Shown here in pieces: positions 1 through 64,000 of a stretch of 64,000 nucleotides of DNA (positions are counted from its first letter, which is position 1; every line of letters begins with the position of its first letter). The stretch is from Priestia megaterium NBRC 15308 = ATCC 14581 (lineage in GTDB: Bacteria > Bacillota > Bacilli > Bacillales > Bacillaceae_H). The notes below the pieces were generated by a model. That model did not search any database. It was given only the letters and a program-made list of their open reading frames with translations, and had not been told where the DNA came from. Made by a program: the position numbers and the translations under genes. The stretch lies in the NCBI RefSeq assembly GCF_000832985.1, contig NZ_CP009920.1, forward strand, positions 4,706,501 to 4,770,500, written 5' to 3'.

Positions 1-112
1 AAACTGTTGGGTTCTGTGCTTATTCTTTATAGGCAGGGTCTTAAGGAACCTACCCTAATATTGATTTAGTCTAGAAAAAGCAAATTTATAGCATTAAGTC
101 ATTATTTATATA

Positions 113-162
113 AAACAGCCTACATTCTAAGTGTTTAATACAAAGAATTTAGGCTGTTTCTT
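113..162. terminator. Terminator-like hairpin
   Basis: AAACAGCCTA pairs with TAGGCTGTTT around an AT-rich loop, with T/A-rich flanks on both sides. It lies beyond the 3' end of the minus-strand gene that ends at 250. Nothing else is recognised in positions 1-249. Confidence 0.5.
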
Positions 163-249
163 AAAAATCGTAAATATTTAATGATTACTTTCACTAGGAA
201 TAAAATTAACTTCAAGGTACATAAATTTAATGAGTTAATATTAAGTGTT

Positions 250-1038
250 TTACCATTTATACTTATTAACGACAAATATTCTCTGTCTCCACTGCAATTT
301 GATCCAACTAAAAATCGTATAAATCATAACCCTGTTGAAACCATGTGCTCCCATGTCTAATAACTCAGCTAAATGATCAGCATAATATCTGATGACTTCA
401 GCCGTTACCCTTTCAAAAGATAAATAATAAAATAATATGTTTTCCTCTTCATAGTAACTCACTTCAAATAGGTTGGTTTCAGAATATATGTGGCCAAAGG
501 ATGCATTTTCTTGCAAACTTCTTTTCCAATAATATATTCTATACTTTTCAACTACTCCTCCAAGCTGACTTCTTATTAACCCCAGTTGATCCAAGATATG
601 TTGCATCCAAAGTGCCCTAGTATGGTCAACTATTCGAATATGAGGAGGACACACAGTTTTATGTTGCAGTGATGATATGTCAATTAGCCTTTCTATTCTA
701 ATATCTTTCCAGGCATCACAATCCAAAAAAAGAATACTTTTTGAACATTGCATGTCTTCCTGCCCTGTTCCAGCACATAATTTATGTTGAATCTCATCAT
801 TTTCCTCTATAAATTCCTGTGCACTTCTACACTTGTTAATCCATTTTACAATATCATCCTGAAAGGGTTTATTAGCTCCCCTCTTTGACTCAATAAAGAC
901 TGCTTCAAAACGTTGTTTACAAGGATCCCAAAATGAAGCAACAGAATCCATAGATATTGTATCGTCATCTATAACATCATCTTCATCAGAAGTTTCTTCA
1001 CCTCTCCTTTTAAAGTCTTGATTTTTCAAAGCTAACAA
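250..1038 (-). CDS. Hypothetical protein, family not recognised
   Basis: This is a 262-residue soluble reading frame with an acidic N-terminal stretch (EETSDEDDVIDDD, about residues 15-27) and then a mixed, aromatic-rich body. No signal peptide, membrane segment or motif known to me is visible. The only start in frame is a TTG at 1038, and no good ribosome binding site precedes it. The frame closes at a stop about 35 bases upstream of that start. The gene could therefore be a 5'-truncated copy of a longer gene. The open length and ordinary composition argue for real coding, but no function can be assigned. Confidence 0.45.
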   Translation of the reverse strand: MLALKNQDFKRRGEETSDEDDVIDDDTISMDSVASFWDPCKQRFEAVFIESKRGANKPFQDDIVKWINKCRSAQEFIEENDEIQHKLCAGTGQEDMQCSKSILFLDCDAWKDIRIERLIDISSLQHKTVCPPHIRIVDHTRALWMQHILDQLGLIRSQLGGVVEKYRIYYWKRSLQENASFGHIYSETNLFEVSYYEEENILFYYLSFERVTAEVIRYYADHLAELLDMGAHGFNRVMIYTIFSWIKLQWRQRIFVVNKYKW

Positions 1039-1278
1039 CCCGAACCATTTAAAAAATGGACAAAATAATCTTCATCTCTCCGCCACCAGTTCTCTAGGCT
1101 AATTTGTGTAGTTCCTTTAAAGCCGTTTCCTAGCCTTGCCTAAAGCATAAAATTTGATTTTGTGTATAAAGGAAAATAATATAGATATATCGAGAATTAT
1201 CAATATCCTTTTGTTCGATTTGTTTGTACGCATTCAAGGCAAAATAGATTTTAATAAGATTAGAAAGGGCGGACACCG

Positions 1279-1620
1279 TTGAATCGGGAATCAAATATGA
1301 TAAATGACGAACAGGCAGTTGAAATTTTCAAGGCTCTGTCAAATCAAATCAGAGTAAATATTCTGCAAATGTTGAAAGAACCGGATAATAATTTTTCCCC
1401 GCAGGCCCATGTCATCAAAGAAAAGGGCTTTGATGGCGGGGTTTGTGTTAGTGATATTCGTAGCAAAGTAGGACTATCACAGTCTACTACCTCCCAGTAT
1501 TTGTCTATCCTATTACAAAGCGGGATGGTGGAAATGAAACGAATCGGACAATGGACTTATTATCGACGCAATGAGGAAACCATTAAACAGCTTGAAAAAT
1601 ATATAGGCTTAAAAATATAA
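1279..1620 (+). CDS. ArsR-family winged-helix regulator
   Basis: A 113-residue DNA-binding repressor of the ArsR/SmtB type. The N-terminal helix (EQAVEIFKALSNQIRVNIL) and the recognition segment VGLSQSTTSQYLSIL (about residues 65-80) are typical, followed by the wing KRIGQWTYYRRN. A TTG start is chosen because AAAGGGCGG lies six bases before it; an ATG at 1297 has a poorer site. It sits 20 bp upstream of a flavin monooxygenase gene on the same strand, so it probably controls that operon. A single Cys (GGVCVSD) is seen, but no classical metal-binding CxC pair, so the inducer is unknown and may be organic or redox-linked. Confidence 0.85.
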   Translation: MNRESNMINDEQAVEIFKALSNQIRVNILQMLKEPDNNFSPQAHVIKEKGFDGGVCVSDIRSKVGLSQSTTSQYLSILLQSGMVEMKRIGQWTYYRRNEETIKQLEKYIGLKI

Positions 1621-1640
1621 CCTTTTAAGGAGGACCAAGA

Positions 1641-2606
1641 GTGAGTTTTCAAAATCATCGTGCCTATAACAGCATGTACCAGAAAGACAAAATGACACTC
1701 GGATTTATCCTCCCGACTGCCAGGATGTCTAAAGATCCGATTATGGAGAATCAGCTGGAGCTTGCCCGTAAAATTGAGGAATATGGCTTTGCTTCATTAT
1801 GGCTCCGTGATATTACGATGCAGAATTTGAATATTGATGATAACGGCCAAAAGTACGATTTATGGATTTATTTGACGTATCTTGCTGCCTATACAAAACA
1901 CATTGCGTTAGTGACAGGAAGTGTAGTTCTCCCTTTGCGCCACCCTGTCAGGGTAGCCAAGGAAGCTGCATCAATTGATCAATTGTTTCCAGGTCGATTG
2001 ATTATGGGAGTGGCATCAGGGGACAGGGAAAAAGACTTTACAGCTTTAGGGATGTTTAAGCAAGAAAGCGGTTCATTATTCAAAGAAAATTTCGAAATTC
2101 TCGACCGGCTGTTAAAAGAGGATCAGCCGACAATCCACAGCCACGCCGGGCTGATCGATGGTACAGATATGAGGTTAATCCCAAAGCCTGTATCTTCGAT
2201 TCCGACCATGGTGACTGGATTTAGCAATCAGTCTATCAATTGGATAGCTAGGAACGGGGATGGATGGCTTCAATACCCAAGAAGCATTATTCAACAGGAG
2301 CAGCTTATCCAGGATTATCGTGCTTTAACTGAAGTTCATGCTCCAGGAGATTTTAAACCCTTCTCTCAAAGCTTGTTCATCAATTTATTGGAAAATCCCG
2401 ATGAAATGCCTGTCCCCATACCCTTAGGCTATTCCGTGGGAAGAAACCGTTTAGTTGATCTACTTCATCAATTTCAAGCGATTGGTGTCAACCATTTGGC
2501 GTTTGTTCTGTATTTTTCCAAGCGTCCTCCAGAGGAAGTAATCCAGGAACTTGGAGAATTTGTTTTACCCTACTTTCCAACCCATAAAGGTACAGTCCAG
2601 CTTTAA
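1641..2606 (+). CDS. Luciferase-like flavin-dependent oxidoreductase (BA3436 type)
   Basis: This 321-residue protein has the bacterial-luciferase (LLM) TIM-barrel pattern: LGFILPTARM near the N-terminus, EEYGFASLWLRDI, ALVTGSVVLPLRHPVRVAKEAA and FPGRLIMGVASGD. Such enzymes use reduced FMN supplied by a partner to oxygenate or reduce small organic compounds; the substrate is unknown here. A GTG start follows AAGGAGGACC at good spacing. It lies directly after the ArsR gene and 31 bp before another LLM gene, so the three form an operon. It differs clearly from the two MsnO8-type paralogues downstream. It may detoxify or degrade an organic molecule sensed by the ArsR protein; that is inference. 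Confidence 0.8.
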   Translation: MSFQNHRAYNSMYQKDKMTLGFILPTARMSKDPIMENQLELARKIEEYGFASLWLRDITMQNLNIDDNGQKYDLWIYLTYLAAYTKHIALVTGSVVLPLRHPVRVAKEAASIDQLFPGRLIMGVASGDREKDFTALGMFKQESGSLFKENFEILDRLLKEDQPTIHSHAGLIDGTDMRLIPKPVSSIPTMVTGFSNQSINWIARNGDGWLQYPRSIIQQEQLIQDYRALTEVHAPGDFKPFSQSLFINLLENPDEMPVPIPLGYSVGRNRLVDLLHQFQAIGVNHLAFVLYFSKRPPEEVIQELGEFVLPYFPTHKGTVQL

Positions 2607-2637
2607 AAAATTAAATTATATAAAAGGAAGAAGAATT

Positions 2638-3645
2638 ATGACAAAGAAAATCGAACTTTCAGTACTAGATCCCTCCCCAATTGTCGAGGGAGGATCAGCC
2701 AAACTTTCTCTTCAAAACACGCTTGATCTAGCAAAGAAAACAGAGCAGTGGGGATATAAACGGTTTTGGCTTGCTGAACATCATAATTGGGCAGGAATGG
2801 CAAGTTCAGCATCCCCGATAGTAATTGGACGAGTGGCCTCTGTCACGGAAAAAATGCATATTGGATCAGGCGCAATGCTACTTTCCCATTATTCTCCTCT
2901 TTCCGTGGCTGAGCACTTTGGAACATTAGAAACCTTCTTCCCTGGCCGGATCGATCTTGGATTGGGGCGGGCACCTGGTACCGACCAATATACAGCAAAT
3001 GTATTGCGGCAGCGGATTGCTGGTGAACCTGAATTTGATGCCCGGCTTGAGGAGCTTATCGCATATCTTTATGGTACAGGAACAGCCACTAAGAATGGTT
3101 CATTTGGCTTTCACGCCATTCCCGGCGAAAAAACAAATGTGCCAATTTGGCTGTTAGGTTCAGGGTTTTATAGTGCACAATTAGCTGGAATACTTGGGTT
3201 ACCATTCTCTTTCGCGGGACATTTTGCTCCAGGTAACATGATGGAGGCGATAAAACTGTATCGAGATTCTTTTCGTCCGTCTCAATTTTTGGAGGAGCCT
3301 TATGTACTGTTAGCCGTTCAAGTGGTGGCTGCTGATGAGAAACAGGAGGCACAAAGGCTTGCCACTTCGATGTATCAAAAATTTCTTTTGTTAACCCGCG
3401 GACAGCCTTCGCCCATTTTGCCTCCTGTTGATAATATGGACGAGCTTTGGAACGATAATGAACGCAGGGCGGTTGAAGAACAGCTTTTCACTTCCATCAT
3501 CGGGGACCCTGCTGACGTGAAGCATCAGCTCCATGAGTTAATAGAAAAGACTGAAGCTGATGAAATTATGGCTCATACAGAGATTTTTGATCATAAGGCA
3601 CGGCTACGCTCTTATGAAATTCTGGCCCAGGCTACAGTGAATTAA
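2638..3645 (+). CDS. Luciferase-like monooxygenase, MsnO8 family (copy 1)
   Basis: A 335-residue LLM-class oxidoreductase. Family marks are LSVLDPSPI at the N-terminus, [42 protein letters not shown], and the C-terminal ADEIMAHTEIFDHKARLRSY. Length is normal for the group. The ATG at 2638 is chosen because GGAAGAAG precedes it, although the frame is open further back into the previous gene. The next gene, 157 bp downstream, encodes a close paralogue sharing these motifs, so an old tandem duplication is likely. Proteins of this group are annotated as MsnO8 (mensacarcin monooxygenase-like); the actual substrate cannot be read from sequence. Confidence 0.8.
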   Translation: MTKKIELSVLDPSPIVEGGSAKLSLQNTLDLAKKTEQWGYKRFWLAEHHNWAGMASSASPIVIGRVASVTEKMHIGSGAMLLSHYSPLSVAEHFGTLETFFPGRIDLGLGRAPGTDQYTANVLRQRIAGEPEFDARLEELIAYLYGTGTATKNGSFGFHAIPGEKTNVPIWLLGSGFYSAQLAGILGLPFSFAGHFAPGNMMEAIKLYRDSFRPSQFLEEPYVLLAVQVVAADEKQEAQRLATSMYQKFLLLTRGQPSPILPPVDNMDELWNDNERRAVEEQLFTSIIGDPADVKHQLHELIEKTEADEIMAHTEIFDHKARLRSYEILAQATVN

Positions 3646-3801
3646 ACAGTGTCTAGTCTAATAAAGGATGTATTTTCTGCAGATATTAAATCAGTTAAAT
3701 TAATGTAATTTAGATTGAAGCAGTAAAAGAAAACAAAGAAAACAGCCTGTAAATTCTTTTATAGGTTTGAAACGGAAATTTTAAAGAAAGAAGATGAGCA
3801 T

Positions 3802-4827
3802 ATGCCTGAAAATGATACAAAACAAATTACGGATATTCCATTCTCAATCCTGGATCTCTCTCCAATTGCAGATGGAAGTACGCCGGCTGATTCTTTTCGC
3901 AATACTTTGGAGCTGGCCCAGCTCGCTGAAAAGCTGGGGTATAACCGATATTGGCTCGCTGAGCATCATAATATGCCATTTATCGCCAGCTCTGCAACAT
4001 CGGTAGTCATTTCCCATGTAGCAGCAGGTACATCAAAAATTCGGGTAGGTTCAGGCGGCATTATGCTACCGAATCATGCACCTCTTGTTATTGCTGAGCA
4101 ATTTGGTACTCTGGAATCATTATATCCAGGACGTATTGATCTTGGCTTGGGCCGTGCACCAGGCACTGATCAGCTTACCGCACGTGCATTAAGACGTGAC
4201 TTGAGAAGTTTGGGAGAAGATTTCCCTGAGCAGCTGGCTGAGCTCCGGAATTACTTTGACCCTTCCCTGGCACAAGGAAATAGTCATGTTAAAGCAATTC
4301 CGGGTGAAGGATTAAACATACCTATTTGGCTGTTAGGTTCAAGCGGATACAGTGCTCAGCTGGCAGGAGAGCTTGGGCTGCCGTTTGCATTTGCGAGCCA
4401 TTTCTCGCCGCATAACACACTGCCGGCTATCCAGTTGTACCGCCGTTCGTTTAAGCCTTCTAAAGTACTGGACAAGCCGCATGCAATGGTAGGGCTAAAC
4501 ATCATTGCGGCTGACACAGATCAAGAAGCTGAGCGGCTCGCTACAACATTGCAGCAGCAGTTCTTAAATTTGATGCGCGGGAAGGAAGTCCCATTGCAGC
4601 CGCCAGTGGATAATATTAACGATATAGCGAGCGACTATGAAATAGCTGCCCTTGAGAATCAATTAGGAACTTCGATTGTCGGCAGTCCTCAAATCGTAAA
4701 AGAAAAGCTGGAAAAGTTTCTGGATGAAAGTCAAGCCGATGAAATCATGGCAATCGCCCAGGTTTATGATCATAAGGCCCGCCTCCATTCCTATGAAATA
4801 TTGGCAGAAATTACTCAGCTAAAATAG
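3802..4827 (+). CDS. Luciferase-like monooxygenase, MsnO8 family (copy 2)
   Basis: A 341-residue paralogue of the preceding gene with the same landmarks: [53 protein letters not shown] and [17 protein letters not shown]. The ATG at 3802 follows AAGAAAGAAG. The 157 bp between the two copies holds no clear terminator, so it may be co-transcribed or have its own promoter. The codon choice is more GC-rich than in most of this half of the window. It presumably uses FMNH2 and oxygen, like its relatives. The 260 bp downstream, to the hxl terminator, hold no recognised feature. Confidence 0.8.
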
Positions 4828-5038
4828 GTCAAAACTGGACGAGCCTTATGGCAAGCTTTTAATGTATCTCCATAAATTTTTTGTATAGAATATAAAAAAG
4901 TGCCTGTCAAAGAAATTTTTGTACTCTATGTTATCCAGTTGCTCAATAGCAAAACCCTTTAAATTACTTTAACACCTTGTAATAGATTTAAATATCTCAT
5001 CCGCAAACGAACGTATAGAATAAAGGGAGATTATACAG

Positions 5039-5070
5039 AAAAGACCACAAATTAAAAAGTGTGGTCTTTT
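5039..5070. terminator. Bidirectional terminator after hxlAB
   Basis: AAAAGACCAC pairs with GTGGTCTTTT, with A and T runs on both sides. It lies 22 bp past the remnant stop of hxlB and would end that minus-strand transcript. Confidence 0.7.
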
Positions 5071-5091
5071 CTATATATTTTAAGCTATTTT

Positions 5092-5604
5092 CTATTCGAG
5101 ATTAGCATGTTTACTATACATTTTATTAGAATCTATGCTTTTTTCTCTCTAAAGCGTAAGATTAAGGCATCATAAAATAACAGCATTGTTTGCTCAAATA
5201 GAGATCCCATTGGTTGAATGGTCCTGTAATCACCTTCAGATTGATCTTTCGTGACTCCTGGTAATTTAACAGTAATATCAGCTCACTCTCCAATGGTTGA
5301 TTCAGGAGAAATGGTTATAGCTGCGACTGTACCTCCTAAGCTTTTTCAGCAATGGCAACTAAGGTTTTGGTTTCTCCTGATCCTGAACCAATGATTAATA
5401 AATCGTCTTTTTCTAAATTAGCTGTTACTGTTTCCCCAACTACATAGGCATCAATCCCAATCCAGATCTGCCTGAACCAGCCACAAAGATTTTCTTGGAT
5501 TCTAAAATCTGGTTTATTAATTTCTCTGCTTCTGAATCACCAATCAAGTGGATTGTTTGACTTAATTCTTGAACGACCTCGGCTACATATTGAGTAATCT
5601 TCAT
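5092..5604 (-). pseudogene. hxlB: Broken 6-phospho-3-hexuloisomerase (hxlB)
   Basis: Starting at the ATG at 5604 the frame reads MKITQYVAEVV and then AGSGRSG, the sugar-isomerase (SIS) nucleotide/phosphosugar motif, as in HxlB. After GRSG about a dozen residues usual in the family are missing and the frame shifts. Further pieces, VVGETVTANLEKDD with IIGSGSGETKTL, then TKDQSEGDY and QPMGSLFEQTMLLFYDA, can be read only by changing frame. There is also an internal TGA in IGE*ADI. At least three lesions make it a pseudogene. It normally isomerises the hexulose phosphate made by hxlA to fructose-6-phosphate. Its start lies 8 bp after the hxlA stop, the standard gene order. Confidence 0.85.
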
Positions 5605-5611
5605 TGTTAAA

Positions 5612-6244
5612 TTAACCTTGTTCAATTAATTTTTTCATTTCGCGTGCTGTAGCTTTTTTATTTTCTTTATTCGTAATTCCCCCACCTACGATAACCAGAT
5701 CTGGGTGTTGTTTAATTACTTCAGGAAGTGTTTCTAATTTGATTCCACCTGCAATAGCAGTTTGCGCGTTTTTAACAACGCTTTTGATGGTTGAAAGGTC
5801 TTCGAAAGAATTCTTTCCAACTGCTTGAAGATCGTAACCTGTGTGAACGCAGATATAATCAACGCCAAGTTCATCCAGTTCTTGTGCGCGGGCTGCAATA
5901 TCCTTCACGGCGATCATATCAGCAAGGATTTGTTTGCCTTGTTTTTTAGCTTCTTCTACTGCGCCTTTAATTGACTCGTCTTCTGCAGTGCCAAGAATCG
6001 TAATGATGTCAGCACCTGCAGCAGATGCTTGGCTTACTTCATATCCAGCTGCATCCATAATTTTCAAGTCTGCTAATACGGTTAAGTTAGGAAATGCAGC
6101 CTTTACTTCTTTCACTGCTTTAAGACCTTCATTGATCACCACAGGTGTACCAATTTCTACAACATCAATATGCTCTTCTACCTCTTTCACTAATTCAATA
6201 GCTCCCTGAATATTGACAAGATCTAATGCTAATTGTAATTTCAT
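5612..6244 (-). CDS. hxlA: 3-hexulose-6-phosphate synthase
   Basis: An intact 210-residue TIM-barrel enzyme that condenses formaldehyde with ribulose-5-phosphate in the ribulose monophosphate pathway, used by bacilli to detoxify formaldehyde. Recognisable segments are QLALDLVNIQGA, VVEIGTPVVINEG, LADLKIMDAAGYE (catalytic Asp/Lys/Asp) and the phosphate-binding IAGGIKLE and VIVGGGIT. AAAGGAGCG precedes the ATG. In B. subtilis hxlA and hxlB form an operon activated by HxlR; no hxlR is seen here. Because the downstream isomerase is broken, this synthase lacks its local partner. It is useful only if an isomerase exists elsewhere. Confidence 0.9.
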   Translation of the reverse strand: MKLQLALDLVNIQGAIELVKEVEEHIDVVEIGTPVVINEGLKAVKEVKAAFPNLTVLADLKIMDAAGYEVSQASAAGADIITILGTAEDESIKGAVEEAKKQGKQILADMIAVKDIAARAQELDELGVDYICVHTGYDLQAVGKNSFEDLSTIKSVVKNAQTAIAGGIKLETLPEVIKQHPDLVIVGGGITNKENKKATAREMKKLIEQG

Positions 6245-6292
6245 TTATATTCGCTCCTTTTAATATGATTTTATATTGTGCTATAGTCTGTC

Positions 6293-6298
6293 ATTATA
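6293..6298 (-). promoter_or_regulatory. Probable -10 box of hxlA
   Basis: Read on the minus strand this is TATAAT, about 49 bp before the hxlA start. No good -35 lies 17 bp further up, as expected for an activator-dependent promoter such as HxlR-controlled ones. The rest of the gap 6299-6657 shows no gene. Confidence 0.4.
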
Positions 6299-6657
6299 CT
6301 GGTGTAAGGGTTTCCTTTCGAAAAGCTATTTACTCACCAGCACGTTTCTTAGTATACTCATTATTTTTTACAACAGATGTAAATAGTAAAGTACTTATTA
6401 CAAGAGTATTTTACTATTTACATGCGTCAATATGATGCCATTCTCCTTAAACACCTGAGCCGTAAATGATAAGTACTAGCTTTTTCTTCGATGGACCACT
6501 CTCCTATTCAGTTTTTGATACAAAACAAATGTAATTATTCAAGAAAATTTTGTCATGGTTTATTTTTTTACATTTACATTAAAAAGGAAAACTGTTGCAT
6601 CGTAAATCATAGACCAGCTAATACTAATTTTACGACTAAGCAAGGAGATGAAAATAT

Positions 6658-7146
6658 ATGAAAAGTAAAAAATTAGAAATACAATTTCTAAAGTGTATAA
6701 CCATCATATTTTTAGGTAGCTTACCCTTTGTTTTAAAGAAAACTCCTATTAAAGATTCACTGTTGGTCTTGTTTATGAATGGATATACAAATGCTATCGT
6801 TGACAGGTTTCTGGTTAACCGTCAAATACTTGAATATCCTGTACGCTATATACCTAAAGAGTTTAAATCGAATGTTTTATTTGATTTCTTATGTTTACCA
6901 ACTGTTTCTTTATGGCTTTATCATTTAACAAAAAATGATAATCCTTTTAAAATTGTATATAAGATTGTACTTACCATCAGTTCGCTATTTTTAGTTGAGT
7001 TATGGGCAGAAAAATATACGAAACTAATTAAGTGGCAAAAAGGATGGAAATGGTATTATAGCCTTATTAGCCTTAATGTAAGAGCTTTATTTAGTCGTTT
7101 AGTAATTGCAATTATTAACATTATAGAAAAGAAACAAGAAGGTTAA
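6658..7146 (+). CDS. Small polytopic membrane protein, CBO0543-like
   Basis: A 162-residue protein with about four hydrophobic segments (around residues 10-27, 60-90, 100-120 and 140-155) and a basic C-terminus, placing it in the cytoplasmic membrane. The overall pattern resembles the CBO0543 family of uncharacterised Firmicutes membrane proteins, although that assignment is by general likeness only. GCAAGGAGATG precedes the ATG. It stands alone, with 400 bp before it. Two more proteins of similar build occur at 27.2 kb and, broken, at 62 kb. Function unknown. Confidence 0.65.
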   Translation: MKSKKLEIQFLKCITIIFLGSLPFVLKKTPIKDSLLVLFMNGYTNAIVDRFLVNRQILEYPVRYIPKEFKSNVLFDFLCLPTVSLWLYHLTKNDNPFKIVYKIVLTISSLFLVELWAEKYTKLIKWQKGWKWYYSLISLNVRALFSRLVIAIINIIEKKQEG

Positions 7147-7186
7147 CCTGCGCTCTTACTAGAAAAAGTAATCTTGTGTCTTCCTC

Positions 7187-7602
7187 TTATTTTATAGGTG
7201 GAAATCCAACTGGTTCTGCTTCTTCAAAGATAAACAAATCTAATTGTTTAGTCGCGAATGGATTACCGGATGCTTCCCAACCAGTTAATGTACCGAACAG
7301 ATCTTCATTTTTCCATCCTGTTAAGTTATCCAAATAGATACTTCACTCATATGAGCATGAGAAGAACTTGGAAACGCTGCTCAGGTATTGTCACAATCAT
7401 TTATAAATAAAAACCTAGTTAATGAACGATGTGTTAAGTAAACAGCACCAGAAGGTATGTCTTGCAGCAGTTCACCACTAATATTGGCCCAACCTGCTTC
7501 GATCTTTTCATTTTGTGGGTGTTTCATGAGCTTTTTGAGTTCTCGTTTATCGGAAATAAGCTTGTTAAATTCTTCAATTGAAAGAGATGTAATTTTTTTA
7601 AT
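7187..7602 (-). pseudogene. Decayed gene of unknown family
   Basis: Read from 7602 toward 7187, GGAGG sits eight bases before an ATT where an ATG would be expected. The frame runs KKITSLSIEEFNKLI, then WANISGELLQDIPSGAVYL, to a TGA. Coding then continues after frame changes as WKNEDLFGTLTGWEASGN and FIFEEAEPVGFPPIK before a TAA. At least one nonsense and one frameshift are present, plus loss of the start codon. A short stretch resembling WANISGELLQ recurs at 15.4 kb in the same strand. The family is not recognised; the setting suggests cargo of an old plasmid-like element. Confidence 0.6.
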
Positions 7603-7660
7603 CGTTTATTCCTCCAATTAATTTGATTTTAAATATGAAAGAAAGGATTATTTATAAAAG

Positions 7661-7692
7661 AAAAAGCAGAGGTATTAACAGGATCTGCTTGT
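7661..7692. terminator. Hairpin upstream of the decayed gene
   Basis: AAGCAGA(GG) pairs with (GG)ATCTGCTT around TATTAACA. A very similar AAGCAGAGG hairpin follows the DinB gene at 15.45 kb. Confidence 0.35.
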
Positions 7693-7800
7693 TAAATTTA
7701 ATTTTGTCAGGTTAAAATCACTTCATTTTTTCCAGTATAAAATTGATCTCTTTACAGAAAATATCCTTATCTACGAATTATGAACAAGGAGGGGGAAAAC

Positions 7801-7956
7801 TTGGGTAATAAAAATAACCCGTTAGTTGGTATTGGAATTCTTTCGATACTATTAACAACAATTTATACAGCAGTACTTGCATCACAGTTGATGGCCACTA
7901 AACACAAAGTTGATTACCTTTATTTTAAAAATAAGTTCTCTGAAAATAAAAACTAG
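7801..7956 (+). CDS. Small single-pass membrane protein
   Basis: A 51-residue frame starting with TTG directly after a very strong AAGGAGGGGG site. It encodes MGNKNNPLVGIGILSILLTT, one hydrophobic helix of about 20 residues, and a charged tail ending FKNKFSENKN. A weak GACGGTG/CACCATCGTC-like hairpin with a T run (7963-7990) follows. The strong ribosome site and compact terminator argue that it is a true gene despite its length. It could be a membrane peptide, a toxin-like small protein or a regulator. No family is recognised. Confidence 0.6.
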   Translation: MGNKNNPLVGIGILSILLTTIYTAVLASQLMATKHKVDYLYFKNKFSENKN

Positions 7957-8048
7957 TTCTATTGAGACGGTGATTGACCATCGTCTTTTTACTATTCTTT
8001 GTTTACACAATATTTATCTGATGTGTCGTCAAATATTCTTGCTATACT

Positions 8049-8455
8049 TTACCTTTCGATTTCCTGTTCTTCTTTTCTCTTCTTGACGATGCCTGTACGT
8101 TTTTGAGGGTACATTTGATTATCCACTTCAAAACGTTCTTGAAAAGTAAGAGGTTGTTCTTGAACTTGACCATTGATGATCCCCTTTTCCTTTTTAGCAA
8201 TATTTGAATCGATCTGATGTTCAAGTTTGTTTAGATGTGTGTCTTTGGTGTGAAGTTTCACGTGTGCCAACTCATGTATCAAAGTCTTTACATTTTGACG
8301 TTCAGAATTACGGGGATTTAACGCAACTTCTTGTTAGAGTATAAGAAACTCCCTTTGCGGAACCTAGTTCTTCTTTAGGAGCAATAATAGAAATACCATT
8401 CTTTTCAGCAATAGCTTCACCTGTAAACAAAATACCATTTTATTCTATATTTTCT
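8049..8455 (-). pseudogene. Remnant of plasmid-type zinc metallopeptidase (ImmA/ArdC-like)
   Basis: Read downward from 8455 the first frame gives ILFTGEAIAEKNGISIIAPK and then stops at KSP*. In another frame the gene continues as QEVALNPRNSERQNVKTL followed by IHELAHVKLHTKDTHLN. HELAH is the HExxH zinc site of gluzincin-type peptidases found in ArdC/ImmA-like proteins of plasmids and ICEs. The tail is short and lysine-rich. The N-terminal domain is missing, replaced by a small basic gene whose end abuts at 8456. It is a dead fragment and marks this stretch as former mobile-element DNA. Confidence 0.65.
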
Positions 8456-8650
8456 TTACCTCCGGTAGTTTCTCTTTCTTTTTTTCCTTTCAGCCTTTGG
8501 AGGTTGTAACAGAGAAAAAGGATTCTTTTTCTTTGTTTGAGCGATCCATTTATCCATTTCCTTTTCATCAAAGAGAAGGGATTTATTTGTCTTTTTTTTC
8601 TTTAAAATAGGTTTCTCTTTTTCTAGGATTCTTTCGTCAAATAATGCCAT
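8456..8650 (-). CDS. Small lysine-rich protein
   Basis: A 64-residue, strongly basic protein starting MALFDERILEKEKPILKKKK and ending KAERKKRKRNYRR. AAGGAGGG precedes the ATG at good spacing. It contains the unit KSLLFDEKE, which recurs in the fragment at 9.52-9.73 kb, and its first 17 or so residues recur at 16.17-16.25 kb. The DNA near its 3' end (from 8457) is almost identical to 9601-9638. The high charge suggests nucleic-acid binding or a linker-like accessory protein of a plasmid, but nothing specific can be claimed. The 3' end may itself be a recombination joint with the metallopeptidase remnant. Confidence 0.5.
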   Translation of the reverse strand: MALFDERILEKEKPILKKKKTNKSLLFDEKEMDKWIAQTKKKNPFSLLQPPKAERKKRKRNYRR

Positions 8651-9440
8651 CTATCATACCCTCCTTGTAACTTTTAAATAATCTCTACTCAAAATATTAG
8701 TACCACTTACAAATAATCAAAAAGAAAGAGCACTTTTCGAAAAATATAAACGAAAACATGCTCTTAATTAAATAAAGTAAGGATTTAAATAAAATATGGA
8801 TCATTTAAATCATTATTATTAATCACTACATCTGCGCTTAATTGTGGTTGATGTTCATCTAAATAGATTTTTGACGCTGCATGATACCTTTTAATAAACA
8901 TTTTCTCGGCTTTTTCATAGCTTCCAAAAGTTTGCTCTTCTCGTTTGGCCCCTCTTTTCCTAGCTAATTCAAAGTCAGTACTAACGAATATTTTAAAATC
9001 ATATAGGTTGCATAATTGCTTTTTAAATAGAAAAGTTCCATCTACAATTAAAATCATATCCTCAGTTGCTAGTTGAATAGTGGGTTTAACATATTGATCT
9101 GTCGCTAAATCTAAAGAAGCTGCTTGATAATGACCGTTACCCTTAGGTCCTAAAGGAATTAAAAGCTTATGCTTAAATGATTCATAATCATGGGCATCTT
9201 GGTAATAGCCAAGAGCTGACTCTTTTCCCTGACGGTAACGAATAGATCTCGAGTTATGAAAATGATCTATACTTGTTCTAATCACATTCTTTCCCCTATT
9301 TTGAAGTTCCTCAGTGAGTTCATTAGCAAGTGTTGTCTTTCCTGAGGATGTAATTCCACTAACTCCTACTCGTATGGGGTGTCTTGTTTTTAAGCTCAAT
9401 ACTTTATTAGCTAATTCAGAAATAAGTTTTTTTCTTAACA
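8585..9440. repeat. Segmental duplication, left copy
   Basis: This segment, covering the start of the small basic gene, a terminator and the P-loop kinase, recurs at 16190-17051 with only scattered differences. The left copy keeps the kinase frame intact. Confidence 0.9.
8719..8765 (-). terminator. Terminator of the P-loop kinase gene
   Basis: On the minus strand GAGCATGTTTTCG pairs with CGAAAAGTGCTC, followed by TTTCTTTTT. It lies 20 bp after the kinase stop. Confidence 0.7.
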
Positions 9441-9441
9441 T
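8785..9441 (-). CDS. P-loop kinase, uridine kinase-like
   Basis: A 218-residue NTPase with Walker A GVSGITSSGKTT (about residues 26-37), a DHFHNSR segment (about 62-68) matching the substrate-binding loop of uridine kinase/phosphoribulokinase-type enzymes, a hydrophobic strand MILIVDGTFLF (Walker B-like, Asp-Gly), and a lid region RKRGAKREE. Such enzymes phosphorylate nucleosides or other small molecules; the substrate here is not evident. The ATG at 9441 follows a GGAGATCAC sequence. A damaged second copy lies at 16.4-17.05 kb, so this locus has been duplicated. It is transcribed alone and ends at its own terminator. Confidence 0.75.
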   Translation of the reverse strand: MLRKKLISELANKVLSLKTRHPIRVGVSGITSSGKTTLANELTEELQNRGKNVIRTSIDHFHNSRSIRYRQGKESALGYYQDAHDYESFKHKLLIPLGPKGNGHYQAASLDLATDQYVKPTIQLATEDMILIVDGTFLFKKQLCNLYDFKIFVSTDFELARKRGAKREEQTFGSYEKAEKMFIKRYHAASKIYLDEHQPQLSADVVINNNDLNDPYFI

Positions 9442-9516
9442 GTGATCTCCTTTCCAAACACTGATGCCTTTATTTTTCTATCTATAATATGAATAACCTC
9501 TTATTATTCATCTCGG

Positions 9517-9735
9517 TCAATAGCACAATATATGCTCTTTTTCCTTACCAATGTAAGTAACTGTTAAATCGATAGTAGGAATGATATCGGCTACACTTTT
9601 CTTTACCTCCGGTAGTTTCTCTTTCTTTTTTTCCTTTTCATCAAAGAGAAGGGATTTACTTCTCTGTTTCTCTTTTTCAAAGAGCTTTACTGACTTTACT
9701 TGCTCATTTTTTAATACTTTTTCATTGAATATCAC
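9517..9735 (-). pseudogene. Fragmentary paralogue of the small lysine-rich protein
   Basis: From a possible GTG at 9735 the frame reads VIFNEKVLKNEQVKSVKLF and then KSLLFDEKEKKKEK, clearly related to the gene at 8456-8650. It continues as SVADIIPTIDLTVTYIG and ends HILCY*. In the +1 frame the same end reads LTLVRKKSIYCAIDRDE*. The equivalent sequence at 11.10-11.15 kb reads LTLLRKKSTYCAIDREQE* in the matching frame. Both frames keep a plausible protein, so a late frameshift is likely. No function is known. Confidence 0.4.
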
Positions 9736-9807
9736 GATAGTACGTAGCCCCCTTTTAACTTTTGAATAGAATTTGATTAAATTGTTAGTAGTAACTTGTA
9801 GCAATAG

Positions 9808-9846
9808 ACAAAAAGAAAGAACGTGTTTCAATGAAAACACGTTCTG
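9808..9846 (-). terminator. Terminator of the DUF3231 gene
   Basis: On the minus strand AGAACGTGTTTTCATTGAAACACGTTCT is a near-perfect hairpin followed by TTCTTTTTG. It lies 80 bp after the stop at 9926. Confidence 0.7.
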
Positions 9847-9925
9847 ACTATAGGTTTTTATACTATTTGTTTAGTGAAAATATTTGTTTCTTCAAAAATA
9901 CAATAACTAATAAACCATGTTTCCT

Positions 9926-10948
9926 TTAACTTTCTGTATTATCACGTATTAATTTATCACGATCAATAAATTGAGGAGGTTTCTCCATCCAAGAACGCTC
10001 AATTAACATATTTGCCCCATCCTCAGCATAGACTCCTGACTTCATAATAAATTTACTATAAAGAGCTGCTAAATCATGCCGTATACTTAAAGACATCGCA
10101 CTCCCATATGTTGCAACTCCAAGGGCACACAATGCATTCACAAAACAAAGCATAATCTGCTCTGAATAAGGAGCGATAGTGGAGCTCGTAACACACGTAT
10201 CCCAAGTCATAGAGGCAGGAATATCACTTTCATGTAACGTTTTATGAGTATTATAGAGAATATCTGAAGTGATTTTTGTGCCCCGTATAAAATGTTTTTT
10301 TATTTCACTATCCTTCGCTACTTGAGAGAAACCTAAAAGGACATCTTTCCCTAGTTCATTATTAAGTGATGTCATATATAAATGAGAGGTTTCCAGTGCA
10401 AGTAGAGATCGTTTGTGCCCAAACCATCCGGTCAGAAATTTCTGTTCTGTCACAAACTCTACTTCCTTTGGATAATCCATGTAAGGTGGCCGAATAAAGA
10501 CACCCTTTTCCTTCATGACTTCTCGTGTGGCACCATTAAGCCTAATAGCCTCTTCCACATAGTTATGGAATAAATCATGGATATCTTTCCGACAGGCTAA
10601 TGTGATGCCACCAGCATGTGCAGTCATCCCAAATTTACTCATGTGTAGAAGGTAGGCCATATAAAAAACATCTGTAAAAAGACGAGGCGCATTCAATTTA
10701 ACATGTTTTTCTATTGGAAACCCAACGGGTTTAGGAATTTCCTCTTGTTGAAAGATCGTTTCTATTTCTACTAGATGTCCTCGAGCTACGTTAATTGTTT
10801 CTTCTAAAAGAGGTTTGACATCTAGATCCTCTACAGTTTGTAAAAAATGAGTTACCATACAGATATTTAAACTATCATTCATATAAGTATTCCACAGGTT
10901 TGAGATTTCAGCGCTTGTAAGACGCGATACTTTATTCATTTCTACCAT
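9926..10948 (-). CDS. DUF3231 family protein (two-domain form)
   Basis: A 340-residue cytosolic, alpha-helical protein built from two related halves of about 150 residues. The N-terminal half starts LTSAEISNLWNTYMNDSLNI and the second half contains FLTGWFGHKRSLLALETSHL. This matches the DUF3231 family, common in spore-forming bacilli, whose job is not established. GGAGG lies seven bases before the ATG. A second two-domain member is at 25.9-26.9 kb and a single-domain member at 37.0-37.5 kb. Helical bundles of this type recall ferritin-like folds, but no metal ligands are clear to me. Confidence 0.8.
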   Translation of the reverse strand: MVEMNKVSRLTSAEISNLWNTYMNDSLNICMVTHFLQTVEDLDVKPLLEETINVARGHLVEIETIFQQEEIPKPVGFPIEKHVKLNAPRLFTDVFYMAYLLHMSKFGMTAHAGGITLACRKDIHDLFHNYVEEAIRLNGATREVMKEKGVFIRPPYMDYPKEVEFVTEQKFLTGWFGHKRSLLALETSHLYMTSLNNELGKDVLLGFSQVAKDSEIKKHFIRGTKITSDILYNTHKTLHESDIPASMTWDTCVTSSTIAPYSEQIMLCFVNALCALGVATYGSAMSLSIRHDLAALYSKFIMKSGVYAEDGANMLIERSWMEKPPQFIDRDKLIRDNTES

Positions 10949-11038
10949 ATATTATCCTCCATTCATGTTTATCTTTTACATAAAATGGCAATAATAAACG
11001 TGAAGGCTGAGAATTTTAACTTGGACTTTCCATTCAGA

Positions 11039-11067
11039 ACCATCCTATCTACCAGGGATGGTTTTTT
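11039..11067. terminator. Terminator-like hairpin
   Basis: AACCATCC pairs with GGGATGGTT and is followed by TTTTCTT on the + strand. It lies in a gap (10949-11199) that otherwise holds only the CAIDREQE remnant on the minus strand. Confidence 0.5.
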
Positions 11068-11199
11068 CTTATTTTTAATAAGTACCTTTTTATTCTTGTT
11101 CCCTATCAATTGCACAATACGTACTCTTCTTTCGTAACAATGTAAGCAATAACGCCTCATACATCCGTTTTTTAGGGTTCGTACTTGGTCTAACGGTCA

Positions 11200-11490
11200 T
11201 CAATAGCCCAAATATGCCCATGTGATGTAGGGTAACTTACACTTTACAGAAGAGCTACTTTCACTTGTACTCCCACCATAACCGGAAGTTTGGATTTCCT
11301 CATGAAGAGGAGCACTTGCCTTTCCTACAGAAGAGCTGCCTCCATTTGTGCTTCCACTTTGACCAAAAGCTTGTATTTCATCTTGTAAAGATGTGCCTTG
11401 ACCCGATCCTTTTCCGTCTGAAGCATTCCCTTCACTATTTAGCAAACTACTCAAGACGTTCTGCAACGTCGACCAAACATTGATTATCAT
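11200..11490 (-). pseudogene. Low-complexity C-terminal fragment with two repeats
   Basis: The frame encodes a Ser/Gly-rich, hydrophilic stretch containing two copies of a unit of about 28 residues: GTSLQDEIQAFGQSGST then SAPLHEEIQTSGYGGST, each followed by SSSV. It has no ribosome site. Its N-terminal part is read through the 5' hairpins of a dispersed repeat (11441 onward) on the opposite strand. It looks like the tail of a larger, lost protein, perhaps from a conjugative element, but the family is not recognised. Confidence 0.35.
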
Positions 11491-11592
11491 TCATGAAACA
11501 GAAAAAACAATTGAACGGATCCAGTTGTTTTTTCTGTTTTTAAACTTTATATGTTATTCATTTTTAGTTAACATAATTACCATTCTAGGTAC
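11441..11592 (+). repeat. Dispersed hairpin element (copy A)
   Basis: AGCAAACTACTCAAGACG opens the copy. The second hairpin GACGTT-CTGC-AACGTC is perfect. The terminator stem is long, AAACAGAAAAAACAA with TTGTTTTTTCTGTTT. It is followed by a TTATATG block and TAGTTAACATAAT. Confidence 0.8.
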
Positions 11593-11659
11593 TAAAAAAT
11601 AAATCAAAGTAGCCATCTCTAATAGTTGACAATTTGGGTGATTATTATATAATAGTTTT

Positions 11660-11947
11660 ATGACTTTAGAACAAACAAATGACCTTCAAAGAGTTAAAAT
11701 ATTCAATGCATTAGCAGATGAAAAGAGAATAAATATTATTCGTATCTTATCTCAAGAAGAAAATTGCCCGCGATGTACAGATATTGGAAGGAGTTTAGGG
11801 ATTAGTAAATCAAATGGTTCTTATCATTTGAAAATTTTATCTGATGCACAGCTGGTAACAATTAAACGAGAAGGTGTAACTAAATACGTTTCTTTGAACA
11901 CTGAAATGTTTAAACAATACCTTCCTGGATTTTTGGCTACATTATAA
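11660..11947 (+). CDS. ArsR-family regulator
   Basis: A 95-residue winged-helix repressor with KIFNALADEKRINIIRIL in helix 1-2, recognition segment LGISKSNGSYHLKIL, and wing KREGVTKYVSL. It carries a CPRC pair (about residues 36-39), which could bind metal or respond to thiols. A TATAATAG box about 10 bp before the ATG suggests an almost leaderless transcript. The MFS exporter gene begins 65 bp downstream on the same strand, so the regulator most likely represses that exporter. The inducer is unknown. Confidence 0.8.
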   Translation: MTLEQTNDLQRVKIFNALADEKRINIIRILSQEENCPRCTDIGRSLGISKSNGSYHLKILSDAQLVTIKREGVTKYVSLNTEMFKQYLPGFLATL

Positions 11948-12012
11948 AGTAGCTTTTTTTTTACTAATTAGTTTTAAAGTTTTATGACTATTTGATTAAA
12001 GAGGAGTTATTT

Positions 12013-13320
12013 ATGAAAAGCAGGATGAATTATCTCATTGTAACGTTATGTTTCATTGTTCTATCTGGTGTCATTAATGCTATTTTATTTAATATGGCTC
12101 TTGAGGATATGATAAAAGATTTGAGTGTCACGAGTTCTGCAATCAGTTGGATTGTTATTTCTTATACATTGGTTATTACTTTTGGCTCAATCACATATAG
12201 CAAATTAGCTTCCTACATTCAGATAAAAAAATTATTAATGATTGGTGTTCTTTTATTCGCTTTAGGTTCAGTAATAGGCTACTTATCTAATGGATATATT
12301 GGAGTTCTGATAGGACGTGTTATTCAAGCTATGGGGGGCAGTTCTTTTATTGCTTTATCCATGATCACAGCAAATCAATATCTTCCTTTAGCTAAACGAA
12401 ATGTCACTCTTACGTTAATAGGAGGTTGTTTGTCTCTAGGTTCTGGATTTGGTTTTTTGATGGGAGGAATATTAACTCATATCTGGGGATGGCCATCCTT
12501 ATTCTTATTTATGAGCCTGACTTTACTCACAGTTTTTGGCCTATACTACTTTGTCCCCTCTGGATATGCTGGTAACGAGAAAGTAACTAAACCCTTTGAT
12601 TTTTTCGGGTTGTTTTATTTACTTCTCTTTGTTATTTCTTTTATCTTAGGAGTAAAATTAAATGGATATTTGCTTATTCTAAGCGTCCTTTCTATCCTCT
12701 TATTAAACTTGCATAGTAAAAAACAAGGAGTCTTGTTATTTATTGATTTTTCCGTATTCCAATCTTATTCTTTTAACAAATTAATCTTAATTAGTTTTAT
12801 TAATAATGCAGCCATGGTAGCTATTTTGTTTCTTTTTCCTTTACAAGCCATTCGAACATTTCATGTATCAGTTATCCTAATTGGTTTCATCTTATGTAGT
12901 ATCTCAATAGTAGGCTTTTTGATTAGTCTACTTGTGAGGAAAACTGTTCATTTTATAAGTAATAAGAAATTAATGGTTATATCTATTGGTGTACAATTAA
13001 TAGGTTTTGGCATTCTAGTCTTTCTTGGTCTTCATTCTATGGTTATGATCACACTAGGAGTATTATTTATCTATATAAGTTTTAGTGCTCTAACTGTAAT
13101 TGTTAATATTGAAATTCCTCATACAATAGAGAAGGAGAAAATGTCGATGGGGCTAGGGGTATACAATCTCTTCAATTTTTTAGGGATGTCTTTTGGTCCT
13201 TCCATATCCAGTCGTTTATTAGAGATGTCTTCAAATCTTAATTTTTCCTTCTCCTTCTTTGCAGGGCTATTAATCCTTTCTTTTGTGTTATCTATAGTAA
13301 AACAAAAGAGTGCGGGGTAA
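12013..13320 (+). CDS. MFS drug-efflux transporter (14-TM DHA2-like)
   Basis: A 435-residue polytopic protein with at least twelve hydrophobic helices spread evenly along its length. GRVIQAMGGSSFIALSMITA matches the motif region of TetA(K/L)-type and other DHA2 exporters. KRNVTLTLIGGCLSLGSGFG fits antiporter motif C. The ATG at 12013 follows AAAGAGGAG. It forms a likely operon with the upstream ArsR regulator. It probably exports a toxic small molecule in exchange for protons; the substrate is not predictable. The sequence is AT-rich, like the surrounding accessory region. Confidence 0.8.
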   Translation: MKSRMNYLIVTLCFIVLSGVINAILFNMALEDMIKDLSVTSSAISWIVISYTLVITFGSITYSKLASYIQIKKLLMIGVLLFALGSVIGYLSNGYIGVLIGRVIQAMGGSSFIALSMITANQYLPLAKRNVTLTLIGGCLSLGSGFGFLMGGILTHIWGWPSLFLFMSLTLLTVFGLYYFVPSGYAGNEKVTKPFDFFGLFYLLLFVISFILGVKLNGYLLILSVLSILLLNLHSKKQGVLLFIDFSVFQSYSFNKLILISFINNAAMVAILFLFPLQAIRTFHVSVILIGFILCSISIVGFLISLLVRKTVHFISNKKLMVISIGVQLIGFGILVFLGLHSMVMITLGVLFIYISFSALTVIVNIEIPHTIEKEKMSMGLGVYNLFNFLGMSFGPSISSRLLEMSSNLNFSFSFFAGLLILSFVLSIVKQKSAG

Positions 13321-13340
13321 TGCTGCAATAGAGCAGAAGA

Positions 13341-13445
13341 AACTACCTTAAAAAAACTAATTGAACAATTAAATCTGGTAGTTTTTTCTGTTTTTAGGCT
13401 GTATATCGTATACATTGGTAGTTAACATAATACCTCTTTCAGTAC
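13341..13445 (+). repeat. Dispersed element, terminator and 3' block only
   Basis: AACTACC pairs with GGTAGTT, followed by TTTTCTGTTTTTAGGC, the palindrome TGTATA-TCG-TATACA and TAGTTAACATAAT. The 5' hairpins are missing. It serves as the terminator of the MFS gene. Confidence 0.7.
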
Positions 13446-13675
13446 ACATTAAAGAAGAGAACCCTACTGGCAGTAGCGTTAACCCCTACAAAAAAATTTC
13501 CTATATGAGAAAAGTATGATAAAAATAGCTTATTTCATAAATCAGATATTTATGAGCTCTACTAAAAGCAACCTAAATAATTGTGGTTGCTCTTTTTTTG
13601 CCTATATTATTTCCTCATAATCCCTCTTATTTTCTTCAAAACATATTCAAATAATACAACTGGGAGGTGATTTTT

Positions 13676-13852
13676 ATGCCAGAACGCGGTCCAACACATG
13701 AAAATAATAATCATAGTAGTAGTTATGATACTAATGGTGGAAATATCCAACCATTAGATGTACCGAAATCAAATAGTAAAAAGATTCCTGCTAATAATGA
13801 TGGTCTAACTGGAAAAGTAAATGCAAACCTAGGCTATCATCCTGAAAGATAA
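13676..13852 (+). CDS. Small hydrophilic protein
   Basis: A 58-residue protein rich in Asn, Ser, Gly and Pro (starts MPERGPTHENNNHSSSYD). GGGAGGTGATT precedes the ATG at ideal spacing and a hairpin follows the stop, so it is a convincing gene. It has no membrane segment or Cys. Its composition resembles small spore- or stress-associated proteins of bacilli, but no family is recognised. It stands alone between two terminators. Confidence 0.65.
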   Translation: MPERGPTHENNNHSSSYDTNGGNIQPLDVPKSNSKKIPANNDGLTGKVNANLGYHPER

Positions 13853-13860
13853 CATAAAAA

Positions 13861-13889
13861 AACCGTCCTACACAAGTAAGGCGGTCTTT
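13861..13889 (+). terminator. Terminator of the small hydrophilic gene
   Basis: ACCGTCCTA pairs with TAAGGCGGT, then TCTTTC. A related hairpin, ACCACGCTAC/GTAAGGTGGT, lies at 13969-13993. The gap 13853-14270 has no other feature. Confidence 0.6.
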
Positions 13890-14270
13890 CATAGATTCAT
13901 TCTATCTTTTTTAGAGATTGTAGCAGCGTGTAATAAAAAAGGGAGCAACCACGAAAAAACCACGCTACAGAAGTAAGGTGGTTCTCCGATAAGTTTTATC
14001 CTATACAAAAACTATATCTATAGTGTTTCTTTTTAATTTGTATATTATACCATTTAGCAAAAAAAGAGCGATTCTAAAGTTACTCTTTCTCTCAGTAAAA
14101 ACTAACACAAAATGTGTGTATTGGTGCTTAAGAATTGTTAAATAAAGTATACGTTTATGGGCTAATAGGCTTTTATTTTATAGAACTTCCAAGTATTTAA
14201 GGCCTTGTTAAAGAAAAGAACAAAAAGATCCAACAAATTTAAAGTTTTCCGACTTTTGAAAGTTATTACA

Positions 14271-14504
14271 TTAATTGTTTTTTAGCTTGTAACCTTTAAA
14301 TTTATATCCATATACATTTGTAAGATCCACCAAGCTTTTATAAGAATACGTAATGGCAACCGGTGTGCCTACTTGAACTTTATCATAAAGCTTTTCAATA
14401 TCTGCATTATGCATTCTCACCCAACCTTGACTCACGTATTTGCCAATGCTGCTTTCATTGTTATTACCATGAACACCATATGTATCACCACACGTACCAT
14501 TTGC
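14271..14504 (-). pseudogene. C-terminal fragment of an L,D-transpeptidase with catalytic Cys lost
   Basis: The segment YGVHGNNNESSIGKYVSQG followed by WVRMHN is the YkuD-type L,D-transpeptidase active-site region. In working enzymes it reads HGxxx...S-H/x-G-C-[IV]-RM. Here the catalytic Cys is Trp and the residue two before it is Gln. The rest of the C-terminus (VQVGTPVAITY...) is normal for the family. The N-terminal substrate-binding part is absent; instead the frame runs upstream without a break into a piece of plasmid primase. It cannot cross-link peptidoglycan. Confidence 0.7.
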
Positions 14505-15247
14505 ACTTCCTTCTTTTCGAGCCTTGATATAAGATTGAGCAACAGTTTTAGGTTTTAAGCCATTCATACTAATAAGGCGTGTATTCTGCAAACTATTCTC
14601 TTGTATACTCCAATAAGAAAGAAGATCGATTGGGCTTTCAAAGAAATGAATCTTATTTGGGCGACCAACATCAACTGAAAAGCCTGTATGTGGGTTATCG
14701 TTCGTTAATACTTTTTAATAAGAACCTCGTTTATTTTTTATCGAAGCTGTTCCTTGTCGATCTACCCCAATGACTTTTCCTTTGCCTTCTTGTTCACGCC
14801 ATTTAAACACCACATTGTTTCGTTTGTCCTGGGCAATTAAATCTTTTTGAAGGAGCCAGTCAACTAATCGAGGATCTATTTTACGTTCTTTTATGAGATA
14901 GTCTTTTACTTTGCTTTGACCCTTTACTTCTAACTCTTTTGGATAGCGAAAAGGCTCTTTTGATGGTGAAACCGACAGTTGCTCATGCGACTGAGAAAGC
15001 TCTTTATAATCGCCTTTGGTGATATCTAATACGGCTTGTGGAAACGACATCCTATAATACATTCGAGCGAAACTAATCGCTCCATGTCCTGTTTCATTCC
15101 GGCTGTTCCAAGCGTACATATTTCCTTTGATGAGTAAGCCAAATACTTTCCTTCTTTTACAAAGGTTTTGCCTTCCAGATACGACAACAAATCAACATCT
15201 CGCACTTTCATGATTTCCCCCTCATTGACGTGTTTTCGTTCTCCCAC
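14505..15247 (-). pseudogene. Plasmid-type primase remnant (CHC2/TOPRIM, DUF3991-like)
   Basis: From 15247, GEIMKVRDVDLLSYLEGKTF gives the N-terminus. A frameshift near 15.11 kb then leads to MYAWNSRNETGHGAISFARM, the GHGAISF region seen in CHC2-zinc-finger, DUF3991 proteins. RQGTASIKNKRGSY ends at an in-frame TAA (14715-14717). The same frame continues as IHFFESPIDLLSYWSI, the TOPRIM acidic motif, and RLISMNGLKPKTV. The TOPRIM domain is cut off after about 40 residues at the joint with the L,D-transpeptidase piece. Such primases belong to plasmids and ICEs, so this is a trace of one. Confidence 0.7.
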
Positions 15248-15450
15248 CTAATCCCTCCTCACTTCACCATATGAAAAAAGAGAGCTTTTCAGTTCCCTCG
15301 TTCTTTTACAATTTTTTTCATTTTTTAGCGTTCTATTTCTTTCGTTTCTTTCCGTTTTTTTTGAAGAGTTTGCTCCATTATTCCATGCGGAAAATTTGGT
15401 GAATACATTTTGCAGCTTTTCACCACTAGTATTAGCCCATATTGCATAAG

Positions 15451-15484
15451 AAAAAGCAGAGGATACTGTAACCTCTACTTTTTT
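15451..15484 (-). terminator. Terminator of the first DinB gene
   Basis: AGAGGTTACAGTATCCTCT on the minus strand, followed by GCTTTTTC, 80 bp after the stop at 15564. Between 15248 and 15450 only a short minus-strand stretch (WANTSGEKLQNVF) resembling the 7.2-7.6 kb pseudogene is seen. Confidence 0.6.
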
Positions 15485-15563
15485 GCATTTAATTTTATTA
15501 AGTTACATGTAGATAGTGGATAAAGCTTGTTAATTTTGAAGAAGAAACCTTTAACTAGCTCCT

Positions 15564-16085
15564 TTATTCTCTACCTGAAGCAACTGATCCATATTCCTTA
15601 TCAGGTAGAGCAATTATATCTGTATGTTTAGGTATATGACCCAATAAACGTAACATGGCTACAATTTGCCCCTTATGGTGGAACTCATGTGTAATTGTAT
15701 GCATGAGTAATTGTCGAGGTGTCTTTCTTATACTACCAACCTCTGGTCTCCAAACAAGTTCTCTCTCAATAATGTCATCGAAGTTATCACTAAATTGTTC
15801 GAATAAAGCATCTACATATGCATCTGCTTGGTCAAAGTAAAGTTGAATATCACTTATCTGCATAGTATTGATTACTTCTTTTGTTAAAAGAGGCGATTTT
15901 GCTTGTAAAAGAACAAAAGCGCCAAGCCAAGCATGGTAGCAACCTGCAATATGAATCAAAGAATCTCTTACACTCTGAGAACCAAATCCTAGTTCTTTTG
16001 TAAAATCATCATCATTTAACTCCTTACATTGTGCTAATAAGATTTGACGTGTTTGCTTTACCCATTCGTACTCTTGTTTTTCCAT
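15564..16085 (-). CDS. DinB/YfiT-like putative metalloenzyme
   Basis: A 173-residue four-helix-bundle protein of the DinB superfamily. The metal-binding His triad is visible: His in LIHIAGCYH (about residues 46-51) and THEFHHKGQ (about 133-141). In the superfamily these ligands hold a divalent metal, and several members act in thiol-dependent transfer reactions. The role of this one is unknown. The ATG at 16085 follows AAAGGAGTAGAGAG. It stands alone with a terminator downstream. A distant relative is at 21.0 kb. Confidence 0.8.
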   Translation of the reverse strand: MEKQEYEWVKQTRQILLAQCKELNDDDFTKELGFGSQSVRDSLIHIAGCYHAWLGAFVLLQAKSPLLTKEVINTMQISDIQLYFDQADAYVDALFEQFSDNFDDIIERELVWRPEVGSIRKTPRQLLMHTITHEFHHKGQIVAMLRLLGHIPKHTDIIALPDKEYGSVASGRE

Positions 16086-16172
16086 ACTCTCTACTCCTTT
16101 ATTTGAATATTCCCACTTATATTATATATGTTCATTTTACAGCAAATAAGAAAAACCAACACTAATAGAAAT

Positions 16173-16253
16173 TTAGAGAATGGATGTACTTGTCTTTTTT
16201 TCTTTTAAAATAGGTTTCTCTTTTTCTAGGATTCTTTCGCCAAATAATGCCAT
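16173..16253 (-). pseudogene. Truncated copy of the small lysine-rich gene
   Basis: MALFGERILEKEKPILKEKK, then TSTSIL and a stop. The first residues match the gene at 8456-8650. The copy ends where the duplicated segment ends, near 16190. Confidence 0.6.
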
Positions 16254-17051
16254 CTATCATACCCTCCTTGTAACTTTTAAATAATCTCTACTCAAAATAT
16301 TAGTACCACTTACAAATAATCAAAAAGAAAGAGCACGTTTCGAAAAATATAAACGAAAACATGCTCTTAATTAAATAAAGTAAGGATTTAAATAAAATAA
16401 GGATTTAAATAAAATATGGATCATTTAAATCATTATTATTAATCACTACATCTGCGCTTAATTGTGGTTGATGTTCATTTAAATAGATTTTTGACGCTGC
16501 ATGATACCTTTTAATAAACATTTTCTCGGCTTTTTCATAGCTTCCAAAGGTTTGCTCTTCTCGTTTGGCCCCTCTTTTCCTAGCTAATTCAAAGTCGTAC
16601 TAACGAATATTTTAAAATCATATAGGTTGCATAATTGCTTTTTAAAGAGAAAAGTTCCATCTACAATTAAAATCATATCCTCAGTTGCTAGTTGAATAGT
16701 GGGTTTAACATATTGATCTGTCGCTAAATCTAAAGAAGCTGCTTGATAATGACCGTTACCCTTAGGTCCTGTCCTAAGGGAATTAAAAGCTTATGCTTAA
16801 ATGATTCATAATCATGGGCATCTTGGTAATAGCCAAAAGCTGACTCTTTTCCCTGACGGTAACGAATAGATCTCGAGTTATGAAAATGATCTACACTTGT
16901 TCTAATCACATTCTTTCCCCTATTTTGAAGTTCCTCAGTGAGTTCATTAGCAAGTGTTGTCTTTCCTGAGGATGTAATTCCACTAATTCCTACTCGTATA
17001 GGGTGTCTTGTCTTTAAGTCCAATACTTCATTAGCTAATTCAGAAATAAGT
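16190..17051. repeat. Segmental duplication, right copy
   Basis: Near-identical to 8585-9440. It differs by an extra copy of the GGATTTAAATAAAATA unit near 16390, a one-base deletion near 16597, a five-base insertion near 16770 and point changes. Its right edge runs directly into the 3' block of the dispersed element (17054-17090). Confidence 0.9.
16405..17051 (-). pseudogene. Broken duplicate of the P-loop kinase
   Basis: The copy begins without the ATG (reads ISELANEVLDLKTRHP at the junction), keeps Walker A GISGITSSGKTT and DHFHNSR, then loses frame by a +5 insertion after LLIPLG and again by a -1 deletion before the lid region. The gene at 8785-9441 is the intact form. The nearly unchanged sequence outside the lesions shows the duplication is recent. 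Confidence 0.85.
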
Positions 17052-17053
17052 TA

Positions 17054-17090
17054 TTCTATACATATTTAGTTAACATAATACCTCTTTCCA
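17054..17090 (+). repeat. 3' block of the dispersed element, alone
   Basis: CTATACATATTTAGTTAACATAATACCTCTTTCC, matching the 3' ends of copies at 13.4 and 41.5 kb, without any terminator hairpin before it. Confidence 0.6.
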
Positions 17091-17154
17091 GTAATCAAAA
17101 AAGCCCTTGGAATTTGTTTAAATTCGATGGTCTTGGAATATAGCATAGTCGTTA

Positions 17155-18273
17155 TTATATTACATTTGGTTTCGATCTATCTTTTTTCCTCAAACCATTA
17201 CGAATCATGGAAACTAAAAACATTAACAAGGGTATAAGCAGATGAAAACCCATGAAATAATAGTGCAAAATATCATGACCTTCCTCTAAATGTTCTGAAA
17301 AACTGGAGGCCATGGTCATGGATAAAAAGATGACAATTCCCCCGATTGGTAAAAGAATTTGTTGACGATTGTTTAACTTGAATAAATCCACTATTCCGAT
17401 GACGGCCCCATACAAAAAGATAGAGACTTTAAAAAACACCGTAAGCAACATCGTAAACACAACAACCGCATCAAGTCTTTCTATAAAATCTAAAAGGTTC
17501 ACCTTTCCAATGGTTACTAACGTTGGAAAAACCGATCTCTTTGTTACATCAACACTAAGAACAGCAATATTTAAGCTTGCTGTCCAACTTAAGATCAGAC
17601 CACTTGAAACGATGGCAGATAGCCATACTCTTTTCACTAATTTAGGTCTGTTTAAATGAGGAAGCAACATCGTAAAGGCAATCATTTCACCAAAAGGAAA
17701 AAAGAAAACGTCTCGAAAAGCCACCTTTAAAGGTAGTTTCCATCCATTTTCAAGAAAGGGCTGCAACTTATGAAAATCAGCATTCCCTGAAATAAAAATA
17801 AAGAAGTTTCCTGCCATCCCCAAGAACAGCAAGACAACAATAAATACTTCTGCTGTTCTTCCTAACACTTCAATACCTAAATAAAGAACATAACATATTA
17901 CAAGAACCAGTGAGAAATTGACAGCTAATAATGGGGTCTCTGTCAATGTTGATGAGACTAGTAAATCGCCAAAGTCACGTGCATTTCTAGCAGACATATA
18001 CAAAAAAATTAGGACGTATAACAAACCAATGATCCATCCTAAATATTTACCAAATATTTTCCTTGCATATCCAGTAAGAGGGAGAGTTGAATATTGACGG
18101 AATAAAGAGTAATAGATGAAAAATAAAACCATCCCCATGCACATCCCCAAAAGGATAGCAAGCCAAGCATCTTTTTGTGCGTTTATTCCATAAGCTACGA
18201 TTAATGCAGTTCCTAGGTTGAAAATAAACATCATGGCAAATAATTGAATAACACTAACTTTGGCTTTCTCCAT
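17155..18273 (-). CDS. GerAB-type spore germination permease (orphan B subunit)
   Basis: A 372-residue inner-membrane protein with about ten hydrophobic helices, beginning KAKVSVIQLFAMMFIFNLGT. This is the GerAB/YndE branch of the APC superfamily, which binds germinant amino acids or other small nutrients in the B subunit of the GerA receptor complex. Family segments include SARNARDFGDLLVSSTL and LDFIERLDAVVVFTMLL. GAGGAGG precedes the ATG with a rather long spacing of about 12. The usual A and C partner genes are absent on both sides, so it would need subunits from another operon. Confidence 0.85.
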   Translation of the reverse strand: MEKAKVSVIQLFAMMFIFNLGTALIVAYGINAQKDAWLAILLGMCMGMVLFFIYYSLFRQYSTLPLTGYARKIFGKYLGWIIGLLYVLIFLYMSARNARDFGDLLVSSTLTETPLLAVNFSLVLVICYVLYLGIEVLGRTAEVFIVVLLFLGMAGNFFIFISGNADFHKLQPFLENGWKLPLKVAFRDVFFFPFGEMIAFTMLLPHLNRPKLVKRVWLSAIVSSGLILSWTASLNIAVLSVDVTKRSVFPTLVTIGKVNLLDFIERLDAVVVFTMLLTVFFKVSIFLYGAVIGIVDLFKLNNRQQILLPIGGIVIFLSMTMASSFSEHLEEGHDILHYYFMGFHLLIPLLMFLVSMIRNGLRKKDRSKPNVI

Positions 18274-18473
18274 TGTTTAAGGTATCCTCCTCTTTATCAA
18301 TTACGTGGATGAGTATGTATATGTTTATTAAGTGAGTGCTGCTAAAATACATTTAGTCTATTTATTCATCCTATCCTACTTTCTATTTTTAATACTTTTA
18401 AGGGGTGAGAAATGCATACTATATGCAACGTTAGTTTACATAAACATTCTTATAGGTAGTTATAACAAATAAA

Positions 18474-18504
18474 AAAGGTAAGCCATTAACTAAGGCTTAC
18501 CTTT
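18474..18504. terminator. Terminator after the MFS gene
   Basis: AAAGGTAAGCC pairs with GGCTTACCTTT; A and T flanks suit both directions. It ends four bases before the stop at 18508. Confidence 0.75.
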
Positions 18505-18507
18505 CTA

Positions 18508-19785
18508 TTAACCATGTAGTTGTTCGTGAGTATCTATTTTTTCCTTTTGCAAAATCTTATGAGGTTCAGGCAGTAACAAGTTTAAAATAGCTGCTCCTGC
18601 TAAGATCATAATTGAAAGATAAAAAGAAATATTATAACTACCTGTTTCGTTATAAAATAAACCTGGTAAATAGGCGCCCAATGCTGATCCTATTTGATGG
18701 CTAAGGAATAACCACCCTAAAATAAAACCAATGGAGTATTCTTTAAAATATTGGGTAGCTAGTAATTGAGTTGGAGCTACTGTTGCAAAGTCAACTAATC
18801 CAAATAATACTGCAAAAATAAGCAACAATGCAGAATTATGACTGTACAAGAGAATACAAATAGATATCGCCCTCATTCCATATAAAAGGAATAACATTTT
18901 GCGACTACTCCAGCGATCAGCCACAACACCAGATAGTAAGATACCTATAATATTAAACCCAGCAAGTATACTTACGGCAGCACTAGTAACACTTGTTGAA
19001 AATCCGTGATCATGTGAAAAAGGAATAAGATGCGTATCCATTAATCCTGTAGTAGTGAAACCACAAATAGCAAAAGGTAAGATTAAAAACCAAAACTCTC
19101 TTTTTAGAAAGACATTCCATATTGAAGAGGTTGTGTTTAAAGCTTTTTTTTCGACTGTACCTTTACCTTCTTCTACGATTTCGCCTCCAATAGGAACTAA
19201 ACCCTTCTCATTAGGATGATTCCGTAAAAATAAAAGGACGATAGGAAAGACAATAATCACTAAAAAAGCGCCTAATATCACAACTGTCATTTTCCAATTA
19301 AGCCAATGAATTAACATGAGAGATCCTGGGACAAGAAGCATTTGTCCAGCACCAAAACCAGCTTCCATAATTCCAAACGCAAGTCCACGTTTTTCGTTAA
19401 ACCAATTGGTCACAACCACTGTTGCGGCCACATTGGAGGCTCCTCCCACGCCGAGAGAAACCATAATTCCGTAAAGAAAGAATAATTGCCAGGGATGAGT
19501 TACAAAAGATGTGAGAAAAATACTTATACCTACTAGAAAAGTGCTAAAGGATAAAATGAACCGAGCACCCAATTTATCTACAAGCCTTCCAACGAGTGGT
19601 TGAGACAGCCCATAAGTGATAAAACTCAATGTTGAAATAAGAGAAATGGTTCCTCTATCCATTGAGAAATCTGTTTCCCAAGGCTCAACAAAAGCTCCAA
19701 ATGAAAGACGAACACCTTGAACAGCTAAAAAGGTCAAAAATGTAACAAAAACAATAATCCAAGCGTAATGAAATGTTCTTTTCAT
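18508..19785 (-). CDS. MFS transporter (monocarboxylate/OFA-like)
   Basis: A 425-residue, 12-helix transporter. After helix 2 it carries [18 protein letters not shown], the MFS motif A region, and [18 protein letters not shown] matches the helix 4 signature of monocarboxylate and oxalate/formate-type members. The central loop is long and charged. Its start lies 23 bp after the stop of the MarR-GNAT regulator, so the two are co-transcribed. It could import or export an organic acid or an antibiotic-like compound; the regulator suggests a ligand-controlled efflux role, which is inference. Confidence 0.8.
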
Positions 19786-19808
19786 ATATTCTCCTCAACT
19801 AAAAGTGA

Positions 19809-20735
19809 TTATTTTTCCCTCAGCTCTAAATCCCAGCGTTCTTCTATTAAAGTAGCTCCCCACAAGGATTTTTTCTCTTGCACTTCCTTTATTTCAAACC
19901 CAAATTTTTCATATAGTAGTCTAGCTGTCACCATATCACTAACGGTCCAAAGAAAAAGGCGTTCATAATCAAGTTCTTTACAGTATTGAACTAGAGAGTT
20001 AATAAGTTGACTCCCTATTCCTTTTTTGTGAAATGACGGATTTACTAAGAACCATCTTAACTGTCCTACCTTATTGCCATCATTCACTAAGCCAATACAG
20101 CCTGCAAACTCGCGATTTATTTCTGCTATCCAGATTCTTTCTATATCAGCATTAAAGGTCTCCTGAAGATATGATAAAAAGCTGTTATCCCATTTATGTA
20201 CTTGATTATAAAATAGCCATTGTTGTTCAATCATGTTGTTAATATCATCAGAGGTATAATAGCTTCTAACAGAAACAGCTTCTTCGCCTTTTTCTTTAAA
20301 TGACGTAGAAAGAATTTCTTGTATGGTATTCATTGAGGCTACAAGCTTTTGTTGTTGATCATGGTCCAAGCTTCCAAGAATATATTCTACTTGCTGATTA
20401 GCTTTTTTCTCCAATTCTTTATAAATCAATTCCCCATAACTGGTTACATATAAAAGATGATTACGTCCATCGTCTTTACACTTTTGCTTATAAATCAATT
20501 TTTCTTTTTCGAATTTTTTGATAATTCTACTTACATAACCGCCATCTAAGTCTAATCTTTCTTGAATGTTTTTAGCTGTACAATTATTAGTGTTATAAAT
20601 TTCAAATAGAATACGAGTTTCTGTTAAAGAAAACGGACTGTCATAGATATGTTCATTTAAAAAGCCCAAAATATCTGTGTAAAACCGGTTGAACTTCCTA
20701 AATTCAAGGCCACAATTACTCTGTACATTGATCAT
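19809..20735 (-). CDS. MarR regulator fused to GNAT acetyltransferase
   Basis: A 308-residue two-domain protein. Residues 1-140 form a MarR winged helix (LTETRILFEIY..., LDGGYVSRIIKKFEKEKLIYK, wing DDGRNHLLYVT). Residues 150-305 form a GNAT domain with the acetyl-CoA motif VNPSFHKKGIGSQLINSL. Such fusions are known in bacilli and actinobacteria, and may acetylate a small molecule they also sense. The ATG is preceded by AAAAGAGGTG. It is the first gene of an operon with the MFS transporter. Confidence 0.85.
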   Translation of the reverse strand: MINVQSNCGLEFRKFNRFYTDILGFLNEHIYDSPFSLTETRILFEIYNTNNCTAKNIQERLDLDGGYVSRIIKKFEKEKLIYKQKCKDDGRNHLLYVTSYGELIYKELEKKANQQVEYILGSLDHDQQQKLVASMNTIQEILSTSFKEKGEEAVSVRSYYTSDDINNMIEQQWLFYNQVHKWDNSFLSYLQETFNADIERIWIAEINREFAGCIGLVNDGNKVGQLRWFLVNPSFHKKGIGSQLINSLVQYCKELDYERLFLWTVSDMVTARLLYEKFGFEIKEVQEKKSLWGATLIEERWDLELREK

Positions 20736-21033
20736 TTTTACACCTCTTTTAAATAATATAAACGTAATTATTTACCAATTCTAACCTTAACACTTGCCTA
20801 AGTCAACTATTTTCCTTAGATTCTATTCTTTTAACAAAGGAATACGATATACAAACTTACCCAACTTAATTAGAAAAGGGTAATCTATTAATAAAGTATA
20901 AGTGACAAGAATAGGTAAGTTATGTTAACTGGGCGCGAATATTTTGAAGCACTAGAGGTAACTAAATTCTATTCTTCTCTCCCCCATAGGTGGTATAATA
21001 TGGATGATTGTATTAGTGAAAGGGGAGAAAGAG

Positions 21034-21504
21034 ATGAACAAACTTGTATTCAAGCAATTTGAAATTGGAAGAGAGTACTTCCTCAAAATCATAGGAGCTG
21101 TTTCGGAGGATCAAACTGATGTGCAGCCAGATGGTTTTAACAACACAATTCATTGGCATACAGGTCACGTTTTGACAGTTACTGAACAAACTATGTTTGG
21201 TTTTCCTCATGCAACAACCCATCTTCCAGCAAACTATATGGAATTGTTCGGAAATGGTACGAAACCAGCCGATTGGACAGGGGATGTACCTACTGTGGAG
21301 GAGCTCAAGATCCAACTAAAAGACCAATTGGCTCGTATTCAGCAAATTCCTGCTGAACAGCTAAACAATAACTTGGAAAAGCCATTTCTGGGATGTAAAA
21401 CCTTTGGAGAGCTGGCGGGTGTTACACTGATGCACGAAGCAACTCATATGGGCCAAATTCAGGCAATGAAGCGAATAATTGAACATGTGGGTGTAAAAAA
21501 TTGA
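21034..21504 (+). CDS. DinB family protein
   Basis: A 156-residue four-helix-bundle protein starting MNKLVFKQFEIGREYFLKII. His residues in TIHWHTGHVLTVTEQ and MHEATHMGQIQAM form the expected metal site of the DinB superfamily. AAAGGGGAG precedes the chosen ATG; the frame is open to an earlier ATG at 21004 with no ribosome site. A good extended promoter (GGTATAATATGG near 20992) lies just upstream. It faces the EamA gene convergently across a shared terminator. Enzymatic role unknown. Confidence 0.8.
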   Translation: MNKLVFKQFEIGREYFLKIIGAVSEDQTDVQPDGFNNTIHWHTGHVLTVTEQTMFGFPHATTHLPANYMELFGNGTKPADWTGDVPTVEELKIQLKDQLARIQQIPAEQLNNNLEKPFLGCKTFGELAGVTLMHEATHMGQIQAMKRIIEHVGVKN

Positions 21505-21542
21505 ATTTTTAAAAATGATATAACAAAGTTATCGGAAGTAAT

Positions 21543-21571
21543 AAAGCCTATATATTTTTTATATAGGCTTT
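21543..21571. terminator. Bidirectional terminator
   Basis: AAAGCCTATATA pairs with TATATAGGCTTT between the convergent DinB and EamA genes. Confidence 0.75.
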
Positions 21572-21583
21572 AGCAGTTCATCG

Positions 21584-22495
21584 TTATATTGAAGCCGAAA
21601 CTTTTTGTTTTCTTCTCAAGTTTAAGAAGCCAGAAGCTGTTAAAACGCCCAAAATAACTAACCACGTACCTATTACTTGAGGTAAGGTAATAAGTGTACC
21701 AGTTAAAATAGAAAGGATCATAGTAACGACTGGAACTAAATTAAAAAATAAAGATGTATTACTTGCACCAATCGTAGCCATTCCTTTATTCCACCATAGA
21801 TAGCCTAATACACTTGTAAATAGAGCCATAAAGAGAATAGCTCCCCAAGCTGACCATGTAACGTGAGACAAGGGCTGAGGGCTTGGTGAAAAAGCTGTTA
21901 AGATGACAAGGCAAAGAGAACCCACAATCATTGTATAAGTAGTTGTCTCCATTGAAGAACTACCATTCAAATATTTTCTCCCTAATACACCATATAAGGC
22001 CCAACATAAGTTCCCTGCTAATATTAGTAAATCACCTTTAGAAATAGACAGTGTTTGAATAATTTCTAATGAACCTTGCGTAAGGACAAGAATAACGCCT
22101 ACTAAGGCAAAAGATATACCCAGCATCTGTTGTTTTGTAATAGGATTTTTTAAAATAAAATAAGCAAAAAGTGCAGTTACTAGAGGGTTAGTTCCCATGA
22201 TGAGAGCTCCGTTTAAAGGTGAAGTGTATTGCATTCCTAAAAAGAAAAAGGCATTGAACCCAAAAATTCCTATGATGCCAAGTAAGATATACATTTTCCA
22301 ATGGATCTTAAGGGTTTTTGACTTTATTTGTTTTTGCAATCCTAATATCAGAACCATAACAAGTGCAGCAATCCCAAACCGCCATGCGGCAGCACTTGCA
22401 GGCGAGAAATAGTGAACAGCATATTTAGCCAAATTGAACGTAGCACCTGTGAAGATAGCAAAACCTATTAACATAAGGTATATTCTACTTTTCAT
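21584..22495 (-). CDS. EamA (drug/metabolite) transporter
   Basis: A 303-residue protein with ten hydrophobic helices in two EamA repeats (first repeat from residue 1, second from about 155, GDLLILAGNLCWALYGVLGRK). This is the usual size for DMT-superfamily exporters of amino acids, purines or drugs. Its start overlaps the MerR regulator gene by 11 bases, so translation is coupled. The MerR protein and its operator upstream make it probable that export is induced by a specific compound. The substrate is unknown. Confidence 0.85.
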   Translation of the reverse strand: MKSRIYLMLIGFAIFTGATFNLAKYAVHYFSPASAAAWRFGIAALVMVLILGLQKQIKSKTLKIHWKMYILLGIIGIFGFNAFFFLGMQYTSPLNGALIMGTNPLVTALFAYFILKNPITKQQMLGISFALVGVILVLTQGSLEIIQTLSISKGDLLILAGNLCWALYGVLGRKYLNGSSSMETTTYTMIVGSLCLVILTAFSPSPQPLSHVTWSAWGAILFMALFTSVLGYLWWNKGMATIGASNTSLFFNLVPVVTMILSILTGTLITLPQVIGTWLVILGVLTASGFLNLRRKQKVSASI

Positions 22496-22889
22496 CTTTC
22501 AAATCTCCAATCATTGTTTCATACGTCTCTAATTTCTCTTTTGTCAGATTCATAACTGTTTCAATCTCTTGTTTTTGCCTTTCTAGAAGAAGTAAGTGTT
22601 TGTTTAAAATATCCGCCCTTGTTTGAACCTTTTTTAATTGAATGGCAGCAGAGTCGATGTTTTCTAGGAGACATCCATCCTTTAAAAATTCCTGGATATC
22701 CTCTAAAGACATCCCTGTTTGTTTTAACATTTTCATAAATTTGAGAAGGCGAATTTCACCTTCTGTATATCTTCTTTTTCCACCTTTTCTTAATGGTGAA
22801 GACAATAACCCAATCTTTTCATAATACCGTAACGTATGAGTTGTAAACCCTGTTTTCATAGCAACTTCGGATATACTATACATTTCCAT
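22485..22889 (-). CDS. MerR-family regulator
   Basis: A 134-residue activator with the N-terminal winged helix MYSISEVAMKTGFTTHTLRY followed by YEKIGLLSSPLRKGGKRRY, and then a coiled-coil dimer helix (about residues 80-125). There is no C-terminal ligand-binding domain and only one Cys (GCLL), so it groups with small AdhR/BmrR-like stress regulators rather than metal sensors. GGAGG precedes the ATG. It is the first gene of a two-gene operon with the EamA exporter, and its own promoter has the stretched spacer typical of MerR control. Confidence 0.85.
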   Translation of the reverse strand: MEMYSISEVAMKTGFTTHTLRYYEKIGLLSSPLRKGGKRRYTEGEIRLLKFMKMLKQTGMSLEDIQEFLKDGCLLENIDSAAIQLKKVQTRADILNKHLLLLERQKQEIETVMNLTKEKLETYETMIGDLKDEK

Positions 22890-22905
22890 TTCCTCCTTTC
22901 TTTAC

Positions 22906-22936
22906 ATGTTACAACTTAGAGTTAGCTCTAAGTCAA
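22906..22936 (-). promoter_or_regulatory. MerR-type promoter/operator
   Basis: Read on the minus strand: -35 TTGACT (22936-22931), a 19 bp spacer, and -10 TAACAT (22911-22906). Inside the spacer and edge lies the palindrome ACTTAGAG-N4-CTCTAAGT (22914-22933). A 19 bp spacer with a central dyad is the hallmark of MerR-controlled promoters, so the operon is autoregulated. Confidence 0.85.
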
Positions 22937-23235
22937 CGATTAATTTGTAAAAAAAGCCCAGATTTTTTCTGATCCTCTTAGTTTAATTACCATAATGTGA
23001 CTTCTAGGCACCAAAAAAGGCTTTTTTTAGAACCTTTTTTAGTAATTAGGTATAGCCTCAAAGGTGATAATATCTTCAATTTCATACTCAATATATAAAA
23101 TCTCAAGATTAATGAGTGAACATTAGAAAGAGCAAATTAATTTAAATTTAAAGTGCCTTTATTCGGATAATATAATAAATAAACTAGGTTTAATTATAAT
23201 CTGGTTTATTTTCTATATTGTAGGAGGCAACAAAA

Positions 23236-23436
23236 ATGGAACACGGTAAAGTGAAATGGTTTAATGCTGACAAAGGTTTCGGATTTATCGAGCGTGAAGG
23301 TGGAGAAGATGTGTTTGTTCATTTCTCAGCTATTCAAGGGGAAGGTTTTAAATCCTTAGATGAAGGTCAAGAAGTGACTTTTGATATCGAACAAGGGCAA
23401 CGTGGCCCACAAGCGACAAATGTACGTAAAGCATAA
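23236..23436 (+). CDS. Cold-shock protein (CspB/C/D-like)
   Basis: A 66-residue single OB-fold protein with both RNA-binding motifs, KGFGFIE (RNP1) and DVFVHFSAI (RNP2). It acts as an RNA chaperone that keeps transcripts unfolded in the cold or on entry to stationary phase. GGAGG lies before the ATG. An AT-rich leader of over 100 bases precedes it, compatible with a cold-regulated leader, though no specific structure was verified. A clean terminator follows. The CshA-like helicase gene, a usual functional partner, lies close by on the other strand. Confidence 0.95.
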
Positions 23437-23447
23437 AAAACCATCCT

Positions 23448-23480
23448 AAAAACAGACTCTACCTTCAGAGTCTGTTTTTA
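23448..23480 (+). terminator. Terminator of the cold-shock gene
   Basis: AAAAACAGACTCT pairs with AGAGTCTGTTTTT, then TTTTA. Confidence 0.85.
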
Positions 23481-23522
23481 TTTTAAAAGTCCTTTTTACC
23501 AGAACTCATTCAATAGTAATTG

Positions 23523-23693
23523 TTATTCATGTTTCATTAATTCTTCTTCAAAGAAAAAAGTACCAGGATATTTATCGACTGTATAAGAGTATCTTTTCAT
23601 GTTTTTTACATAATGACTTTTTAAAATTGTCACTAATTCATTAGATTCTCTTATAGCTACTACTTCTCCATTAGTAAATATACTTTGGCTCAT
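23523..23693 (-). CDS. Small hypothetical protein (56 aa)
   Basis: The frame reads MSQSIFTNGEVVAIRESNEL, then VTILKSHYVKNMKRYSYTVD and KYPGTFFFEEELMKHE. A GAGGG ribosome site lies about nine bases before the ATG. The early TNGEVVAIRESNELVTILKS segment looks like a small SH3/KOW-like barrel, which is a guess from pattern only. It is soluble and lies between the cold-shock gene and the helicase. No family is recognised. Confidence 0.55.
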   Translation of the reverse strand: MSQSIFTNGEVVAIRESNELVTILKSHYVKNMKRYSYTVDKYPGTFFFEEELMKHE

Positions 23694-23916
23694 ATCTTCA
23701 TCCCTCTAATACCAGAAATAATAAAGTTTTTACTTTCAATTTCCTTAGAGATAATTGAAATCTCCTAAGGTTCTTTATTTTTGCCGAGTTCTTTTGTATG
23801 GTATTTTTTAGTTCTTCACAATCATAAGGATTAAAGGTTAGTGGTTTTTGACACCTTGCAGTGTGATAAATCTCGATACCTGCTAGTAAAGCATACCGTT
23901 TTCAAACAACAAGAGA

Positions 23917-25326
23917 TTATTTTCTATAATTTTTTTTACGGCCCACTGTCTCTTTTCTACCTCTACCTCTCTTACGTTCTGGTCTTACCTTTTTATTACG
24001 AAGTGGTGCCACTTCAGTCAATTGGACAGGAGCCATATTCGATTCTTTTGTTAAGAGCTTTAAAGTAGCTGACAATAGGGTAACAGAATCCATCTCTTCT
24101 AATAACTTTTCCGCCATAGGTTTATATTCCCCAAACTCACCCTTTTCGATGGCGGTCAAAACGCGGTGAATGACTGCTTCCTGATGTCCAGCCATTACTT
24201 CACTAGAAGTGGGTGGTGATTGTCTAGACATTTTTGTTTTCGTGACATCTTCAATCACTTTTAAGTGATGACGTTCTCTCGGAGTTATAAATGTAACGGC
24301 CAATCCCTTAGTACCTGCCCGTCCTGTTCGACCAATACGATGAACATAGCTTTCAGGATCCTGAGGAATATCAAAATTGTAGACATGGCTGACACCTGTA
24401 ATATCAAGTCCTCTTGCTGCAACGTCGGTTGCGACCATAATCTCAATGGTATGCTCTTTGAATTGACGAATGACATCGGCCCGTTTTGATTGGGTAAGGT
24501 CTCCGTGAATGCCTTCTGCTGCATATCCACGTTTTTTTAGCCCTTCGGCAAGTTCATCCACACGTTTTTTCGTACGTCCAAATACAATAGCCAGGTCTGG
24601 TGATTGAAGATCTACCAGATTGCAAAGAACATCAAACTTTCGATTTTCTGGAATTTCTACATACTGTTGCTCAATATTCTTTACTGTTAACTGCTTCGCT
24701 TTTACCTGCACGAGTTCAGGAGTGTTCATAAATTTCTGTGCTAAACTTTGTACTTGCTTGGACATGGTTGCCGAAAATAGTAAAGTTTGATGGGGAGAAG
24801 AGATGCCACCAAGAATCGTTTGGATATCTTCAATAAAACCCATGTTTAACATTTCATCTGCCTCATCCAGAACAGCCGTACGAATATGATTTAAACGAAT
24901 GGTTCTTCTTTTCATATGGTCCATAAGACGTCCAGGAGTTGCTGAGATAATATGAGGCCTTTTCTTAAGGGCCTTGATTTGACGATTAATGTCCTGCCCC
25001 CCATAAATAGGTAATGTTTTAACTCCTTTTACCTGTCCAATTCGATTTAACTCTTCAGCTACTTGAATCGCCAGTTCACGCGTCGGCGCTAGCACAATCC
25101 CCTGAATTGCTTCTTCAGAAAGCTCAACTCGTTCTATAAGGGGGATACCAAAAGCTGTTGTCTTGCCAGTACCTGTTTGAGCTTGACCAATTAGATCTTT
25201 ACCCGTCATAGCTATAGGAATAGCTTCAGCTTGAATTGGTGTAGCCTCTTCAAAACCCAAATTATGAATGGCCTTTTCAATGTTCTTACTTAAATGAAAA
25301 TCAGAAAACTTTTTCAAGGGTTTCAT
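23917..25326 (-). CDS. cshA: DEAD-box RNA helicase, CshA-like
   Basis: An ATP-dependent RNA helicase of about 470 residues. Visible motifs are Q (FSDFHLSK...GFEEATPIQ), I (AQTGTGKTT), Ia (APTRELA), Ib (TPGRL), II (DEAD), III (SAT), IV-V ([11 protein letters not shown]) and VI ([10 protein letters not shown]). They are followed by a CshA-type helical region and a basic Arg/Lys/Gly-rich tail. CshA works in ribosome assembly, mRNA turnover and cold adaptation. The start is uncertain: the ATG at 25326 is only one base from AGGAG, and a TTG nine bases later is better spaced. The frame is open upstream to 25392. Confidence 0.9.
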
Positions 25327-25654
25327 GCTCCTTTTCTTATTTAATTCAGAAACGATAAAAGTACTCTTCAAATAGAGATGTTGCTTATTCATTTCTGCGT
25401 AGTGTAAATCAATGTTATTATCAATGGAAGTCCTGTTCTAACGTATCTGTACAAGACCAATTCATGCCTTATTTTATCCACGCTTACGTGTATTTATAAT
25501 TTCTTATATGACCTACAGAGAAAGAAAAGGCAGCCAATATAATATTAGCTACTTTTCCTATTTATAACTTCAGTTTTCGTTAAAATCCTTGCTAATATAA
25601 TAAGTATAAGAAGCACTAATTTGATATTTTTTCTTACATGAATTTTTCTACTCT

Positions 25655-25800
25655 GAGCAAACTACTCAAGATGCTGAGAAGTATCTCCAATCTATAATCT
25701 CATTAACCTATAGAAAAACTTCTTATAGAAATAGGGAGTTTTTCTGCTTTTCAATTTGTATATGTTATAAATCTGTAGTTGACATAATAACAATATCGGA
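25655..25800 (+). repeat. Dispersed hairpin element (copy F)
   Basis: GAGCAAACTACTCAAGATGC, second hairpin GATGC-TGAGAA-GTATC with a G-T wobble, and terminator AAAAACTTCTTAT/ATAGGGAGTTTTT with three wobbles on the + strand. The 3' block ends GTAGTTGACATAATAAC. It lies 3' to the convergent DUF3231 gene. The remaining gap 25393-25654 shows only a weak hairpin. Confidence 0.8.
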
Positions 25801-25858
25801 AATGAAAATATTTGGGTATTTTACTGCTAAGCACTATTCTTAGAATTTATTTTGTAGT

Positions 25859-26866
25859 TCATATGTTGGCTAATTTGTCACGATCTTCAGAAAGTGGGGG
25901 CTCCTCTAACCAGCCATTACTTATCATAATCGTTGCACCATCTTCCGCATATTTAGCAATTTCTGCAGATAAACGAACATAATGGACAGATAAATCCTTT
26001 CTTGTGCTTGTTGCCATCGCTGTACCATAAAAGCCTACACTAAGACCAATCAAAGCTGTAGTCATAAACATCATTAATTTGTCTGAAAAAGGAGCAATTT
26101 TTGAATTTGTTACCTCGTTATCCCAAGACATAGGTGCCGGCAAATCATTATCTTTTAACACAGAACCAAATACCTCTGTATGTTTAAACGCAATCTCTTT
26201 TCCACGCACCATAAACTTTCCTACTTCCTTGGACTGAGCGACTTGACTGAAGCCTATCATTACGGCTTTCCCCAAAGCATTTCTTTGCAAGTTTAAAAAG
26301 AGGTGTGTAATTTCAATTGCTGATAAAGGCCTTTTGTCACCGAACCAACCAGACATAAACTTTTGGTCCTTAACAAAGCTTACTTCTTGAGATGGGTTTA
26401 GGTATGGAGAACGAATGAATAAACCTTTTGATAACAATAAATTTTTAGTTGCACTATCGAACTCACTGAGTTCAAGGATACATTCAGAAAAGTATGCATC
26501 TATATCTGAACGTACAGATACTGTCTTCGCAACAGCATAAAAATTAAGAGCCATTGCCCCCATACTATAGCTGAAATATAACATAAAGCTATCTGAAAAC
26601 AATTTTGGAGCAGAAGTATTTACGTCATCTTTTACTACAAACCCTTGTGGTACAGGGAATTTTTCTTTATGGAAAATGGTAGTTAGTTTTTGTAAATGCT
26701 TTTCCGTTAATTCTAAACCCTTAGCTAGAATTGATTGTACCTGAGTATCTCCTACCACTTTTGAAAAATAGGTAAATAAGCAGTGACACATGCTACTATT
26801 CATGTAAGATGACCACAGTTGAGCAATCTCTGAAGCACTCAATTTAACATTATGTTCGGTTTCCAT
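25859..26866 (-). CDS. DUF3231 family protein (two-domain form)
   Basis: A 335-residue paralogue of the protein at 9.9-10.9 kb with the same layout: VKLSASEIAQLWSSYMNSSM at the start, FMSGWFGDKRPLSAIEITHL opening the second half, and SWDNEVTNSKIAPFSDKLMM near the end. It is soluble and mostly helical. GAGGAGA precedes the ATG. Function is unknown; the family is widespread in spore formers, often in several copies. It is monocistronic. The 350 bp upstream (26867-27215) shows nothing else. Confidence 0.8.
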   Translation of the reverse strand: METEHNVKLSASEIAQLWSSYMNSSMCHCLFTYFSKVVGDTQVQSILAKGLELTEKHLQKLTTIFHKEKFPVPQGFVVKDDVNTSAPKLFSDSFMLYFSYSMGAMALNFYAVAKTVSVRSDIDAYFSECILELSEFDSATKNLLLSKGLFIRSPYLNPSQEVSFVKDQKFMSGWFGDKRPLSAIEITHLFLNLQRNALGKAVMIGFSQVAQSKEVGKFMVRGKEIAFKHTEVFGSVLKDNDLPAPMSWDNEVTNSKIAPFSDKLMMFMTTALIGLSVGFYGTAMATSTRKDLSVHYVRLSAEIAKYAEDGATIMISNGWLEEPPLSEDRDKLANI

Positions 26867-27215
26867 TTACTTATCTCCTCACAGATTTAATCTTTTTTTA
26901 GTATGTGAAATCAATCTATAAGTATTCTTAAAATGCTCACTTTCATTTTCTAGAAGAGAGATTTTCTACTCCCTCAGATATCTTTTTTTATTTGAATGAG
27001 ATTTTATTTTGTGGGCAAATTACAAAAAACGTCAGTTAACTACTACCACTCAAAAAAAGTTATGCTTTACTGTACAGAGGTAATCTTTTTCTTTCCTTTA
27101 TGAAAAACTCATTCTATATTCAAATTGTAACTTTTCTCATAAAAAACATTAGCCTAAAGATAATTTTACATTCAATAATATACGGTATTCCAGGCCAAAA
27201 AGGAAAATACAGGAT

Positions 27216-27698
27216 ATGATAGGACTTATTATTGCTATTATTGCATTTAATTTTATTGCATTTACTACAAATAAAAGATTAACAGGAAATCAAATTTTTC
27301 ATATTTGGATGTTTACCATTGCCTTTCAACATATGTTTGATGTTTTTATCGATTTGAAGTATCACGCCTACTGGTATTTTACAAAACATGCTGATTGGAA
27401 GGGAATCCTTGTCCATACTGTACTGCTTCCACCTGTTAACATGATGTTTCTTAATTGGTACCCCTTTAAGAAGCCAATTATGAAAAAAATTTGCTATCTA
27501 ACCTTTTGGTTAGTAGGTATTTTACTTTATGAAATGATTACACTACTTCAGGAACCCTGGGGGTACTTTCACTATGGCTGGTGGAATTTAGGTTATTCAG
27601 CTATTATTGATCCTATGCTCCTACTCATTATGTTAGGGTGTTATAAGTGGATATGTAAGTTGGAAAGAAAGTTATTAGTATGTAAGAAGGCAAAATAA
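27216..27698 (+). CDS. Small polytopic membrane protein, CBO0543-like
   Basis: A 160-residue protein with four or five hydrophobic helices, rich in aromatic residues (HAYWYF, GYFHYGWWN), and with a basic C-terminus. It resembles other small Firmicutes membrane proteins of the CBO0543 type in length and in the position of the charged and Trp-rich loops. AAAGGAAAATACAGG precedes the ATG. It is a lone gene in accessory DNA. Function unknown. Confidence 0.6.
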   Translation: MIGLIIAIIAFNFIAFTTNKRLTGNQIFHIWMFTIAFQHMFDVFIDLKYHAYWYFTKHADWKGILVHTVLLPPVNMMFLNWYPFKKPIMKKICYLTFWLVGILLYEMITLLQEPWGYFHYGWWNLGYSAIIDPMLLLIMLGCYKWICKLERKLLVCKKAK

Positions 27699-27749
27699 GA
27701 TTCTATTATATGTACTAAATAAAATATAAAATTAAGTTATTAAGAAGTA

Positions 27750-28224
27750 CTACAACAAGCTTATTTTCAATATGGCCACATTGAAATTGTTGATTCAGCC
27801 GCAAAGGGGAAAATATGGGGTAAAACACCCGTTGTTTTTTTAAAAAGCCGTGCACAAGATTGAAAATTGACCTTACTATATAGGCAATATCTTTGAAGGA
27901 AATCCGCAAAAATCATTAGGGGAATTGTTATGCGTGCAAAACTGGAAAGCCCAAATATGTATGGATGTTTAAAGTGACTGGATAATTTCATACCCATGAG
28001 CACAAGTGAGACTGCTGCTATGTAAAAGAACAGTGCCTAAAAGAGGACAAAAACAATGGGGATCTCTTCTGGAACTTTGAGATGAAGACTCAAAAATATC
28101 ACCATTTTTTTCTAGCCAAAAAACATTCCGCGAGAACAATTAGCTTGACAATTAATGAAGAAGGTATTGAGGTCATGCTAGCTATGCGGTGGTTAAACAA
28201 GCAATAGAAACTCAAAAAAGCTAG
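27750..28224 (+). pseudogene. Decayed protein-coding remnant, identity uncertain
   Basis: Short open pieces follow one another on the + strand in different frames: QYGHIEIVDSAAKGKIWGK ending at a stop, NIFEGNPQKSLGELLCVQNW, and FEMKTQKYHHFFLAKKHSAR continuing TISLTINEEGIEVMLAMRWL. The IEIVDS piece recalls the catalytic-Asp strand of some transposases, but that is weak. Several stops and shifts separate the pieces. It is best described as a dead gene or two. Confidence 0.35.
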
Positions 28225-28323
28225 AAGTTTAAATTTTTCCTTTTTTTAAATGAGCTGATTTATAGTGATGTATTATATACGAAATTAGTTTCATGATGTG
28301 CATTATCAGTACTATAGAAAAAC

Positions 28324-28349
28324 ACCCCTAGAATTATAACTCTAGGGGT
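28324..28349. terminator. Hairpin between remnant and rsbR-like gene
   Basis: ACCCCTAGA pairs with TCTAGGGGT. It lies 110 bp past the stop of the RsbR-like gene and can serve it. Confidence 0.6.
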
Positions 28350-28461
28350 ATCTTAGTAACAATTACTTAGATAGAATAAACTTTATTTATTTTTTCAAAA
28401 CGATTGTATTTTCACAAACTCACTTGTATCTACACGTATAGAGAAAATGCCTCAATTCCTC

Positions 28462-29298
28462 CTATAGCCGGTTCTGTTCTAGATATTCTTTTAATGTTTG
28501 CTGTAATGTCCCTTTTGCTTCTGCCTTGTCCTCAAAGGAAATTCCTGAGTGAATCATGGTCCTAACTAGGTCAGCACGTAAACCTGTGAGAATGGCTTGA
28601 CTTCCCATCATTGAAATGCCGGTTAATATTTTTTGGAAATGGTCAATAACATGCATCTCCATGTTAGCAATTCCAGACAGGTCTATAATTAATGTTTGAA
28701 TCTTTAAATCTGAGATGCCCATCAACACTTTCTCCTCAATCGTTTGGATACGATTGAGGTCAATCATGCCGATCAACGGTAATACAGCTACAGATTGGCT
28801 AAGTGGTATAATGGGTACCGAAAGATTTTCGACTAAGTCCCTTTGAGAGGCAATTAGTTCATCTTTATACTTGGAATAACTAATGAGAAAAGTGTTAAGA
28901 AATTGATCAATCCGATCATTAATTCGCTTCTCTAAGGCATAAAATTCTTCACGGCTATTAAATTGTTTATTTATTCGATCATATTGATAGAGAAAATGCC
29001 ATAATGTTCGCCTAATGGCCTGTACCCATTCTAGTTTGAAAGCAAGAGTTAAGGCGTGCTCTGCCCAAGCTACCCCTTCTTGTTGAGCGAAGGCAACGAG
29101 TTGTTCTTCTTTTTGTTCTACAACATATAGAGACAACTTTTGAGCATTCTTCAAAAGATCAATATTGCCAGTTTCTAAAATGTCGTTAATTTTAGAGGCT
29201 ACGTTAACCGCCTCAGATAAGAGTTTATCTTGAAAATTCTGTTTGTTGTCACTAATAAAATCGGTCATTTTCTCTCTCTGATTATAAATAGTTTCCAT
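28462..29298 (-). CDS. RsbR-like stressosome protein (STAS domain)
   Basis: A 278-residue protein with an all-helical N-terminal sensor part of the non-haem globin type (residues 1-150) and a C-terminal STAS domain (about 160-275). It keeps PIIPLSQSVAVLPLIGMID, LIIDLSGIANME and LTGLRADLVRT. RsbR paralogues build the stressosome with RsbS and RsbT, and release RsbT to start the SigB stress response. The second regulatory Thr (T205 of RsbRA) aligns with Thr247 here, but the first (T171) aligns with Met215. AAGGGGTG precedes the ATG. It is an orphan with no rsbS/T nearby. Confidence 0.85.
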   Translation of the reverse strand: METIYNQREKMTDFISDNKQNFQDKLLSEAVNVASKINDILETGNIDLLKNAQKLSLYVVEQKEEQLVAFAQQEGVAWAEHALTLAFKLEWVQAIRRTLWHFLYQYDRINKQFNSREEFYALEKRINDRIDQFLNTFLISYSKYKDELIASQRDLVENLSVPIIPLSQSVAVLPLIGMIDLNRIQTIEEKVLMGISDLKIQTLIIDLSGIANMEMHVIDHFQKILTGISMMGSQAILTGLRADLVRTMIHSGISFEDKAEAKGTLQQTLKEYLEQNRL

Positions 29299-29529
29299 TT
29301 TTTATACACCCCTTATTTGTTCATTGATTACCGTTATCCTTAGTTAGTATCCCTAAATGAATGATTATCAATTTTTATTTTCAGTCTTTGTATATAAACG
29401 AACGTCTTCCTTCTTTGTACTAACGCCAATTAGATATGTTTTTAGATAAAAACCAACAGAGCTTTTATAATGAATCTTTAAAACTGGATATATCCATGAT
29501 CTTACTCATTTTTTCAACATGATAAGAGG

Positions 29530-29841
29530 TTAATTAAGGTCATGTTCGCTAACTGATACCCATTTAGAGAGTTCATCAAAAATGTTCTGAACTTGTTCTT
29601 TATTTAACGTATTAACATTCTCCCATGCACTAGAAATATAAGTCTCTAGATAGTTTGGATAGGAAATGGATTCAGTAAGAAGGGCTTTATAAAACAAAGG
29701 CTTACCACCTTTATCTACTTCACCTTTATACCTATAGTTTTCAAATGTCCAACCCTCTTTTGTTTTTTTAAACTGATACAGGTCCTTATGTCCCCACTGA
29801 GGGCTATAAATTCGCATTTTGAATCTAGATGCACTACTCAA
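29530..29841 (-). CDS. Hypothetical protein (103 aa)
   Basis: A small, soluble, aromatic-rich protein: FKMRIYSPQWGHKDLYQFKK, then EGWTFENYRYKGEVDKGGKP. The early beta-rich half and the C-terminal helix (KEQVQNIFDELSKWVSVSE) suggest a compact alpha/beta fold. AGGAGGTAGGAGG lies upstream but at rather long spacing from the ATG. It is monocistronic and no family is recognised. The 314 bp upstream (29842-30155) hold only a probable promoter region. Confidence 0.55.
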   Translation of the reverse strand: MSSASRFKMRIYSPQWGHKDLYQFKKTKEGWTFENYRYKGEVDKGGKPLFYKALLTESISYPNYLETYISSAWENVNTLNKEQVQNIFDELSKWVSVSEHDLN

Positions 29842-30155
29842 TTTTAGATACCTCCTACCTCCTCAAAATATAATTTTAAATAAGACCCTTTATATTTTTA
29901 CCCTCAAAACATGTATTTCAAATCCACCTTTTATGCCATATATATCCTTAGTTTCCACCTATGTTACGTCTCTCATATAACATCTAATCTCCATGAAAAA
30001 TTACATTCTTTTGTTTTTTTACAAATTTATTTCATTTTTGAAATCTTTATTTCAATTATGGGAGGTAATAACTTATAAATATACCCTATGTTAAAATAGA
30101 TTAAACTTTAATTTGCAATATTTCTTTAAATAGTGAAAAGGGGGCTCAGTGATAG

Positions 30156-30395
30156 ATGACAATAATTAAAATTAAAGAGATGTTAGAAACTTTATTACAG
30201 TATGAAGATAGTGAAATTATTCATACCATTTATAGTGTACATAATACCTTTTCCCTTAGCTATTCTAAAGAACTAAAGACCTTTCAATTGAGGAATGTTG
30301 AAACGGGTGAGATTGAACGTTTTACAGATGTGGAGACTACATCTATAGCTCTGTATAAAATAATAAGTACTGGGGGAAAAAAGGTCACTGAGTAA
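30156..30395 (+). CDS. Small protein, YkuJ/DUF1797-like
   Basis: A 79-residue soluble protein. The C-terminal half (TFQLRNVETGEIERFTDVET followed by TSIALYKII) resembles YkuJ (DUF1797) in strand pattern and in the final helix with a DxxxTSIAL-like segment, but the match is by eye and tentative. AAAGGGGGC precedes the ATG by eight or nine bases. It is monocistronic. Function unknown. Confidence 0.5.
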   Translation: MTIIKIKEMLETLLQYEDSEIIHTIYSVHNTFSLSYSKELKTFQLRNVETGEIERFTDVETTSIALYKIISTGGKKVTE

Positions 30396-30446
30396 TAAAC
30401 TATCTTTAAGGTTTAGATAATGAACTTTTTTAAAAAAGAGACTACA

Positions 30447-30578
30447 TCATTTAGAAATAGGCTCTTTTAGATTTGAATATATAAATTCTTTTATTTCTAC
30501 AATTGAAAGACCTAATTGATAAGCTTCCTTCATAAGACTAATCCATTCCTGGTCAAGCTTATTCTCTTCTTCTAGCAC
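30447..30578 (-). CDS. SinI-like antirepressor peptide
   Basis: A 43-residue peptide: VLEEENKLDQEWISLMKEAY followed by QLGLSIVEIKEFIYSNLKEP. LDQEWxxLxxEAxxLGLSxxEIxxFL is the SinI/SinR dimerisation signature. SinI-type peptides bind the SinR repressor and release biofilm genes. GGAGG lies five bases before a GTG start. No sinR-like gene is adjacent, so it would act on a repressor encoded elsewhere, or on a paralogue. The peptide is shorter than B. subtilis SinI (57 residues) but keeps the full core. Confidence 0.75.
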   Translation of the reverse strand: MLEEENKLDQEWISLMKEAYQLGLSIVEIKEFIYSNLKEPISK

Positions 30579-30759
30579 ACCTTCCTCCAACCTTCTTCAT
30601 TCAGATTTATTAGATTTCAAAATTTAACAACAATACATTAGAAATTGATACTATTTATTCAACATATTTCTTCTTATTTCCTGTAATGTAAGTCTCCTTA
30701 TATAATTAATTAAGACTTAATGTAGAAAAAAGTAAATTTAAGGAATTATTATTAAGACT

Positions 30760-30920
30760 TTGAGCAGACTAAACAAGACACTGTGATAGAGTCATTTACG
30801 ACTACAATTCAACGAATAGGAGAAGGCCATCTCTTTTGACTGGGAAGAGGTGGTCTTTTTCTTCTTTTAAATTGTATAGAATGTTCATTCTTAGTTAACG
30901 TAATCACCATTATAAGAACC
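30760..30920 (+). repeat. Dispersed hairpin element (copy G)
   Basis: TTTGAGCAGACTAAACAAGAC, weak second hairpin GAC/GTC, terminator GGCCATCTC/GAGGTGGTC with the loop TTTTGACTGGGAA (shared with copy C), then TTAGTTAACGTAAT. It lies 3' to the convergent lipoprotein gene. Confidence 0.7.
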
Positions 30921-30950
30921 AAAAAAGCCCTCCTATAAGAGGGCTTTTTT
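30921..30950. terminator. Bidirectional terminator of the lipoprotein gene
   Basis: AAAAAAGCCCTC pairs with GAGGGCTTTTTT just past the stop at 30959. Confidence 0.85.
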
Positions 30951-30958
30951 CTATATCT

Positions 30959-31672
30959 TTATTTATTAAAATATGTAGTAGCACTTACACTGAATGTTTT
31001 TACTTTATCTAACTCTTTTTGAGGGATTTCTTGAGAAGATAAATCAAATGAGCTAGAATCTCCTGGTTTTAAACTGTCTTTTGACTCACCAAATGCTGTA
31101 CCTATAAATTCATGGTTCTTACCATACATTCCAGCGCCTATCATCGTATATTCTGTAAATTTTTTTGTATTATTTCTAACTGTGCCAACTGCATAAATTG
31201 TTTCATCATCTTGTATATCTTTGTTAATTTTTACAGAGTTTTTATTTACTTCTAATTTTAATACATCATTTGCAGGCTTTACGTTAGGCAGCGTCATTTT
31301 AACATCATAATTCTTAAACTTAGTAAGATCAGTAAGAGCTTCTGCTGAAATATATGCCTTCTCACCTGGTTTTAAAATATACGGAGCTACTCGAACTGAG
31401 GCTTCAATATTATTTTTATCGACTTGATCTTTTTTGTTGATATAATTTATCTTCAAGTCATTAATGTTTAGAGTTTTTTTACTTTCATTTTTGATAATCG
31501 CAGAATAAGTAAATTTACCATCATACTTATACGACTTTTCTTCTACTACTTTAATGTCTTGTTTCTTTTCTTCGTTCTGTTTTTCCTTTGTGCTATCACT
31601 CATATTATCATTTGTACATCCGGCTACTGCCATGACAATTAATAGCATCCCTACTAAAATCCTTAATTTCAC
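30959..31672 (-). CDS. Lipoprotein with FxLYD-like repeats
   Basis: A 237-residue secreted lipoprotein. The N-terminus MKLRILVGMLLIVMAVAGC is a type II signal peptide with Cys at 19-20, followed by a charged Lys/Glu linker. Two similar beta-sandwich halves follow (FTYSAIIKNESKKTLNINDL and ETIYAVGTVRNNTKKFTEYT), each in the pattern of FxLYD-type extracellular domains. It would be anchored to the outer face of the membrane. A GTG start is set by GGAGG seven bases ahead. Ligand and role are unknown. It is monocistronic with a strong terminator. Confidence 0.75.
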   Translation of the reverse strand: MKLRILVGMLLIVMAVAGCTNDNMSDSTKEKQNEEKKQDIKVVEEKSYKYDGKFTYSAIIKNESKKTLNINDLKINYINKKDQVDKNNIEASVRVAPYILKPGEKAYISAEALTDLTKFKNYDVKMTLPNVKPANDVLKLEVNKNSVKINKDIQDDETIYAVGTVRNNTKKFTEYTMIGAGMYGKNHEFIGTAFGESKDSLKPGDSSSFDLSSQEIPQKELDKVKTFSVSATTYFNK

Positions 31673-31886
31673 TTTTATTCCTCCATATAACTATTATTGG
31701 TCCAAATTCCATTATAATGCTTTTATAGGGATATCCAACAATTAAATTCTTTGCTTAAGAATAAATCTATTCCTTATAAGGATAGATATCTAGTTACCAT
31801 AATGTACCATATCGGTAATAGCACAAATAACTCCGTTCGAATAAATCGAAACAGAGCTACAATGAGTATAAAAATTTCCTGATTAA

Positions 31887-32273
31887 TTACAGCATTTTAT
31901 ATATTTCAATAAGATTATTATCTGGATCCCGAAAATGTGCAATACGTGATCTCCATTCTTTACGATCGTGTGGTTCAGTAACAAATTCAATCCCATTTTT
32001 TCTCAGATAATCATAGGTCTTATCAACGTCTTCTACTTCAAATTGAAGCAAAAAATTTGATGTGGATTCTCCATCTGAAGACTTGTTTTCCTTTCCAATT
32101 ACTTCTGTCATGGCCTTCTGAGATAAAAGCTCAATTTTCGTTTCCCCATTATTGAAAAGTGCATACTCCATTTCTTCTTCATACCAACTTATTGGAATTC
32201 TGAGTAAATCTTTATAGAATTCAACACTTTTTTTAAAATCCTTAACTAATAGCCTAATTTGTAGCAGCTTCAA
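31887..32273 (-). CDS. VOC-superfamily (glyoxalase/bleomycin-resistance-like) protein
   Basis: A 128-residue protein of two beta-alpha-beta-beta-beta units, starting LLQIRLLVKDFKKSVEFYKD and ending FRDPDNNLIEIYKML. The latter is the classic VOC C-terminal strand with its Glu ligand. Such proteins are metal-dependent lyases, dioxygenases or antibiotic-binding proteins. The start is a TTG six bases after GAGGAGG. It is a single gene lying downstream of the streptogramin resistance pair but separated by 120 bp. A specific function cannot be given. Confidence 0.8.
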   Translation of the reverse strand: MKLLQIRLLVKDFKKSVEFYKDLLRIPISWYEEEMEYALFNNGETKIELLSQKAMTEVIGKENKSSDGESTSNFLLQFEVEDVDKTYDYLRKNGIEFVTEPHDRKEWRSRIAHFRDPDNNLIEIYKML

Positions 32274-32393
32274 TTCAATCTCCTCCTCATGGTATAATTC
32301 TCTCTATTTATCAAAAGACCTTCGTGTTTTTTCATTCGTGTATCCTACACATTTTTAGTTAACCTAATAGAAATTATATATAATTGTCCTTTC

Positions 32394-33047
32394 TTAATTG
32401 TAATTTTTCAATTTTTCTAGCTTGTCTATGTCTCCATTAACTATTACATCAATATGTGCAGAAATAATATCGATAGTTAAATCCCACCATTTAATTTCTA
32501 ATAATTTATTAATAATTTGTTTTGGGAAACGTTCTTTGATTTTCTGTGCAGGATTTCCTCCAACAATCGTGTAGGGTTCCACATCCTTTGTAATAACTGA
32601 CTTGGCTGCTACAATGGCACCGTCACCTATATTAATTCCGGGCGTAATCACCGTGTCCATTCCAATCCAGACATCATTTCCAATTATCGTATCTCCCTTA
32701 AACGGCAATTGATCTAGCGTTGGGGTATGTTTTTCCCAACCTTGCCCAAAGATATTGAACGGATAAGCTGAGAAGCCATCCATCCTATGATTCGCTCCAT
32801 TCATAATAAATGTTACGCCGCGGGCGATAGCACAAAACTTCCCTATAACAAGTCGATCACCAAAGAACTCATAATGATACAATACTTGATCCTCAAAGGA
32901 ATCTCCCTTTATTGCATCGTAATAAGAATAATCACCTACAATAATATTTGGCCTAGTAATTGTATTTTTTATGAATTGTACAACATCATTTCCTTTAATC
33001 GGATATTTCTCTGTAGGATCTGGGCCGTTTGTTTTATTCGATTCCAT
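32394..33047 (-). CDS. vat: Streptogramin A O-acetyltransferase (Vat family)
   Basis: A 217-residue left-handed beta-helix xenobiotic acetyltransferase. It shows the Vat pattern [13 protein letters not shown] at the N-terminus, [38 protein letters not shown] with the catalytic His, and [20 protein letters not shown] with [14 protein letters not shown]. It acetylates virginiamycin M/dalfopristin-type drugs and so blocks ribosome binding. The ATG lies 16 bp after the vgb stop, so both are made from one message. The close likeness throughout supports Vat rather than a generic CatB-type enzyme; which Vat subgroup is unknown. Confidence 0.9.
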
Positions 33048-33063
33048 AAATATTCACTGCCTC

Positions 33064-33960
33064 TCATGGATTTTGGACAAAACTCAATCGACCTAACTTA
33101 TTACATTCCTCTGCGAACCATAAGGCATGATCAGATCCGACTGCAATACCATGTGGTTCCGCATTTTTTGTAGGTATAGGATATTCCGTAATTTTCCCAT
33201 TCACTGTAATACGCCCTATTTGATTGCTTCCCCATTCAGTAAACCATAAAGCACCATCGGGACCTGTTACAATTGCATGTGGACGAGCATTCGGGGTAGG
33301 AATAGCATACTCATTTATAACTCCGGAAGTGGTAATTCTACCAATCTTATTGCCGTTAATTTCTACAAACCAAAGTGCCTCATCCGGCCCATTCGTAATC
33401 CCTACAGGCCCAGCTTGTGCTGTAGGTAACTGATAGGTAGTTACTTCTCCTTCTAACGTAATACGCCCTATTTGATTACTTTGATTTAGAGTAAACCATA
33501 AAGCATGATCAGAACCTGCCACAATAAAAGAAGGGTAGGAAGCAGGGTGCGGTAGGTCATACTCGATTGTTTCGCCTGATGGTAAAATTCGTCCTATTCT
33601 ATTTCCATTCATTTCTGTGAACCAAATGTCTCCGTGATGCCCTTCAGTTATTCCAAAAGGTGCTGAATCTGGGTTTGGTAGGACATATTCCATAATCTCT
33701 CCTGTTATTGTTAGTTTTCCAATTTTATTAGCTTTATTTTCCGTAAACCAAATGTCACCCTGAGTCGTAGAAATAATGGATAGTGCCCCAGCATTAATAG
33801 TAGGGATATTAAAATGCTCCACCTTACCCTTTATAGTCATTCGCCCAATTCGATTGGTTTTGTGTTGAGTAAACCAAAGTGCGCCGTCTCTTCCTGAAGT
33901 AATCCCATAAGGTCCTGAATCTGCATGGGGCAATTCGTATTCTTTAATTTTTACATTCAA
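33064..33960 (-). CDS. vgb: Virginiamycin B lyase (streptogramin B lyase)
   Basis: A 298-residue seven-bladed beta-propeller with repeated units of the form DGALWFTE...NRIGR...G.I.EY.LP. It linearises streptogramin B antibiotics by a metal-dependent elimination at the ester bond. The key catalytic region is kept: His in ARPHAI, His in EPHGI and Glu in AEECN near the C-terminus. The start is a TTG seven bases after GGAGG. It heads an operon with vat, giving resistance to both streptogramin components. No linked regulator is visible; 33961-34183 holds only its promoter region. Confidence 0.92.
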
Positions 33961-34183
33961 ATAAATTCCTCCTTTTCTTTATATAAAATCTTTTTAGTAA
34001 TTCGTTATAAGATAATTAGATTCCTCTCAAAGAAGTCTTTTATAAGACGAGCAAAGTTAGTTAATATAATAGAGCTCTCCGGAAGACATGTAAAAGAAAA
34101 CCCTTTGGCGTAGAAGGATTTTACCTTTGTAAGTTCAAGTAAGATAGTAATAGTGACTTATAAAGTAATTGAAGGGTGCAGAA

Positions 34184-34435
34184 ATGGAGGGAAGTAAGTT
34201 GCCTAACAGGGAGTATCCATACTATTTTATAAAGGTAGGTACATTATATTACGTATATCATTCGTATAAGAACGTAAAAAAGAAAGAGGTATCCAGTTAC
34301 GAATTTACTAATGATGAATCGTTAGCATTTCCCATTGATGAAGAGTCTGCTAAACAATTGGCGGATGAATGTGGAGGTCAAATTGTAATAAAGAATGCTA
34401 CGTTTAATGATTATATTAGCCAAGGAGAAAGATGA
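34184..34435 (+). CDS. Hypothetical protein (83 aa)
   Basis: A small soluble protein starting MEGSKLPNREYPYYFIKVGT and ending NATFNDYISQGER. It has a beta-rich first half (YYFIKVGTLYYVYHSYKN) and a short helix (DEESAKQLADECGG). GAAGGGTG precedes the ATG, while an in-frame TTG at 34169 is less likely. It is monocistronic and no family is recognised. The gap 34436-34740 holds nothing I can name. Confidence 0.55.
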   Translation: MEGSKLPNREYPYYFIKVGTLYYVYHSYKNVKKKEVSSYEFTNDESLAFPIDEESAKQLADECGGQIVIKNATFNDYISQGER

Positions 34436-34740
34436 AGTCATTTTATAGATAGTAAAAAGAAGGACATATGGAGAATCTGTATCATTAATTGAATGATAAA
34501 ACCTTTTAACTACTATTTATTTTGAAGAAAAACTTCTTATTTGTCGCCATTAAGTGTAAATACTAAAATCTTAACAATACATAAAATGATTTAATATTTA
34601 CTTAACTTAAGAAAAGGTTTTAAAAAGGTTATCTTCTAAAAACAGATTCGGTCAAATTATTTATTTTTAAAGTTATATGTATATGAATCTACAAATCTGG
34701 CCAGACTAATAACGTATTCCCCCTATTCCGATAAATTTGA

Positions 34741-34777
34741 AAACCCTTTGCCTATATGAGCGAAGGGTTCTTTTTTT
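34741..34777 (+). terminator. Terminator hairpin
   Basis: AACCCTTTG pairs with CGAAGGGTT, followed by CTTTTTTT on the + strand. It lies between the + strand hypothetical gene and the convergent membrane protein gene. Confidence 0.7.
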
Positions 34778-34790
34778 ATGTAAATATTTA

Positions 34791-35090
34791 TCAAGGCGCA
34801 AACCCTTGAAAACTGACAGCGAGATAGATACCAAACGAAAGAGCATATAAGGAAACAAAATGTAATGTTAAAAAAGGGATTTTCTGTTTACCTTTGATAA
34901 AGAAAGAATAAATAAACCCGAGTATTGTAACTAAAATTAAAATAGGCACAATAATCTTAATCACAGTACCAAAAATATTTGCTGTAACAACTGATAAAAG
35001 AAAAAATGCAATTATAACTATATATAAAGTTATCGATATGACTAAAGAGGCTATTGATACCTTTAAAGCATCTTTAAAGAATTTCTCCAT
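34791..35090 (-). CDS. Small membrane protein (99 aa)
   Basis: A protein with three hydrophobic helices (about residues 12-35, 42-64 and 72-95) separated by the short basic loop IKGKQKIP. It would sit in the cytoplasmic membrane. AGGAGGAAAT precedes the ATG. No family is recognised. It is monocistronic. Confidence 0.6.
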   Translation of the reverse strand: MEKFFKDALKVSIASLVISITLYIVIIAFFLLSVVTANIFGTVIKIIVPILILVTILGFIYSFFIKGKQKIPFLTLHFVSLYALSFGIYLAVSFQGFAP

Positions 35091-35194
35091 CTAATTTCCT
35101 CCTATTTTTAGCAACACATATTCATTATAATATACAGTATAAAAGGAAATAAATACCTTTTTTCTTGGAGCATGTTATATTTCTAGGTAGCAGA

Positions 35195-35224
35195 AGAAAC
35201 CTATAGAAAATTCTATAGGTTTCT
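35195..35224. terminator. Perfect hairpin before the TipAS remnant's 3' end
   Basis: AGAAACCTATAGAA pairs with TTCTATAGGTTTCT with almost no loop. It would terminate the minus-strand fragment that ends at 35261. Confidence 0.65.
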
Positions 35225-35260
35225 TTAACTATCTGGGCTAATAAGTTAGCTTAAATATAA

Positions 35261-35557
35261 TTATTTACCATTATGTTGATTAGGATTATACATTCCATTT
35301 TGAACTATATAATATTCTATCACTTGGTCTAACCATTTTTCTTCTTCCTCTGTATAAGGAGAGGCCATCATACTTTGAAAATCTCCTATTTCCTCATTCT
35401 CTAATTTTCCAAAGGCATGCATAGCCTCCTCACCAACGTATTTAAGAGATGCCTGCAAATGCTTATTTGCCAACTCTTGTACTTCTGGATCATGAACTGG
35501 TTTTCCAACTAACCTTTTCACTTCTCTCGATAAATCAATAAATTCTTTTCTTAATAC
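35261..35557 (-). pseudogene. C-terminal remnant of a MerR/TipAS-like regulator
   Basis: About 99 residues, KEFIDLSREVKRLVGKPVHD then PEVQELANKHLQASLKYVGE, have the helical pattern of TipAS, the ligand-binding domain at the C-terminus of TipA/Mta-type MerR regulators. The N-terminal DNA-binding half is absent. The frame merely runs on into the start region of the neighbouring, oppositely oriented beta-helix gene without an obvious start codon. It looks as if that gene, or its promoter, was joined onto a broken regulator gene. A free-standing TipAS-like protein cannot be excluded. Confidence 0.45.
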
Positions 35558-35593
35558 TATAATATAAGATTGTTTGAAAGTGAGGTGATTAAT

Positions 35594-36772
35594 ATGGCTA
35601 GTGAAATTATCGTGAGCCCTGGCCCTGGAAACCCAATTCAAGATGCTATTAACGCAGCAAGTGATTATGATACTATCCGTGTATTACCAGGTATGTATAC
35701 AGGACCTATTGTTATTGATAAAATGATTCAATTACTAGGAACTCAAGCCGGTATTGATGCTAGAACAAGATCTGGTACACCTAGCATAGAATCGATCATA
35801 ACTGGTACAAGTGGCGTTGGCCTTGTTCAATTGACAGCAAACAATGTAGTAGTTGATGGATTTACCATTCAGGGTAACACTGCTGGAGCTGGAGCATTCT
35901 CTCCTGCAACCTTTTCTGGTTATTGGTTTTTTAATAATATTGTACAAAATAATGTTATTGGTTACTATGCAAATTCCAATGGAGTAACTGAAACACAAAT
36001 TAGACAAAATCTTTTTAATAATAACAATCAACCTGGCGCTGCAACTGGAAATGGAATCTATTCTGATCAGGGAATTCAAAATATTTTGATTGATAGTAAC
36101 CGTTTTACCGGGCCACATGCCAATGCATCTATCAATATGATTGGTCCGACGGCCACCGATATTGTTATTACAAGAAATGAAGTTCTCACAGATAACTCCA
36201 TAGCTTTATTCGATACCACCAATGTTGAAATAGCTTGTAATACTGTAACAAACACGTAAGGGAGCTCTATTTTCTTTGGAGGCGGAACTGACCGAACTGA
36301 AATTTACAACCATATCCTACAAAACAGTATTTCTAATGGAATCAGTGTTCAGGACATTGGATTTGGTTCTAATAGCAATATCCGTGCAAAGAATAACAAT
36401 ATACAAGGCAATAATATTGCAGGACTTAATATCGGGACAGGAGCATATGTTGTATCGCCAAGAGATTTAGATGCTACCAACAACTGGTGGGGTTCTCCAG
36501 ACGGGCCTTCCGGAGACGGACCAGGTTCCGGTGATGCTATTCTATTAAACGGAAACCCACCGACCATAATTGAATTTACTCCCTTTTTATTAGCTCCACC
36601 TATCCCATGTTCATCCGATATTACATGTCAACAAGCACTTGCTGCTGCTCAACAACAAATTGCTACTTTACAACAGGCACTTTTTATTTGTCAACATGAA
36701 TTTGAATTATGTAGAGAAAAAATAGATTGTTGTTGCGATTGCTGTTGCAAATGTGATTATGATTGTGATTAA
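35594..36772 (+). pseudogene. Right-handed beta-helix surface protein interrupted by one stop codon
   Basis: From the ATG at 35594 (after GTGAGGTGATT) the frame encodes MASEIIVSPGPGNPIQDAIN and NosD-like coils (NNVVVDGFTIQGN, FNNNNQPGAATGNGIYSDQG). It meets a TAA at 36257-36259 and then continues in the same frame for 170 more codons without a shift. That part reads GSSIFFGGGTDRTEIYNHIL, then LDATNNWWGSPDGPSGDGP, and a Cys-rich tail with CCCDCCCKCDYDCD before the true stop. A full product of about 392 residues is implied. The Cys-rich end suggests a cross-linked spore-surface protein. It is a nonsense mutant, unless the stop is read through. Confidence 0.8.
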
Positions 36773-36805
36773 TTTTAAAAAATAAAGCTTATATAAATAA
36801 ATCTT

Positions 36806-36957
36806 TTGAGCAAACTACTCAAGACGCCAGAAGGCATCAAAGTATGTATAGCACATATTGATAACCAGAAAAATCACTGACGGAAACAGTGGTTTTTCGC
36901 TTTTTTAGGCTGTATACGGTATTCATTTTTACTTAATATAATGGATTTTATCGGAAA
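36806..36957 (+). repeat. Dispersed hairpin element (copy B)
   Basis: TTGAGCAAACTACTCAAGACG, second hairpin GACGCC-AGAA-GGCATC, terminator AAAAATCACTG/CAGTGGTTTTT, then AGGCTGTATACGGTATTC and a diverged TTAATATAATGG. It is convergent to the DUF3231 gene at 37017. Confidence 0.8.
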
Positions 36958-37016
36958 TAAAAAGGTATCCCTATTTGCTAAGAGACACCTTACTGTATTT
37001 TATAGAAAGCTAATCA

Positions 37017-37529
37017 TTAACAATCAGTTTTTTTAGACTTATGAAGAGGAGGTGGAATTAACCAACCTTTTTCTTTATTAAGTCTTAAGAACTTTCCACC
37101 AAGAGCTACTTTTTGCATATGAATTTGTGCAAACATGGCTGCAATATCTTCACGAATAGATTGTCCAATCAATTGACTACACGTAACTAGACCAGCAGCT
37201 ATATTCATTGAAATTGCTGCAGCTACTTCTGGGTCTTGAACACGTGCACCCACTGGGATATCATCTAAACAAGCTTCAGGTCGTTCAGGTGGGGTTGGCG
37301 GTAAGCCTACTCCATTTTCTTTTAACAATGTTTCAATGCTTTTTATTTCTTGCTGGCACTGTTCGATTGTCTCTTGTACCAATTTATGTAGATCCTTGTC
37401 ACCTACATGATTTAGAAATGTTTGATAGCCAGACACTAACCCTTTTGAGGTAGAAACATACGACCACGTTCCAAATACCTCCCCATAATGCATCGGTTCA
37501 TCTGTAGGATTTCCACTTAAAATACCCAT
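37017..37529 (-). CDS. DUF3231 family protein (single-domain form)
   Basis: A 170-residue helical protein starting MGILSGNPTDEPMHYGEVFG and ending KGWLIPPPLHKSKKTDC. This is the one-domain form of DUF3231, equal to one half of the proteins at 9.9 and 25.9 kb. AAGGAGGATAACA precedes the chosen ATG; the frame extends eight residues further without support. The Pro-rich segment GLPPTPPERPEACLDDIP lies at the middle. Function is unknown; the nearby likely spore-surface genes hint at a sporulation setting. Confidence 0.8.
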   Translation of the reverse strand: MGILSGNPTDEPMHYGEVFGTWSYVSTSKGLVSGYQTFLNHVGDKDLHKLVQETIEQCQQEIKSIETLLKENGVGLPPTPPERPEACLDDIPVGARVQDPEVAAAISMNIAAGLVTCSQLIGQSIREDIAAMFAQIHMQKVALGGKFLRLNKEKGWLIPPPLHKSKKTDC

Positions 37530-37665
37530 TGTTATCCTCCTTACAAAATTCATGATAGTGTGCCACCTTCCTTGCTATGCACATGTTTAACGTCTCCAAA
37601 TTTTGTTTTATTATTCTTCTACTTCTATCGAAAAATTAATTAATCAAAGAATATAATTCCATATT

Positions 37666-37757
37666 TCAAGCAAACTAACCAAGATGTTTAAAAGGGCATC
37701 GTCCACTATATCCTTGTTATTAAACCCAAAAAAACTACCCTATAGGTAGTTTTTTTG
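37666..37757 (+). repeat. Dispersed hairpin element (copy H, no 3' block)
   Basis: CAAGCAAACTAACCAAGATG...CATC and terminator AAAAAAACTACC/GGTAGTTTTTTT. The TGTATA/GTTAAC block is missing. Confidence 0.65.
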
Positions 37758-37830
37758 GAATTGTTGGAGAGATTATAAATTGTGGCTCTCATCACAGCTA
37801 TTTATCTCTACTCATTCAAAAAAATAGATA

Positions 37831-38100
37831 TTAACGAACTTTTTCTTCACGATCATCTCTTCTTTTAAGACCAAAAAGACCAACTAGTCCTAATAATCCA
37901 AGCAATTCCCAAGGTGAATCATTATTATCATCCGTATCAGTTGCTGTAGTGACATTTCGAGTGTTTACGTCATTATTATAATTTAAGTCATCATTATAAT
38001 TTGCTCTATCTACGTTATTATTTTCAGCATTAACAGGTAAGCCGAAAGTCATCATAGCTAAAGCTAACGTACATAATAAAACAGAACATTTCTTTTTCAT
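37831..38100 (-). CDS. Secreted small protein with WGxxGxxG-like C-terminal anchor
   Basis: An 89-residue protein. It starts with a Sec signal peptide (MKKKCSVLLCTLALAMMTFG, cleavage likely after VNA), then an Asn/Asp-rich linker of about 40 residues. The end is PWELLGLLGLVGLFGLKRRD, a Gly/Leu helix with a basic tail matching the WGxxGxxG-CTERM type of sorting or anchoring signal seen in bacilli. The first Gly of the signature is Glu here. The ATG at 38100 follows AGGAGGGAATACA; a longer frame lacks a site. It is probably exported and held at the membrane. Confidence 0.7.
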   Translation of the reverse strand: MKKKCSVLLCTLALAMMTFGLPVNAENNNVDRANYNDDLNYNNDVNTRNVTTATDTDDNNDSPWELLGLLGLVGLFGLKRRDDREEKVR

Positions 38101-38232
38101 TGTATTCCCTCCTTTCTTTATTAAATAAAGTCCCCCCATCACGAAATCCTATTCTGTAATGACATTAAGCTTATAGACTGTATCTAAAAATTTCATGTCA
38201 CAAGAGTACAGTAATGAGTAAAATTTCATATT

Positions 38233-38390
38233 TTAAGCAAACTACTCAAGATGCAATGAGGCATCACTCATGAAACCCAATTACGTAACGGAAAAAACCT
38301 ATCTCTTTTGACTGGAAAGAGATAGGTTTTTCTGTTTTTCTAATGAATTATGTATACAACCTTAGTAAACATATAACATTTTTTCGGAAC
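38233..38390 (+). repeat. Dispersed hairpin element (copy C)
   Basis: AAGCAAACTACTCAAGATGC-AATGAG-GCATC. Terminator AAAAACCTATCTC with GAGATAGGTTTTT, loop TTTTGACTGGAAA. The 3' block is diverged (TGTATACAACCTTAGTAAAC). Confidence 0.8.
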
Positions 38391-38446
38391 TCCTATTAAA
38401 AGTAATTTATACTCAGTTCTTATACAGACGGATAATTAATAGTATT

Positions 38447-38520
38447 TTGAGCAAACTAGCTATATGTAGAATTTCTAAAGGAAATCCACCTCTGACAAAT
38501 CAGGTGGTTTTTTCGTTTTG
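38447..38520 (+). repeat. Dispersed hairpin element (copy I, short)
   Basis: TTTGAGCAAACTAGCTATATG, lost second hairpin, terminator AAATCCACCT/CAGGTGGTTT then TTTCGTTTTG. It is followed within 25 bases by copy J. Confidence 0.6.
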
Positions 38521-38540
38521 ATACATACATTATTGATAAC

Positions 38541-38857
38541 TTGAGCAAACTACTCAAGATGTATAAAATCATCACGACTAACTTCTAATTGCGTCACGAA
38601 AAAAGCTATTGGTCCCTGATGAGCCAGTAGTTTTTTTCTGTTTTCAATAAGAATTACCAAAACGAAAACACCCTGACTATATTTTAAATAGTCAGGGTGC
38701 TTTCCCTCTACTTTTGAAGGTTTAGTCCCAAAAGAAGATTAGCTTTTCCGAGTTCTATAGTATATGAAAATCAGCAGTAGTTAAGAACCAGTATTTATAA
38801 TACAAAATGAATTTGCGTAAACTATCTACGATGCTATAATGCATTAAATAAATACCC
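38541..38857 (+). repeat. Dispersed hairpin element (copy J) within a 315 bp direct duplication
   Basis: TTGAGCAAACTACTCAAGATG-TATAAAAT-CATC, terminator built on AAAAAAGCTATTGG/CCAGTAGTTTTTTT, then a second hairpin ACACCCTGACTAT/ATAGTCAGGGTG. The whole unit recurs almost unchanged at 40895-41213. Confidence 0.85.
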
Positions 38858-38890
38858 TATTTTTTATATTAACGAATGAAATTATTCTTC

Positions 38891-39030
38891 TCGAACAGAC
38901 TAGCCAAGACGCCGTAAGGCATCCTTTTCTTATTTAAGTTCTTAAGAGAAAAAACTCCATAGGCGATCAGGAGTTTTTTTCTGTTTTTAAGCTGTATAAG
39001 ATATACACCCATAGTTAACATAATGTCCTC
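38891..39030 (+). repeat. Dispersed hairpin element (copy E)
   Basis: GAACAGACTAGCCAAGACGCC-GTAA-GGCATC, terminator AGAAAAAACTCC/GGAGTTTTTTTCT, then AAGCTGTATAAGATATACACC and TAGTTAACATAATG, the best-kept 3' block. Confidence 0.8.
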
Positions 39031-39141
39031 TACATTATATACCTAAGAACTTCATCAATGAAAACTTTAAAATAGTAGGACAAACACACAAACACCTTTT
39101 CAATTAATGAATATATTAATAGAGAAAAAATAGAAAGGTGA

Positions 39142-39510
39142 GTGATTACAATAAAAAAGTATTATTGGGACTATAACCCTGAAGATGATAGCTATTATGT
39201 AGATGAATCATATCCCCAATACAGCAATAACAATGCTCATAGAAAGAATAGAGAAAAAGAACATGAGAAGATTTGTTTTAATATTACCATTCACAATAAT
39301 CTAGCAAATCAAGGTGGAAATGCTGGAGTTAATGAAAATGCAGAAACAGGCGGACAAATTAGCGGAAATGCTGGACAAAACGCAAATCAAGGCGGACAAA
39401 TTGCTAAAAAGGGCGGACAAAATGCAAATCAGGAAGGCCAAGTTGCCAGCAAAGGTGGAAAAAACAAACTAAAAGAATTTAATTTAGAAGAAGAAATGGA
39501 AGACGAGTAA
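39142..39510 (+). CDS. Asn/Gln/Gly-rich repeat protein, probable spore surface
   Basis: The first third is acidic and Tyr-rich (YYWDYNPEDDSYYVDESYPQ), the middle is basic (HRKNREKEHEK), and the last half holds repeats of the type GGQ-I-xx-NAGQNANQ. Such low-complexity Asn/Gln/Gly tracts occur in spore coat and exosporium proteins; no family is named. The start is odd. The best ribosome site (GAAAGGTGAGTGATT) is spaced for an ATA at 39151, and the only standard start, GTG at 39142, lies inside that site. A mutated start is possible. Length from the GTG is 122 residues. Confidence 0.55.
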   Translation: MITIKKYYWDYNPEDDSYYVDESYPQYSNNNAHRKNREKEHEKICFNITIHNNLANQGGNAGVNENAETGGQISGNAGQNANQGGQIAKKGGQNANQEGQVASKGGKNKLKEFNLEEEMEDE

Positions 39511-39630
39511 TTCAGTTTATCCAATAAATACCTTTTTTAGAATGTATTTTCTATACAGAGGTATTTAAAAATTTGTACAAGCAACCCCTTTTATTTTCAT
39601 CTAATACAGAGAAGAAAGGAGGTGATTAGC

Positions 39631-39918
39631 ATGAGTGATTTTAGTAAAAGTAATTATACCGGTACTGGTGATGTATCTATCCCTCAGCCTCCTGACATTG
39701 TAACTATCCTTTGGCAGCGCAATCCTTTAGTTATACGAGTTCCACGTACAATTGTAGAAGCAACTATTATTGGAAACGCTAGACCATGTCAACGGTTATT
39801 ACAAACAGGTGACAGTTATAGAATGGCAGTAAGGTGCTTACTTGATAACGGATTTGAACAAGTATTTAGTGAAAGATTAGGTGTATTTGGTGTTTCTGTA
39901 TTTGTTCGTGAATGTTAA
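39631..39918 (+). CDS. Hypothetical protein (95 aa), probable spore-associated
   Basis: A compact, largely beta-type protein starting MSDFSKSNYTGTGDVSIPQP and ending GVSVFVREC. Two or three Cys are present. GAAAGGAGGTGATTAGC gives a textbook start at 39631. It lies 120 bp after the Asn/Gln/Gly-rich gene with a hairpin (39527-39567) in between. No family is recognised; the sporulation link comes only from its neighbours. Confidence 0.6.
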   Translation: MSDFSKSNYTGTGDVSIPQPPDIVTILWQRNPLVIRVPRTIVEATIIGNARPCQRLLQTGDSYRMAVRCLLDNGFEQVFSERLGVFGVSVFVREC

Positions 39919-39968
39919 GGAATCATTTTGAATGGCTATTAACCTAATATATTGACGAATGTCTAAGA

Positions 39969-40110
39969 GTGGGTAAACAAACCCTAAATATCATTCTCCG
40001 CCCTTACGAAAAAAGAAAAACCAATCTTTGAGTCCTAAAGGTTGGTTTTTCTTTTTTAAAACTGCATATGGTATAAATTGTTTAGTTAATACAATGTACC
40101 TTATGGGCTA
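39969..40110 (+). repeat. Dispersed element, diverged copy N
   Basis: A GGGT-AAACAA-ACCC hairpin stands where TTGAG/CTCAA is found in other copies. Terminator AAAAACCAATCTTTG/AAAGGTTGGTTTTT, then CTGCATATGGTATAA and TTTAGTTAATACAATG. Confidence 0.55.
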
Positions 40111-40201
40111 TGGCTATGTATAAAAAAGCTAGCATAAAGCTAACTTTTAAAAATGGGAAATAAGGCTAAATAATAATCAAAATAAAAATGAACTTTAATT
40201 A

Positions 40202-40348
40202 TTAGCAACCACCACCAAAACCGCCGCCAAAACAAGAAGCGCCAATAATGATTAATAAAATGAATAGTACAATGATTAAGGCAAAGCCGCCACCACAGCC
40301 GCCTCCGCCATAGCCGTAACCACAGCCACCGTAACCTCCGAAGCCCAT
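40202..40348 (-). CDS. YjcZ-family small sporulation protein
   Basis: A 48-residue protein: [20 protein letters not shown], then one hydrophobic helix [15 protein letters not shown], then [12 protein letters not shown]. The Gly/Tyr/Cys-rich head, single membrane helix and Gly/Cys tail match the YjcZ/YuzF-like sporulation proteins of bacilli. GGGGGTGG precedes the ATG. Upstream, CATATCTTA (40386-40378, minus strand) fits the SigK -10 pattern CATAnnnTA, although the -35 is poor. It is expected in the late mother cell. Confidence 0.85.
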
Positions 40349-40377
40349 ATTTCCACCCCCTACATACTTAATACTTT

Positions 40378-40386
40378 TAAGATATG
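40378..40386 (-). promoter_or_regulatory. SigK-like -10 box before the YjcZ gene
   Basis: CATATCTTA on the minus strand, 30 bp before the start codon, fits CATAnnnTA. The -35 region has only a weak GCAA. Confidence 0.4.
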
Positions 40387-40556
40387 TATAAAAAGTGAAA
40401 TTGCTCGCCCATACTCTGCACTGGTAAAAATAATAGGATTTTTGTAGATATATATAAACCCTTTAGATTACTTTACATAGAATGAATGAACCATCCCATT
40501 GAATCCCAGTAGATCAGTTACCCTCTCTAACGGATTTGCAGTTGTTAAAAAACAGG

Positions 40557-40640
40557 GAAACTCCCTACCGCCTGGGAGTTTTTCTATTTTTTTAGATGTA
40601 TATCATATATGTTCAGCTAATATAATGGATTTTATTGGAA
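40557..40640 (+). repeat. Dispersed element, terminator and 3' block (copy M)
   Basis: AAACTCCC pairs with GGGAGTTT, followed by TTCTATTTTTTTAGATGTATATCATATATG and a TTCAGCTAATATAATGG tail. Confidence 0.6.
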
Positions 40641-40721
40641 TTCATTATCTGAAAAGGTTTTGAATAGTATTAGAGAAGGCTCTAGGAATGCCACTTCGAT
40701 AAGCCATCTCTCTTTAAAAGA

Positions 40722-40755
40722 AAAAACAATCCGTCTTCGAAGACAGATTGTTTTT
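40722..40755 (+). terminator. Terminator-like hairpin (element remnant O)
   Basis: AAAAACAATCCGTCTTCGAAGACAGATTGTTTTT, then CTTTTTTAAACTCTGTAAATTATG, echoing the 3' block of the dispersed element. Confidence 0.65.
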
Positions 40756-40894
40756 CTTTTTTAAACTCTGTAAATTATGAAGGTGAAAAATAAAGTTAAA
40801 GGGATTCTAGGTGTGAGACGAAAATTACTCGATATACATCATATGCTTTTATTTTCCCTTAAGTAACTTGCCTATTGAGAATAAAATTTTATTT

Positions 40895-41213
40895 CTTAAA
40901 CAAACTACTCAAGATGTATAAAATCATCACGACTAACTTCTAATTGCGTCACGAAAAAAGCTATTGGTCCCTGATGAGCCAGTAGTTTTTTTCTGTTTTC
41001 AATAAGGATTACCAAAACGAAAACACCCTGACTATTTAAAATATAGTCAGGGTGTTTTCCCTCTACTTTTGAAGGTTTAGTCCCAAAAGAAGATTAGCTT
41101 TTCCGAGTTCTATAGTATATGAAGATCAGAAGTAGTTAAAAACCAGTACTTATAATACAAAATGAATGTGCGTAAACTATCTACGATGCTCTAAAATGCA
41201 TTAAATAAATACA
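40895..41213 (+). repeat. Dispersed hairpin element (copy K), duplicate of copy J
   Basis: CAAACTACTCAAGATGTATA onward matches 38541-38857 with few differences over about 315 bp, including the ACACCCTGACTAT hairpin and the downstream CTATCTACGATGC stretch. From 40349 to 41945 no coding gene is seen; the space is filled by such elements. Confidence 0.85.
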
Positions 41214-41408
41214 CCCCGTATAAAGCCAATGAAAGAACCACTTTTTCCACTGGTTTTATATAAAGGTACAGGTTATAAAGAGAACAAACGTACATATTCT
41301 TATAACAAGAAGTAAAATTAACTTCGGAGTTTTATAAATGAACTAAAAGAAAGTCTACTGAGATCCCCAGTAGACTTTCTTTTTTGTTATGTATAGTTAC
41401 TGACTATG

Positions 41409-41557
41409 TTAAGCAAACTACTCATGATGGATTGGATCATCACTTTACAACTACCTTTCAAGAAACAGAAAAAGCTGCTGTTGAGCCCAGCAGCTTTTTC
41501 TGTTTTTTAAGCTGTATACCATATACAAGTATAGTTTACATAATACCTCTTTAGAAC
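41409..41557 (+). repeat. Dispersed hairpin element (copy D)
   Basis: AAGCAAACTACTCATGATGG...CATC and a long terminator stem AAACAGAAAAAGCTGCTG with CAGCAGCTTTTTCTGTTT. Then AAGCTGTATACCATATACA and TAGTTTACATAATACC. Confidence 0.8.
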
Positions 41558-41666
41558 ACACGGCAAAAAAGAACCATCTTGGGAGCTAGATCAGGCCTTG
41601 TTTCTTTTTTACTCAGCTTTTTATATCTCCTTGATTTCTCAACGTTCTTTTCAAGTGCATTAGCAA

Positions 41667-41704
41667 AGTATATGAATAAAAAGTGCACTTTTTATTCATA
41701 TACT
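41667..41704. repeat. Perfect 38 bp palindrome
   Basis: AGTATATGAATAAAAAGTG is followed by its exact reverse complement CACTTTTTATTCATATACT with no loop. It lies in a non-coding stretch with decayed reading frames on both sides. It is not followed by a T run, so it is not an ordinary terminator. Confidence 0.8.
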
Positions 41705-41945
41705 AAACAGCTAAAGTTACTTATATATAAGGAATTGTTACAATTTCATAGGCAACGAACGCATTGAAGACATAAATTTCTATGACAATCAGTTCGGTTA
41801 CTTCAAGTTGCTTCGAATAGAAGGCTTACGTTGTCTTCAACAGGCGCATAAGGCTCTGATAATAATAAAGTGGTTACTATATTTTTTTCTTTCGACCATT
41901 TAATGCCCAGTAAAGAAAATCCGTAGATAAACTCACGGATTTTCT

Positions 41946-42404
41946 TTACAACTCTTTTTCCAAGCAGTTAACTCGATTATGGTGCAGCGGCTTAGTGGCA
42001 TACTGTGTAAAACCAAGGCGCTCCCAAAACAGCTTAGCTCTAGGATTTTGAGACAGAACCCCAAGACGTAGAACGGAAAGCCCCTCTTCTTTTAGTTTCT
42101 CTTCAAACGCTAGATACGCCTGCGTTCCGAAACTGAAATTGTGATAGGCGCTATGAATAATAAAAGCTCCAATCCACGGATGATCATCGTTAGGATTTTG
42201 TTTCATGTAATCAATAACCCCTACGTATGTATCGTCGGCTTTTATAAAATAACTGTCCGTTTTTTCATTCATATATTCTTTAAAAAGCTCTTCTTCACTC
42301 CGCTCTTTCTTGCCGTTTTCCAACGCATTGTATGCTTCGTTTGAATTGATAATCTCTGATACAATATACATCGTGTCAGCTGTAACGGGTTCAAATGAGA
42401 TCAT
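41946..42404 (-). CDS. GNAT-family N-acetyltransferase
   Basis: A 152-residue acetyltransferase with a GNAT fold. The acetyl-CoA motif region is HSAYHNFSFGTQAYLAFEEK, and LGVLSQNPRAKLFWERLGF is the usual C-terminal motif B. The ATG at 42404 follows AGAAGGGAAG. Its first 14 bases overlap the end of yhfT, so it is translationally coupled to that gene. It marks the start of the backbone half of the window. Substrate unknown. Confidence 0.8.
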   Translation of the reverse strand: MISFEPVTADTMYIVSEIINSNEAYNALENGKKERSEEELFKEYMNEKTDSYFIKADDTYVGVIDYMKQNPNDDHPWIGAFIIHSAYHNFSFGTQAYLAFEEKLKEEGLSVLRLGVLSQNPRAKLFWERLGFTQYATKPLHHNRVNCLEKEL

Positions 42405-43824
42405 ATGTCTTCCCTTCTTTCTCTGTAAAGTAGCTGTATATCGTTGCTTTATCAATTTTACCATTTTTCATTCGTGGAAAGGACGTTAAAACTCTCCATA
42501 CGCGCGGGATTTTATAAGCAGATACTTGTTTTGTCAGCGCTTGTCTTACTTCAGAAAGAGAAATGTTCTCTAAAACAATTGCTGCACCTACTACTTCTGA
42601 ACGTTCAGCATCTACTACGCTAAAAACGGCTGCTTCGCTAACGCCCGGTATTTGTAAAAGCAGCTCTTCAATTTCTTCAGCATATACTAAGCTTCCGCTG
42701 CTTTTAATTACATTTTTATCTCTCCCTACGATGGTAATGCTTCCGTTTTGAAGCTGAACCGCAATATCGTGCGATGTAACATATCCGTTAAAAAACGAGC
42801 GGTTCGTTTCTTCGCTGTCCTTAACAAACCCTTCAAATGCTTGAGTTGTTTTCACAAATAGTGTTCCTTTATCTCCTTTTTCAACTTCTTTTCCACGCTC
42901 GTTCAGGATTAAAACGTCTACGCTGTCAACAGGATAGCCTACTGTATGAGGCATCGTTTCAGCTGTATGTGGTGAAAGCACCGTAACAAATCCCATTTCA
43001 GAAGATCCGTAATATTCATAAAGAGAGGCAACAGGAAACGCTCGTGAAAATTTCTTTCGAACGGAAGGTGATAATTTATTGCCTACTGAAATCACGGTCT
43101 TTGGTAAAAGTCGTTTTTCATTTGGTCTGCTTTGTACATAACGAAGTAACGGAGAAATTAATGCGGGTGTAATGGACATACAGCTAGCTTCCTTGTTAAA
43201 AACAGCTGAAGGTGTAAACACTTCTAGCATGATAGCGTGCATGCCGCTGCAAAGCGCATGCAAAACCGGGTAAAGCTGGGCGGAATACGAGATATGTAAA
43301 GGAACAAGCACTTTGTCATGTTGCTCTAAAGAAAATATATCCGACCATTCTTGAAAGGATGAAGACCAAGAATAATGCGATTTTACAAACCCTTTTGGTC
43401 TCCCTGTTGACCCAGAGGTAAATCCAAATAAAAATAGATCGGATAGTTCATTTACTTGCCGTAAGGGCAGCATCGTTTTCTCTTCTCTTATTCTAGTTAA
43501 AGAAGATGTTTTCCATAGCCAATTCGGGGATTGAATAGAAAAATAAGTATCCACTTCAGCCTCTGTTAACTCATTATGTAAAAGCATTACAATTCCACCG
43601 GCTTTTAAAATCGCTAAAAATGACACAATAGCTTCTACATTGTTTGGCATGCTTAACGCAACGAGCTCTCCTTTTTCCATCCCTTTTTCTTGCAGCTGTT
43701 TTTCGGCTTTGCATACACAATCCCACATTTGACTGTAGCTTAGCTTATTAATAGAATCCGATAGTGCCAGTCCATCAGGCGTTTGTTGGCACTGATTAAA
43801 AATTAGTTCTTCAATTCGCTTCAT
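42391..43824 (-). CDS. yhfT: AMP-dependent acyl-CoA synthetase/ligase (YhfT-like)
   Basis: A 477-residue adenylate-forming enzyme. The P-loop-like A3 motif is LFGFTSGSTGRPKGFVKSHY (about residues 131-150), then YEYYGSSEMGFVT (A5) and the C-terminal KNGKIDKATIY with the catalytic Lys. It activates a carboxylic acid, probably a fatty acid, as acyl-AMP and acyl-CoA. Its divergent neighbours bioY and yhfS match B. subtilis yhfU-yhfS-yhfT, so the name is well supported. The placing beside a biotin transporter suggests a link to pimelate or fatty-acid metabolism; that is inference. Confidence 0.85.
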   Translation of the reverse strand: MKRIEELIFNQCQQTPDGLALSDSINKLSYSQMWDCVCKAEKQLQEKGMEKGELVALSMPNNVEAIVSFLAILKAGGIVMLLHNELTEAEVDTYFSIQSPNWLWKTSSLTRIREEKTMLPLRQVNELSDLFLFGFTSGSTGRPKGFVKSHYSWSSSFQEWSDIFSLEQHDKVLVPLHISYSAQLYPVLHALCSGMHAIMLEVFTPSAVFNKEASCMSITPALISPLLRYVQSRPNEKRLLPKTVISVGNKLSPSVRKKFSRAFPVASLYEYYGSSEMGFVTVLSPHTAETMPHTVGYPVDSVDVLILNERGKEVEKGDKGTLFVKTTQAFEGFVKDSEETNRSFFNGYVTSHDIAVQLQNGSITIVGRDKNVIKSSGSLVYAEEIEELLLQIPGVSEAAVFSVVDAERSEVVGAAIVLENISLSEVRQALTKQVSAYKIPRVWRVLTSFPRMKNGKIDKATIYSYFTEKEGKTYDLI

Positions 43825-43891
43825 TACTGCGTAAACTCCCTTTTTATTTTACTTTTAGTGTACCGTAAATGTAGATTTGAGAAAAGAAAAA

Positions 43892-43944
43892 TGTAAACTT
43901 ATATAAAAATAAAGTTGACTAATTTAAGTTTAATAAGATAAGAT
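43892..43944 (+). promoter_or_regulatory. bioY promoter with BirA-like operator
   Basis: TGTAAAC (43892-43898) and GTTGACT (43914-43920) are inverted half-sites about 15 bp apart, in the manner of BirA operators. The second overlaps the -35 TTGACT (43915-43920). An 18 bp spacer leads to TAAGAT (43939-43944). Biotin-bound BirA would block transcription. Confidence 0.6.
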
Positions 43945-43978
43945 AGTCATGTTTTATCATACACAACGGAGGTTTACG

Positions 43979-44536
43979 ATGAAAACAAAAGATATGACGT
44001 ACGTTGCATTATTTACGGCTGTAATGGGAGCGCTAGGGCTTGTTCCTCCTATTTTTCTATCATTTACTCCCGTTCCTATTACTCTTCAAACGATGGGGGT
44101 TATGCTGGCAGGAGGTATTCTTGGGGCTAGGTTAGGCGCATTAAGCCAATTTATTTTTTTATGTTTAGTAGCTGTAGGAGTCCCTTTACTTTCTGGAGGG
44201 CGCGGTGGTATGAGCGTATTTTTTAGTCCAAGCGCTGGCTATTTAATCAGCTATATATTTGCAGCTTTCTTTATAGGATGGACACTATCAAAGTTGAAAA
44301 CCCTTGCGTTTACAAAGGTATTCATAACAAATGTCCTGTTTGGAATTTTGCTAGTTTACGCTTTTGGCATTCCTGTACAAGCGATGCTACTTCACATACC
44401 GTTCTGGAAATCTCTTCAATTAAGTTTAGTCTATATTCCAGGTGACTGCATAAAAGCAATCATAGCAGCTTATTTAATTACAAAAGTCCGAAAAGTAGTA
44501 ACCGTAACTGGTCGTTCCAATACAGCTTCTATGTAA
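43979..44536 (+). CDS. bioY: Biotin transporter substrate-binding protein BioY
   Basis: A 185-residue membrane protein with six helices, the S component of ECF transporters for biotin. Diagnostic segments are TPVPITLQTMGVMLAGGILG, GARLGALSQFIFL and GMSVFFSPSAGYLISYIFA with the biotin-binding region. The ATG at 43979 follows CGGAGG. It pairs with the shared EcfA/EcfT module encoded elsewhere. It heads an operon with the thiolase gene 13 bp downstream and is preceded by a BirA-like operator. Confidence 0.93.
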   Translation: MKTKDMTYVALFTAVMGALGLVPPIFLSFTPVPITLQTMGVMLAGGILGARLGALSQFIFLCLVAVGVPLLSGGRGGMSVFFSPSAGYLISYIFAAFFIGWTLSKLKTLAFTKVFITNVLFGILLVYAFGIPVQAMLLHIPFWKSLQLSLVYIPGDCIKAIIAAYLITKVRKVVTVTGRSNTASM

Positions 44537-44549
44537 GGAAGTGATGACT

Positions 44550-45644
44550 ATGTATCAAGCAGTAATTGTGAAAGCGAAGCGTACGGTCATTGGAAAAGAA
44601 AACGGTATACTGAAAGGTTTTCATGTTCAAGAGCTAACGGCCCCTTTATTAAAACACCTTAGCGCTGGAATTGAACATGAAATTGATGACATTATTTTAG
44701 GGAATGTTGTAGGTCCAGGAGGAAACGCAGCTAGGCTATCCGCTTTAGAAGCAGACCTCCCTTTTTCTATCCCGGGAATGACCATTGATCGTCAGTGCGG
44801 AGCTGGCTTAGAAGCGATTCGAATGGCGAGCTATTTAATAAAAGCAGGCGCTGGAACGTGTTATTTAGCTGGAGGCGTTGAAAGTACAAGTACTTCTCCT
44901 TTTGAAAAAAGAGCACGTTTTTCTCCTGATAAAATTGGTGACCCTGACATGGGGATCGCAGCAGAAAACGTAGCTCAGCGATACAATATATCTAAAGATC
45001 AGCAGGACAGATATGCTCTTTTAAGTCATGAAAGAAGCTGGGAGGCTTTTGAAAAAAGGTTGTTTGAAGAAGAAACGCTTCCTCTTCCAAACGTGATGCA
45101 CGATGAAGCATTTATGAAAAAACGAAACCTAACAAAGCTGCTGCAAAAAGCCAGCCCCGTCTTTTTAAAAAAAGAAGGCACCGTCACTGCAGCAAACAGC
45201 TGTGGAATTAACGACGGAGCCTGCATTACACTTGTGATAGAAGAGCAAAAAGCACGGTCCTTAGGCTTTCAGCCCGTTTTGCGTTTTATTGACGCTGATA
45301 TTTCAGGAGTGTCACCTCTTTACCCTGCTATTGCACCAGTTTCTGCGATTAAAAATATCTTGAAGCGAAATTCTCTTACGGTAGATGATATTGACTTATT
45401 TGAAATCAATGAAGCATTTGCTGTTAAAGTTGTCTCTTGCATGCAAGAACTGGGAATACGAGAAGAGAAAGTGAATATTCGCGGAGGAGCATTGACTCTA
45501 GGACACCCATACGGAGCATCAGGAGCTATTTTAGCTACGCGTCTTTTTTATGAAAGCAAGCGCCGTGACATGCGATATGTCATAGCGGCTTTAGGAAGCG
45601 GAGGCGGAATAGGAACAGCGGTATTATTTGAAGTAATCAAATAA
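44550..45644 (+). CDS. yhfS: Thiolase-family protein (YhfS-like), one catalytic Cys missing
   Basis: A 364-residue thiolase-fold enzyme. The nucleophile Cys is present in DRQCGAGLEAI (about residue 85). The catalytic His is in LTLGHPYGASGA and the structural EINEAFAVK is kept. The usual C-terminal LCxGGGxG, which carries the second catalytic Cys, reads ALGSGGGIG here. This may weaken classic acetoacetyl-CoA thiolysis or condensation. AAGGAAGTGAT sets the ATG at 44550, although ATG 44544 is possible. It lies in operon with bioY. Confidence 0.85.
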   Translation: MYQAVIVKAKRTVIGKENGILKGFHVQELTAPLLKHLSAGIEHEIDDIILGNVVGPGGNAARLSALEADLPFSIPGMTIDRQCGAGLEAIRMASYLIKAGAGTCYLAGGVESTSTSPFEKRARFSPDKIGDPDMGIAAENVAQRYNISKDQQDRYALLSHERSWEAFEKRLFEEETLPLPNVMHDEAFMKKRNLTKLLQKASPVFLKKEGTVTAANSCGINDGACITLVIEEQKARSLGFQPVLRFIDADISGVSPLYPAIAPVSAIKNILKRNSLTVDDIDLFEINEAFAVKVVSCMQELGIREEKVNIRGGALTLGHPYGASGAILATRLFYESKRRDMRYVIAALGSGGGIGTAVLFEVIK

Positions 45645-45657
45645 TACCGCTGTTTTT
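45614..45657. terminator. Long bidirectional terminator overlapping the yhfS end
   Basis: AACAGCGGTATTATTTG pairs with CAAATAATACCGCTGTT (17 bp) and is followed by TTT. The left arm is the last coding stretch of yhfS, and the right arm abuts the HAD gene stop. Confidence 0.85.
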
Positions 45658-46312
45658 ATGCCTTTTTTATTACATTATGTTTCATCAAATATTGCTCAAT
45701 ATCTTTAAATGTTTCAATCGGAACAAACGGAACGTTTTGTCCGCGCAGTAAATCTTGCAAAGAATCTTTTGCAAATGTGACGTCTGCATATTTTGCTGGA
45801 TGCGAATCCGGCTCGCTGTCTCCAGCAAAATAAATCGTTTCGTATGTCTCTTTTAGTTCTTGAATAACAGATGATTTATCGATGCCGTAGCGTTCTGAAT
45901 GCCATCTGTGAGCAGGGTCTAGACGCAAGTGAACGTTGTTTTGATGGAAATATCCTTCATTTGAATAAACTTCCACTTTTTCAACACCGTATTTATCTAA
46001 AATCGGTTTAATATAGTACGTTGTTCCAGCGCTTAAAATATAAAAATCTCCGCCGTTTTTCTGAACAGCTTTAATAAAAGCGGGCACGTATTCATCAACT
46101 GGAATATTCGCTACGTCTTCTAAAATTTTCGGTTCTTCTTGGTGAATGGATTGAAAAACAGTAGATAAAAAATCAATATCTTTCATTTCTCCTGCTTTCC
46201 ATCGGTGGAAAAGTTCTTCACCTTCTGGAAAATACTTTTCAATCACAATCCAATAAAAATCTTTTTTTGAAATTGTTCCATCAAAATCTGATACAAACGC
46301 CCATTTTTTCAT
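45656..46312 (-). CDS. HAD-IB phosphatase, MtnX-like
   Basis: A 218-residue haloacid-dehalogenase phosphatase. Motif I is FVSDFDGTISKKDF, motif II is YILSAGTT, and motif III/IV is YFAGDSEPDSHPAKYADVTF. This subgroup includes MtnX of methionine salvage (phosphatase of the methylthiopentenyl-1-phosphate intermediate). The rest of the mtn pathway is not nearby, so the exact substrate is open. It starts 17 bp after the SNF2 helicase stop and is probably co-transcribed with it. Confidence 0.8.
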   Translation of the reverse strand: MKKWAFVSDFDGTISKKDFYWIVIEKYFPEGEELFHRWKAGEMKDIDFLSTVFQSIHQEEPKILEDVANIPVDEYVPAFIKAVQKNGGDFYILSAGTTYYIKPILDKYGVEKVEVYSNEGYFHQNNVHLRLDPAHRWHSERYGIDKSSVIQELKETYETIYFAGDSEPDSHPAKYADVTFAKDSLQDLLRGQNVPFVPIETFKDIEQYLMKHNVIKKA

Positions 46313-46329
46313 TCCTTACACACCCTTTG

Positions 46330-49300
46330 CTACATACTAAGCAGTTCTCGAAGTTCTTCTTCTGCCAAACTAGAAAGCATTGTTTCTCCCGGCTGAATAA
46401 CCTGTTCGATGAGTTCTTTTTTCTTTTGTTGCAAGCCGTAAATTTTTTCTTCGATAGTCCCTTGAGAAATAAGCTTGATGACCTGCACAACATTTTTTTG
46501 CCCAATGCGGTGTGCACGGCCTGCCGCTTGTTCTTCAATCGCTGGGTTCCACCATAAGTCATATAAAATAACTGTATCTGCTCCCGTTAAATTTAAGCCC
46601 GTGCCTCCGGCTTTTAACGAGATTAAGAAAATGTCTTGTTCTCCATTATTAAATCGATCCGCCATTTCCACTCGTTCTTTTGATGGCGTTTGACCGTCTA
46701 AGTAAAAGTACGAAAGGTTTTCTTTTTGAAGCTCTTCTCGAATAATGTGAAGCATGCTTGTAAACTGAGAAAAGATTAACAAACGTTTTCCGTTGGCAAC
46801 CGCATTTCTTGTAATCTCAAGCAGCTGCTCTAATTTGCTTGAATACCCTTCGTAATTTTCAACGAATAGGGATGGATGACAGCAAATCTGGCGCAGTCGT
46901 GTTAATCCCGCCAAGATCTTCATTCGGTTTTTATTAAAATCTTCACCGGCTAAAGATGATTTTAACTGTTCTAAATAGCCTACATATAACTCTTTTTGTT
47001 CTTTAGTGAGCTCAGATAAATGAGTTGTTTCAATTTTATCAGGCAGTTCTTTTAATACATCCTTTTTTACTCGTCGCAGTAAAAATGGTCTTACAATTCG
47101 ACTGACCTGCTCCGATGACATGTTCTTAAACTTGCGAAGCCCTGGAAATAAACCCGGAAGAATGGTCTGGAAAATTGACCAAAGCTCATCAAGTGAGTTT
47201 TCAATAGGCGTACCGCTCAGCGCAAAACGTTTTTCAGCTGAAATAGTCCTAACAGCTACTGCCGTTTTCGTTGTATGATTTTTAATACTTTGAGCCTCAT
47301 CTAGAATTAAAGCATGAAAATGAAGATGCTGATACAAATCGATATCTTGACGCAGTGTTGGGTAAGATGTAATCCATACGTCAGCTGTGCTTTTTAGCTT
47401 CTCCTCACGCTCGCTCGGCGTTCCTGTAATGGTTTGAACCGTTAAATTCGGTGCAAATTTCTCCAATTCGTTGCGCCAGTTATAAATCAAGGAAGCCGGC
47501 ACAACAATTAAAAAGGCACTGCTATCTTCATCAAGCTCTTTTTCAGATAGGATATAGGCAATGCTTTGAAGCGTTTTTCCAAGCCCCATATCATCAGCCA
47601 GAACGCCTCCTAAAGAGTAGTGAGCCAGAGATTTAAACCACTTAAACCCATTGTACTGATAATCACGCAATGATGCCTGCAAGGATTCCGGTACTTCCCA
47701 ATCCATTTCCTCTGGAGATTTGAGCTGTGTAAGTAACCTTTTAAATGCTGAGCCGAACTTAGCCGCTGATTTATCACCCGCACTCATAATCTCTTCCACT
47801 TGCATTCCTCTGTATAAAGGTACTTGCAATGAGTTATCCTTTAAGTCTTTCTCGGTTACGTTCAGCTCACGAAACAGATTTTGAATATGCTCAAAGCCTT
47901 CGTTTTCAAGAGGAATAAACGCACCGTTATCTAGACGATGATAGCTTTTCTTTTCTAAAACAGATTTTAAAACATCTTGAACGGTCTGATGATTAATGCC
48001 TCCTAAATCAAAATTAATTTCTAATAATCCATTGCTGTTTTTGATGTCAACCGTTGTTACTGGCGCAGAAAAATCCGTATAAGCATAATCTTTCATCTCA
48101 TCCGTAATATACACATCCGCTATTTCATCAAGCTTTGGAACAATATGAAACAAAAATTCATATAAAGATGATTCATCTTGATTTAAATACAGCTGGTTTT
48201 TATAAATGTTTAAAGGAGCTGTTTCAATTAAATCCATCACGCGGTCTTCTTTTTCTAAATCTCGTATTAAGATTTTATCGTACTTTTCAGGTTGAGGTGA
48301 AAATGGATTAATTGAAATCTCTCCATAATGGTACCGAAGCGTCACAAACAGCTGTTCATCTTCCTGGTCAATAAATACTTTTGCTTTTAGTTCAGGTGCA
48401 ATAATCTGATGGGATACTTCTTTTGCGATATCCACTTTCCCCACTTTTTTTAGTCCTGGAACGACGTGAGATAAAAAATTTCCCATCTGCTCTTCTGCTA
48501 TAGGTACGACTGGCTTCAAAGGCGCCGTTTTTCGAAGCCCTTCAAGAAGCATACGCTGATCTTGAGATAGCTCATAAAACGTCCCCTTTAAAAATAGCCA
48601 CCCGTATCGATCAAAAAACGAAGCTTGATGAAGCTCCGTAAAGTCGAGTTCAAATCCAGCTGCCGGGTGCTTATTTAACTGAAACGAAAAAGGAGCTGAG
48701 CTTTCAGCAAAGATAATATTTTCATATGAGTGCCCGTCATGAATAAATGTAAAGTTCCGATCTTTGAGCAATTGAAATAACTCTTTGGCTATGATGGAGG
48801 GAATGATTAGTTCTCTGTTATTTGCAGACGAACGATACATAGAATAAGAATGTTTATAAAATGATTCATTTGTCATAATATCCATCAGCAGCTCAATGAT
48901 TTTCTTATCTTCTTCTATAAAAAAATGTTCCGCCGGGTCATATTCGAAGCGCTTGGTAAATTCGTGAGTTTGGAATTCTTTAGCGTCTGTTAAAAATTCT
49001 TGAATGTTTTTTACTACATACGTCCGGTCGACGCCCACTTTCATTTCAAGCGCTACGTACATTCCTTCTGAACGTAAAAATTCTTCTGAGTAAGACTTAC
49101 AAATAAATTCTACTTTCAACGGATCTTTATCTGCATATTTCTTATGGTCGCTTATGGTTTGCTGATAGCTCGAAAATAAGTCGATAAAATGATTTACATT
49201 TTCGTATTCTTTGCTTTGGCGAAAAGGCTTTGTTTTGATTGGCTGCGGCTTTGCGCGCTCATCGCAAATGGTTAATAAAACAGCTACTTCGTGTTTGCAT

Positions 49301-49560
49301 TCTGAAAACTCATGATAAGCAGGACAATCGCAGAATGAATAAAAAGAATTTCCTTTTTGTTCAACCATTACGGTATACATTTCCGCACCTCGAACGGATG
49401 CTGTCCACGTAGTGGTCTGTTCGTTGTATTCCAAATCAAGCACACGCCCCTGCTTGTAATACGTGTGTCCTCTATAGTACGTTCTGCTTGAGTACGAATC
49501 TTTTAATTGTTCTTTGTTTAATGTTTTATTTATCATCGCTTCACAATCTTCCAATCGCAT
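46330..49560 (-). CDS. SNF2-family helicase with SWIM zinc finger
   Basis: A DNA translocase of about 1076 residues. It carries an N-terminal SWIM finger (FCDCPAYHEFSECKHEVAVL, about residue 75-95), a bacterial SNF2-associated middle region, and a C-terminal SNF2 motor. Motor motifs are LADDMGLGKTLQSIAYI (I), ILDEAQSIKN (II), ALSGTPIENSLDELWSIF (III), and the helicase-C part FSQFTSMLHII, SLKAGGTGLNL, AAGRAHRIGQ (VI). Family members remodel protein-DNA complexes in transcription or repair. The ATG at 49560 is chosen; a TTG at 49569 and an ATG at 49536 are alternatives, none with a strong site. Confidence 0.88.
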   Translation of the reverse strand: MRLEDCEAMINKTLNKEQLKDSYSSRTYYRGHTYYKQGRVLDLEYNEQTTTWTASVRGAEMYTVMVEQKGNSFYSFCDCPAYHEFSECKHEVAVLLTICDERAKPQPIKTKPFRQSKEYENVNHFIDLFSSYQQTISDHKKYADKDPLKVEFICKSYSEEFLRSEGMYVALEMKVGVDRTYVVKNIQEFLTDAKEFQTHEFTKRFEYDPAEHFFIEEDKKIIELLMDIMTNESFYKHSYSMYRSSANNRELIIPSIIAKELFQLLKDRNFTFIHDGHSYENIIFAESSAPFSFQLNKHPAAGFELDFTELHQASFFDRYGWLFLKGTFYELSQDQRMLLEGLRKTAPLKPVVPIAEEQMGNFLSHVVPGLKKVGKVDIAKEVSHQIIAPELKAKVFIDQEDEQLFVTLRYHYGEISINPFSPQPEKYDKILIRDLEKEDRVMDLIETAPLNIYKNQLYLNQDESSLYEFLFHIVPKLDEIADVYITDEMKDYAYTDFSAPVTTVDIKNSNGLLEINFDLGGINHQTVQDVLKSVLEKKSYHRLDNGAFIPLENEGFEHIQNLFRELNVTEKDLKDNSLQVPLYRGMQVEEIMSAGDKSAAKFGSAFKRLLTQLKSPEEMDWEVPESLQASLRDYQYNGFKWFKSLAHYSLGGVLADDMGLGKTLQSIAYILSEKELDEDSSAFLIVVPASLIYNWRNELEKFAPNLTVQTITGTPSEREEKLKSTADVWITSYPTLRQDIDLYQHLHFHALILDEAQSIKNHTTKTAVAVRTISAEKRFALSGTPIENSLDELWSIFQTILPGLFPGLRKFKNMSSEQVSRIVRPFLLRRVKKDVLKELPDKIETTHLSELTKEQKELYVGYLEQLKSSLAGEDFNKNRMKILAGLTRLRQICCHPSLFVENYEGYSSKLEQLLEITRNAVANGKRLLIFSQFTSMLHIIREELQKENLSYFYLDGQTPSKERVEMADRFNNGEQDIFLISLKAGGTGLNLTGADTVILYDLWWNPAIEEQAAGRAHRIGQKNVVQVIKLISQGTIEEKIYGLQQKKKELIEQVIQPGETMLSSLAEEELRELLSM

Positions 49561-49668
49561 AACAGTCAATGCTGTTGCTGTTTAATTTCTATTCAGAACA
49601 AATAATGTCCAACGTCATAAACGTTGAACATTATTTGTCAATTCCTCTATTATAACATGCAACAGACA

Positions 49669-50886
49669 TTATAAAACACTCTTAAGCAGTGCAGACTGTT
49701 TTCGCTGTTTTCTTTTGTAGAGTATCCAGCCTGCTCCGGCGGATGATAATAAAAGCAGGCTAAGTCCTGAAAAAGCAAGTCCTATATGATCATTAGTCGT
49801 AACGTACGTAAAGAAGAAAATCAATAAAATACGAATTCCTAACGTAATAAAGCGAAAACAGCTGTCCACTCTTCCCACGATAGTATTCGGTATTTTCTGC
49901 ATCATAAACGTATTTCGAGCTACTCTTGTACCTGCATTTGCAAAAGCAAGGAAAAATACAATAGAAAAGTAAATGGGCAGAAGCTTCATAAAGAAGATGA
50001 TAGATATTCCGAGTGCAAAGAGGCTTATATTAAGCATAATGGCTAGCTCAGTGCCTGTTCTTTTCATAATAGATACGATGAATATCCCTGCGGTTAATGC
50101 TCCGAAACCATATACGGCACTCTCAATCCCATATGCTGCTGGACTTGCGTTTAATTCTTGAGTCAGATAAATAGGAAACAAATAGTTCGTCATCATTACA
50201 GCAACGAAAGGCATAAAAGAAAGCAGTAAAAAAATAGATACCGAGCGATTTTCTTTTATAAATGCTAATCCCTCTTTCATCGCAGTGTGTTTTTTATCGC
50301 TTCGTTCCCTGCTTTGTTTATATGGAATACTCAATAGAAAAAGGAATGCAGCTATATACGTAGCTGCATCGACTATTAAAATCCATTGAAGCGACCAACG
50401 AGTAATGACTAGACTGGCCAGAGCGCCTGCAAGCATACTCGATAGCTGGCCTTGTATTTCCATAATACTGTTTAATGATTGAAACGCATCTTTTGAAAAA
50501 ACTTCTTGATTTAATGCAAAAATCGTTGGATAAAAAAACGTGTAGTAAAGGTTTCCGGTTCCGTACAAAATGATGTAGTGAATGGTTGAATAGTCTGTCA
50601 TAAAACCAACGATCACAAATAGCATGACCGTGATAAAACCTATCAATTCTACGGTTAACAACATTTTCTTTCGTGACATTCGATCAATAAGAACACCTAT
50701 ATACGGAGTAGCCACAAAGCTAATCACCGTCATCATCAGCATAATCATGCCAAATAGTTTATTTCCATCTGGAGATGCAACTAACAGTAAAGGAATGGCA
50801 AGCATCGTAATACCGGAACCAATAGAAGATAAAACATTCGCAACTACTACGGCTTGAAAGCGACGGTCCTTATAAAGCGCCTTCAT
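49669..50886 (-). CDS. MFS transporter
   Basis: A 405-residue, 12-helix exporter-like protein of the enterobactin/macrolide efflux type. VVVANVLSSIGSGITMLAIP is helix 1 and GVLIDRMSRKKMLLTVELIG is the motif A loop. The start ATG overlaps the stop of the FMN reductase gene (TGATG), so the two are translationally coupled. Substrate is unknown. The 106 bp between this gene and the SNF2 gene hold no clear hairpin except AACGTT-type dyads near 49600-49640. Confidence 0.82.
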   Translation of the reverse strand: MKALYKDRRFQAVVVANVLSSIGSGITMLAIPLLLVASPDGNKLFGMIMLMMTVISFVATPYIGVLIDRMSRKKMLLTVELIGFITVMLFVIVGFMTDYSTIHYIILYGTGNLYYTFFYPTIFALNQEVFSKDAFQSLNSIMEIQGQLSSMLAGALASLVITRWSLQWILIVDAATYIAAFLFLLSIPYKQSRERSDKKHTAMKEGLAFIKENRSVSIFLLLSFMPFVAVMMTNYLFPIYLTQELNASPAAYGIESAVYGFGALTAGIFIVSIMKRTGTELAIMLNISLFALGISIIFFMKLLPIYFSIVFFLAFANAGTRVARNTFMMQKIPNTIVGRVDSCFRFITLGIRILLIFFFTYVTTNDHIGLAFSGLSLLLLSSAGAGWILYKRKQRKQSALLKSVL

Positions 50887-51425
50887 CAAACATTTTGCTT
50901 AGCTTCTAAAATTTGCTTAGACACTTGTGTATACATAGTCAGCTCATTAACTAATTCATGAATTCCGTCAGCTGCGTTTTTTCGTAAAGTCCCTTTTTCC
51001 AGGATGTCTGCAGGGTCTAATACCAACTGCTTAGATAGAACATTCGCATACAAGGCGCGTGTAACGGTTCTAAGGTTATTTAAAGCATTAATGCCTCCTT
51101 TTCCTCCTCCTGATACTGCTAAAAGTGCTACGGGCTTATGCGCAAAATACGCACTGTTTAAGAAGTCAAACGCGTTTTTTAACGCTCCGCTCATAGCTCC
51201 GTGGTACTCGGGCGTCGCAAGTAAAATACCATCCCCTTTTTCTATTTTTTTAATCAGCTCTTGTACTTCTTCTGTTTCATACTGATGAGGTTCACCTGTG
51301 AAGATAGGAAGTGATAATTGGCTTAAATCTAAAAAAGAACTTTGATAGCTTTTGTGAATCTCTCTCGTCACTTGTGTTGTTCGGCCTGTTTCTCTGGGAC
51401 TTCCGTTGATAATAAGTATGTTCAT
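50886..51425 (-). CDS. NAD(P)H-dependent FMN reductase
   Basis: A 179-residue flavodoxin-like reductase. The FMN phosphate loop is INGSPRETGRTTQV near the N-terminus, and LLATPEYHGAMSGALKNAFD is the second FMN contact region with the GAMSGALKNAFD signature of the azoreductase/chromate-reductase group. It reduces FMN or quinones and azo dyes with NADPH. Whether it supplies FMNH2 to the LLM enzymes at the other end of the window is unknown. It is the first gene of an operon with the MFS transporter. Confidence 0.88.
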   Translation of the reverse strand: MNILIINGSPRETGRTTQVTREIHKSYQSSFLDLSQLSLPIFTGEPHQYETEEVQELIKKIEKGDGILLATPEYHGAMSGALKNAFDFLNSAYFAHKPVALLAVSGGGKGGINALNNLRTVTRALYANVLSKQLVLDPADILEKGTLRKNAADGIHELVNELTMYTQVSKQILEAKQNV

Positions 51426-51542
51426 GCTTATCTACTCCTCTGTCGTTTGGTTATATATATAGTATAGGGATGATTGAACTTTTTTTCGTCATGCTATTGG
51501 TAGAAAGAAAGCTACCAATATAGACGGAGAAGCACAGAGAAA

Positions 51543-51566
51543 AACCTACGACTAAAGTCGTAGGTT
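51543..51566 (-). terminator. Terminator of the two-component operon
   Basis: AACCTACGACT pairs with AGTCGTAGGTT and is followed by TTTCTC on the minus strand. It overlaps the end of the response regulator gene. Confidence 0.8.
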
Positions 51567-52203
51567 AGGAAATGCCGTGCTGCACAGCATATAGAGCAGC
51601 TTGCGTGCGGTCTTGAACACCGAGCTTCGATAAAATATTAGACACATGTGTTTTTACTGTTTTTTCTGTAATATGTAAGGAAGCACCAATTTCTTTGTTG
51701 CTTTTACCCTTTGCAATTTCTTTTAATACGTCTTTTTCTCGTTTCGTTAAGTGGTCAATAAAATTGACTTTCTTTTCGCTGCTTTTGGTTAACCGTGTTA
51801 GCAAGTGCGTAGTGACTTTGGGATGAAGCTGATTTTCTCCGTTCATTAGCTTTCGAATTGCGGCTACAAGTTCATCTGGATCGCTTTCTTTTAGCTGATA
51901 GCCTGAAGCTCCTGCTTCTAATGCCGGTATCACGTGATCTTGATCTGAAAAGCTTGTTAGAATCATGACTTGTATATGCGGCGCTTGTTTTTTTAGTTCT
52001 TTTGTTGCTTCGATTCCATCTAGAACCGGCATTGATAAATCCATTAACACAATATGAGGCTCTAGAGATGTCGCTAGCTTTAAAGCTTCCTCTCCGTTAG
52101 AAGCTTCTCCTACAACTTCTAAATCAGGCTGCGTTTGTAAGAAAAAGACAAGTCCTTTTCGGACGACATGGTGATCATCTGCGATTAAAATCTTTATTTT
52201 CAT
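51565..52203 (-). CDS. yhcZ: NarL/LuxR-type response regulator (YhcZ-like)
   Basis: A 212-residue regulator with a receiver domain (DDHHVVRKGL, phosphoacceptor Asp in LMDLSMPVLDGIEA, Lys in QLKESDPDE) and a C-terminal LuxR helix-turn-helix (LTKREKDVLKEIAKGKSNKE and TEKTVKTHVSNILSKLG). It is phosphorylated by the histidine kinase encoded just upstream (15 bp gap). The pair matches B. subtilis YhcYZ and staphylococcal AirSR in layout. Its targets are not known here. Confidence 0.9.
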   Translation of the reverse strand: MKIKILIADDHHVVRKGLVFFLQTQPDLEVVGEASNGEEALKLATSLEPHIVLMDLSMPVLDGIEATKELKKQAPHIQVMILTSFSDQDHVIPALEAGASGYQLKESDPDELVAAIRKLMNGENQLHPKVTTHLLTRLTKSSEKKVNFIDHLTKREKDVLKEIAKGKSNKEIGASLHITEKTVKTHVSNILSKLGVQDRTQAALYAVQHGIS

Positions 52204-52218
52204 GTGCGCTCCTTTCCG

Positions 52219-53337
52219 TTATGAAAGAGGAATAGATACTTCCACAACCGTTCCGTTTCCTATACTGCTTGTAACAGATAGATTCCCATTTAATCTGTTT
52301 ATTCGCTCCTGCATGGTTTTTAACCCAAGCGTCGGCAACTCTGCTGAAGGGCTATATATAAATCCATTGCCGCTATCTTGAATTTTCATAATTACCTGTT
52401 CTTTGCTTATATTTACGTTTAAATGTACCTCTGCCGTACCCGCATGCTTTCGGCAATTATTAAAAGCTTCTTGTCCGACTCTCCACAGTGTCTCTTCAAT
52501 CACAGCAGGCAAAACGGACACTCCTTTAATTTGTTCTTCTATGTTAAGCCCTAGCATTTGACCATAGCTTTTTAACGCACTGACAACGCCGTTTTCTAAT
52601 CCTTGAGGACGAAGCTGCCAAATTAAAGCTTTCATTTCCACTTGAGCATGCTGAGCAGTTTCTTGGATTAAGGAAAAAGTCTCTTTTAACTGCACATCTT
52701 TCGCTAGGCTGCTTCCGGCTTTGGCTGTGACATTAATTGAAAACAACAGCTGATTAACAGAATCGTGAAGGTCTTTTGCCAGCCTGTTTCTTTCTTCAAT
52801 AAGTTTTACTTCCTGCTGAGATTGAGTCAGCTTAATCCGCTTGATAGCCGTGCCAATTTGAAGAGCGACGGATCCTAATAAATCAAGCTCTCGCTGTTCA
52901 AAATGAATTTTATGAGGGGCAGCTACATTTAATAATCCAAAGCGTTCATCCCCTGCTTGTAAAGGAACCGTTGCGTGATGGGTAATGTCGTGTGTATCTC
53001 CCCACTCATAAATGACGGAATCTTCAAGTCTTTTGCACTCCATAATATTAGACGCTTTTTGAAGCCGGCCATCCATATACCGATCAACACACCAGCAGCT
53101 TCCGTTACACATAGGCTGAGCGCTTTTATTTAATAAAGCTGGCGGCAAATGCTGAGCGGCAATCATCTCATGTTTTCCATTTTTATCAATAAAAAAGATC
53201 CATCCTGTTTGTAAATCTGTTATTTGCAGCAGTTTTAAAAGAGCATCGTGAAGCATTGTATGTAAATTAGTGCCTTCATTTAAAATCTCGGCAATGTCTT
53301 TTAAAATCTTAAGCTCTGAAATATGATCTTTTTCCAT
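52219..53337 (-). CDS. yhcY: GAF-domain sensor histidine kinase (YhcY/AirS-like)
   Basis: A 372-residue soluble kinase. Residues 10-170 form a GAF domain with a Cys cluster (PMCNGSCWCVDRYMDGRLQK ... MECKRLE). About 175-280 is the HisKA_3 dimerisation region with the phospho-His in AKDLHDSVNQLLFSINV. The HATPase_c domain follows (GNGFIYSP, TLGLKTMQERI). In AirS of staphylococci such Cys residues hold a [2Fe-2S] cluster that reports oxygen, so a redox sensor is likely. The ATG at 53337 has AGGAGAGAGG upstream; an ATG ten codons earlier lacks a site. Confidence 0.88.
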   Translation of the reverse strand: MEKDHISELKILKDIAEILNEGTNLHTMLHDALLKLLQITDLQTGWIFFIDKNGKHEMIAAQHLPPALLNKSAQPMCNGSCWCVDRYMDGRLQKASNIMECKRLEDSVIYEWGDTHDITHHATVPLQAGDERFGLLNVAAPHKIHFEQRELDLLGSVALQIGTAIKRIKLTQSQQEVKLIEERNRLAKDLHDSVNQLLFSINVTAKAGSSLAKDVQLKETFSLIQETAQHAQVEMKALIWQLRPQGLENGVVSALKSYGQMLGLNIEEQIKGVSVLPAVIEETLWRVGQEAFNNCRKHAGTAEVHLNVNISKEQVIMKIQDSGNGFIYSPSAELPTLGLKTMQERINRLNGNLSVTSSIGNGTVVEVSIPLS

Positions 53338-53603
53338 AGCCTCTCTCCTATATGATGTATTTTCCATTTTTTATTTTATCACAATTAAAGACGATTCCGG
53401 CTAATAGACCGTTATTTTTAAGGTGTTTTCGCTTAGGTATGTAAGAGTTTTTGACATCAATAATAAAAAATTCAAAAAGTATGTCAGGTAGTTTAACAAT
53501 TAGCTAGAGTCTTTACGTAAAACGAACTATAATACAGATAATTCACGTAAGAAAAGAAAAAACGAAAGGAAATGAGAAGAGAAAAATATTAAAATTAATA
53601 TGT

Positions 53604-53617
53604 TGAAAACGCTTCCA
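53604..53617. promoter_or_regulatory. Catabolite-response element (cre)-like site
   Basis: TGAAAACGCTTCCA fits the consensus TGWNANCGNTNNCA fully. It overlaps the -35 region of the promoter whose -10 is TATTAT/TATAAT at 53636-53646, so CcpA would repress the small gene at 53674. Confidence 0.6.
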
Positions 53618-53673
53618 AAAATGAAGGCATAGTGCTATTATATAATTATTAACAGAATAGGGATGTGAGAAAG

Positions 53674-54012
53674 ATGAATAAATTATTTTTAGAAGAGTTA
53701 CGATACATTATCTTGTGTGAAGTGCCTATGACAAAGTACCGAGTAGAGCAGCTTCAAGACAAATTTGATCAAAGCCCCTACTTAATTAATGAACTTTATC
53801 AACTCCTATTCGAAAAGCGTCACATTTTAGCTTTCGTTGATGATATTGAATCATCCCTGTATGACTATATTGTGAATAAAGAAATGATGGATGCTAAAAC
53901 CTATTATGGAGCTATTACACACGTAGCAAATCTTTTCAGCGAAACGCCTACATATATAAAATGCAAAATAAAAAAATATAGAGAGTCTTCGATTTCAAGT
54001 ATCAGTGCCTAA
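53674..54012 (+). CDS. Hypothetical protein (112 aa)
   Basis: A soluble, mostly helical protein: MNKLFLEELRYIILCEVPMT then KYRVEQLQDKFDQSPYLINE. The C-terminus is basic (KCKIKKYRESS). The ATG at 53674 or an in-frame GTG at 53665 may be the start; a GGGATGTGAG site lies ahead. It is followed by a terminator and then a similar-sized gene. The cre-like site in its promoter suggests catabolite control. No family is recognised. Confidence 0.6.
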   Translation: MNKLFLEELRYIILCEVPMTKYRVEQLQDKFDQSPYLINELYQLLFEKRHILAFVDDIESSLYDYIVNKEMMDAKTYYGAITHVANLFSETPTYIKCKIKKYRESSISSISA

Positions 54013-54043
54013 AAGTTGCGCACAGCTGATTCAAATAAAAAGC

Positions 54044-54078
54044 AAAAAAAGAAATCCTAGCACAAGGGTTTCTTTTTT
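54044..54078 (+). terminator. Terminator after the 112-aa gene
   Basis: AAAAAAGAAATCCT pairs with AGGGTTTCTTTTTT around AGCACA. Confidence 0.75.
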
Positions 54079-54108
54079 GTACCACTAACCTATAGGGAGG
54101 AAAATAAG

Positions 54109-54393
54109 ATGAAGACATTTTTTATCACGAATCGCTATTCGTTTCTTGAAACGCAAGTAAATGAATATATGCAATCGTTACTGGTAAAAACACCTGAACA
54201 AGTTATTTTATATTTCGAAAGGCAAATTCGGAAGTATAAATTGTATTTACAGAAAAAACATCATTATCCAGAGTGTATGGTTCAATCTATCCACCGTTTG
54301 ATTGAAGAATATTCATTAATTATCATTAGAGTAAAAAAATATATTAGCTATCAAAACAAGCTGATGAATAAACAGCTATTAGAGCCGCAGTAA
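54109..54393 (+). CDS. Hypothetical protein (94 aa)
   Basis: A basic, helical, soluble protein (pattern YFERQIRKYKLYLQKKHHYP, then HRLIEEYSLIIIRVKKYISY). AGGGAGGAAAA lies ahead of the ATG. Its size, charge and place suggest it is functionally linked to the upstream small gene, but no family is recognised. Its stop codon lies inside the left arm of a long hairpin. Confidence 0.6.
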   Translation: MKTFFITNRYSFLETQVNEYMQSLLVKTPEQVILYFERQIRKYKLYLQKKHHYPECMVQSIHRLIEEYSLIIIRVKKYISYQNKLMNKQLLEPQ

Positions 54394-54430
54394 AACGAAT
54401 CATTTTTTATGGTTCGTTTTACTGCGGCTC
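54382..54430. terminator. Very long bidirectional terminator
   Basis: GAGCCGCAGTAAAACGAA pairs with TTCGTTTTACTGCGGCTC (18 bp perfect). The left arm contains the stop of the 94-aa gene. It separates it from the convergent XRE gene. Confidence 0.85.
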
Positions 54431-54437
54431 TGCTGTT

Positions 54438-54995
54438 TTACTCCTCATATTTTAGCAGTAAATGCAGAACAGCTGGACGTTCTTCAAGATTTTTGTATGA
54501 GTGTACATGACTTCCTTCAAATTTTATAGAGTCAAATTGTTTTAGCTCGTATAGCTCTTCTTCTATTTTCATTTCGATTCTTCCTTCCATTACCGTGGCT
54601 ACTTCAATTAATCCTTTATGATGAGGTTCAGGACAGTATGTAGCGAGAGGAGAAAGAAAGGCTCGGTACATTTCAATAGTTGAATCTATTTGATTTTGAA
54701 AAATAAATTCTACTTTCCACGCTTCGTCCGGTCCTTTGAGAGAAAAACCTTCTCCGCACTTAGATACAGCCACTGAAGGTTGTACTGACACTAATTTAGT
54801 TAAAGGGATATTTAAACCTGTTGTTATTTTCCACATTACTCCTAGGGTTGGATTAGTCTCCCCTCTTTCAATTTTCCCTAACGTGAGTTTGCTGACTCCC
54901 GTCCTATCTGCTAATTCATCGAGTGTGAATTCTCGCTGTGTTCTTATTTTTCTAAGCTCGTTGCCTACCTTTTTCATCATTTCTTCTGAATGCAT
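54438..54995 (-). CDS. XRE-family regulator with cupin domain
   Basis: A 185-residue protein: helix-turn-helix at residues 8-65 (LRKIRTQREFTLDELADRTG, VSKLTLGKIERGETNPTLGV) and a small beta-barrel cupin at about 100-185 (EPHHKGLIEVATVMEGRIEM). This class senses small metabolites through the cupin. AAGGAAGG lies ahead of the ATG. It is divergent from the transporter gene, and the 100 bp between them is full of AT dyads (for example TATCTAAGTATAC), so it most likely controls both. Confidence 0.85.
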   Translation of the reverse strand: MHSEEMMKKVGNELRKIRTQREFTLDELADRTGVSKLTLGKIERGETNPTLGVMWKITTGLNIPLTKLVSVQPSVAVSKCGEGFSLKGPDEAWKVEFIFQNQIDSTIEMYRAFLSPLATYCPEPHHKGLIEVATVMEGRIEMKIEEELYELKQFDSIKFEGSHVHSYKNLEERPAVLHLLLKYEE

Positions 54996-55095
54996 TTTTA
55001 CCTTCCTTTCTTTTGTATATTATGGTACACTTTTTTTATATCTAAGTATACTATAATATATATTTAGGTATTTTTATTAATTAGGAGGAAAAAGT

Positions 55096-56073
55096 ATGAA
55101 AGCAATTTTATGGGGGCTTCTCTCGTCCATGTTCTTTTCTGCTACATTTATTGTGAATCGTGCCATGAATGTATCTGGAACAAGCTGGGCTTGGACAGCA
55201 TCTCTTCGTTTTTTATTAGCACTACCTATTTTACTCATTTTAGTACTTGTACAAAAGAAGTTTACACCATTATGGATGGAAATGAAAAAACATCCTTTCG
55301 CTTGGTTAGGTTGGGGAACTCTTGCAGGAATTGGATTTTATTCATTATTAAGTTTTTCTTCGCTTTTTGGACCGTCATGGCTCATAGCTGGAACGTGGCA
55401 AGTAACGATCTTGGCAGGTGCGCTCATTTCTCCCCTTTTCTATGTAACTATTCAAACTGCAGACGGAAACAAAAAAGTAAGAGGAAGCATTCCACTCAAA
55501 ACGCTTGGTATTTCAACGTTTATTTTAGCGGGTGTGATTCTCATGCAAGTTAAAGAAGCTGAAAACATCACGCTTTCACAGTTTGTGTTGGGTTTTCTCC
55601 CTGTCGTCATGGCTGCTTTTTTATATCCGCTTGGAAATCGAAAAATGATGGAAGTTTGCAAAGGGAAATTAGATACATTTCAACGTGTTTTAGGTATGGC
55701 TATCGCCAGTATACCGCTAAGTATCATCTATGCGATATATGGATTTTATACAACTGGTATGCCAACAGCTCCTCAATTTTCTCAAGCCTTTATCTTAGCA
55801 ATGAGTTCAGGTGTAATTGCTACGATGACGTTCTTTTACGCAACAGACTTGGCAAAAGAAAATTTAGGTTTGCTTGGAGCGGTTGAAGCAACTCAATCAG
55901 GCAGCATGATTTTTACCGTGCTTGGCGAAGTGTTTTTATTAAATGGCCGTGTGCCAACAGGGATTGCGTTAGCTGGTATGACGATAATCGTAATTGGAAT
56001 GATTATGAACAGTATGCTAAACAAAAAAACAAAACTGTCTTCGGCCGCCCCGTCACGTACTCTATCAAAATAA
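55096..56073 (+). CDS. EmrE-like/DMT-superfamily efflux transporter
   Basis: A 325-residue membrane protein with ten helices in two halves (residues 3-150 and 165-310). It starts MKAILWGLLSSMFFSATFIV and has GAVEATQSGSMIFTVLGEVF near the end of the second repeat. It belongs to the multidrug-resistance efflux branch of the EamA clan. AGGAGGAAAAA gives a clear start. It is divergent from its likely regulator (XRE-cupin). The exported compound is unknown. Confidence 0.82.
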   Translation: MKAILWGLLSSMFFSATFIVNRAMNVSGTSWAWTASLRFLLALPILLILVLVQKKFTPLWMEMKKHPFAWLGWGTLAGIGFYSLLSFSSLFGPSWLIAGTWQVTILAGALISPLFYVTIQTADGNKKVRGSIPLKTLGISTFILAGVILMQVKEAENITLSQFVLGFLPVVMAAFLYPLGNRKMMEVCKGKLDTFQRVLGMAIASIPLSIIYAIYGFYTTGMPTAPQFSQAFILAMSSGVIATMTFFYATDLAKENLGLLGAVEATQSGSMIFTVLGEVFLLNGRVPTGIALAGMTIIVIGMIMNSMLNKKTKLSSAAPSRTLSK

Positions 56074-56121
56074 AAAAAGAGGAGATGAAAATCTGTTTAA
56101 AGGTTTTCATCTCCTCTTTTT
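56074..56121. terminator. Long bidirectional terminator
   Basis: AAAAAGAGGAGATGAAAA pairs with TTTTCATCTCCTCTTTTT, between the convergent exporter and WGR genes. Confidence 0.9.
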
Positions 56122-56908
56122 AATATTCGAGATGATTGTTCCAATAGCGGCTCCAAAGCACAGGGAATCGCATCTGTAAACCATCCTCATCATCTTCATC
56201 CCAATCAAGATCCAAATCTTGCTCATCGTACCACACTGGATCAAACTGGTCATATTTATCATAATAATAATCGTTATCTAAACCTGTCTTTTCTTCGTAA
56301 GCTTCACACGCTACAGAAAGTAATTCTTCTAATTGAGGAGCATAGCCTTCTGCTTCTAGTGGTTTAAGTACAGAAATCATCGTCTCAGGAGATTCAATCG
56401 CTTTATAATATATGTCTTTTCCCTGATATAAAAGCCACGCTCTAAAATAATCAAAACAATCATCTGAACAACCGCCCATTACAATATAAGCTGCTGCCCA
56501 CAATGAAGAAGTATAGGATTGATCAAAATGCTGATTTAATAGCTGATCAAAGCGAAAAATGTCCTTTTCAGAACGCTTCGCTAGCGTGGAGCGGAGCCAT
56601 TCCATTTGCTCGTCGACATCTAATTTTGTCTTCGCCTTTTTTATCAGTTCCCAAAAGAGAGCCTCTGACATCGTACTGTCTTTCATTACTTGCATCGAAC
56701 AAGTTAAAGGTTTATATCCTTTCTTCAATTTTGCACGAATCAGCTTTTCAGCTTCCGCTTCACAAGCTTCTGCGGAAACAAACTCTTTCACTTGCATGCG
56801 ACCGGCTGTATCAACTTTTCCAAAGTGAATGACTAACTTGCTGTCTCTTCTTTCAACTTTCCAAAATTTATTCGATTGCTCATCTTTATACACTAAGGTT
56901 ATTTGCAT
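56120..56908 (-). CDS. WGR domain plus DUF4240 protein
   Basis: A 262-residue soluble protein. Residues 1-68 form a WGR domain (NKFWKVERRDSKLVIHFGKV with the GR...VKEF ending), a nucleic-acid-binding module also found in PARPs and MolR. Residues 75-215 form DUF4240 (MSEALFWELIKKAKTKLDVD ... WAAAYIVMGGCSDDCFDYFR). The tail is highly acidic (DLDWDEDDEDG). GGGGAATGT lies ahead of the ATG. The pairing suggests a role in a DNA- or RNA-related stress response, but no function is established. Confidence 0.82.
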   Translation of the reverse strand: MQITLVYKDEQSNKFWKVERRDSKLVIHFGKVDTAGRMQVKEFVSAEACEAEAEKLIRAKLKKGYKPLTCSMQVMKDSTMSEALFWELIKKAKTKLDVDEQMEWLRSTLAKRSEKDIFRFDQLLNQHFDQSYTSSLWAAAYIVMGGCSDDCFDYFRAWLLYQGKDIYYKAIESPETMISVLKPLEAEGYAPQLEELLSVACEAYEEKTGLDNDYYYDKYDQFDPVWYDEQDLDLDWDEDDEDGLQMRFPVLWSRYWNNHLEY

Positions 56909-57203
56909 GATACATTCCCCTTTTTCATCCTACTACTATTGTGAATATTTCTCTTTTTACAAGTTATGTAGAGCCATGGCGCTTCATAATCCCTTTTCTT
57001 TGCTTTTTAACATGTTTCAGTTGATTTTACTATTGCTGAGGTCGTTTAAATATTGAGCAATGAACACAAATTTGTGTAATATGTTCATTAGTTGTTTTTT
57101 TGTTGCGTTTACAACATTTTGTTTTTCCTTTATACTCTTTTATATCAGATATCTTTATTATACAAAAAAGAATCATAAATTCGCAGCAAAGGAAGGATTT
57201 TCT

Positions 57204-57632
57204 ATGAAAATTAAGCAAATTACAACAAAAGAGCAGCTTGAAGAAGTATTTCATATACGTAAAACAGTGTTTGTTGAAGAACAAGGCGTGCCATTAAAAG
57301 ATGAATTTGATGAACATGAGAAAACGGCAAAACATATGTTGATTTACTATAACAATGAACCGGCAGCTTCTGGTAGATTCCGCATAGTAGACGATTACGC
57401 CAAAATAGAGCGGATATGCGTATTAAAGGAATTTAGAAAATACGGGCTCGGAAAAGAAGTGGTGGCCAGCTTAGAAGAAGCAGCGAAAAAAGAAGGATTA
57501 ACTCAAGCTAAGCTTCACGGTCAAGTTCAGGCTGAACCTTTTTATCATAAATTAGGCTATAAGACGGTTTCAGATGTCTTTATGGAAGACGGTATCCCAC
57601 ACGTTATCATGAAAAAAGAATTTTCTTGTTAA
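57204..57632 (+). CDS. GNAT acetyltransferase (YjcF-like)
   Basis: A 142-residue acetyltransferase starting MKIKQITTKEQLEEVFHIRK, with RTVFVEEQGVPLKDEFDEHE-type N-terminal signature, the acetyl-CoA loop KEFRKYGLGKEVVASL, and the end HGQVQAEPFYHKLGYKTVSD. All are typical of the YjcF/ElaA-like group. AAAGGAAGGA sets the ATG at 57204; the frame runs upstream through a hydrophobic stretch (from 57060) that is probably non-coding. A terminator follows (57665-57693). Substrate unknown. Confidence 0.85.
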   Translation: MKIKQITTKEQLEEVFHIRKTVFVEEQGVPLKDEFDEHEKTAKHMLIYYNNEPAASGRFRIVDDYAKIERICVLKEFRKYGLGKEVVASLEEAAKKEGLTQAKLHGQVQAEPFYHKLGYKTVSDVFMEDGIPHVIMKKEFSC

Positions 57633-57664
57633 AAATGCTTCTTTGCACAGTTACTTTAATAAAG

Positions 57665-57693
57665 AAAAAGGCTCTCAGCAGAGAGCCTTTTTT
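57665..57693. terminator. Bidirectional terminator
   Basis: AAAAAGGCTCTC pairs with GAGAGCCTTTTTT, between the GNAT gene and the convergent ilvD. Confidence 0.9.
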
Positions 57694-57699
57694 GTACTA

Positions 57700-59376
57700 T
57701 TAGATTTTCATAATTCCGCCTGTGCTAGCAGAAGTTACAAGTTTAGAATATCTTGCAAGATAGCCTTTTTTCACTTTCGGCTCAAAGCCTTTCCAGTTTG
57801 CTTTTCGTTCTTCCCAAACATCTGGAGAAACTTGAACGTTCATCGAACGATCCTCAATGTCAATCACGATGTGGTCGCCATCTTCTACAAATGCTAGCGG
57901 TCCGCCTTCAGCAGCTTCTGGAGACGCGTGGCCAATTGATAATCCACGGGAAGCCCCAGAGAAGCGTCCGTCCGTTAATAGCGCTACTTTTGCGCCTAGT
58001 CCCATTCCCATAATTTGAGAAGTTGGAGCTAGCATTTCAGGCATTCCCGGTCCGCCTTTTGGTCCTTCATAGCGGATGACTACAACATGTCCTTCTTTTA
58101 CTTTTCCATTAGCAATACCGTGCAGCGCCTCGTCTTGAGACTCAAATACAATTGCTGGTCCTTCGTGGCGAGTAATGCCGTCTTGAACACCGCCTGTTTT
58201 AATGATCGCGCCGTCTGGAGCTAAGTTACCAAACAATACAGCAAGTCCGCCTTTTTCGGTGAACGGCTTATCGATTGGATGGATAACGTTATAGTCTTTT
58301 ACATCGCAGCCGGCAATGTTTTCGCCTAGCGTTTTTCCAGTAACCGTCATCGTATCTAAATGAAGAGCTCCTTCTTTTTTAGATAGCTCGTTTAAAGCAG
58401 CCGATACGCCTCCTGCTTCATGTAAGTCCTCAATAAATACATCCGAAGCCGGAGCGAGTTTTGCCAGGTGAGGCACGCGTTCCGCTACTTCATTAATACG
58501 CTCTAATGGGTACTCAATTTCAGCTTCATTCGCAAGAGCTAGCGTATGAAGAACTGTATTTGTAGAACCACCTAACGCCATGTCTAAAGCAAATGCGTTA
58601 TCGATTGCTTTTTCTGTTACGATATCACGTGGTTTTAAATCTAATTTAATTAATTCCATAAGCTGTTTAGCTGATTTTTTAACAAATTCTCTCCGTTCAG
58701 GAGCAACTGCTAAGATTGTACCATTTCCAGGTAAAGCAAGTCCTAACGCTTCAGCTAAGCAGTTCATTGAGTTCGCTGTAAACATTCCTGAACAAGATCC
58801 GCATGTCGGACAGCCAAATTGTTCTAATTCAAGTAATCCTTTATCATCAAGTTTACCAGCTTGATGAGCTCCTACGCCTTCAAATACTGAAGAAAGAGAA
58901 ATCTTACGACCGTCGCTCGTTACGCCAGCCTTCATTGGTCCGCCGCTAACAAAAACTGTCGGAATATTCAGACGTAATGAAGCCATTAACATCCCAGGCG
59001 TGATTTTATCACAGTTTGGAATACATACCATTCCATCAAACCAGTGAGCAGATACTACCGTTTCAACTGAGTCAGCAATGATTTCACGACTTGGTAATGA
59101 ATAACGCATACCGATATGTCCCATCGCAATACCGTCATCTACACCGATAGTGTTCATTTCAAAAGGTACGCCACCAGCTTCGCGAATCGCATCTTTTACG
59201 ATTTTACCAAACTCTTGTAAGTGAACATGACCTGGTACAATATCAATATATGAATTGACAACCGCAATAAACGGTTTGCCGAAATCCTCTTCTTTTACAC
59301 CAGCTGCACGCAGTAGGCTGCGGTGCGGTGCTCTGTCGAATCCTTTTTTGATCATGTTACTTCTTAATTCTGCCAC
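57700..59376 (-). CDS. ilvD: Dihydroxy-acid dehydratase
   Basis: A 558-residue Fe-S enzyme that dehydrates 2,3-dihydroxy-3-methylbutanoate (and the pentanoate) to the 2-keto acids for valine, leucine and isoleucine. Cluster Cys are in [12 protein letters not shown] and [15 protein letters not shown], and the C-terminal end is TGGIMKI. The sequence is B. subtilis-like throughout. GTG at 59376 is set by GGAGGG seven bases ahead; the frame extends eight residues further. It is monocistronic, unlike ilv-leu operons. No T-box or clear CodY box was seen in the 200 bp upstream. Confidence 0.96.
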
Positions 59377-59601
59377 AATAATTCCCTCCGTATTCATCTA
59401 ACCTATTAAAAACTGAATCTTTTTAAATTGTTTAATAATTTTTAATATAAATACTAATTTAACAAATCACATAAAGGTTTGTAAAGGTTTATGACAAAAT
59501 AATCATTTTTTATTTTAAAATAGTAAAATCACCTGCATAAATTAGTATAATATATACATATATCCCTTATTTTACAGGAAAGCAGAAGGTGAATGCTGAG
59601 C

Positions 59602-60546
59602 ATGAAACAATCCTTTTACTACAGAGGTCATCAGGAAAAAGAAATATTCGCACAAAAATGGGATCTTGAAAACAATTCTGCAAAAGGCGTTGTCCAAATA
59701 GTTCATGGAATGGCCGAACATATTGGACGCTACGAATACTTTGCTAATGTATTAACGCAACATGGCTACATCGTATGTGGGAATGATCACCGAGGTCACG
59801 GTCAAACAGCTTTAAAAGATGAAGACAAGCGTTTTTTTGCTGAAGAAAATGGTTTTGATACAGTAGTCTACGACGTGATTGCTCTGACTAAGCACATTTC
59901 AACGGAACACTCCGGCTTACCAATCTTTCTTTTCGGTCACAGCATGGGGTCTTTTCTAACGAGAAGATATATTCAATTGAATACAGAGCACATTCATGGT
60001 GTGATACTCTCAGGTACTGGCAGCATTCCTTCCCTTTCACTGCAGGGCGGCATATTAGCTGCGCAAATAGAGATAAAGAGAAAAGGGTTACGATCTCCTA
60101 GCCCTTTGCTTGATAAGCTCTCTTTTGGACAATACAATAAATCATTTCATCCTGCTCGGACACCTTTTGATTGGTTAAGTCAAGATAATGAAGCTGTAGA
60201 TTTATATGTAAATGACCCTTATTGCGGAGGAGTTTTCACAGCGGGATTTTTCTATGACTTATTAACAGGAATCAAACAAATCTCTAACTTAGCTAATATA
60301 AAGCTAGTCCCATCAAGCCTGCCTGTTTATTTAATATCTGGAGAACATGATCCAGTAGGCAGCTATACAAAAGGTGTACTCAAAGTATATAACGACTTTA
60401 AAAAAGCCGGATTGCAGGACGTAAGCTACCGCTTTTTTACACAGTGCCGTCATGAGTTGCTTAATGAATTAAATAAAGATGAAGTGATAGAAGATATACT
60501 AAATTGGCTTGACGTGCAAATGGACAAAAAAAAGGTTCGTGTCTAA
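59602..60546 (+). CDS. Alpha/beta hydrolase (monoacylglycerol lipase-like)
   Basis: A 314-residue serine hydrolase of the lysophospholipase/monoacylglycerol lipase type. Oxyanion segment VQIVHGMAEHIGRYEYFANV, cap motif GNDHRGHGQT, nucleophile elbow LFGHSMGSFLTRRY with the Ser, then Asp in GEHDPVGSYTKG and His in QCRHELLNE. It has no signal peptide, so it acts in the cytosol on lipids or esters. AGAAGGTGA allows the ATG at 59593 or 59602; the second is better spaced. A terminator follows. Confidence 0.88.
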   Translation: MKQSFYYRGHQEKEIFAQKWDLENNSAKGVVQIVHGMAEHIGRYEYFANVLTQHGYIVCGNDHRGHGQTALKDEDKRFFAEENGFDTVVYDVIALTKHISTEHSGLPIFLFGHSMGSFLTRRYIQLNTEHIHGVILSGTGSIPSLSLQGGILAAQIEIKRKGLRSPSPLLDKLSFGQYNKSFHPARTPFDWLSQDNEAVDLYVNDPYCGGVFTAGFFYDLLTGIKQISNLANIKLVPSSLPVYLISGEHDPVGSYTKGVLKVYNDFKKAGLQDVSYRFFTQCRHELLNELNKDEVIEDILNWLDVQMDKKKVRV

Positions 60547-60562
60547 ACACGAACCTTTTTTT
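60526..60562. terminator. Bidirectional terminator
   Basis: AAAAAAAGGTTCGTGTC pairs with ACACGAACCTTTTTTT, shared by the hydrolase gene and ppaC. The left arm lies in the end of the hydrolase gene. Confidence 0.9.
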
Positions 60563-60563
60563 A

Positions 60564-61490
60564 TTAAGCAAATACAGATGTTAATACAGGTACTACTTGT
60601 TTTTTACGTGATACAACGCCTTCTAAGACAGCTGTATTGTTTTCAAGCGTTACGTTGTATGCTTCTTCTACTTTTGAAGCAGCAGAACCTAATGCTAATG
60701 CAGTAGAGTTGCTGTTTAAAATATCTGTAACAACTAAAAGGAATAATTGTAATCCTTTTTCTTCGATTGTTTTAGTAATCGCTTCTTCCAATTCAACTTT
60801 GCGCACTAAAACGTCGTTTACGTCAATTGCATTCACCTGTGCAATTTCAACTTTGCTTGTGCCCATGCTGAATTCTTTAGCATCTAATGAAATTAATTGT
60901 GAAGCTGTTTTATCGCCTAAGTCAGCTCCAGCTTTTAGCATTGCTAATCCGTATTCTTCTGCATCTACGCCTGCAATTTCCGCTAATTCTTTAGCAGCTG
61001 CAACGTCTTGGTCTGTGCAAGTTGGTGATTTGAATAATAAAGAATCAGAAATGATAGCTGATAGCATAAGACCTGCGATGTTAGATTCGATTTCTACGCC
61101 GTTTTCTTTATACATCTTGTTTAAGATCGTTGCCGTACATCCAACTGGCTCTGCACGATAGTATAAAGGATCTGCTGTTTCAAAGTTAGCAATACGGTGA
61201 TGATCAATTACTTCAAGCACACGAACTTGATCAATATCGTTTGCACTTTGCTGGCGTTCGTTGTGGTCCACTAAAATAACTTCATTTGTTTCTTTAGATA
61301 CTTCATCAACGAAACGTGGTAGTTCAGCATTGAACTTTTCAAGAGCGAATTGCGTTTCGCCGTTAATATCGCCTAATCGAACTGGTTCAGCTTCTACACC
61401 TAATTTATTCTTTAAATCAGCGTATGCAATTGCAGAACAGATTGTATCTGTGTCAGGATTTTTATGTCCAAAAATTAACGTCTTTGCCAT
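60564..61490 (-). CDS. ppaC: Manganese-dependent inorganic pyrophosphatase
   Basis: A 308-residue DHH/DHHA2 (family II) pyrophosphatase that drives biosynthesis by hydrolysing PPi. Metal ligands are seen in [14 protein letters not shown] (His, two Asp), VDHNE and [10 protein letters not shown] (DHH motif). The substrate-binding VSRKKQ lies near the C-terminus. AAGGAGAGAG precedes the ATG. It is monocistronic with a strong terminator. Cytosolic and universal in bacilli. Confidence 0.97.
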
Positions 61491-61660
61491 CTTAAATCTC
61501 TCTCCTTCTTACGTATGTAAATAGCATTCTTGCGTAAAGTTAGTTAATTCGTTCACGCAACATTGCCATTTTAACATAAACTTTTACATTATTTTAATTT
61601 TTTTGCGAAAAATGATGTTCATCCGCAGATATTTTGCCATTTTGTATCTTTTCCATAGTA

Positions 61661-61696
61661 AAAACACCTCTATTTCCGATATAAATAGAGGGTTTT
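61661..61696. terminator. Terminator-like hairpin
   Basis: AACACCTCTATTT pairs with AAATAGAGGGTTTT. It lies 50 bp after the end of the broken membrane protein gene (minus strand) and 170 bp ahead of ppaC. Confidence 0.6.
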
Positions 61697-61745
61697 ATAC
61701 ACTCATTATATAAAAGTTAGCGATAAAACACAAGCTCTCTCTCTA

Positions 61746-62196
61746 TCACTTGATAGATAACTTAAACGCAGTATCTTTCCACTTTTGATAAAGAAAAAGT
61801 AGAACAGCAATAACCATCATTAGTACAAATAATAAAAAATGATTCATTTCCTTCAGTGTATAAATGTCTAGCTTTTCAAAGATAGGACTCATGACAAATG
61901 CCTGAAATAACTCGAAAGCTGCATTGATAATCATAAACATCCAAAAGCCAGGATAGGTAAAATAAAAAGCGTGCCTATTATAAATATGTCAAAAGGAAAA
62001 GGCGTCATATTAACAAAGAAAAAAAGAGTTTTATTCACTTCCCACCAGTTAAAGCGATCTGCAATTTGAAAAACATCGTTAACAATACCACTCCGAATAG
62101 TGATACAGCCATATACCGCTTTACTCGCTCTTTATCAACTGCAAAAAGCAATAGCCAGGGACCAATAAAAAACACCCACATTATAATTTGCGCCAT
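61746..62196 (-). pseudogene. Frameshifted CBO0543-like membrane protein
   Basis: From ATG 62196 (after AAGGCGG) the frame reads MAQIIMWVFFIGPWLLLFAV through LFGVVLLT. It then must change frame to go on as NDVFQIADRFNWWEVNKTLF and PFPFDIFIIGTLFILPILAF, and again to PGFWMFMIINAAFELFQAFV ending in FKLSIK. Together the pieces form one continuous four-to-five-helix protein of about 150 residues, like those at 6.7 and 27.2 kb. Two frameshifts make it a pseudogene, barring sequence errors. Confidence 0.7.
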
Positions 62197-62263
62197 GAAC
62201 ATTCCGCCTTTCATTTCAAAAAAAGAGAATATACATTACTCTGTCCTTATTTATGTAAAACAA

Positions 62264-62301
62264 CCAAAAAAAGCACCCTATATGAAGGGGTGCTTTTTTG
62301 G
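62264..62301. terminator. Terminator after the 93-aa gene
   Basis: CCAAAAAAAGCACCC pairs with GGGTGCTTTTTTGG, adjoining the stop at 62302. Confidence 0.85.
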
Positions 62302-62583
62302 TTATCGTCGCGGTGTAAAGTTGAAATGTTCATTTACGATAGCTCCTAGCTCTTCAAGAAACTGCTGAGCAGTCATTTCCTCTACGCTTTGGGTATACCA
62401 TGCAAGCTGAGATTTTTTATGAACATTGTTGTAATATACATCTCTTGACCAATATGTTTTTGATCGGTATGTATAATTAAAGTGAATGAATAGTTCACTC
62501 CCGTCTGGAGACTGCAACAACACGCGGTAATGTGGATTACGACGATTTTTATCTAAACTCATTTCTTTGATTTGCGCTAACAT
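62302..62583 (-). CDS. Hypothetical protein (93 aa)
   Basis: A small soluble, beta-rich protein: NPHYRVLLQSPDGSELFIHF followed by NYTYRSKTYWSRDVYYNNVH, then a helix (TAQQFLEELGAIVNEHFNFT). Many aromatic residues suggest a compact sheet packed by one helix. AGAGGTGAATA lies ahead of the ATG. A strong terminator follows. It appears to be a conserved type of bacillus protein, but I cannot name the family. Confidence 0.65.
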   Translation of the reverse strand: MLAQIKEMSLDKNRRNPHYRVLLQSPDGSELFIHFNYTYRSKTYWSRDVYYNNVHKKSQLAWYTQSVEEMTAQQFLEELGAIVNEHFNFTPRR

Positions 62584-62720
62584 TATTCACCTCTAAAGCC
62601 ATTACTTAATCATTTAAAGGTAAATGCCATACCACGCTATATCCTAGTTCTGCCATCAACTAGAAAATCATATATTTTCTAAAATTCTACACGATATAGG
62701 ACAAAAGAGGAAGAGATAAT

Positions 62721-62948
62721 TTATTGAGGGACGTGTAAAGTTTCATATAAATCTTTTAGTTGCTCAGGGTATTGAGACCTTACGTAATAACCCGTAGGAC
62801 GGTGCTCGATTAAATGAGAAGCAAACAAATAGCCGATGAGCACGTGCATTTGTTCATCTGAGGTTTCTTGGCTTAATTCTCTTTCGAGTCGTTCAGCTAA
62901 GTGTGAAGCCAGCTGTTTAATTTTTTCATCATGTGATAAAAAAAGCAT
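62721..62948 (-). CDS. Hypothetical protein (75 aa)
   Basis: A small helical protein starting MLFLSHDEKIKQLASHLAER and ending YPEQLKDLYETLHVPQ. AAGGGGGAGAAC precedes the ATG at ideal spacing; the frame extends 18 residues upstream without support. It is soluble and acidic. Function unknown. It is monocistronic. Confidence 0.65.
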   Translation of the reverse strand: MLFLSHDEKIKQLASHLAERLERELSQETSDEQMHVLIGYLFASHLIEHRPTGYYVRSQYPEQLKDLYETLHVPQ

Positions 62949-63113
62949 TTTGTTCTCCCCCTTATAACGAATAAATAATGCTGTGAATTTCAATAAAGAC
63001 AAAGTATTACTTTTATAAGGATAATTATATTTTATTTTACAATAAAAGTATATAAGTAGTTCTAAATATTCAAAAAATAACTTGTTTCTTTTGGACTATT
63101 TGGTAACAAACAA

Positions 63114-63144
63114 AAAAAGAAGCGGGAGCTGTCCCGCTTCTTTT
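63114..63144. terminator. Terminator of ilvE
   Basis: AAAAAGAAGCGGGA pairs with TCCCGCTTCTTTT, 28 bp past the stop at 63173. Confidence 0.9.
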
Positions 63145-63172
63145 ACGTAAAAAGATATTCGATTACCGAAAT

Positions 63173-64000
63173 TTATTCTACTTCCACTGCCCAGCCGAAT
63201 GGATCTTCCACTGTACCATTTTGAATACCTGTTAGAGTGTCATACAGTTTTTGTGATACTTCTCCCGTGTTTCCATCGTTGATAACCATTTTCTCGTTAT
63301 TCCAAAATAGTTCGCCAATTGGAGAAATAACTGCAGCTGTACCTGTTCCAAATGCCTCTTCTAGTTTGCCTTCGGAATAAGCTTGCTTAATTTCTTCCAT
63401 AGAAATACGGCGCTCAGTTACAGGCATATCCCAGTGTTTTAACAGCTCAATGATAGATTTACGCGTAATTCCTTCCAAAATGCTTCCGTTCACAGATGGC
63501 GTTACTACTTCTCCATCGATTTTGAAGAAAATATTCATGCTTCCTACTTCTTCAATGTATTTGCGTTCAACTCCGTCTAACCACAGTACTTGTGAATAGC
63601 CTTTTGAGTCAGAAAGCTGCTGAGCTTTTAAGCTTGAGGCATAGTTTCCGCCTGTTTTAGCCGTCCCTGTCCCTCCGGCTACAGCACGAACAAATTCGCT
63701 TTCAACCGCAATTTTTACAGGGGCAATCCCTTCTTTATAATATGAACCAACTGGAGAAAGAATAATGATAAATTGATAGCGGCCAGATGGCGCTACTCCT
63801 AAGTAAGGCTCTGTTGCGATGACAAACGGGCGAATGTATAGTGATGTACCTTCAGCAGTAGGAATCCATTCGCGGTCAATTTTAATCAGCTGTTTTAACG
63901 CTTCTAGCGCTAAGTCTTCATCAACATGAGGAATACAAAGGCGATCGTTTGATTTATTTAAACGTTTGAAGTTCTCATCTGGTCTAAATAATAATACTTG
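63173..64000 (-). CDS. ilvE: Branched-chain amino acid aminotransferase (5' end outside the window)
   Basis: About 276 C-terminal residues of a class IV, PLP-dependent aminotransferase that interconverts leucine, isoleucine and valine with their 2-keto acids. The PLP Lys is in [48 protein letters not shown] and [13 protein letters not shown] are conserved in the IlvE/YwaA group. The frame is open to the right edge, so the start lies outside. With ilvD nearby this adds another branched-chain step, although the two are not in one operon. Confidence 0.95.

Follow-up and report, generated by a model that had tools for sequence, protein, structure and literature searches.

The window analyzed here, 64,000 nt of the Priestia megaterium NBRC 15308 = ATCC 14581 genome (NZ_CP009920.1, positions 4,706,501-4,770,500), carries an array of short repeated elements (Table 1). 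The original prediction listed eleven copies, all on the + strand, and every one of these starts was found again in that orientation by motif search or, for the divergent copies at 30760 and 38447, by eye. The 21-base motif, with up to three mismatches allowed, matched the window seven times vs none in 100 shuffles, and CAAACTANYYAAGAYG, with up to two mismatches, matched 12 times vs 1.46 expected. These 12 comprise nine of the eleven claimed copies, two degenerate + strand copies (38818 and 41173), and, on the - strand, a single match at 12783 that appears to be due to chance. The restriction to one strand holds for the array in the window but not genome-wide, where a strict motif occurs 16 times on the + strand and five times on the - strand. 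The array is also wider than first noted, spanning ~11.4-41.6 kb and including 16 dif-like sites (site B, below) in one shared orientation. Seven of the 16 come after one of the eleven copies and nine do not (the rows without a site A in Table 1), while no site B was found at four of the eleven (the rows with site A and a terminator only). The 3' block ascribed to most copies, which corresponds to site B, and the 5' motif are thus also found separately. One repeat unit of ~310 bp occurs twice, with 95.2% identity between 40901-41212 and 38546-38855. As had been supposed for a family outside the known RNA classes, no Rfam family reached its gathering score in the window.

Table 1. Elements and isolated sites of the array, in window coordinates.
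Feature	Position	Strand	Basis
Complete element: site A 11438-11458, hairpin, terminator, dyad, site B 11566-11593	11438..11593	+	
Terminator, dyad, and site B at 13420-13447, lacking site A	13328..13447	+	
Lone site B	17068..17095	+	
Lone site B, TGCATA-CTA-TATGCA dyad immediately upstream	18433..18460	+	
Lone site B	22985..23012	+	
Complete element, with site A at 25653-25673 and site B at 25777-25804	25653..25804	+	
Complete element, with a divergent site A (GCAGACTAAACAAGAC) and with site B at 30893-30920	30760..30920	+	
Lone site B	31792..31819	+	
Lone weak site B, score 15 vs threshold 13	32357..32384	+	
Lone site B	34059..34086	+	
Complete element, with site A at 36806-36826 and site B at 36931-36958	36806..36958	+	
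Site A and terminator, site B not found	37666..37756	+	
Complete element, with site A at 38233-38253 and site B at 38364-38391	38233..38391	+	
Site A left half (TTGAGCAAACTA), diverged right half, terminator; site B not found	38447..38515	+	by eye
Site A and terminator; opens the ~310 bp unit recurring at 40896	38541..38646	+	
Complete element: divergent site A (CAGACTAGCCAAGACG), site B 39013-39040	38891..39040	+	
Terminator, dyad, and site B at 40084-40111, lacking site A	39999..40111	+	
Terminator, dyad, and site B at 40615-40642, lacking site A	40524..40642	+	
Site A and terminator; second copy of the 38541 unit	40896..41001	+	
Complete element, with site A at 41409-41429 and site B at 41533-41560	41409..41560	+	

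A complete element opens with site A (TTGAG-CAAACTA-CTCAAGA), continues with a small hairpin that covaries, then a terminator and a TGTATA-N3-TATACA dyad, and closes with site B, ~110-130 bp downstream of site A. By eye, the elements are ~75% alike and their inner segments recur in differing combinations. The middle segment is exchanged independently of either flank, and its co-inheritance with one neighbouring cassette gave a mixed outcome in 64 unit pairs. TTGAG and CTCAA probably do not form a maintained hairpin, because no convincing compensatory change was found between them (one of five pairs, p = 0.0185). The next hairpin, GAYG...CRTC, does covary, with p < 0.0005 at four inner pairs in shuffles that ignore relatedness, and with one of six pairs also reaching p = 0.001 in a control in which the pairs were slid by one base. 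That the elements carry their own terminator is borne out by 12 terminator-like sites between 36700 and 41650 vs 2.4 in shuffles. The dyad, which adjoins the XerD arm of site B, may, as a guess, bind an accessory factor.

Read on the reverse strand, site B is a 28-bp dif-like Xer site, with an 11-bp XerD arm, a 6-bp variable centre, and an 11-bp XerC arm. The information profile of 163 distinct B sites shows conserved arms around a variable centre, and a site B matrix (threshold score 13) found 203 matches vs 10 in the reversed sequence (570,940 bp). The genome to which the window belongs contains XerC- and XerD-like genes and 60 dif-like sites, vs one for the reversed pattern. One of the 60, which lies 47 kb to the left of the window, is the probable chromosomal dif, and its arms (AGTTTACATAA...TTCTAGGAA) are matched by those of site B. 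Priestia genomes without arrays gave 0-3 exact matches. The dif of B. subtilis is likewise 28 bp long and is made up of two 11-bp half-sites on either side of a 6-bp centre (PMC5357621). However, chromosomal dif, the target of CodV/RipX, is predicted once per Bacillus genome (PMC3025954), unlike the tens of copies with varied centres seen here.

We counted 387 B sites and 248 A sites in 25 sequences. Adjacent B sites share their orientation in 320 cases and oppose each other in 15, and the next site after an A site is a same-oriented B in 149 of the 248 cases, an opposite B in none, and absent in 99; the 149 lie 75-245 bp before their site B, with the terminator between. Unlike the B sites, genes point in both directions (15:15 in L052). 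Beyond the window, the copies are neither randomly oriented nor without a common fold: orientation is mixed between arrays and nearly uniform within them. Of 296 plasmid records with a match, 294 are from Priestia, and a 241-base query had no match in the phage collection. The cassettes, which often comprise a single small gene or a few, with many of these being spore-related, are common to plasmids and to the chromosome beside dif, and those in the window are ~95% identical to plasmids of other strains.

Homology junctions over site A narrow to CAAACTA: among left-only pairs, 27 of 37 stop at 12-22, and among right-only pairs, 17 of 21 start at -1 to 5. At site B, the commonest class lies at the border of the XerD arm and the centre, with much scatter. 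There, the stop falls at 12-13 in 18 of 51 left-only pairs and the start at -3 to 0 in 21 of 49 right-only pairs, leaving 33 and 28, respectively, outside the main class. Plasmid L055 and five sister plasmids differ by a 4.2-kb block with unlike centres at its two ends, present or missing precisely at a B site, and a block is present or absent at site A between L049 and the window. Of 69 two-sided indels (at least 90% identity), 60 fall at neither core, none at the A core, and nine at B cores; these nine correspond to ~5 distinct events, and in only two is the extra block bounded by B at both ends. Overall, 136 of 1,227 homology ends lie inside elements, which make up 4.7% of the sequence (~2.3-fold enrichment).

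Could these junctions reflect general homologous recombination between ordinary repeated terminators, or members of a MITE-like family, with no site-specific enzyme involved? Such an origin would suit multicopy elements that are ~75% alike and whose inner segments are variously combined, and some junctions do lie inside the terminator (six of 37 downstream-shared junctions at 81-110; overlaps of 47 bp at some two-sided indels). However, none of 68 upstream-shared junctions falls in the homologous middle (36-150) while 44 fall at 11-25. Furthermore, site B has the two arms and variable centre of the dif type and also occurs alone, oriented like its neighbours. We therefore regard this explanation as quite unlikely.

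The data instead suggest, with good though incomplete confidence, that the elements are the boundaries of a gene-cassette array, with site B a dif-like site recombined by Xer enzymes and site A a second junction. The original suggestion of recombination sites between accessory genes is supported because the 3' block is dif-like, junctions cluster at sites A and B, and blocks are present or absent there; a free-standing MITE, proposed alongside it, is less likely, given that each of the two ends behaves as a junction in its own right and is also found without the other. Directly repeated B sites would most likely be recombined by the host XerC/CodV and XerD/RipX, which recombine chromosome dimers and would provide the catalysis at B, and the DNA between two B sites would be gained or lost, presumably through a circular intermediate. 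Site A is a second recombination junction, its crossover interval narrowing to CAAACTA, on which a putative enzyme would act, and the terminator would probably insulate adjoining cassettes, whose genes run either way. The shuffling of small, often spore-related genes would thus seem to resemble that in an integron.

Several observations weigh against the cassette-boundary reading, namely the scatter of B junctions, the position of most indels at neither core, and the modest enrichment of homology ends in elements. In addition, a 17-bp conserved block restricts where any homology-driven exchange can be detected. There are also 129 distinct centres among the 387 B sites, some of them common to many sites (TGGATT, 48), though matching centres are reportedly required for Xer exchange.

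Xer-based gene shuffling has been described, in the literature as available to us, for Acinetobacter plasmids and for dif-using elements of other Gram-negative bacteria. In the Acinetobacter dif (pdif) modules, accessory genes lie between 28-bp sites in which a 6-bp spacer separates 11-bp XerC and XerD arms, and module content is shuffled at these sites (PMC13141974 and PMC11705084). The Priestia B sites share this 28-bp, 11-6-11 layout, and blocks change at them in the ~5 two-sided B-core events noted above. However, Acinetobacter sites must alternate in orientation, giving C and D modules (PMC13141974), unlike the nearly uniform orientation of Priestia neighbours. The host, a spore former, and the A-terminator-B composite also set the Priestia arrays apart. 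To our knowledge, that arrangement has no Acinetobacter counterpart.

Integron arrays resemble those of Priestia in having many small cassettes between repeated sites of the same orientation, but here site B is dif-like rather than attC-like and the genes run in both directions. An attC identity was considered and dropped, as dif arms fit better by eye. Five of the 13 Phage_integrase matches of this genome were scanned, partly as partial readings, and all five scored below the cut-offs of the integron-integrase models TIGR02249 and, where hit, NF011946.

Site A allows other explanations. The elements could be small-RNA genes of sporulation, each with a promoter, TGAATA-N17-CAAACTA, and an ~85-95 nt transcript passing through the covarying hairpin and ending at the terminator, the dif-like site being a separate neighbour. 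This promoter would be of the forespore (sigmaG) type, going by the sigmaG consensus. In 77 of 208 distinct contexts, GAATA precedes CAAACTA by 17 bases, vs at most 15 at shifts of 1-6, the inner hairpin covaries and is followed by the terminator, and site A with its terminator is found without site B. However, TTGAG before and CTCAAGA after the core are conserved, more than a promoter needs, homologous blocks break at CAAACTA, and by eye the motif was not seen in five gamma-SASP genes of these plasmids, all of which makes small-RNA genes an unlikely, if coherent, account.

Site A could also be a degenerate Xer site inverted relative to site B, the middle forming a short 'D module' or a CTXphi-attP-like pair in a system of alternating dif modules. 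Its reverse strand reads AGTTTGCTCAA, with a score that 0.27% of random 11-mers reach at a single fixed position, exchange of the middle does not depend on either flank, and CTXphi attP consists of two sites 90 nt apart (PMC5357621). However, the best XerD-arm score around site A does not exceed what random 51-bp windows give (mean 1.07 vs -0.67, sd 4.25), no XerC-like arm lies at 6-bp spacing from it, the crossover maps within the would-be arm, and an inverted middle was not seen, with an opposite B next to none of the 248 A sites; we give an inverted Xer site very little credence. The cassette boundaries do resemble the CTXphi attP type and IMEX in their proposed use of host Xer and in folded DNA near a dif-like site (PMC5357621), but, unlike Xer-exploiting phage sites, they have no match in the phage collection, and site A is not demonstrably Xer-like.

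Two proteins were considered as a dedicated recombinase and rejected. A 391-aa protein encoded 11 kb right of the window is present in all 10 genus genomes, whether or not they have A sites, and a 392-aa protein (C7) is intact in five of the 10, one of which has no A sites, and is lacking from one genome that has just a single A site. Neither tracks site A across these genomes.

A broader reading, which we put forward only tentatively, is that Priestia, joined in respect of the dif-like sites by a second genus of its family, has integron-like cassettes without an integron integrase, in which dif-like direct repeats used by host Xer are combined with terminators and a dedicated site A with a putative recombinase of its own, and that through these, spore and surface genes are traded between plasmids and the terminus of the chromosome. 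CAAACTA would then be the 7-bp overlap of the dedicated second recombination site. If the cassette reading is right, Xer-based shuffling would extend to Gram-positive spore formers, with a direct-repeat layout behaving like an integron, and would explain the mosaic spore-coat, germination, and surface gene sets on Priestia plasmids.

On the chromosome, an orientation set by replication was not supported, as orientations are mixed on both arms (dnaA at 2.12 Mb, dif at 4.66 Mb). With the contig treated as circular, 28 of the 29 chromosomal sites, dif itself among the 29, lie in the dif-centred half, though in only about six clusters.

Plasmids of Priestia, and the window with them, carry dif-like sites in direct arrays, with sharp homology junctions and a few present/absent blocks. 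The sites belong to an element in which a TTGAG-CAAACTA-CTCAAGA motif (site A) is followed by a small hairpin, a terminator, a dyad and a 3' block (site B); the genes between elements would form cassettes. The original prediction placed eleven motif copies in the window, all on the + strand, and every one was found where claimed; no Rfam family reached its gathering score there. The genome concerned (5.75 Mb; the window is 4,706,501-4,770,500 of its 5.34-Mb contig) holds the strict motif 21 times (16 + and 5 -), and the motif was found in six of ten genomes of the genus.

Read on the reverse strand, site B resembles dif in sequence, with 11-bp XerD and XerC arms flanking a 6-bp centre. Conservation across 163 distinct B sites covers the XerD arm AGTTAACATAA and most of the XerC arm TTATCGGAA, but not centre positions 13-16. 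A B-site matrix made 203 matches in 17 sequences (570,940 bp) versus 10 in reversed sequence, and AGTTNACATAAN6TTNNNGGNA, with at most one mismatch, found 60 sites in the window's own genome versus 1 for the reversed pattern. The dif-like site at C6:4,659,703 (C6 being the window's contig), with centre TATATA, is probably the chromosomal dif, since the same 26 bases occur once each in two other Priestia genomes among the matches listed; it lies 2.54 Mb from dnaA, nearly opposite, and would place the window 47 kb from dif.

Site A has a CAAACTA core with TTGAG on its 5' side and CTCAAGA on its 3' side; GAATA stands 17 bases 5' of the core in 77 of 208 distinct contexts, and in no more than 15 when the spacing is shifted by 1-6. 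With our own script and 103 distinct sequences, TTGAG/CTCAA pairing showed no convincing covariation; in the next hairpin 3' of site A, four inner pairs covary, as judged against shuffles that ignore relatedness. The terminator follows this hairpin (12 terminator-like sites over 36700-41650 versus 2.4 in shuffles), and a TGTATA-N3-TATACA dyad lies between it and site B. The window also contains a ~310-bp unit in two copies, 95.2% alike; each copy begins in site A, the DNA preceding it differs between the two, and a degenerate A-like motif lies close to each right end.

A 241-base element query, from a 3,767-bp contig of the same genome, matched 1,160 places in 296 plasmid records, 294 of them Priestia, and nothing in a phage collection. 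The stretch is identical in plasmid records of NBRC 15308 = ATCC 14581 and two other P. megaterium strains. We assembled 25 sequences (22 plasmid-record stretches, two plasmid contigs of the window's genome and the window; 932,965 bp). An element HMM was trained on 24 of the 61 motif copies; in the first 17 of these sequences it detected 218 elements scoring at least 20 bits. Their blocks are mostly uniform in orientation, and lone opposite-strand matches are partly the near-palindromic terminator. In the plasmid stretch L052 all 30 elements are +; the 30 annotated genes starting among them, counted by hand from the annotation table, divide into 15 + and 15 -. Cassette genes are frequently annotated as YjcZ, spore coat, germination and small acid-soluble spore proteins. 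At two loci (L009 and L021), directly after their match at 1501, two site A copies are broken at the terminator by apparent insertion-sequence DNA, as if its hairpin were an insertion target.

The 25 sequences contain 387 B and 248 A sites, with 2 A-matrix matches in reversed sequence. B neighbours 60-5,000 bp apart share orientation in 320 cases and oppose in 15. Within 260 bp, 149 of the 248 A sites have a same-oriented B (135 of these at 110-134 bp), 99 have none, and an opposite-oriented B comes first after none of the 248; the 260 bp upstream of 242 B sites contain no A. In the plasmid stretches L051, L054 and L055 array orientation switches from - to + once or nearly so, pointing apart; the switch might mark a replication origin.

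Homology junctions fall at both sites. At A (234 distinct contexts), the match of pairs alike only on the left ends at positions 12-22 in 27 of 37 independent pairs, and that of pairs alike only on the right begins at -1 to 5 in 17 of 21, which narrows the crossover interval to CAAACTA (5-11). At B (359 contexts), left-only matches end at 12-13 in 18 of 51 and right-only matches begin at -3 to 0 in 21 of 49, the other 33 and 28 being scattered on both sides; the centre thus tends to travel with the XerC side. Anchored on elements, 44 of 68 upstream-shared junctions map to model positions 11-25, and positions 36-150 contain none of them; the 37 downstream-shared ones lie at -4 to 10 (6), 81-110 (6), 126-160 (18) and further on (7). 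Unanchored, 136 of 1,227 homology ends fall inside elements, which make up 4.7% of sequence. A 4.2-kb block in plasmid stretch L055, absent from five sister plasmids, is bounded exactly at a B site; the centres at its two ends differ, and the empty site carries the right-hand one. A 1,094-bp block in L049, another plasmid stretch, is absent from the window and bounded exactly at an A site; its identity is under 90% and hence outside our two-sided indel census (at least 90% identity, n=69). There, 9 indels touch the B core; they represent roughly 5 separate events, of which 2 have a B site at each end. No indel touches the A core, and the other 60 touch neither; B and A cores occupy 0.37% and 0.19% of sequence.

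We propose that XerC/XerD would act at site B, that blocks would move as circles, and that another enzyme would act at site A. Terminators may insulate cassettes and, as a guess, the dyad might bind an accessory factor. The genome has 13 Phage_integrase matches, one XerD-like and one XerC-like; read from inner start codons, these two score just or well under equivalog cut-offs. Their adjoining genes are presumably deoB/fur and hslU. None of the recombinases examined tracks site A. Two loci carry paired tyrosine recombinase genes (396- and 721-aa frames) and a third carries a fragmented pair, an arrangement like that of Tn554-like elements.

Coordinates of recombinase loci, repeated units and plasmid matches (G000, genome holding the window; C7, its second contig named here; L047 and L049, plasmid-record stretches)
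Feature	Location	Basis
Paired tyrosine recombinase loci (two paired, third in pieces)	G000:C6:3961230-3963545; C7:153438-155753; C7:210530-212843	Phage_integrase search
~310-bp unit, two copies	window 38546-38855; 40901-41212	
Degenerate A-like motif in each unit copy	window 38818; 41173	
Matches to parts of the window array, ~95% identical, in other strains' plasmids	L047 569-1172; L049 6683-7251	

Acinetobacter dif modules have the same site type and shuffling; those modules require alternating orientation, unlike these arrays (PMC13141974). For Bacillus, one dif per genome has been predicted (PMC3025954). The open-licence literature searched yielded no account of such arrays in Priestia or relatives.

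Among 16 genomes searched (G000 and comparison genomes G001-G015), exact dif-like matches number 28 in G000, 10 in G001, 43 in G003, 7 in G004, 70 in G007 and 13 in G009, and 0-3 in a remaining eight. The strict site A pattern occurs in seven (G000 11, G001 2, G003 20, G004 1, G007 21, G009 2, G015 2). Cassette arrays may extend wider than Priestia, judging from dif-like sites in a second genus of the family (43 in G014, control 1; 20 in G015); the strict site A pattern is absent from G014. Several of the G014 dif-like sites have the centre AACATG in common.
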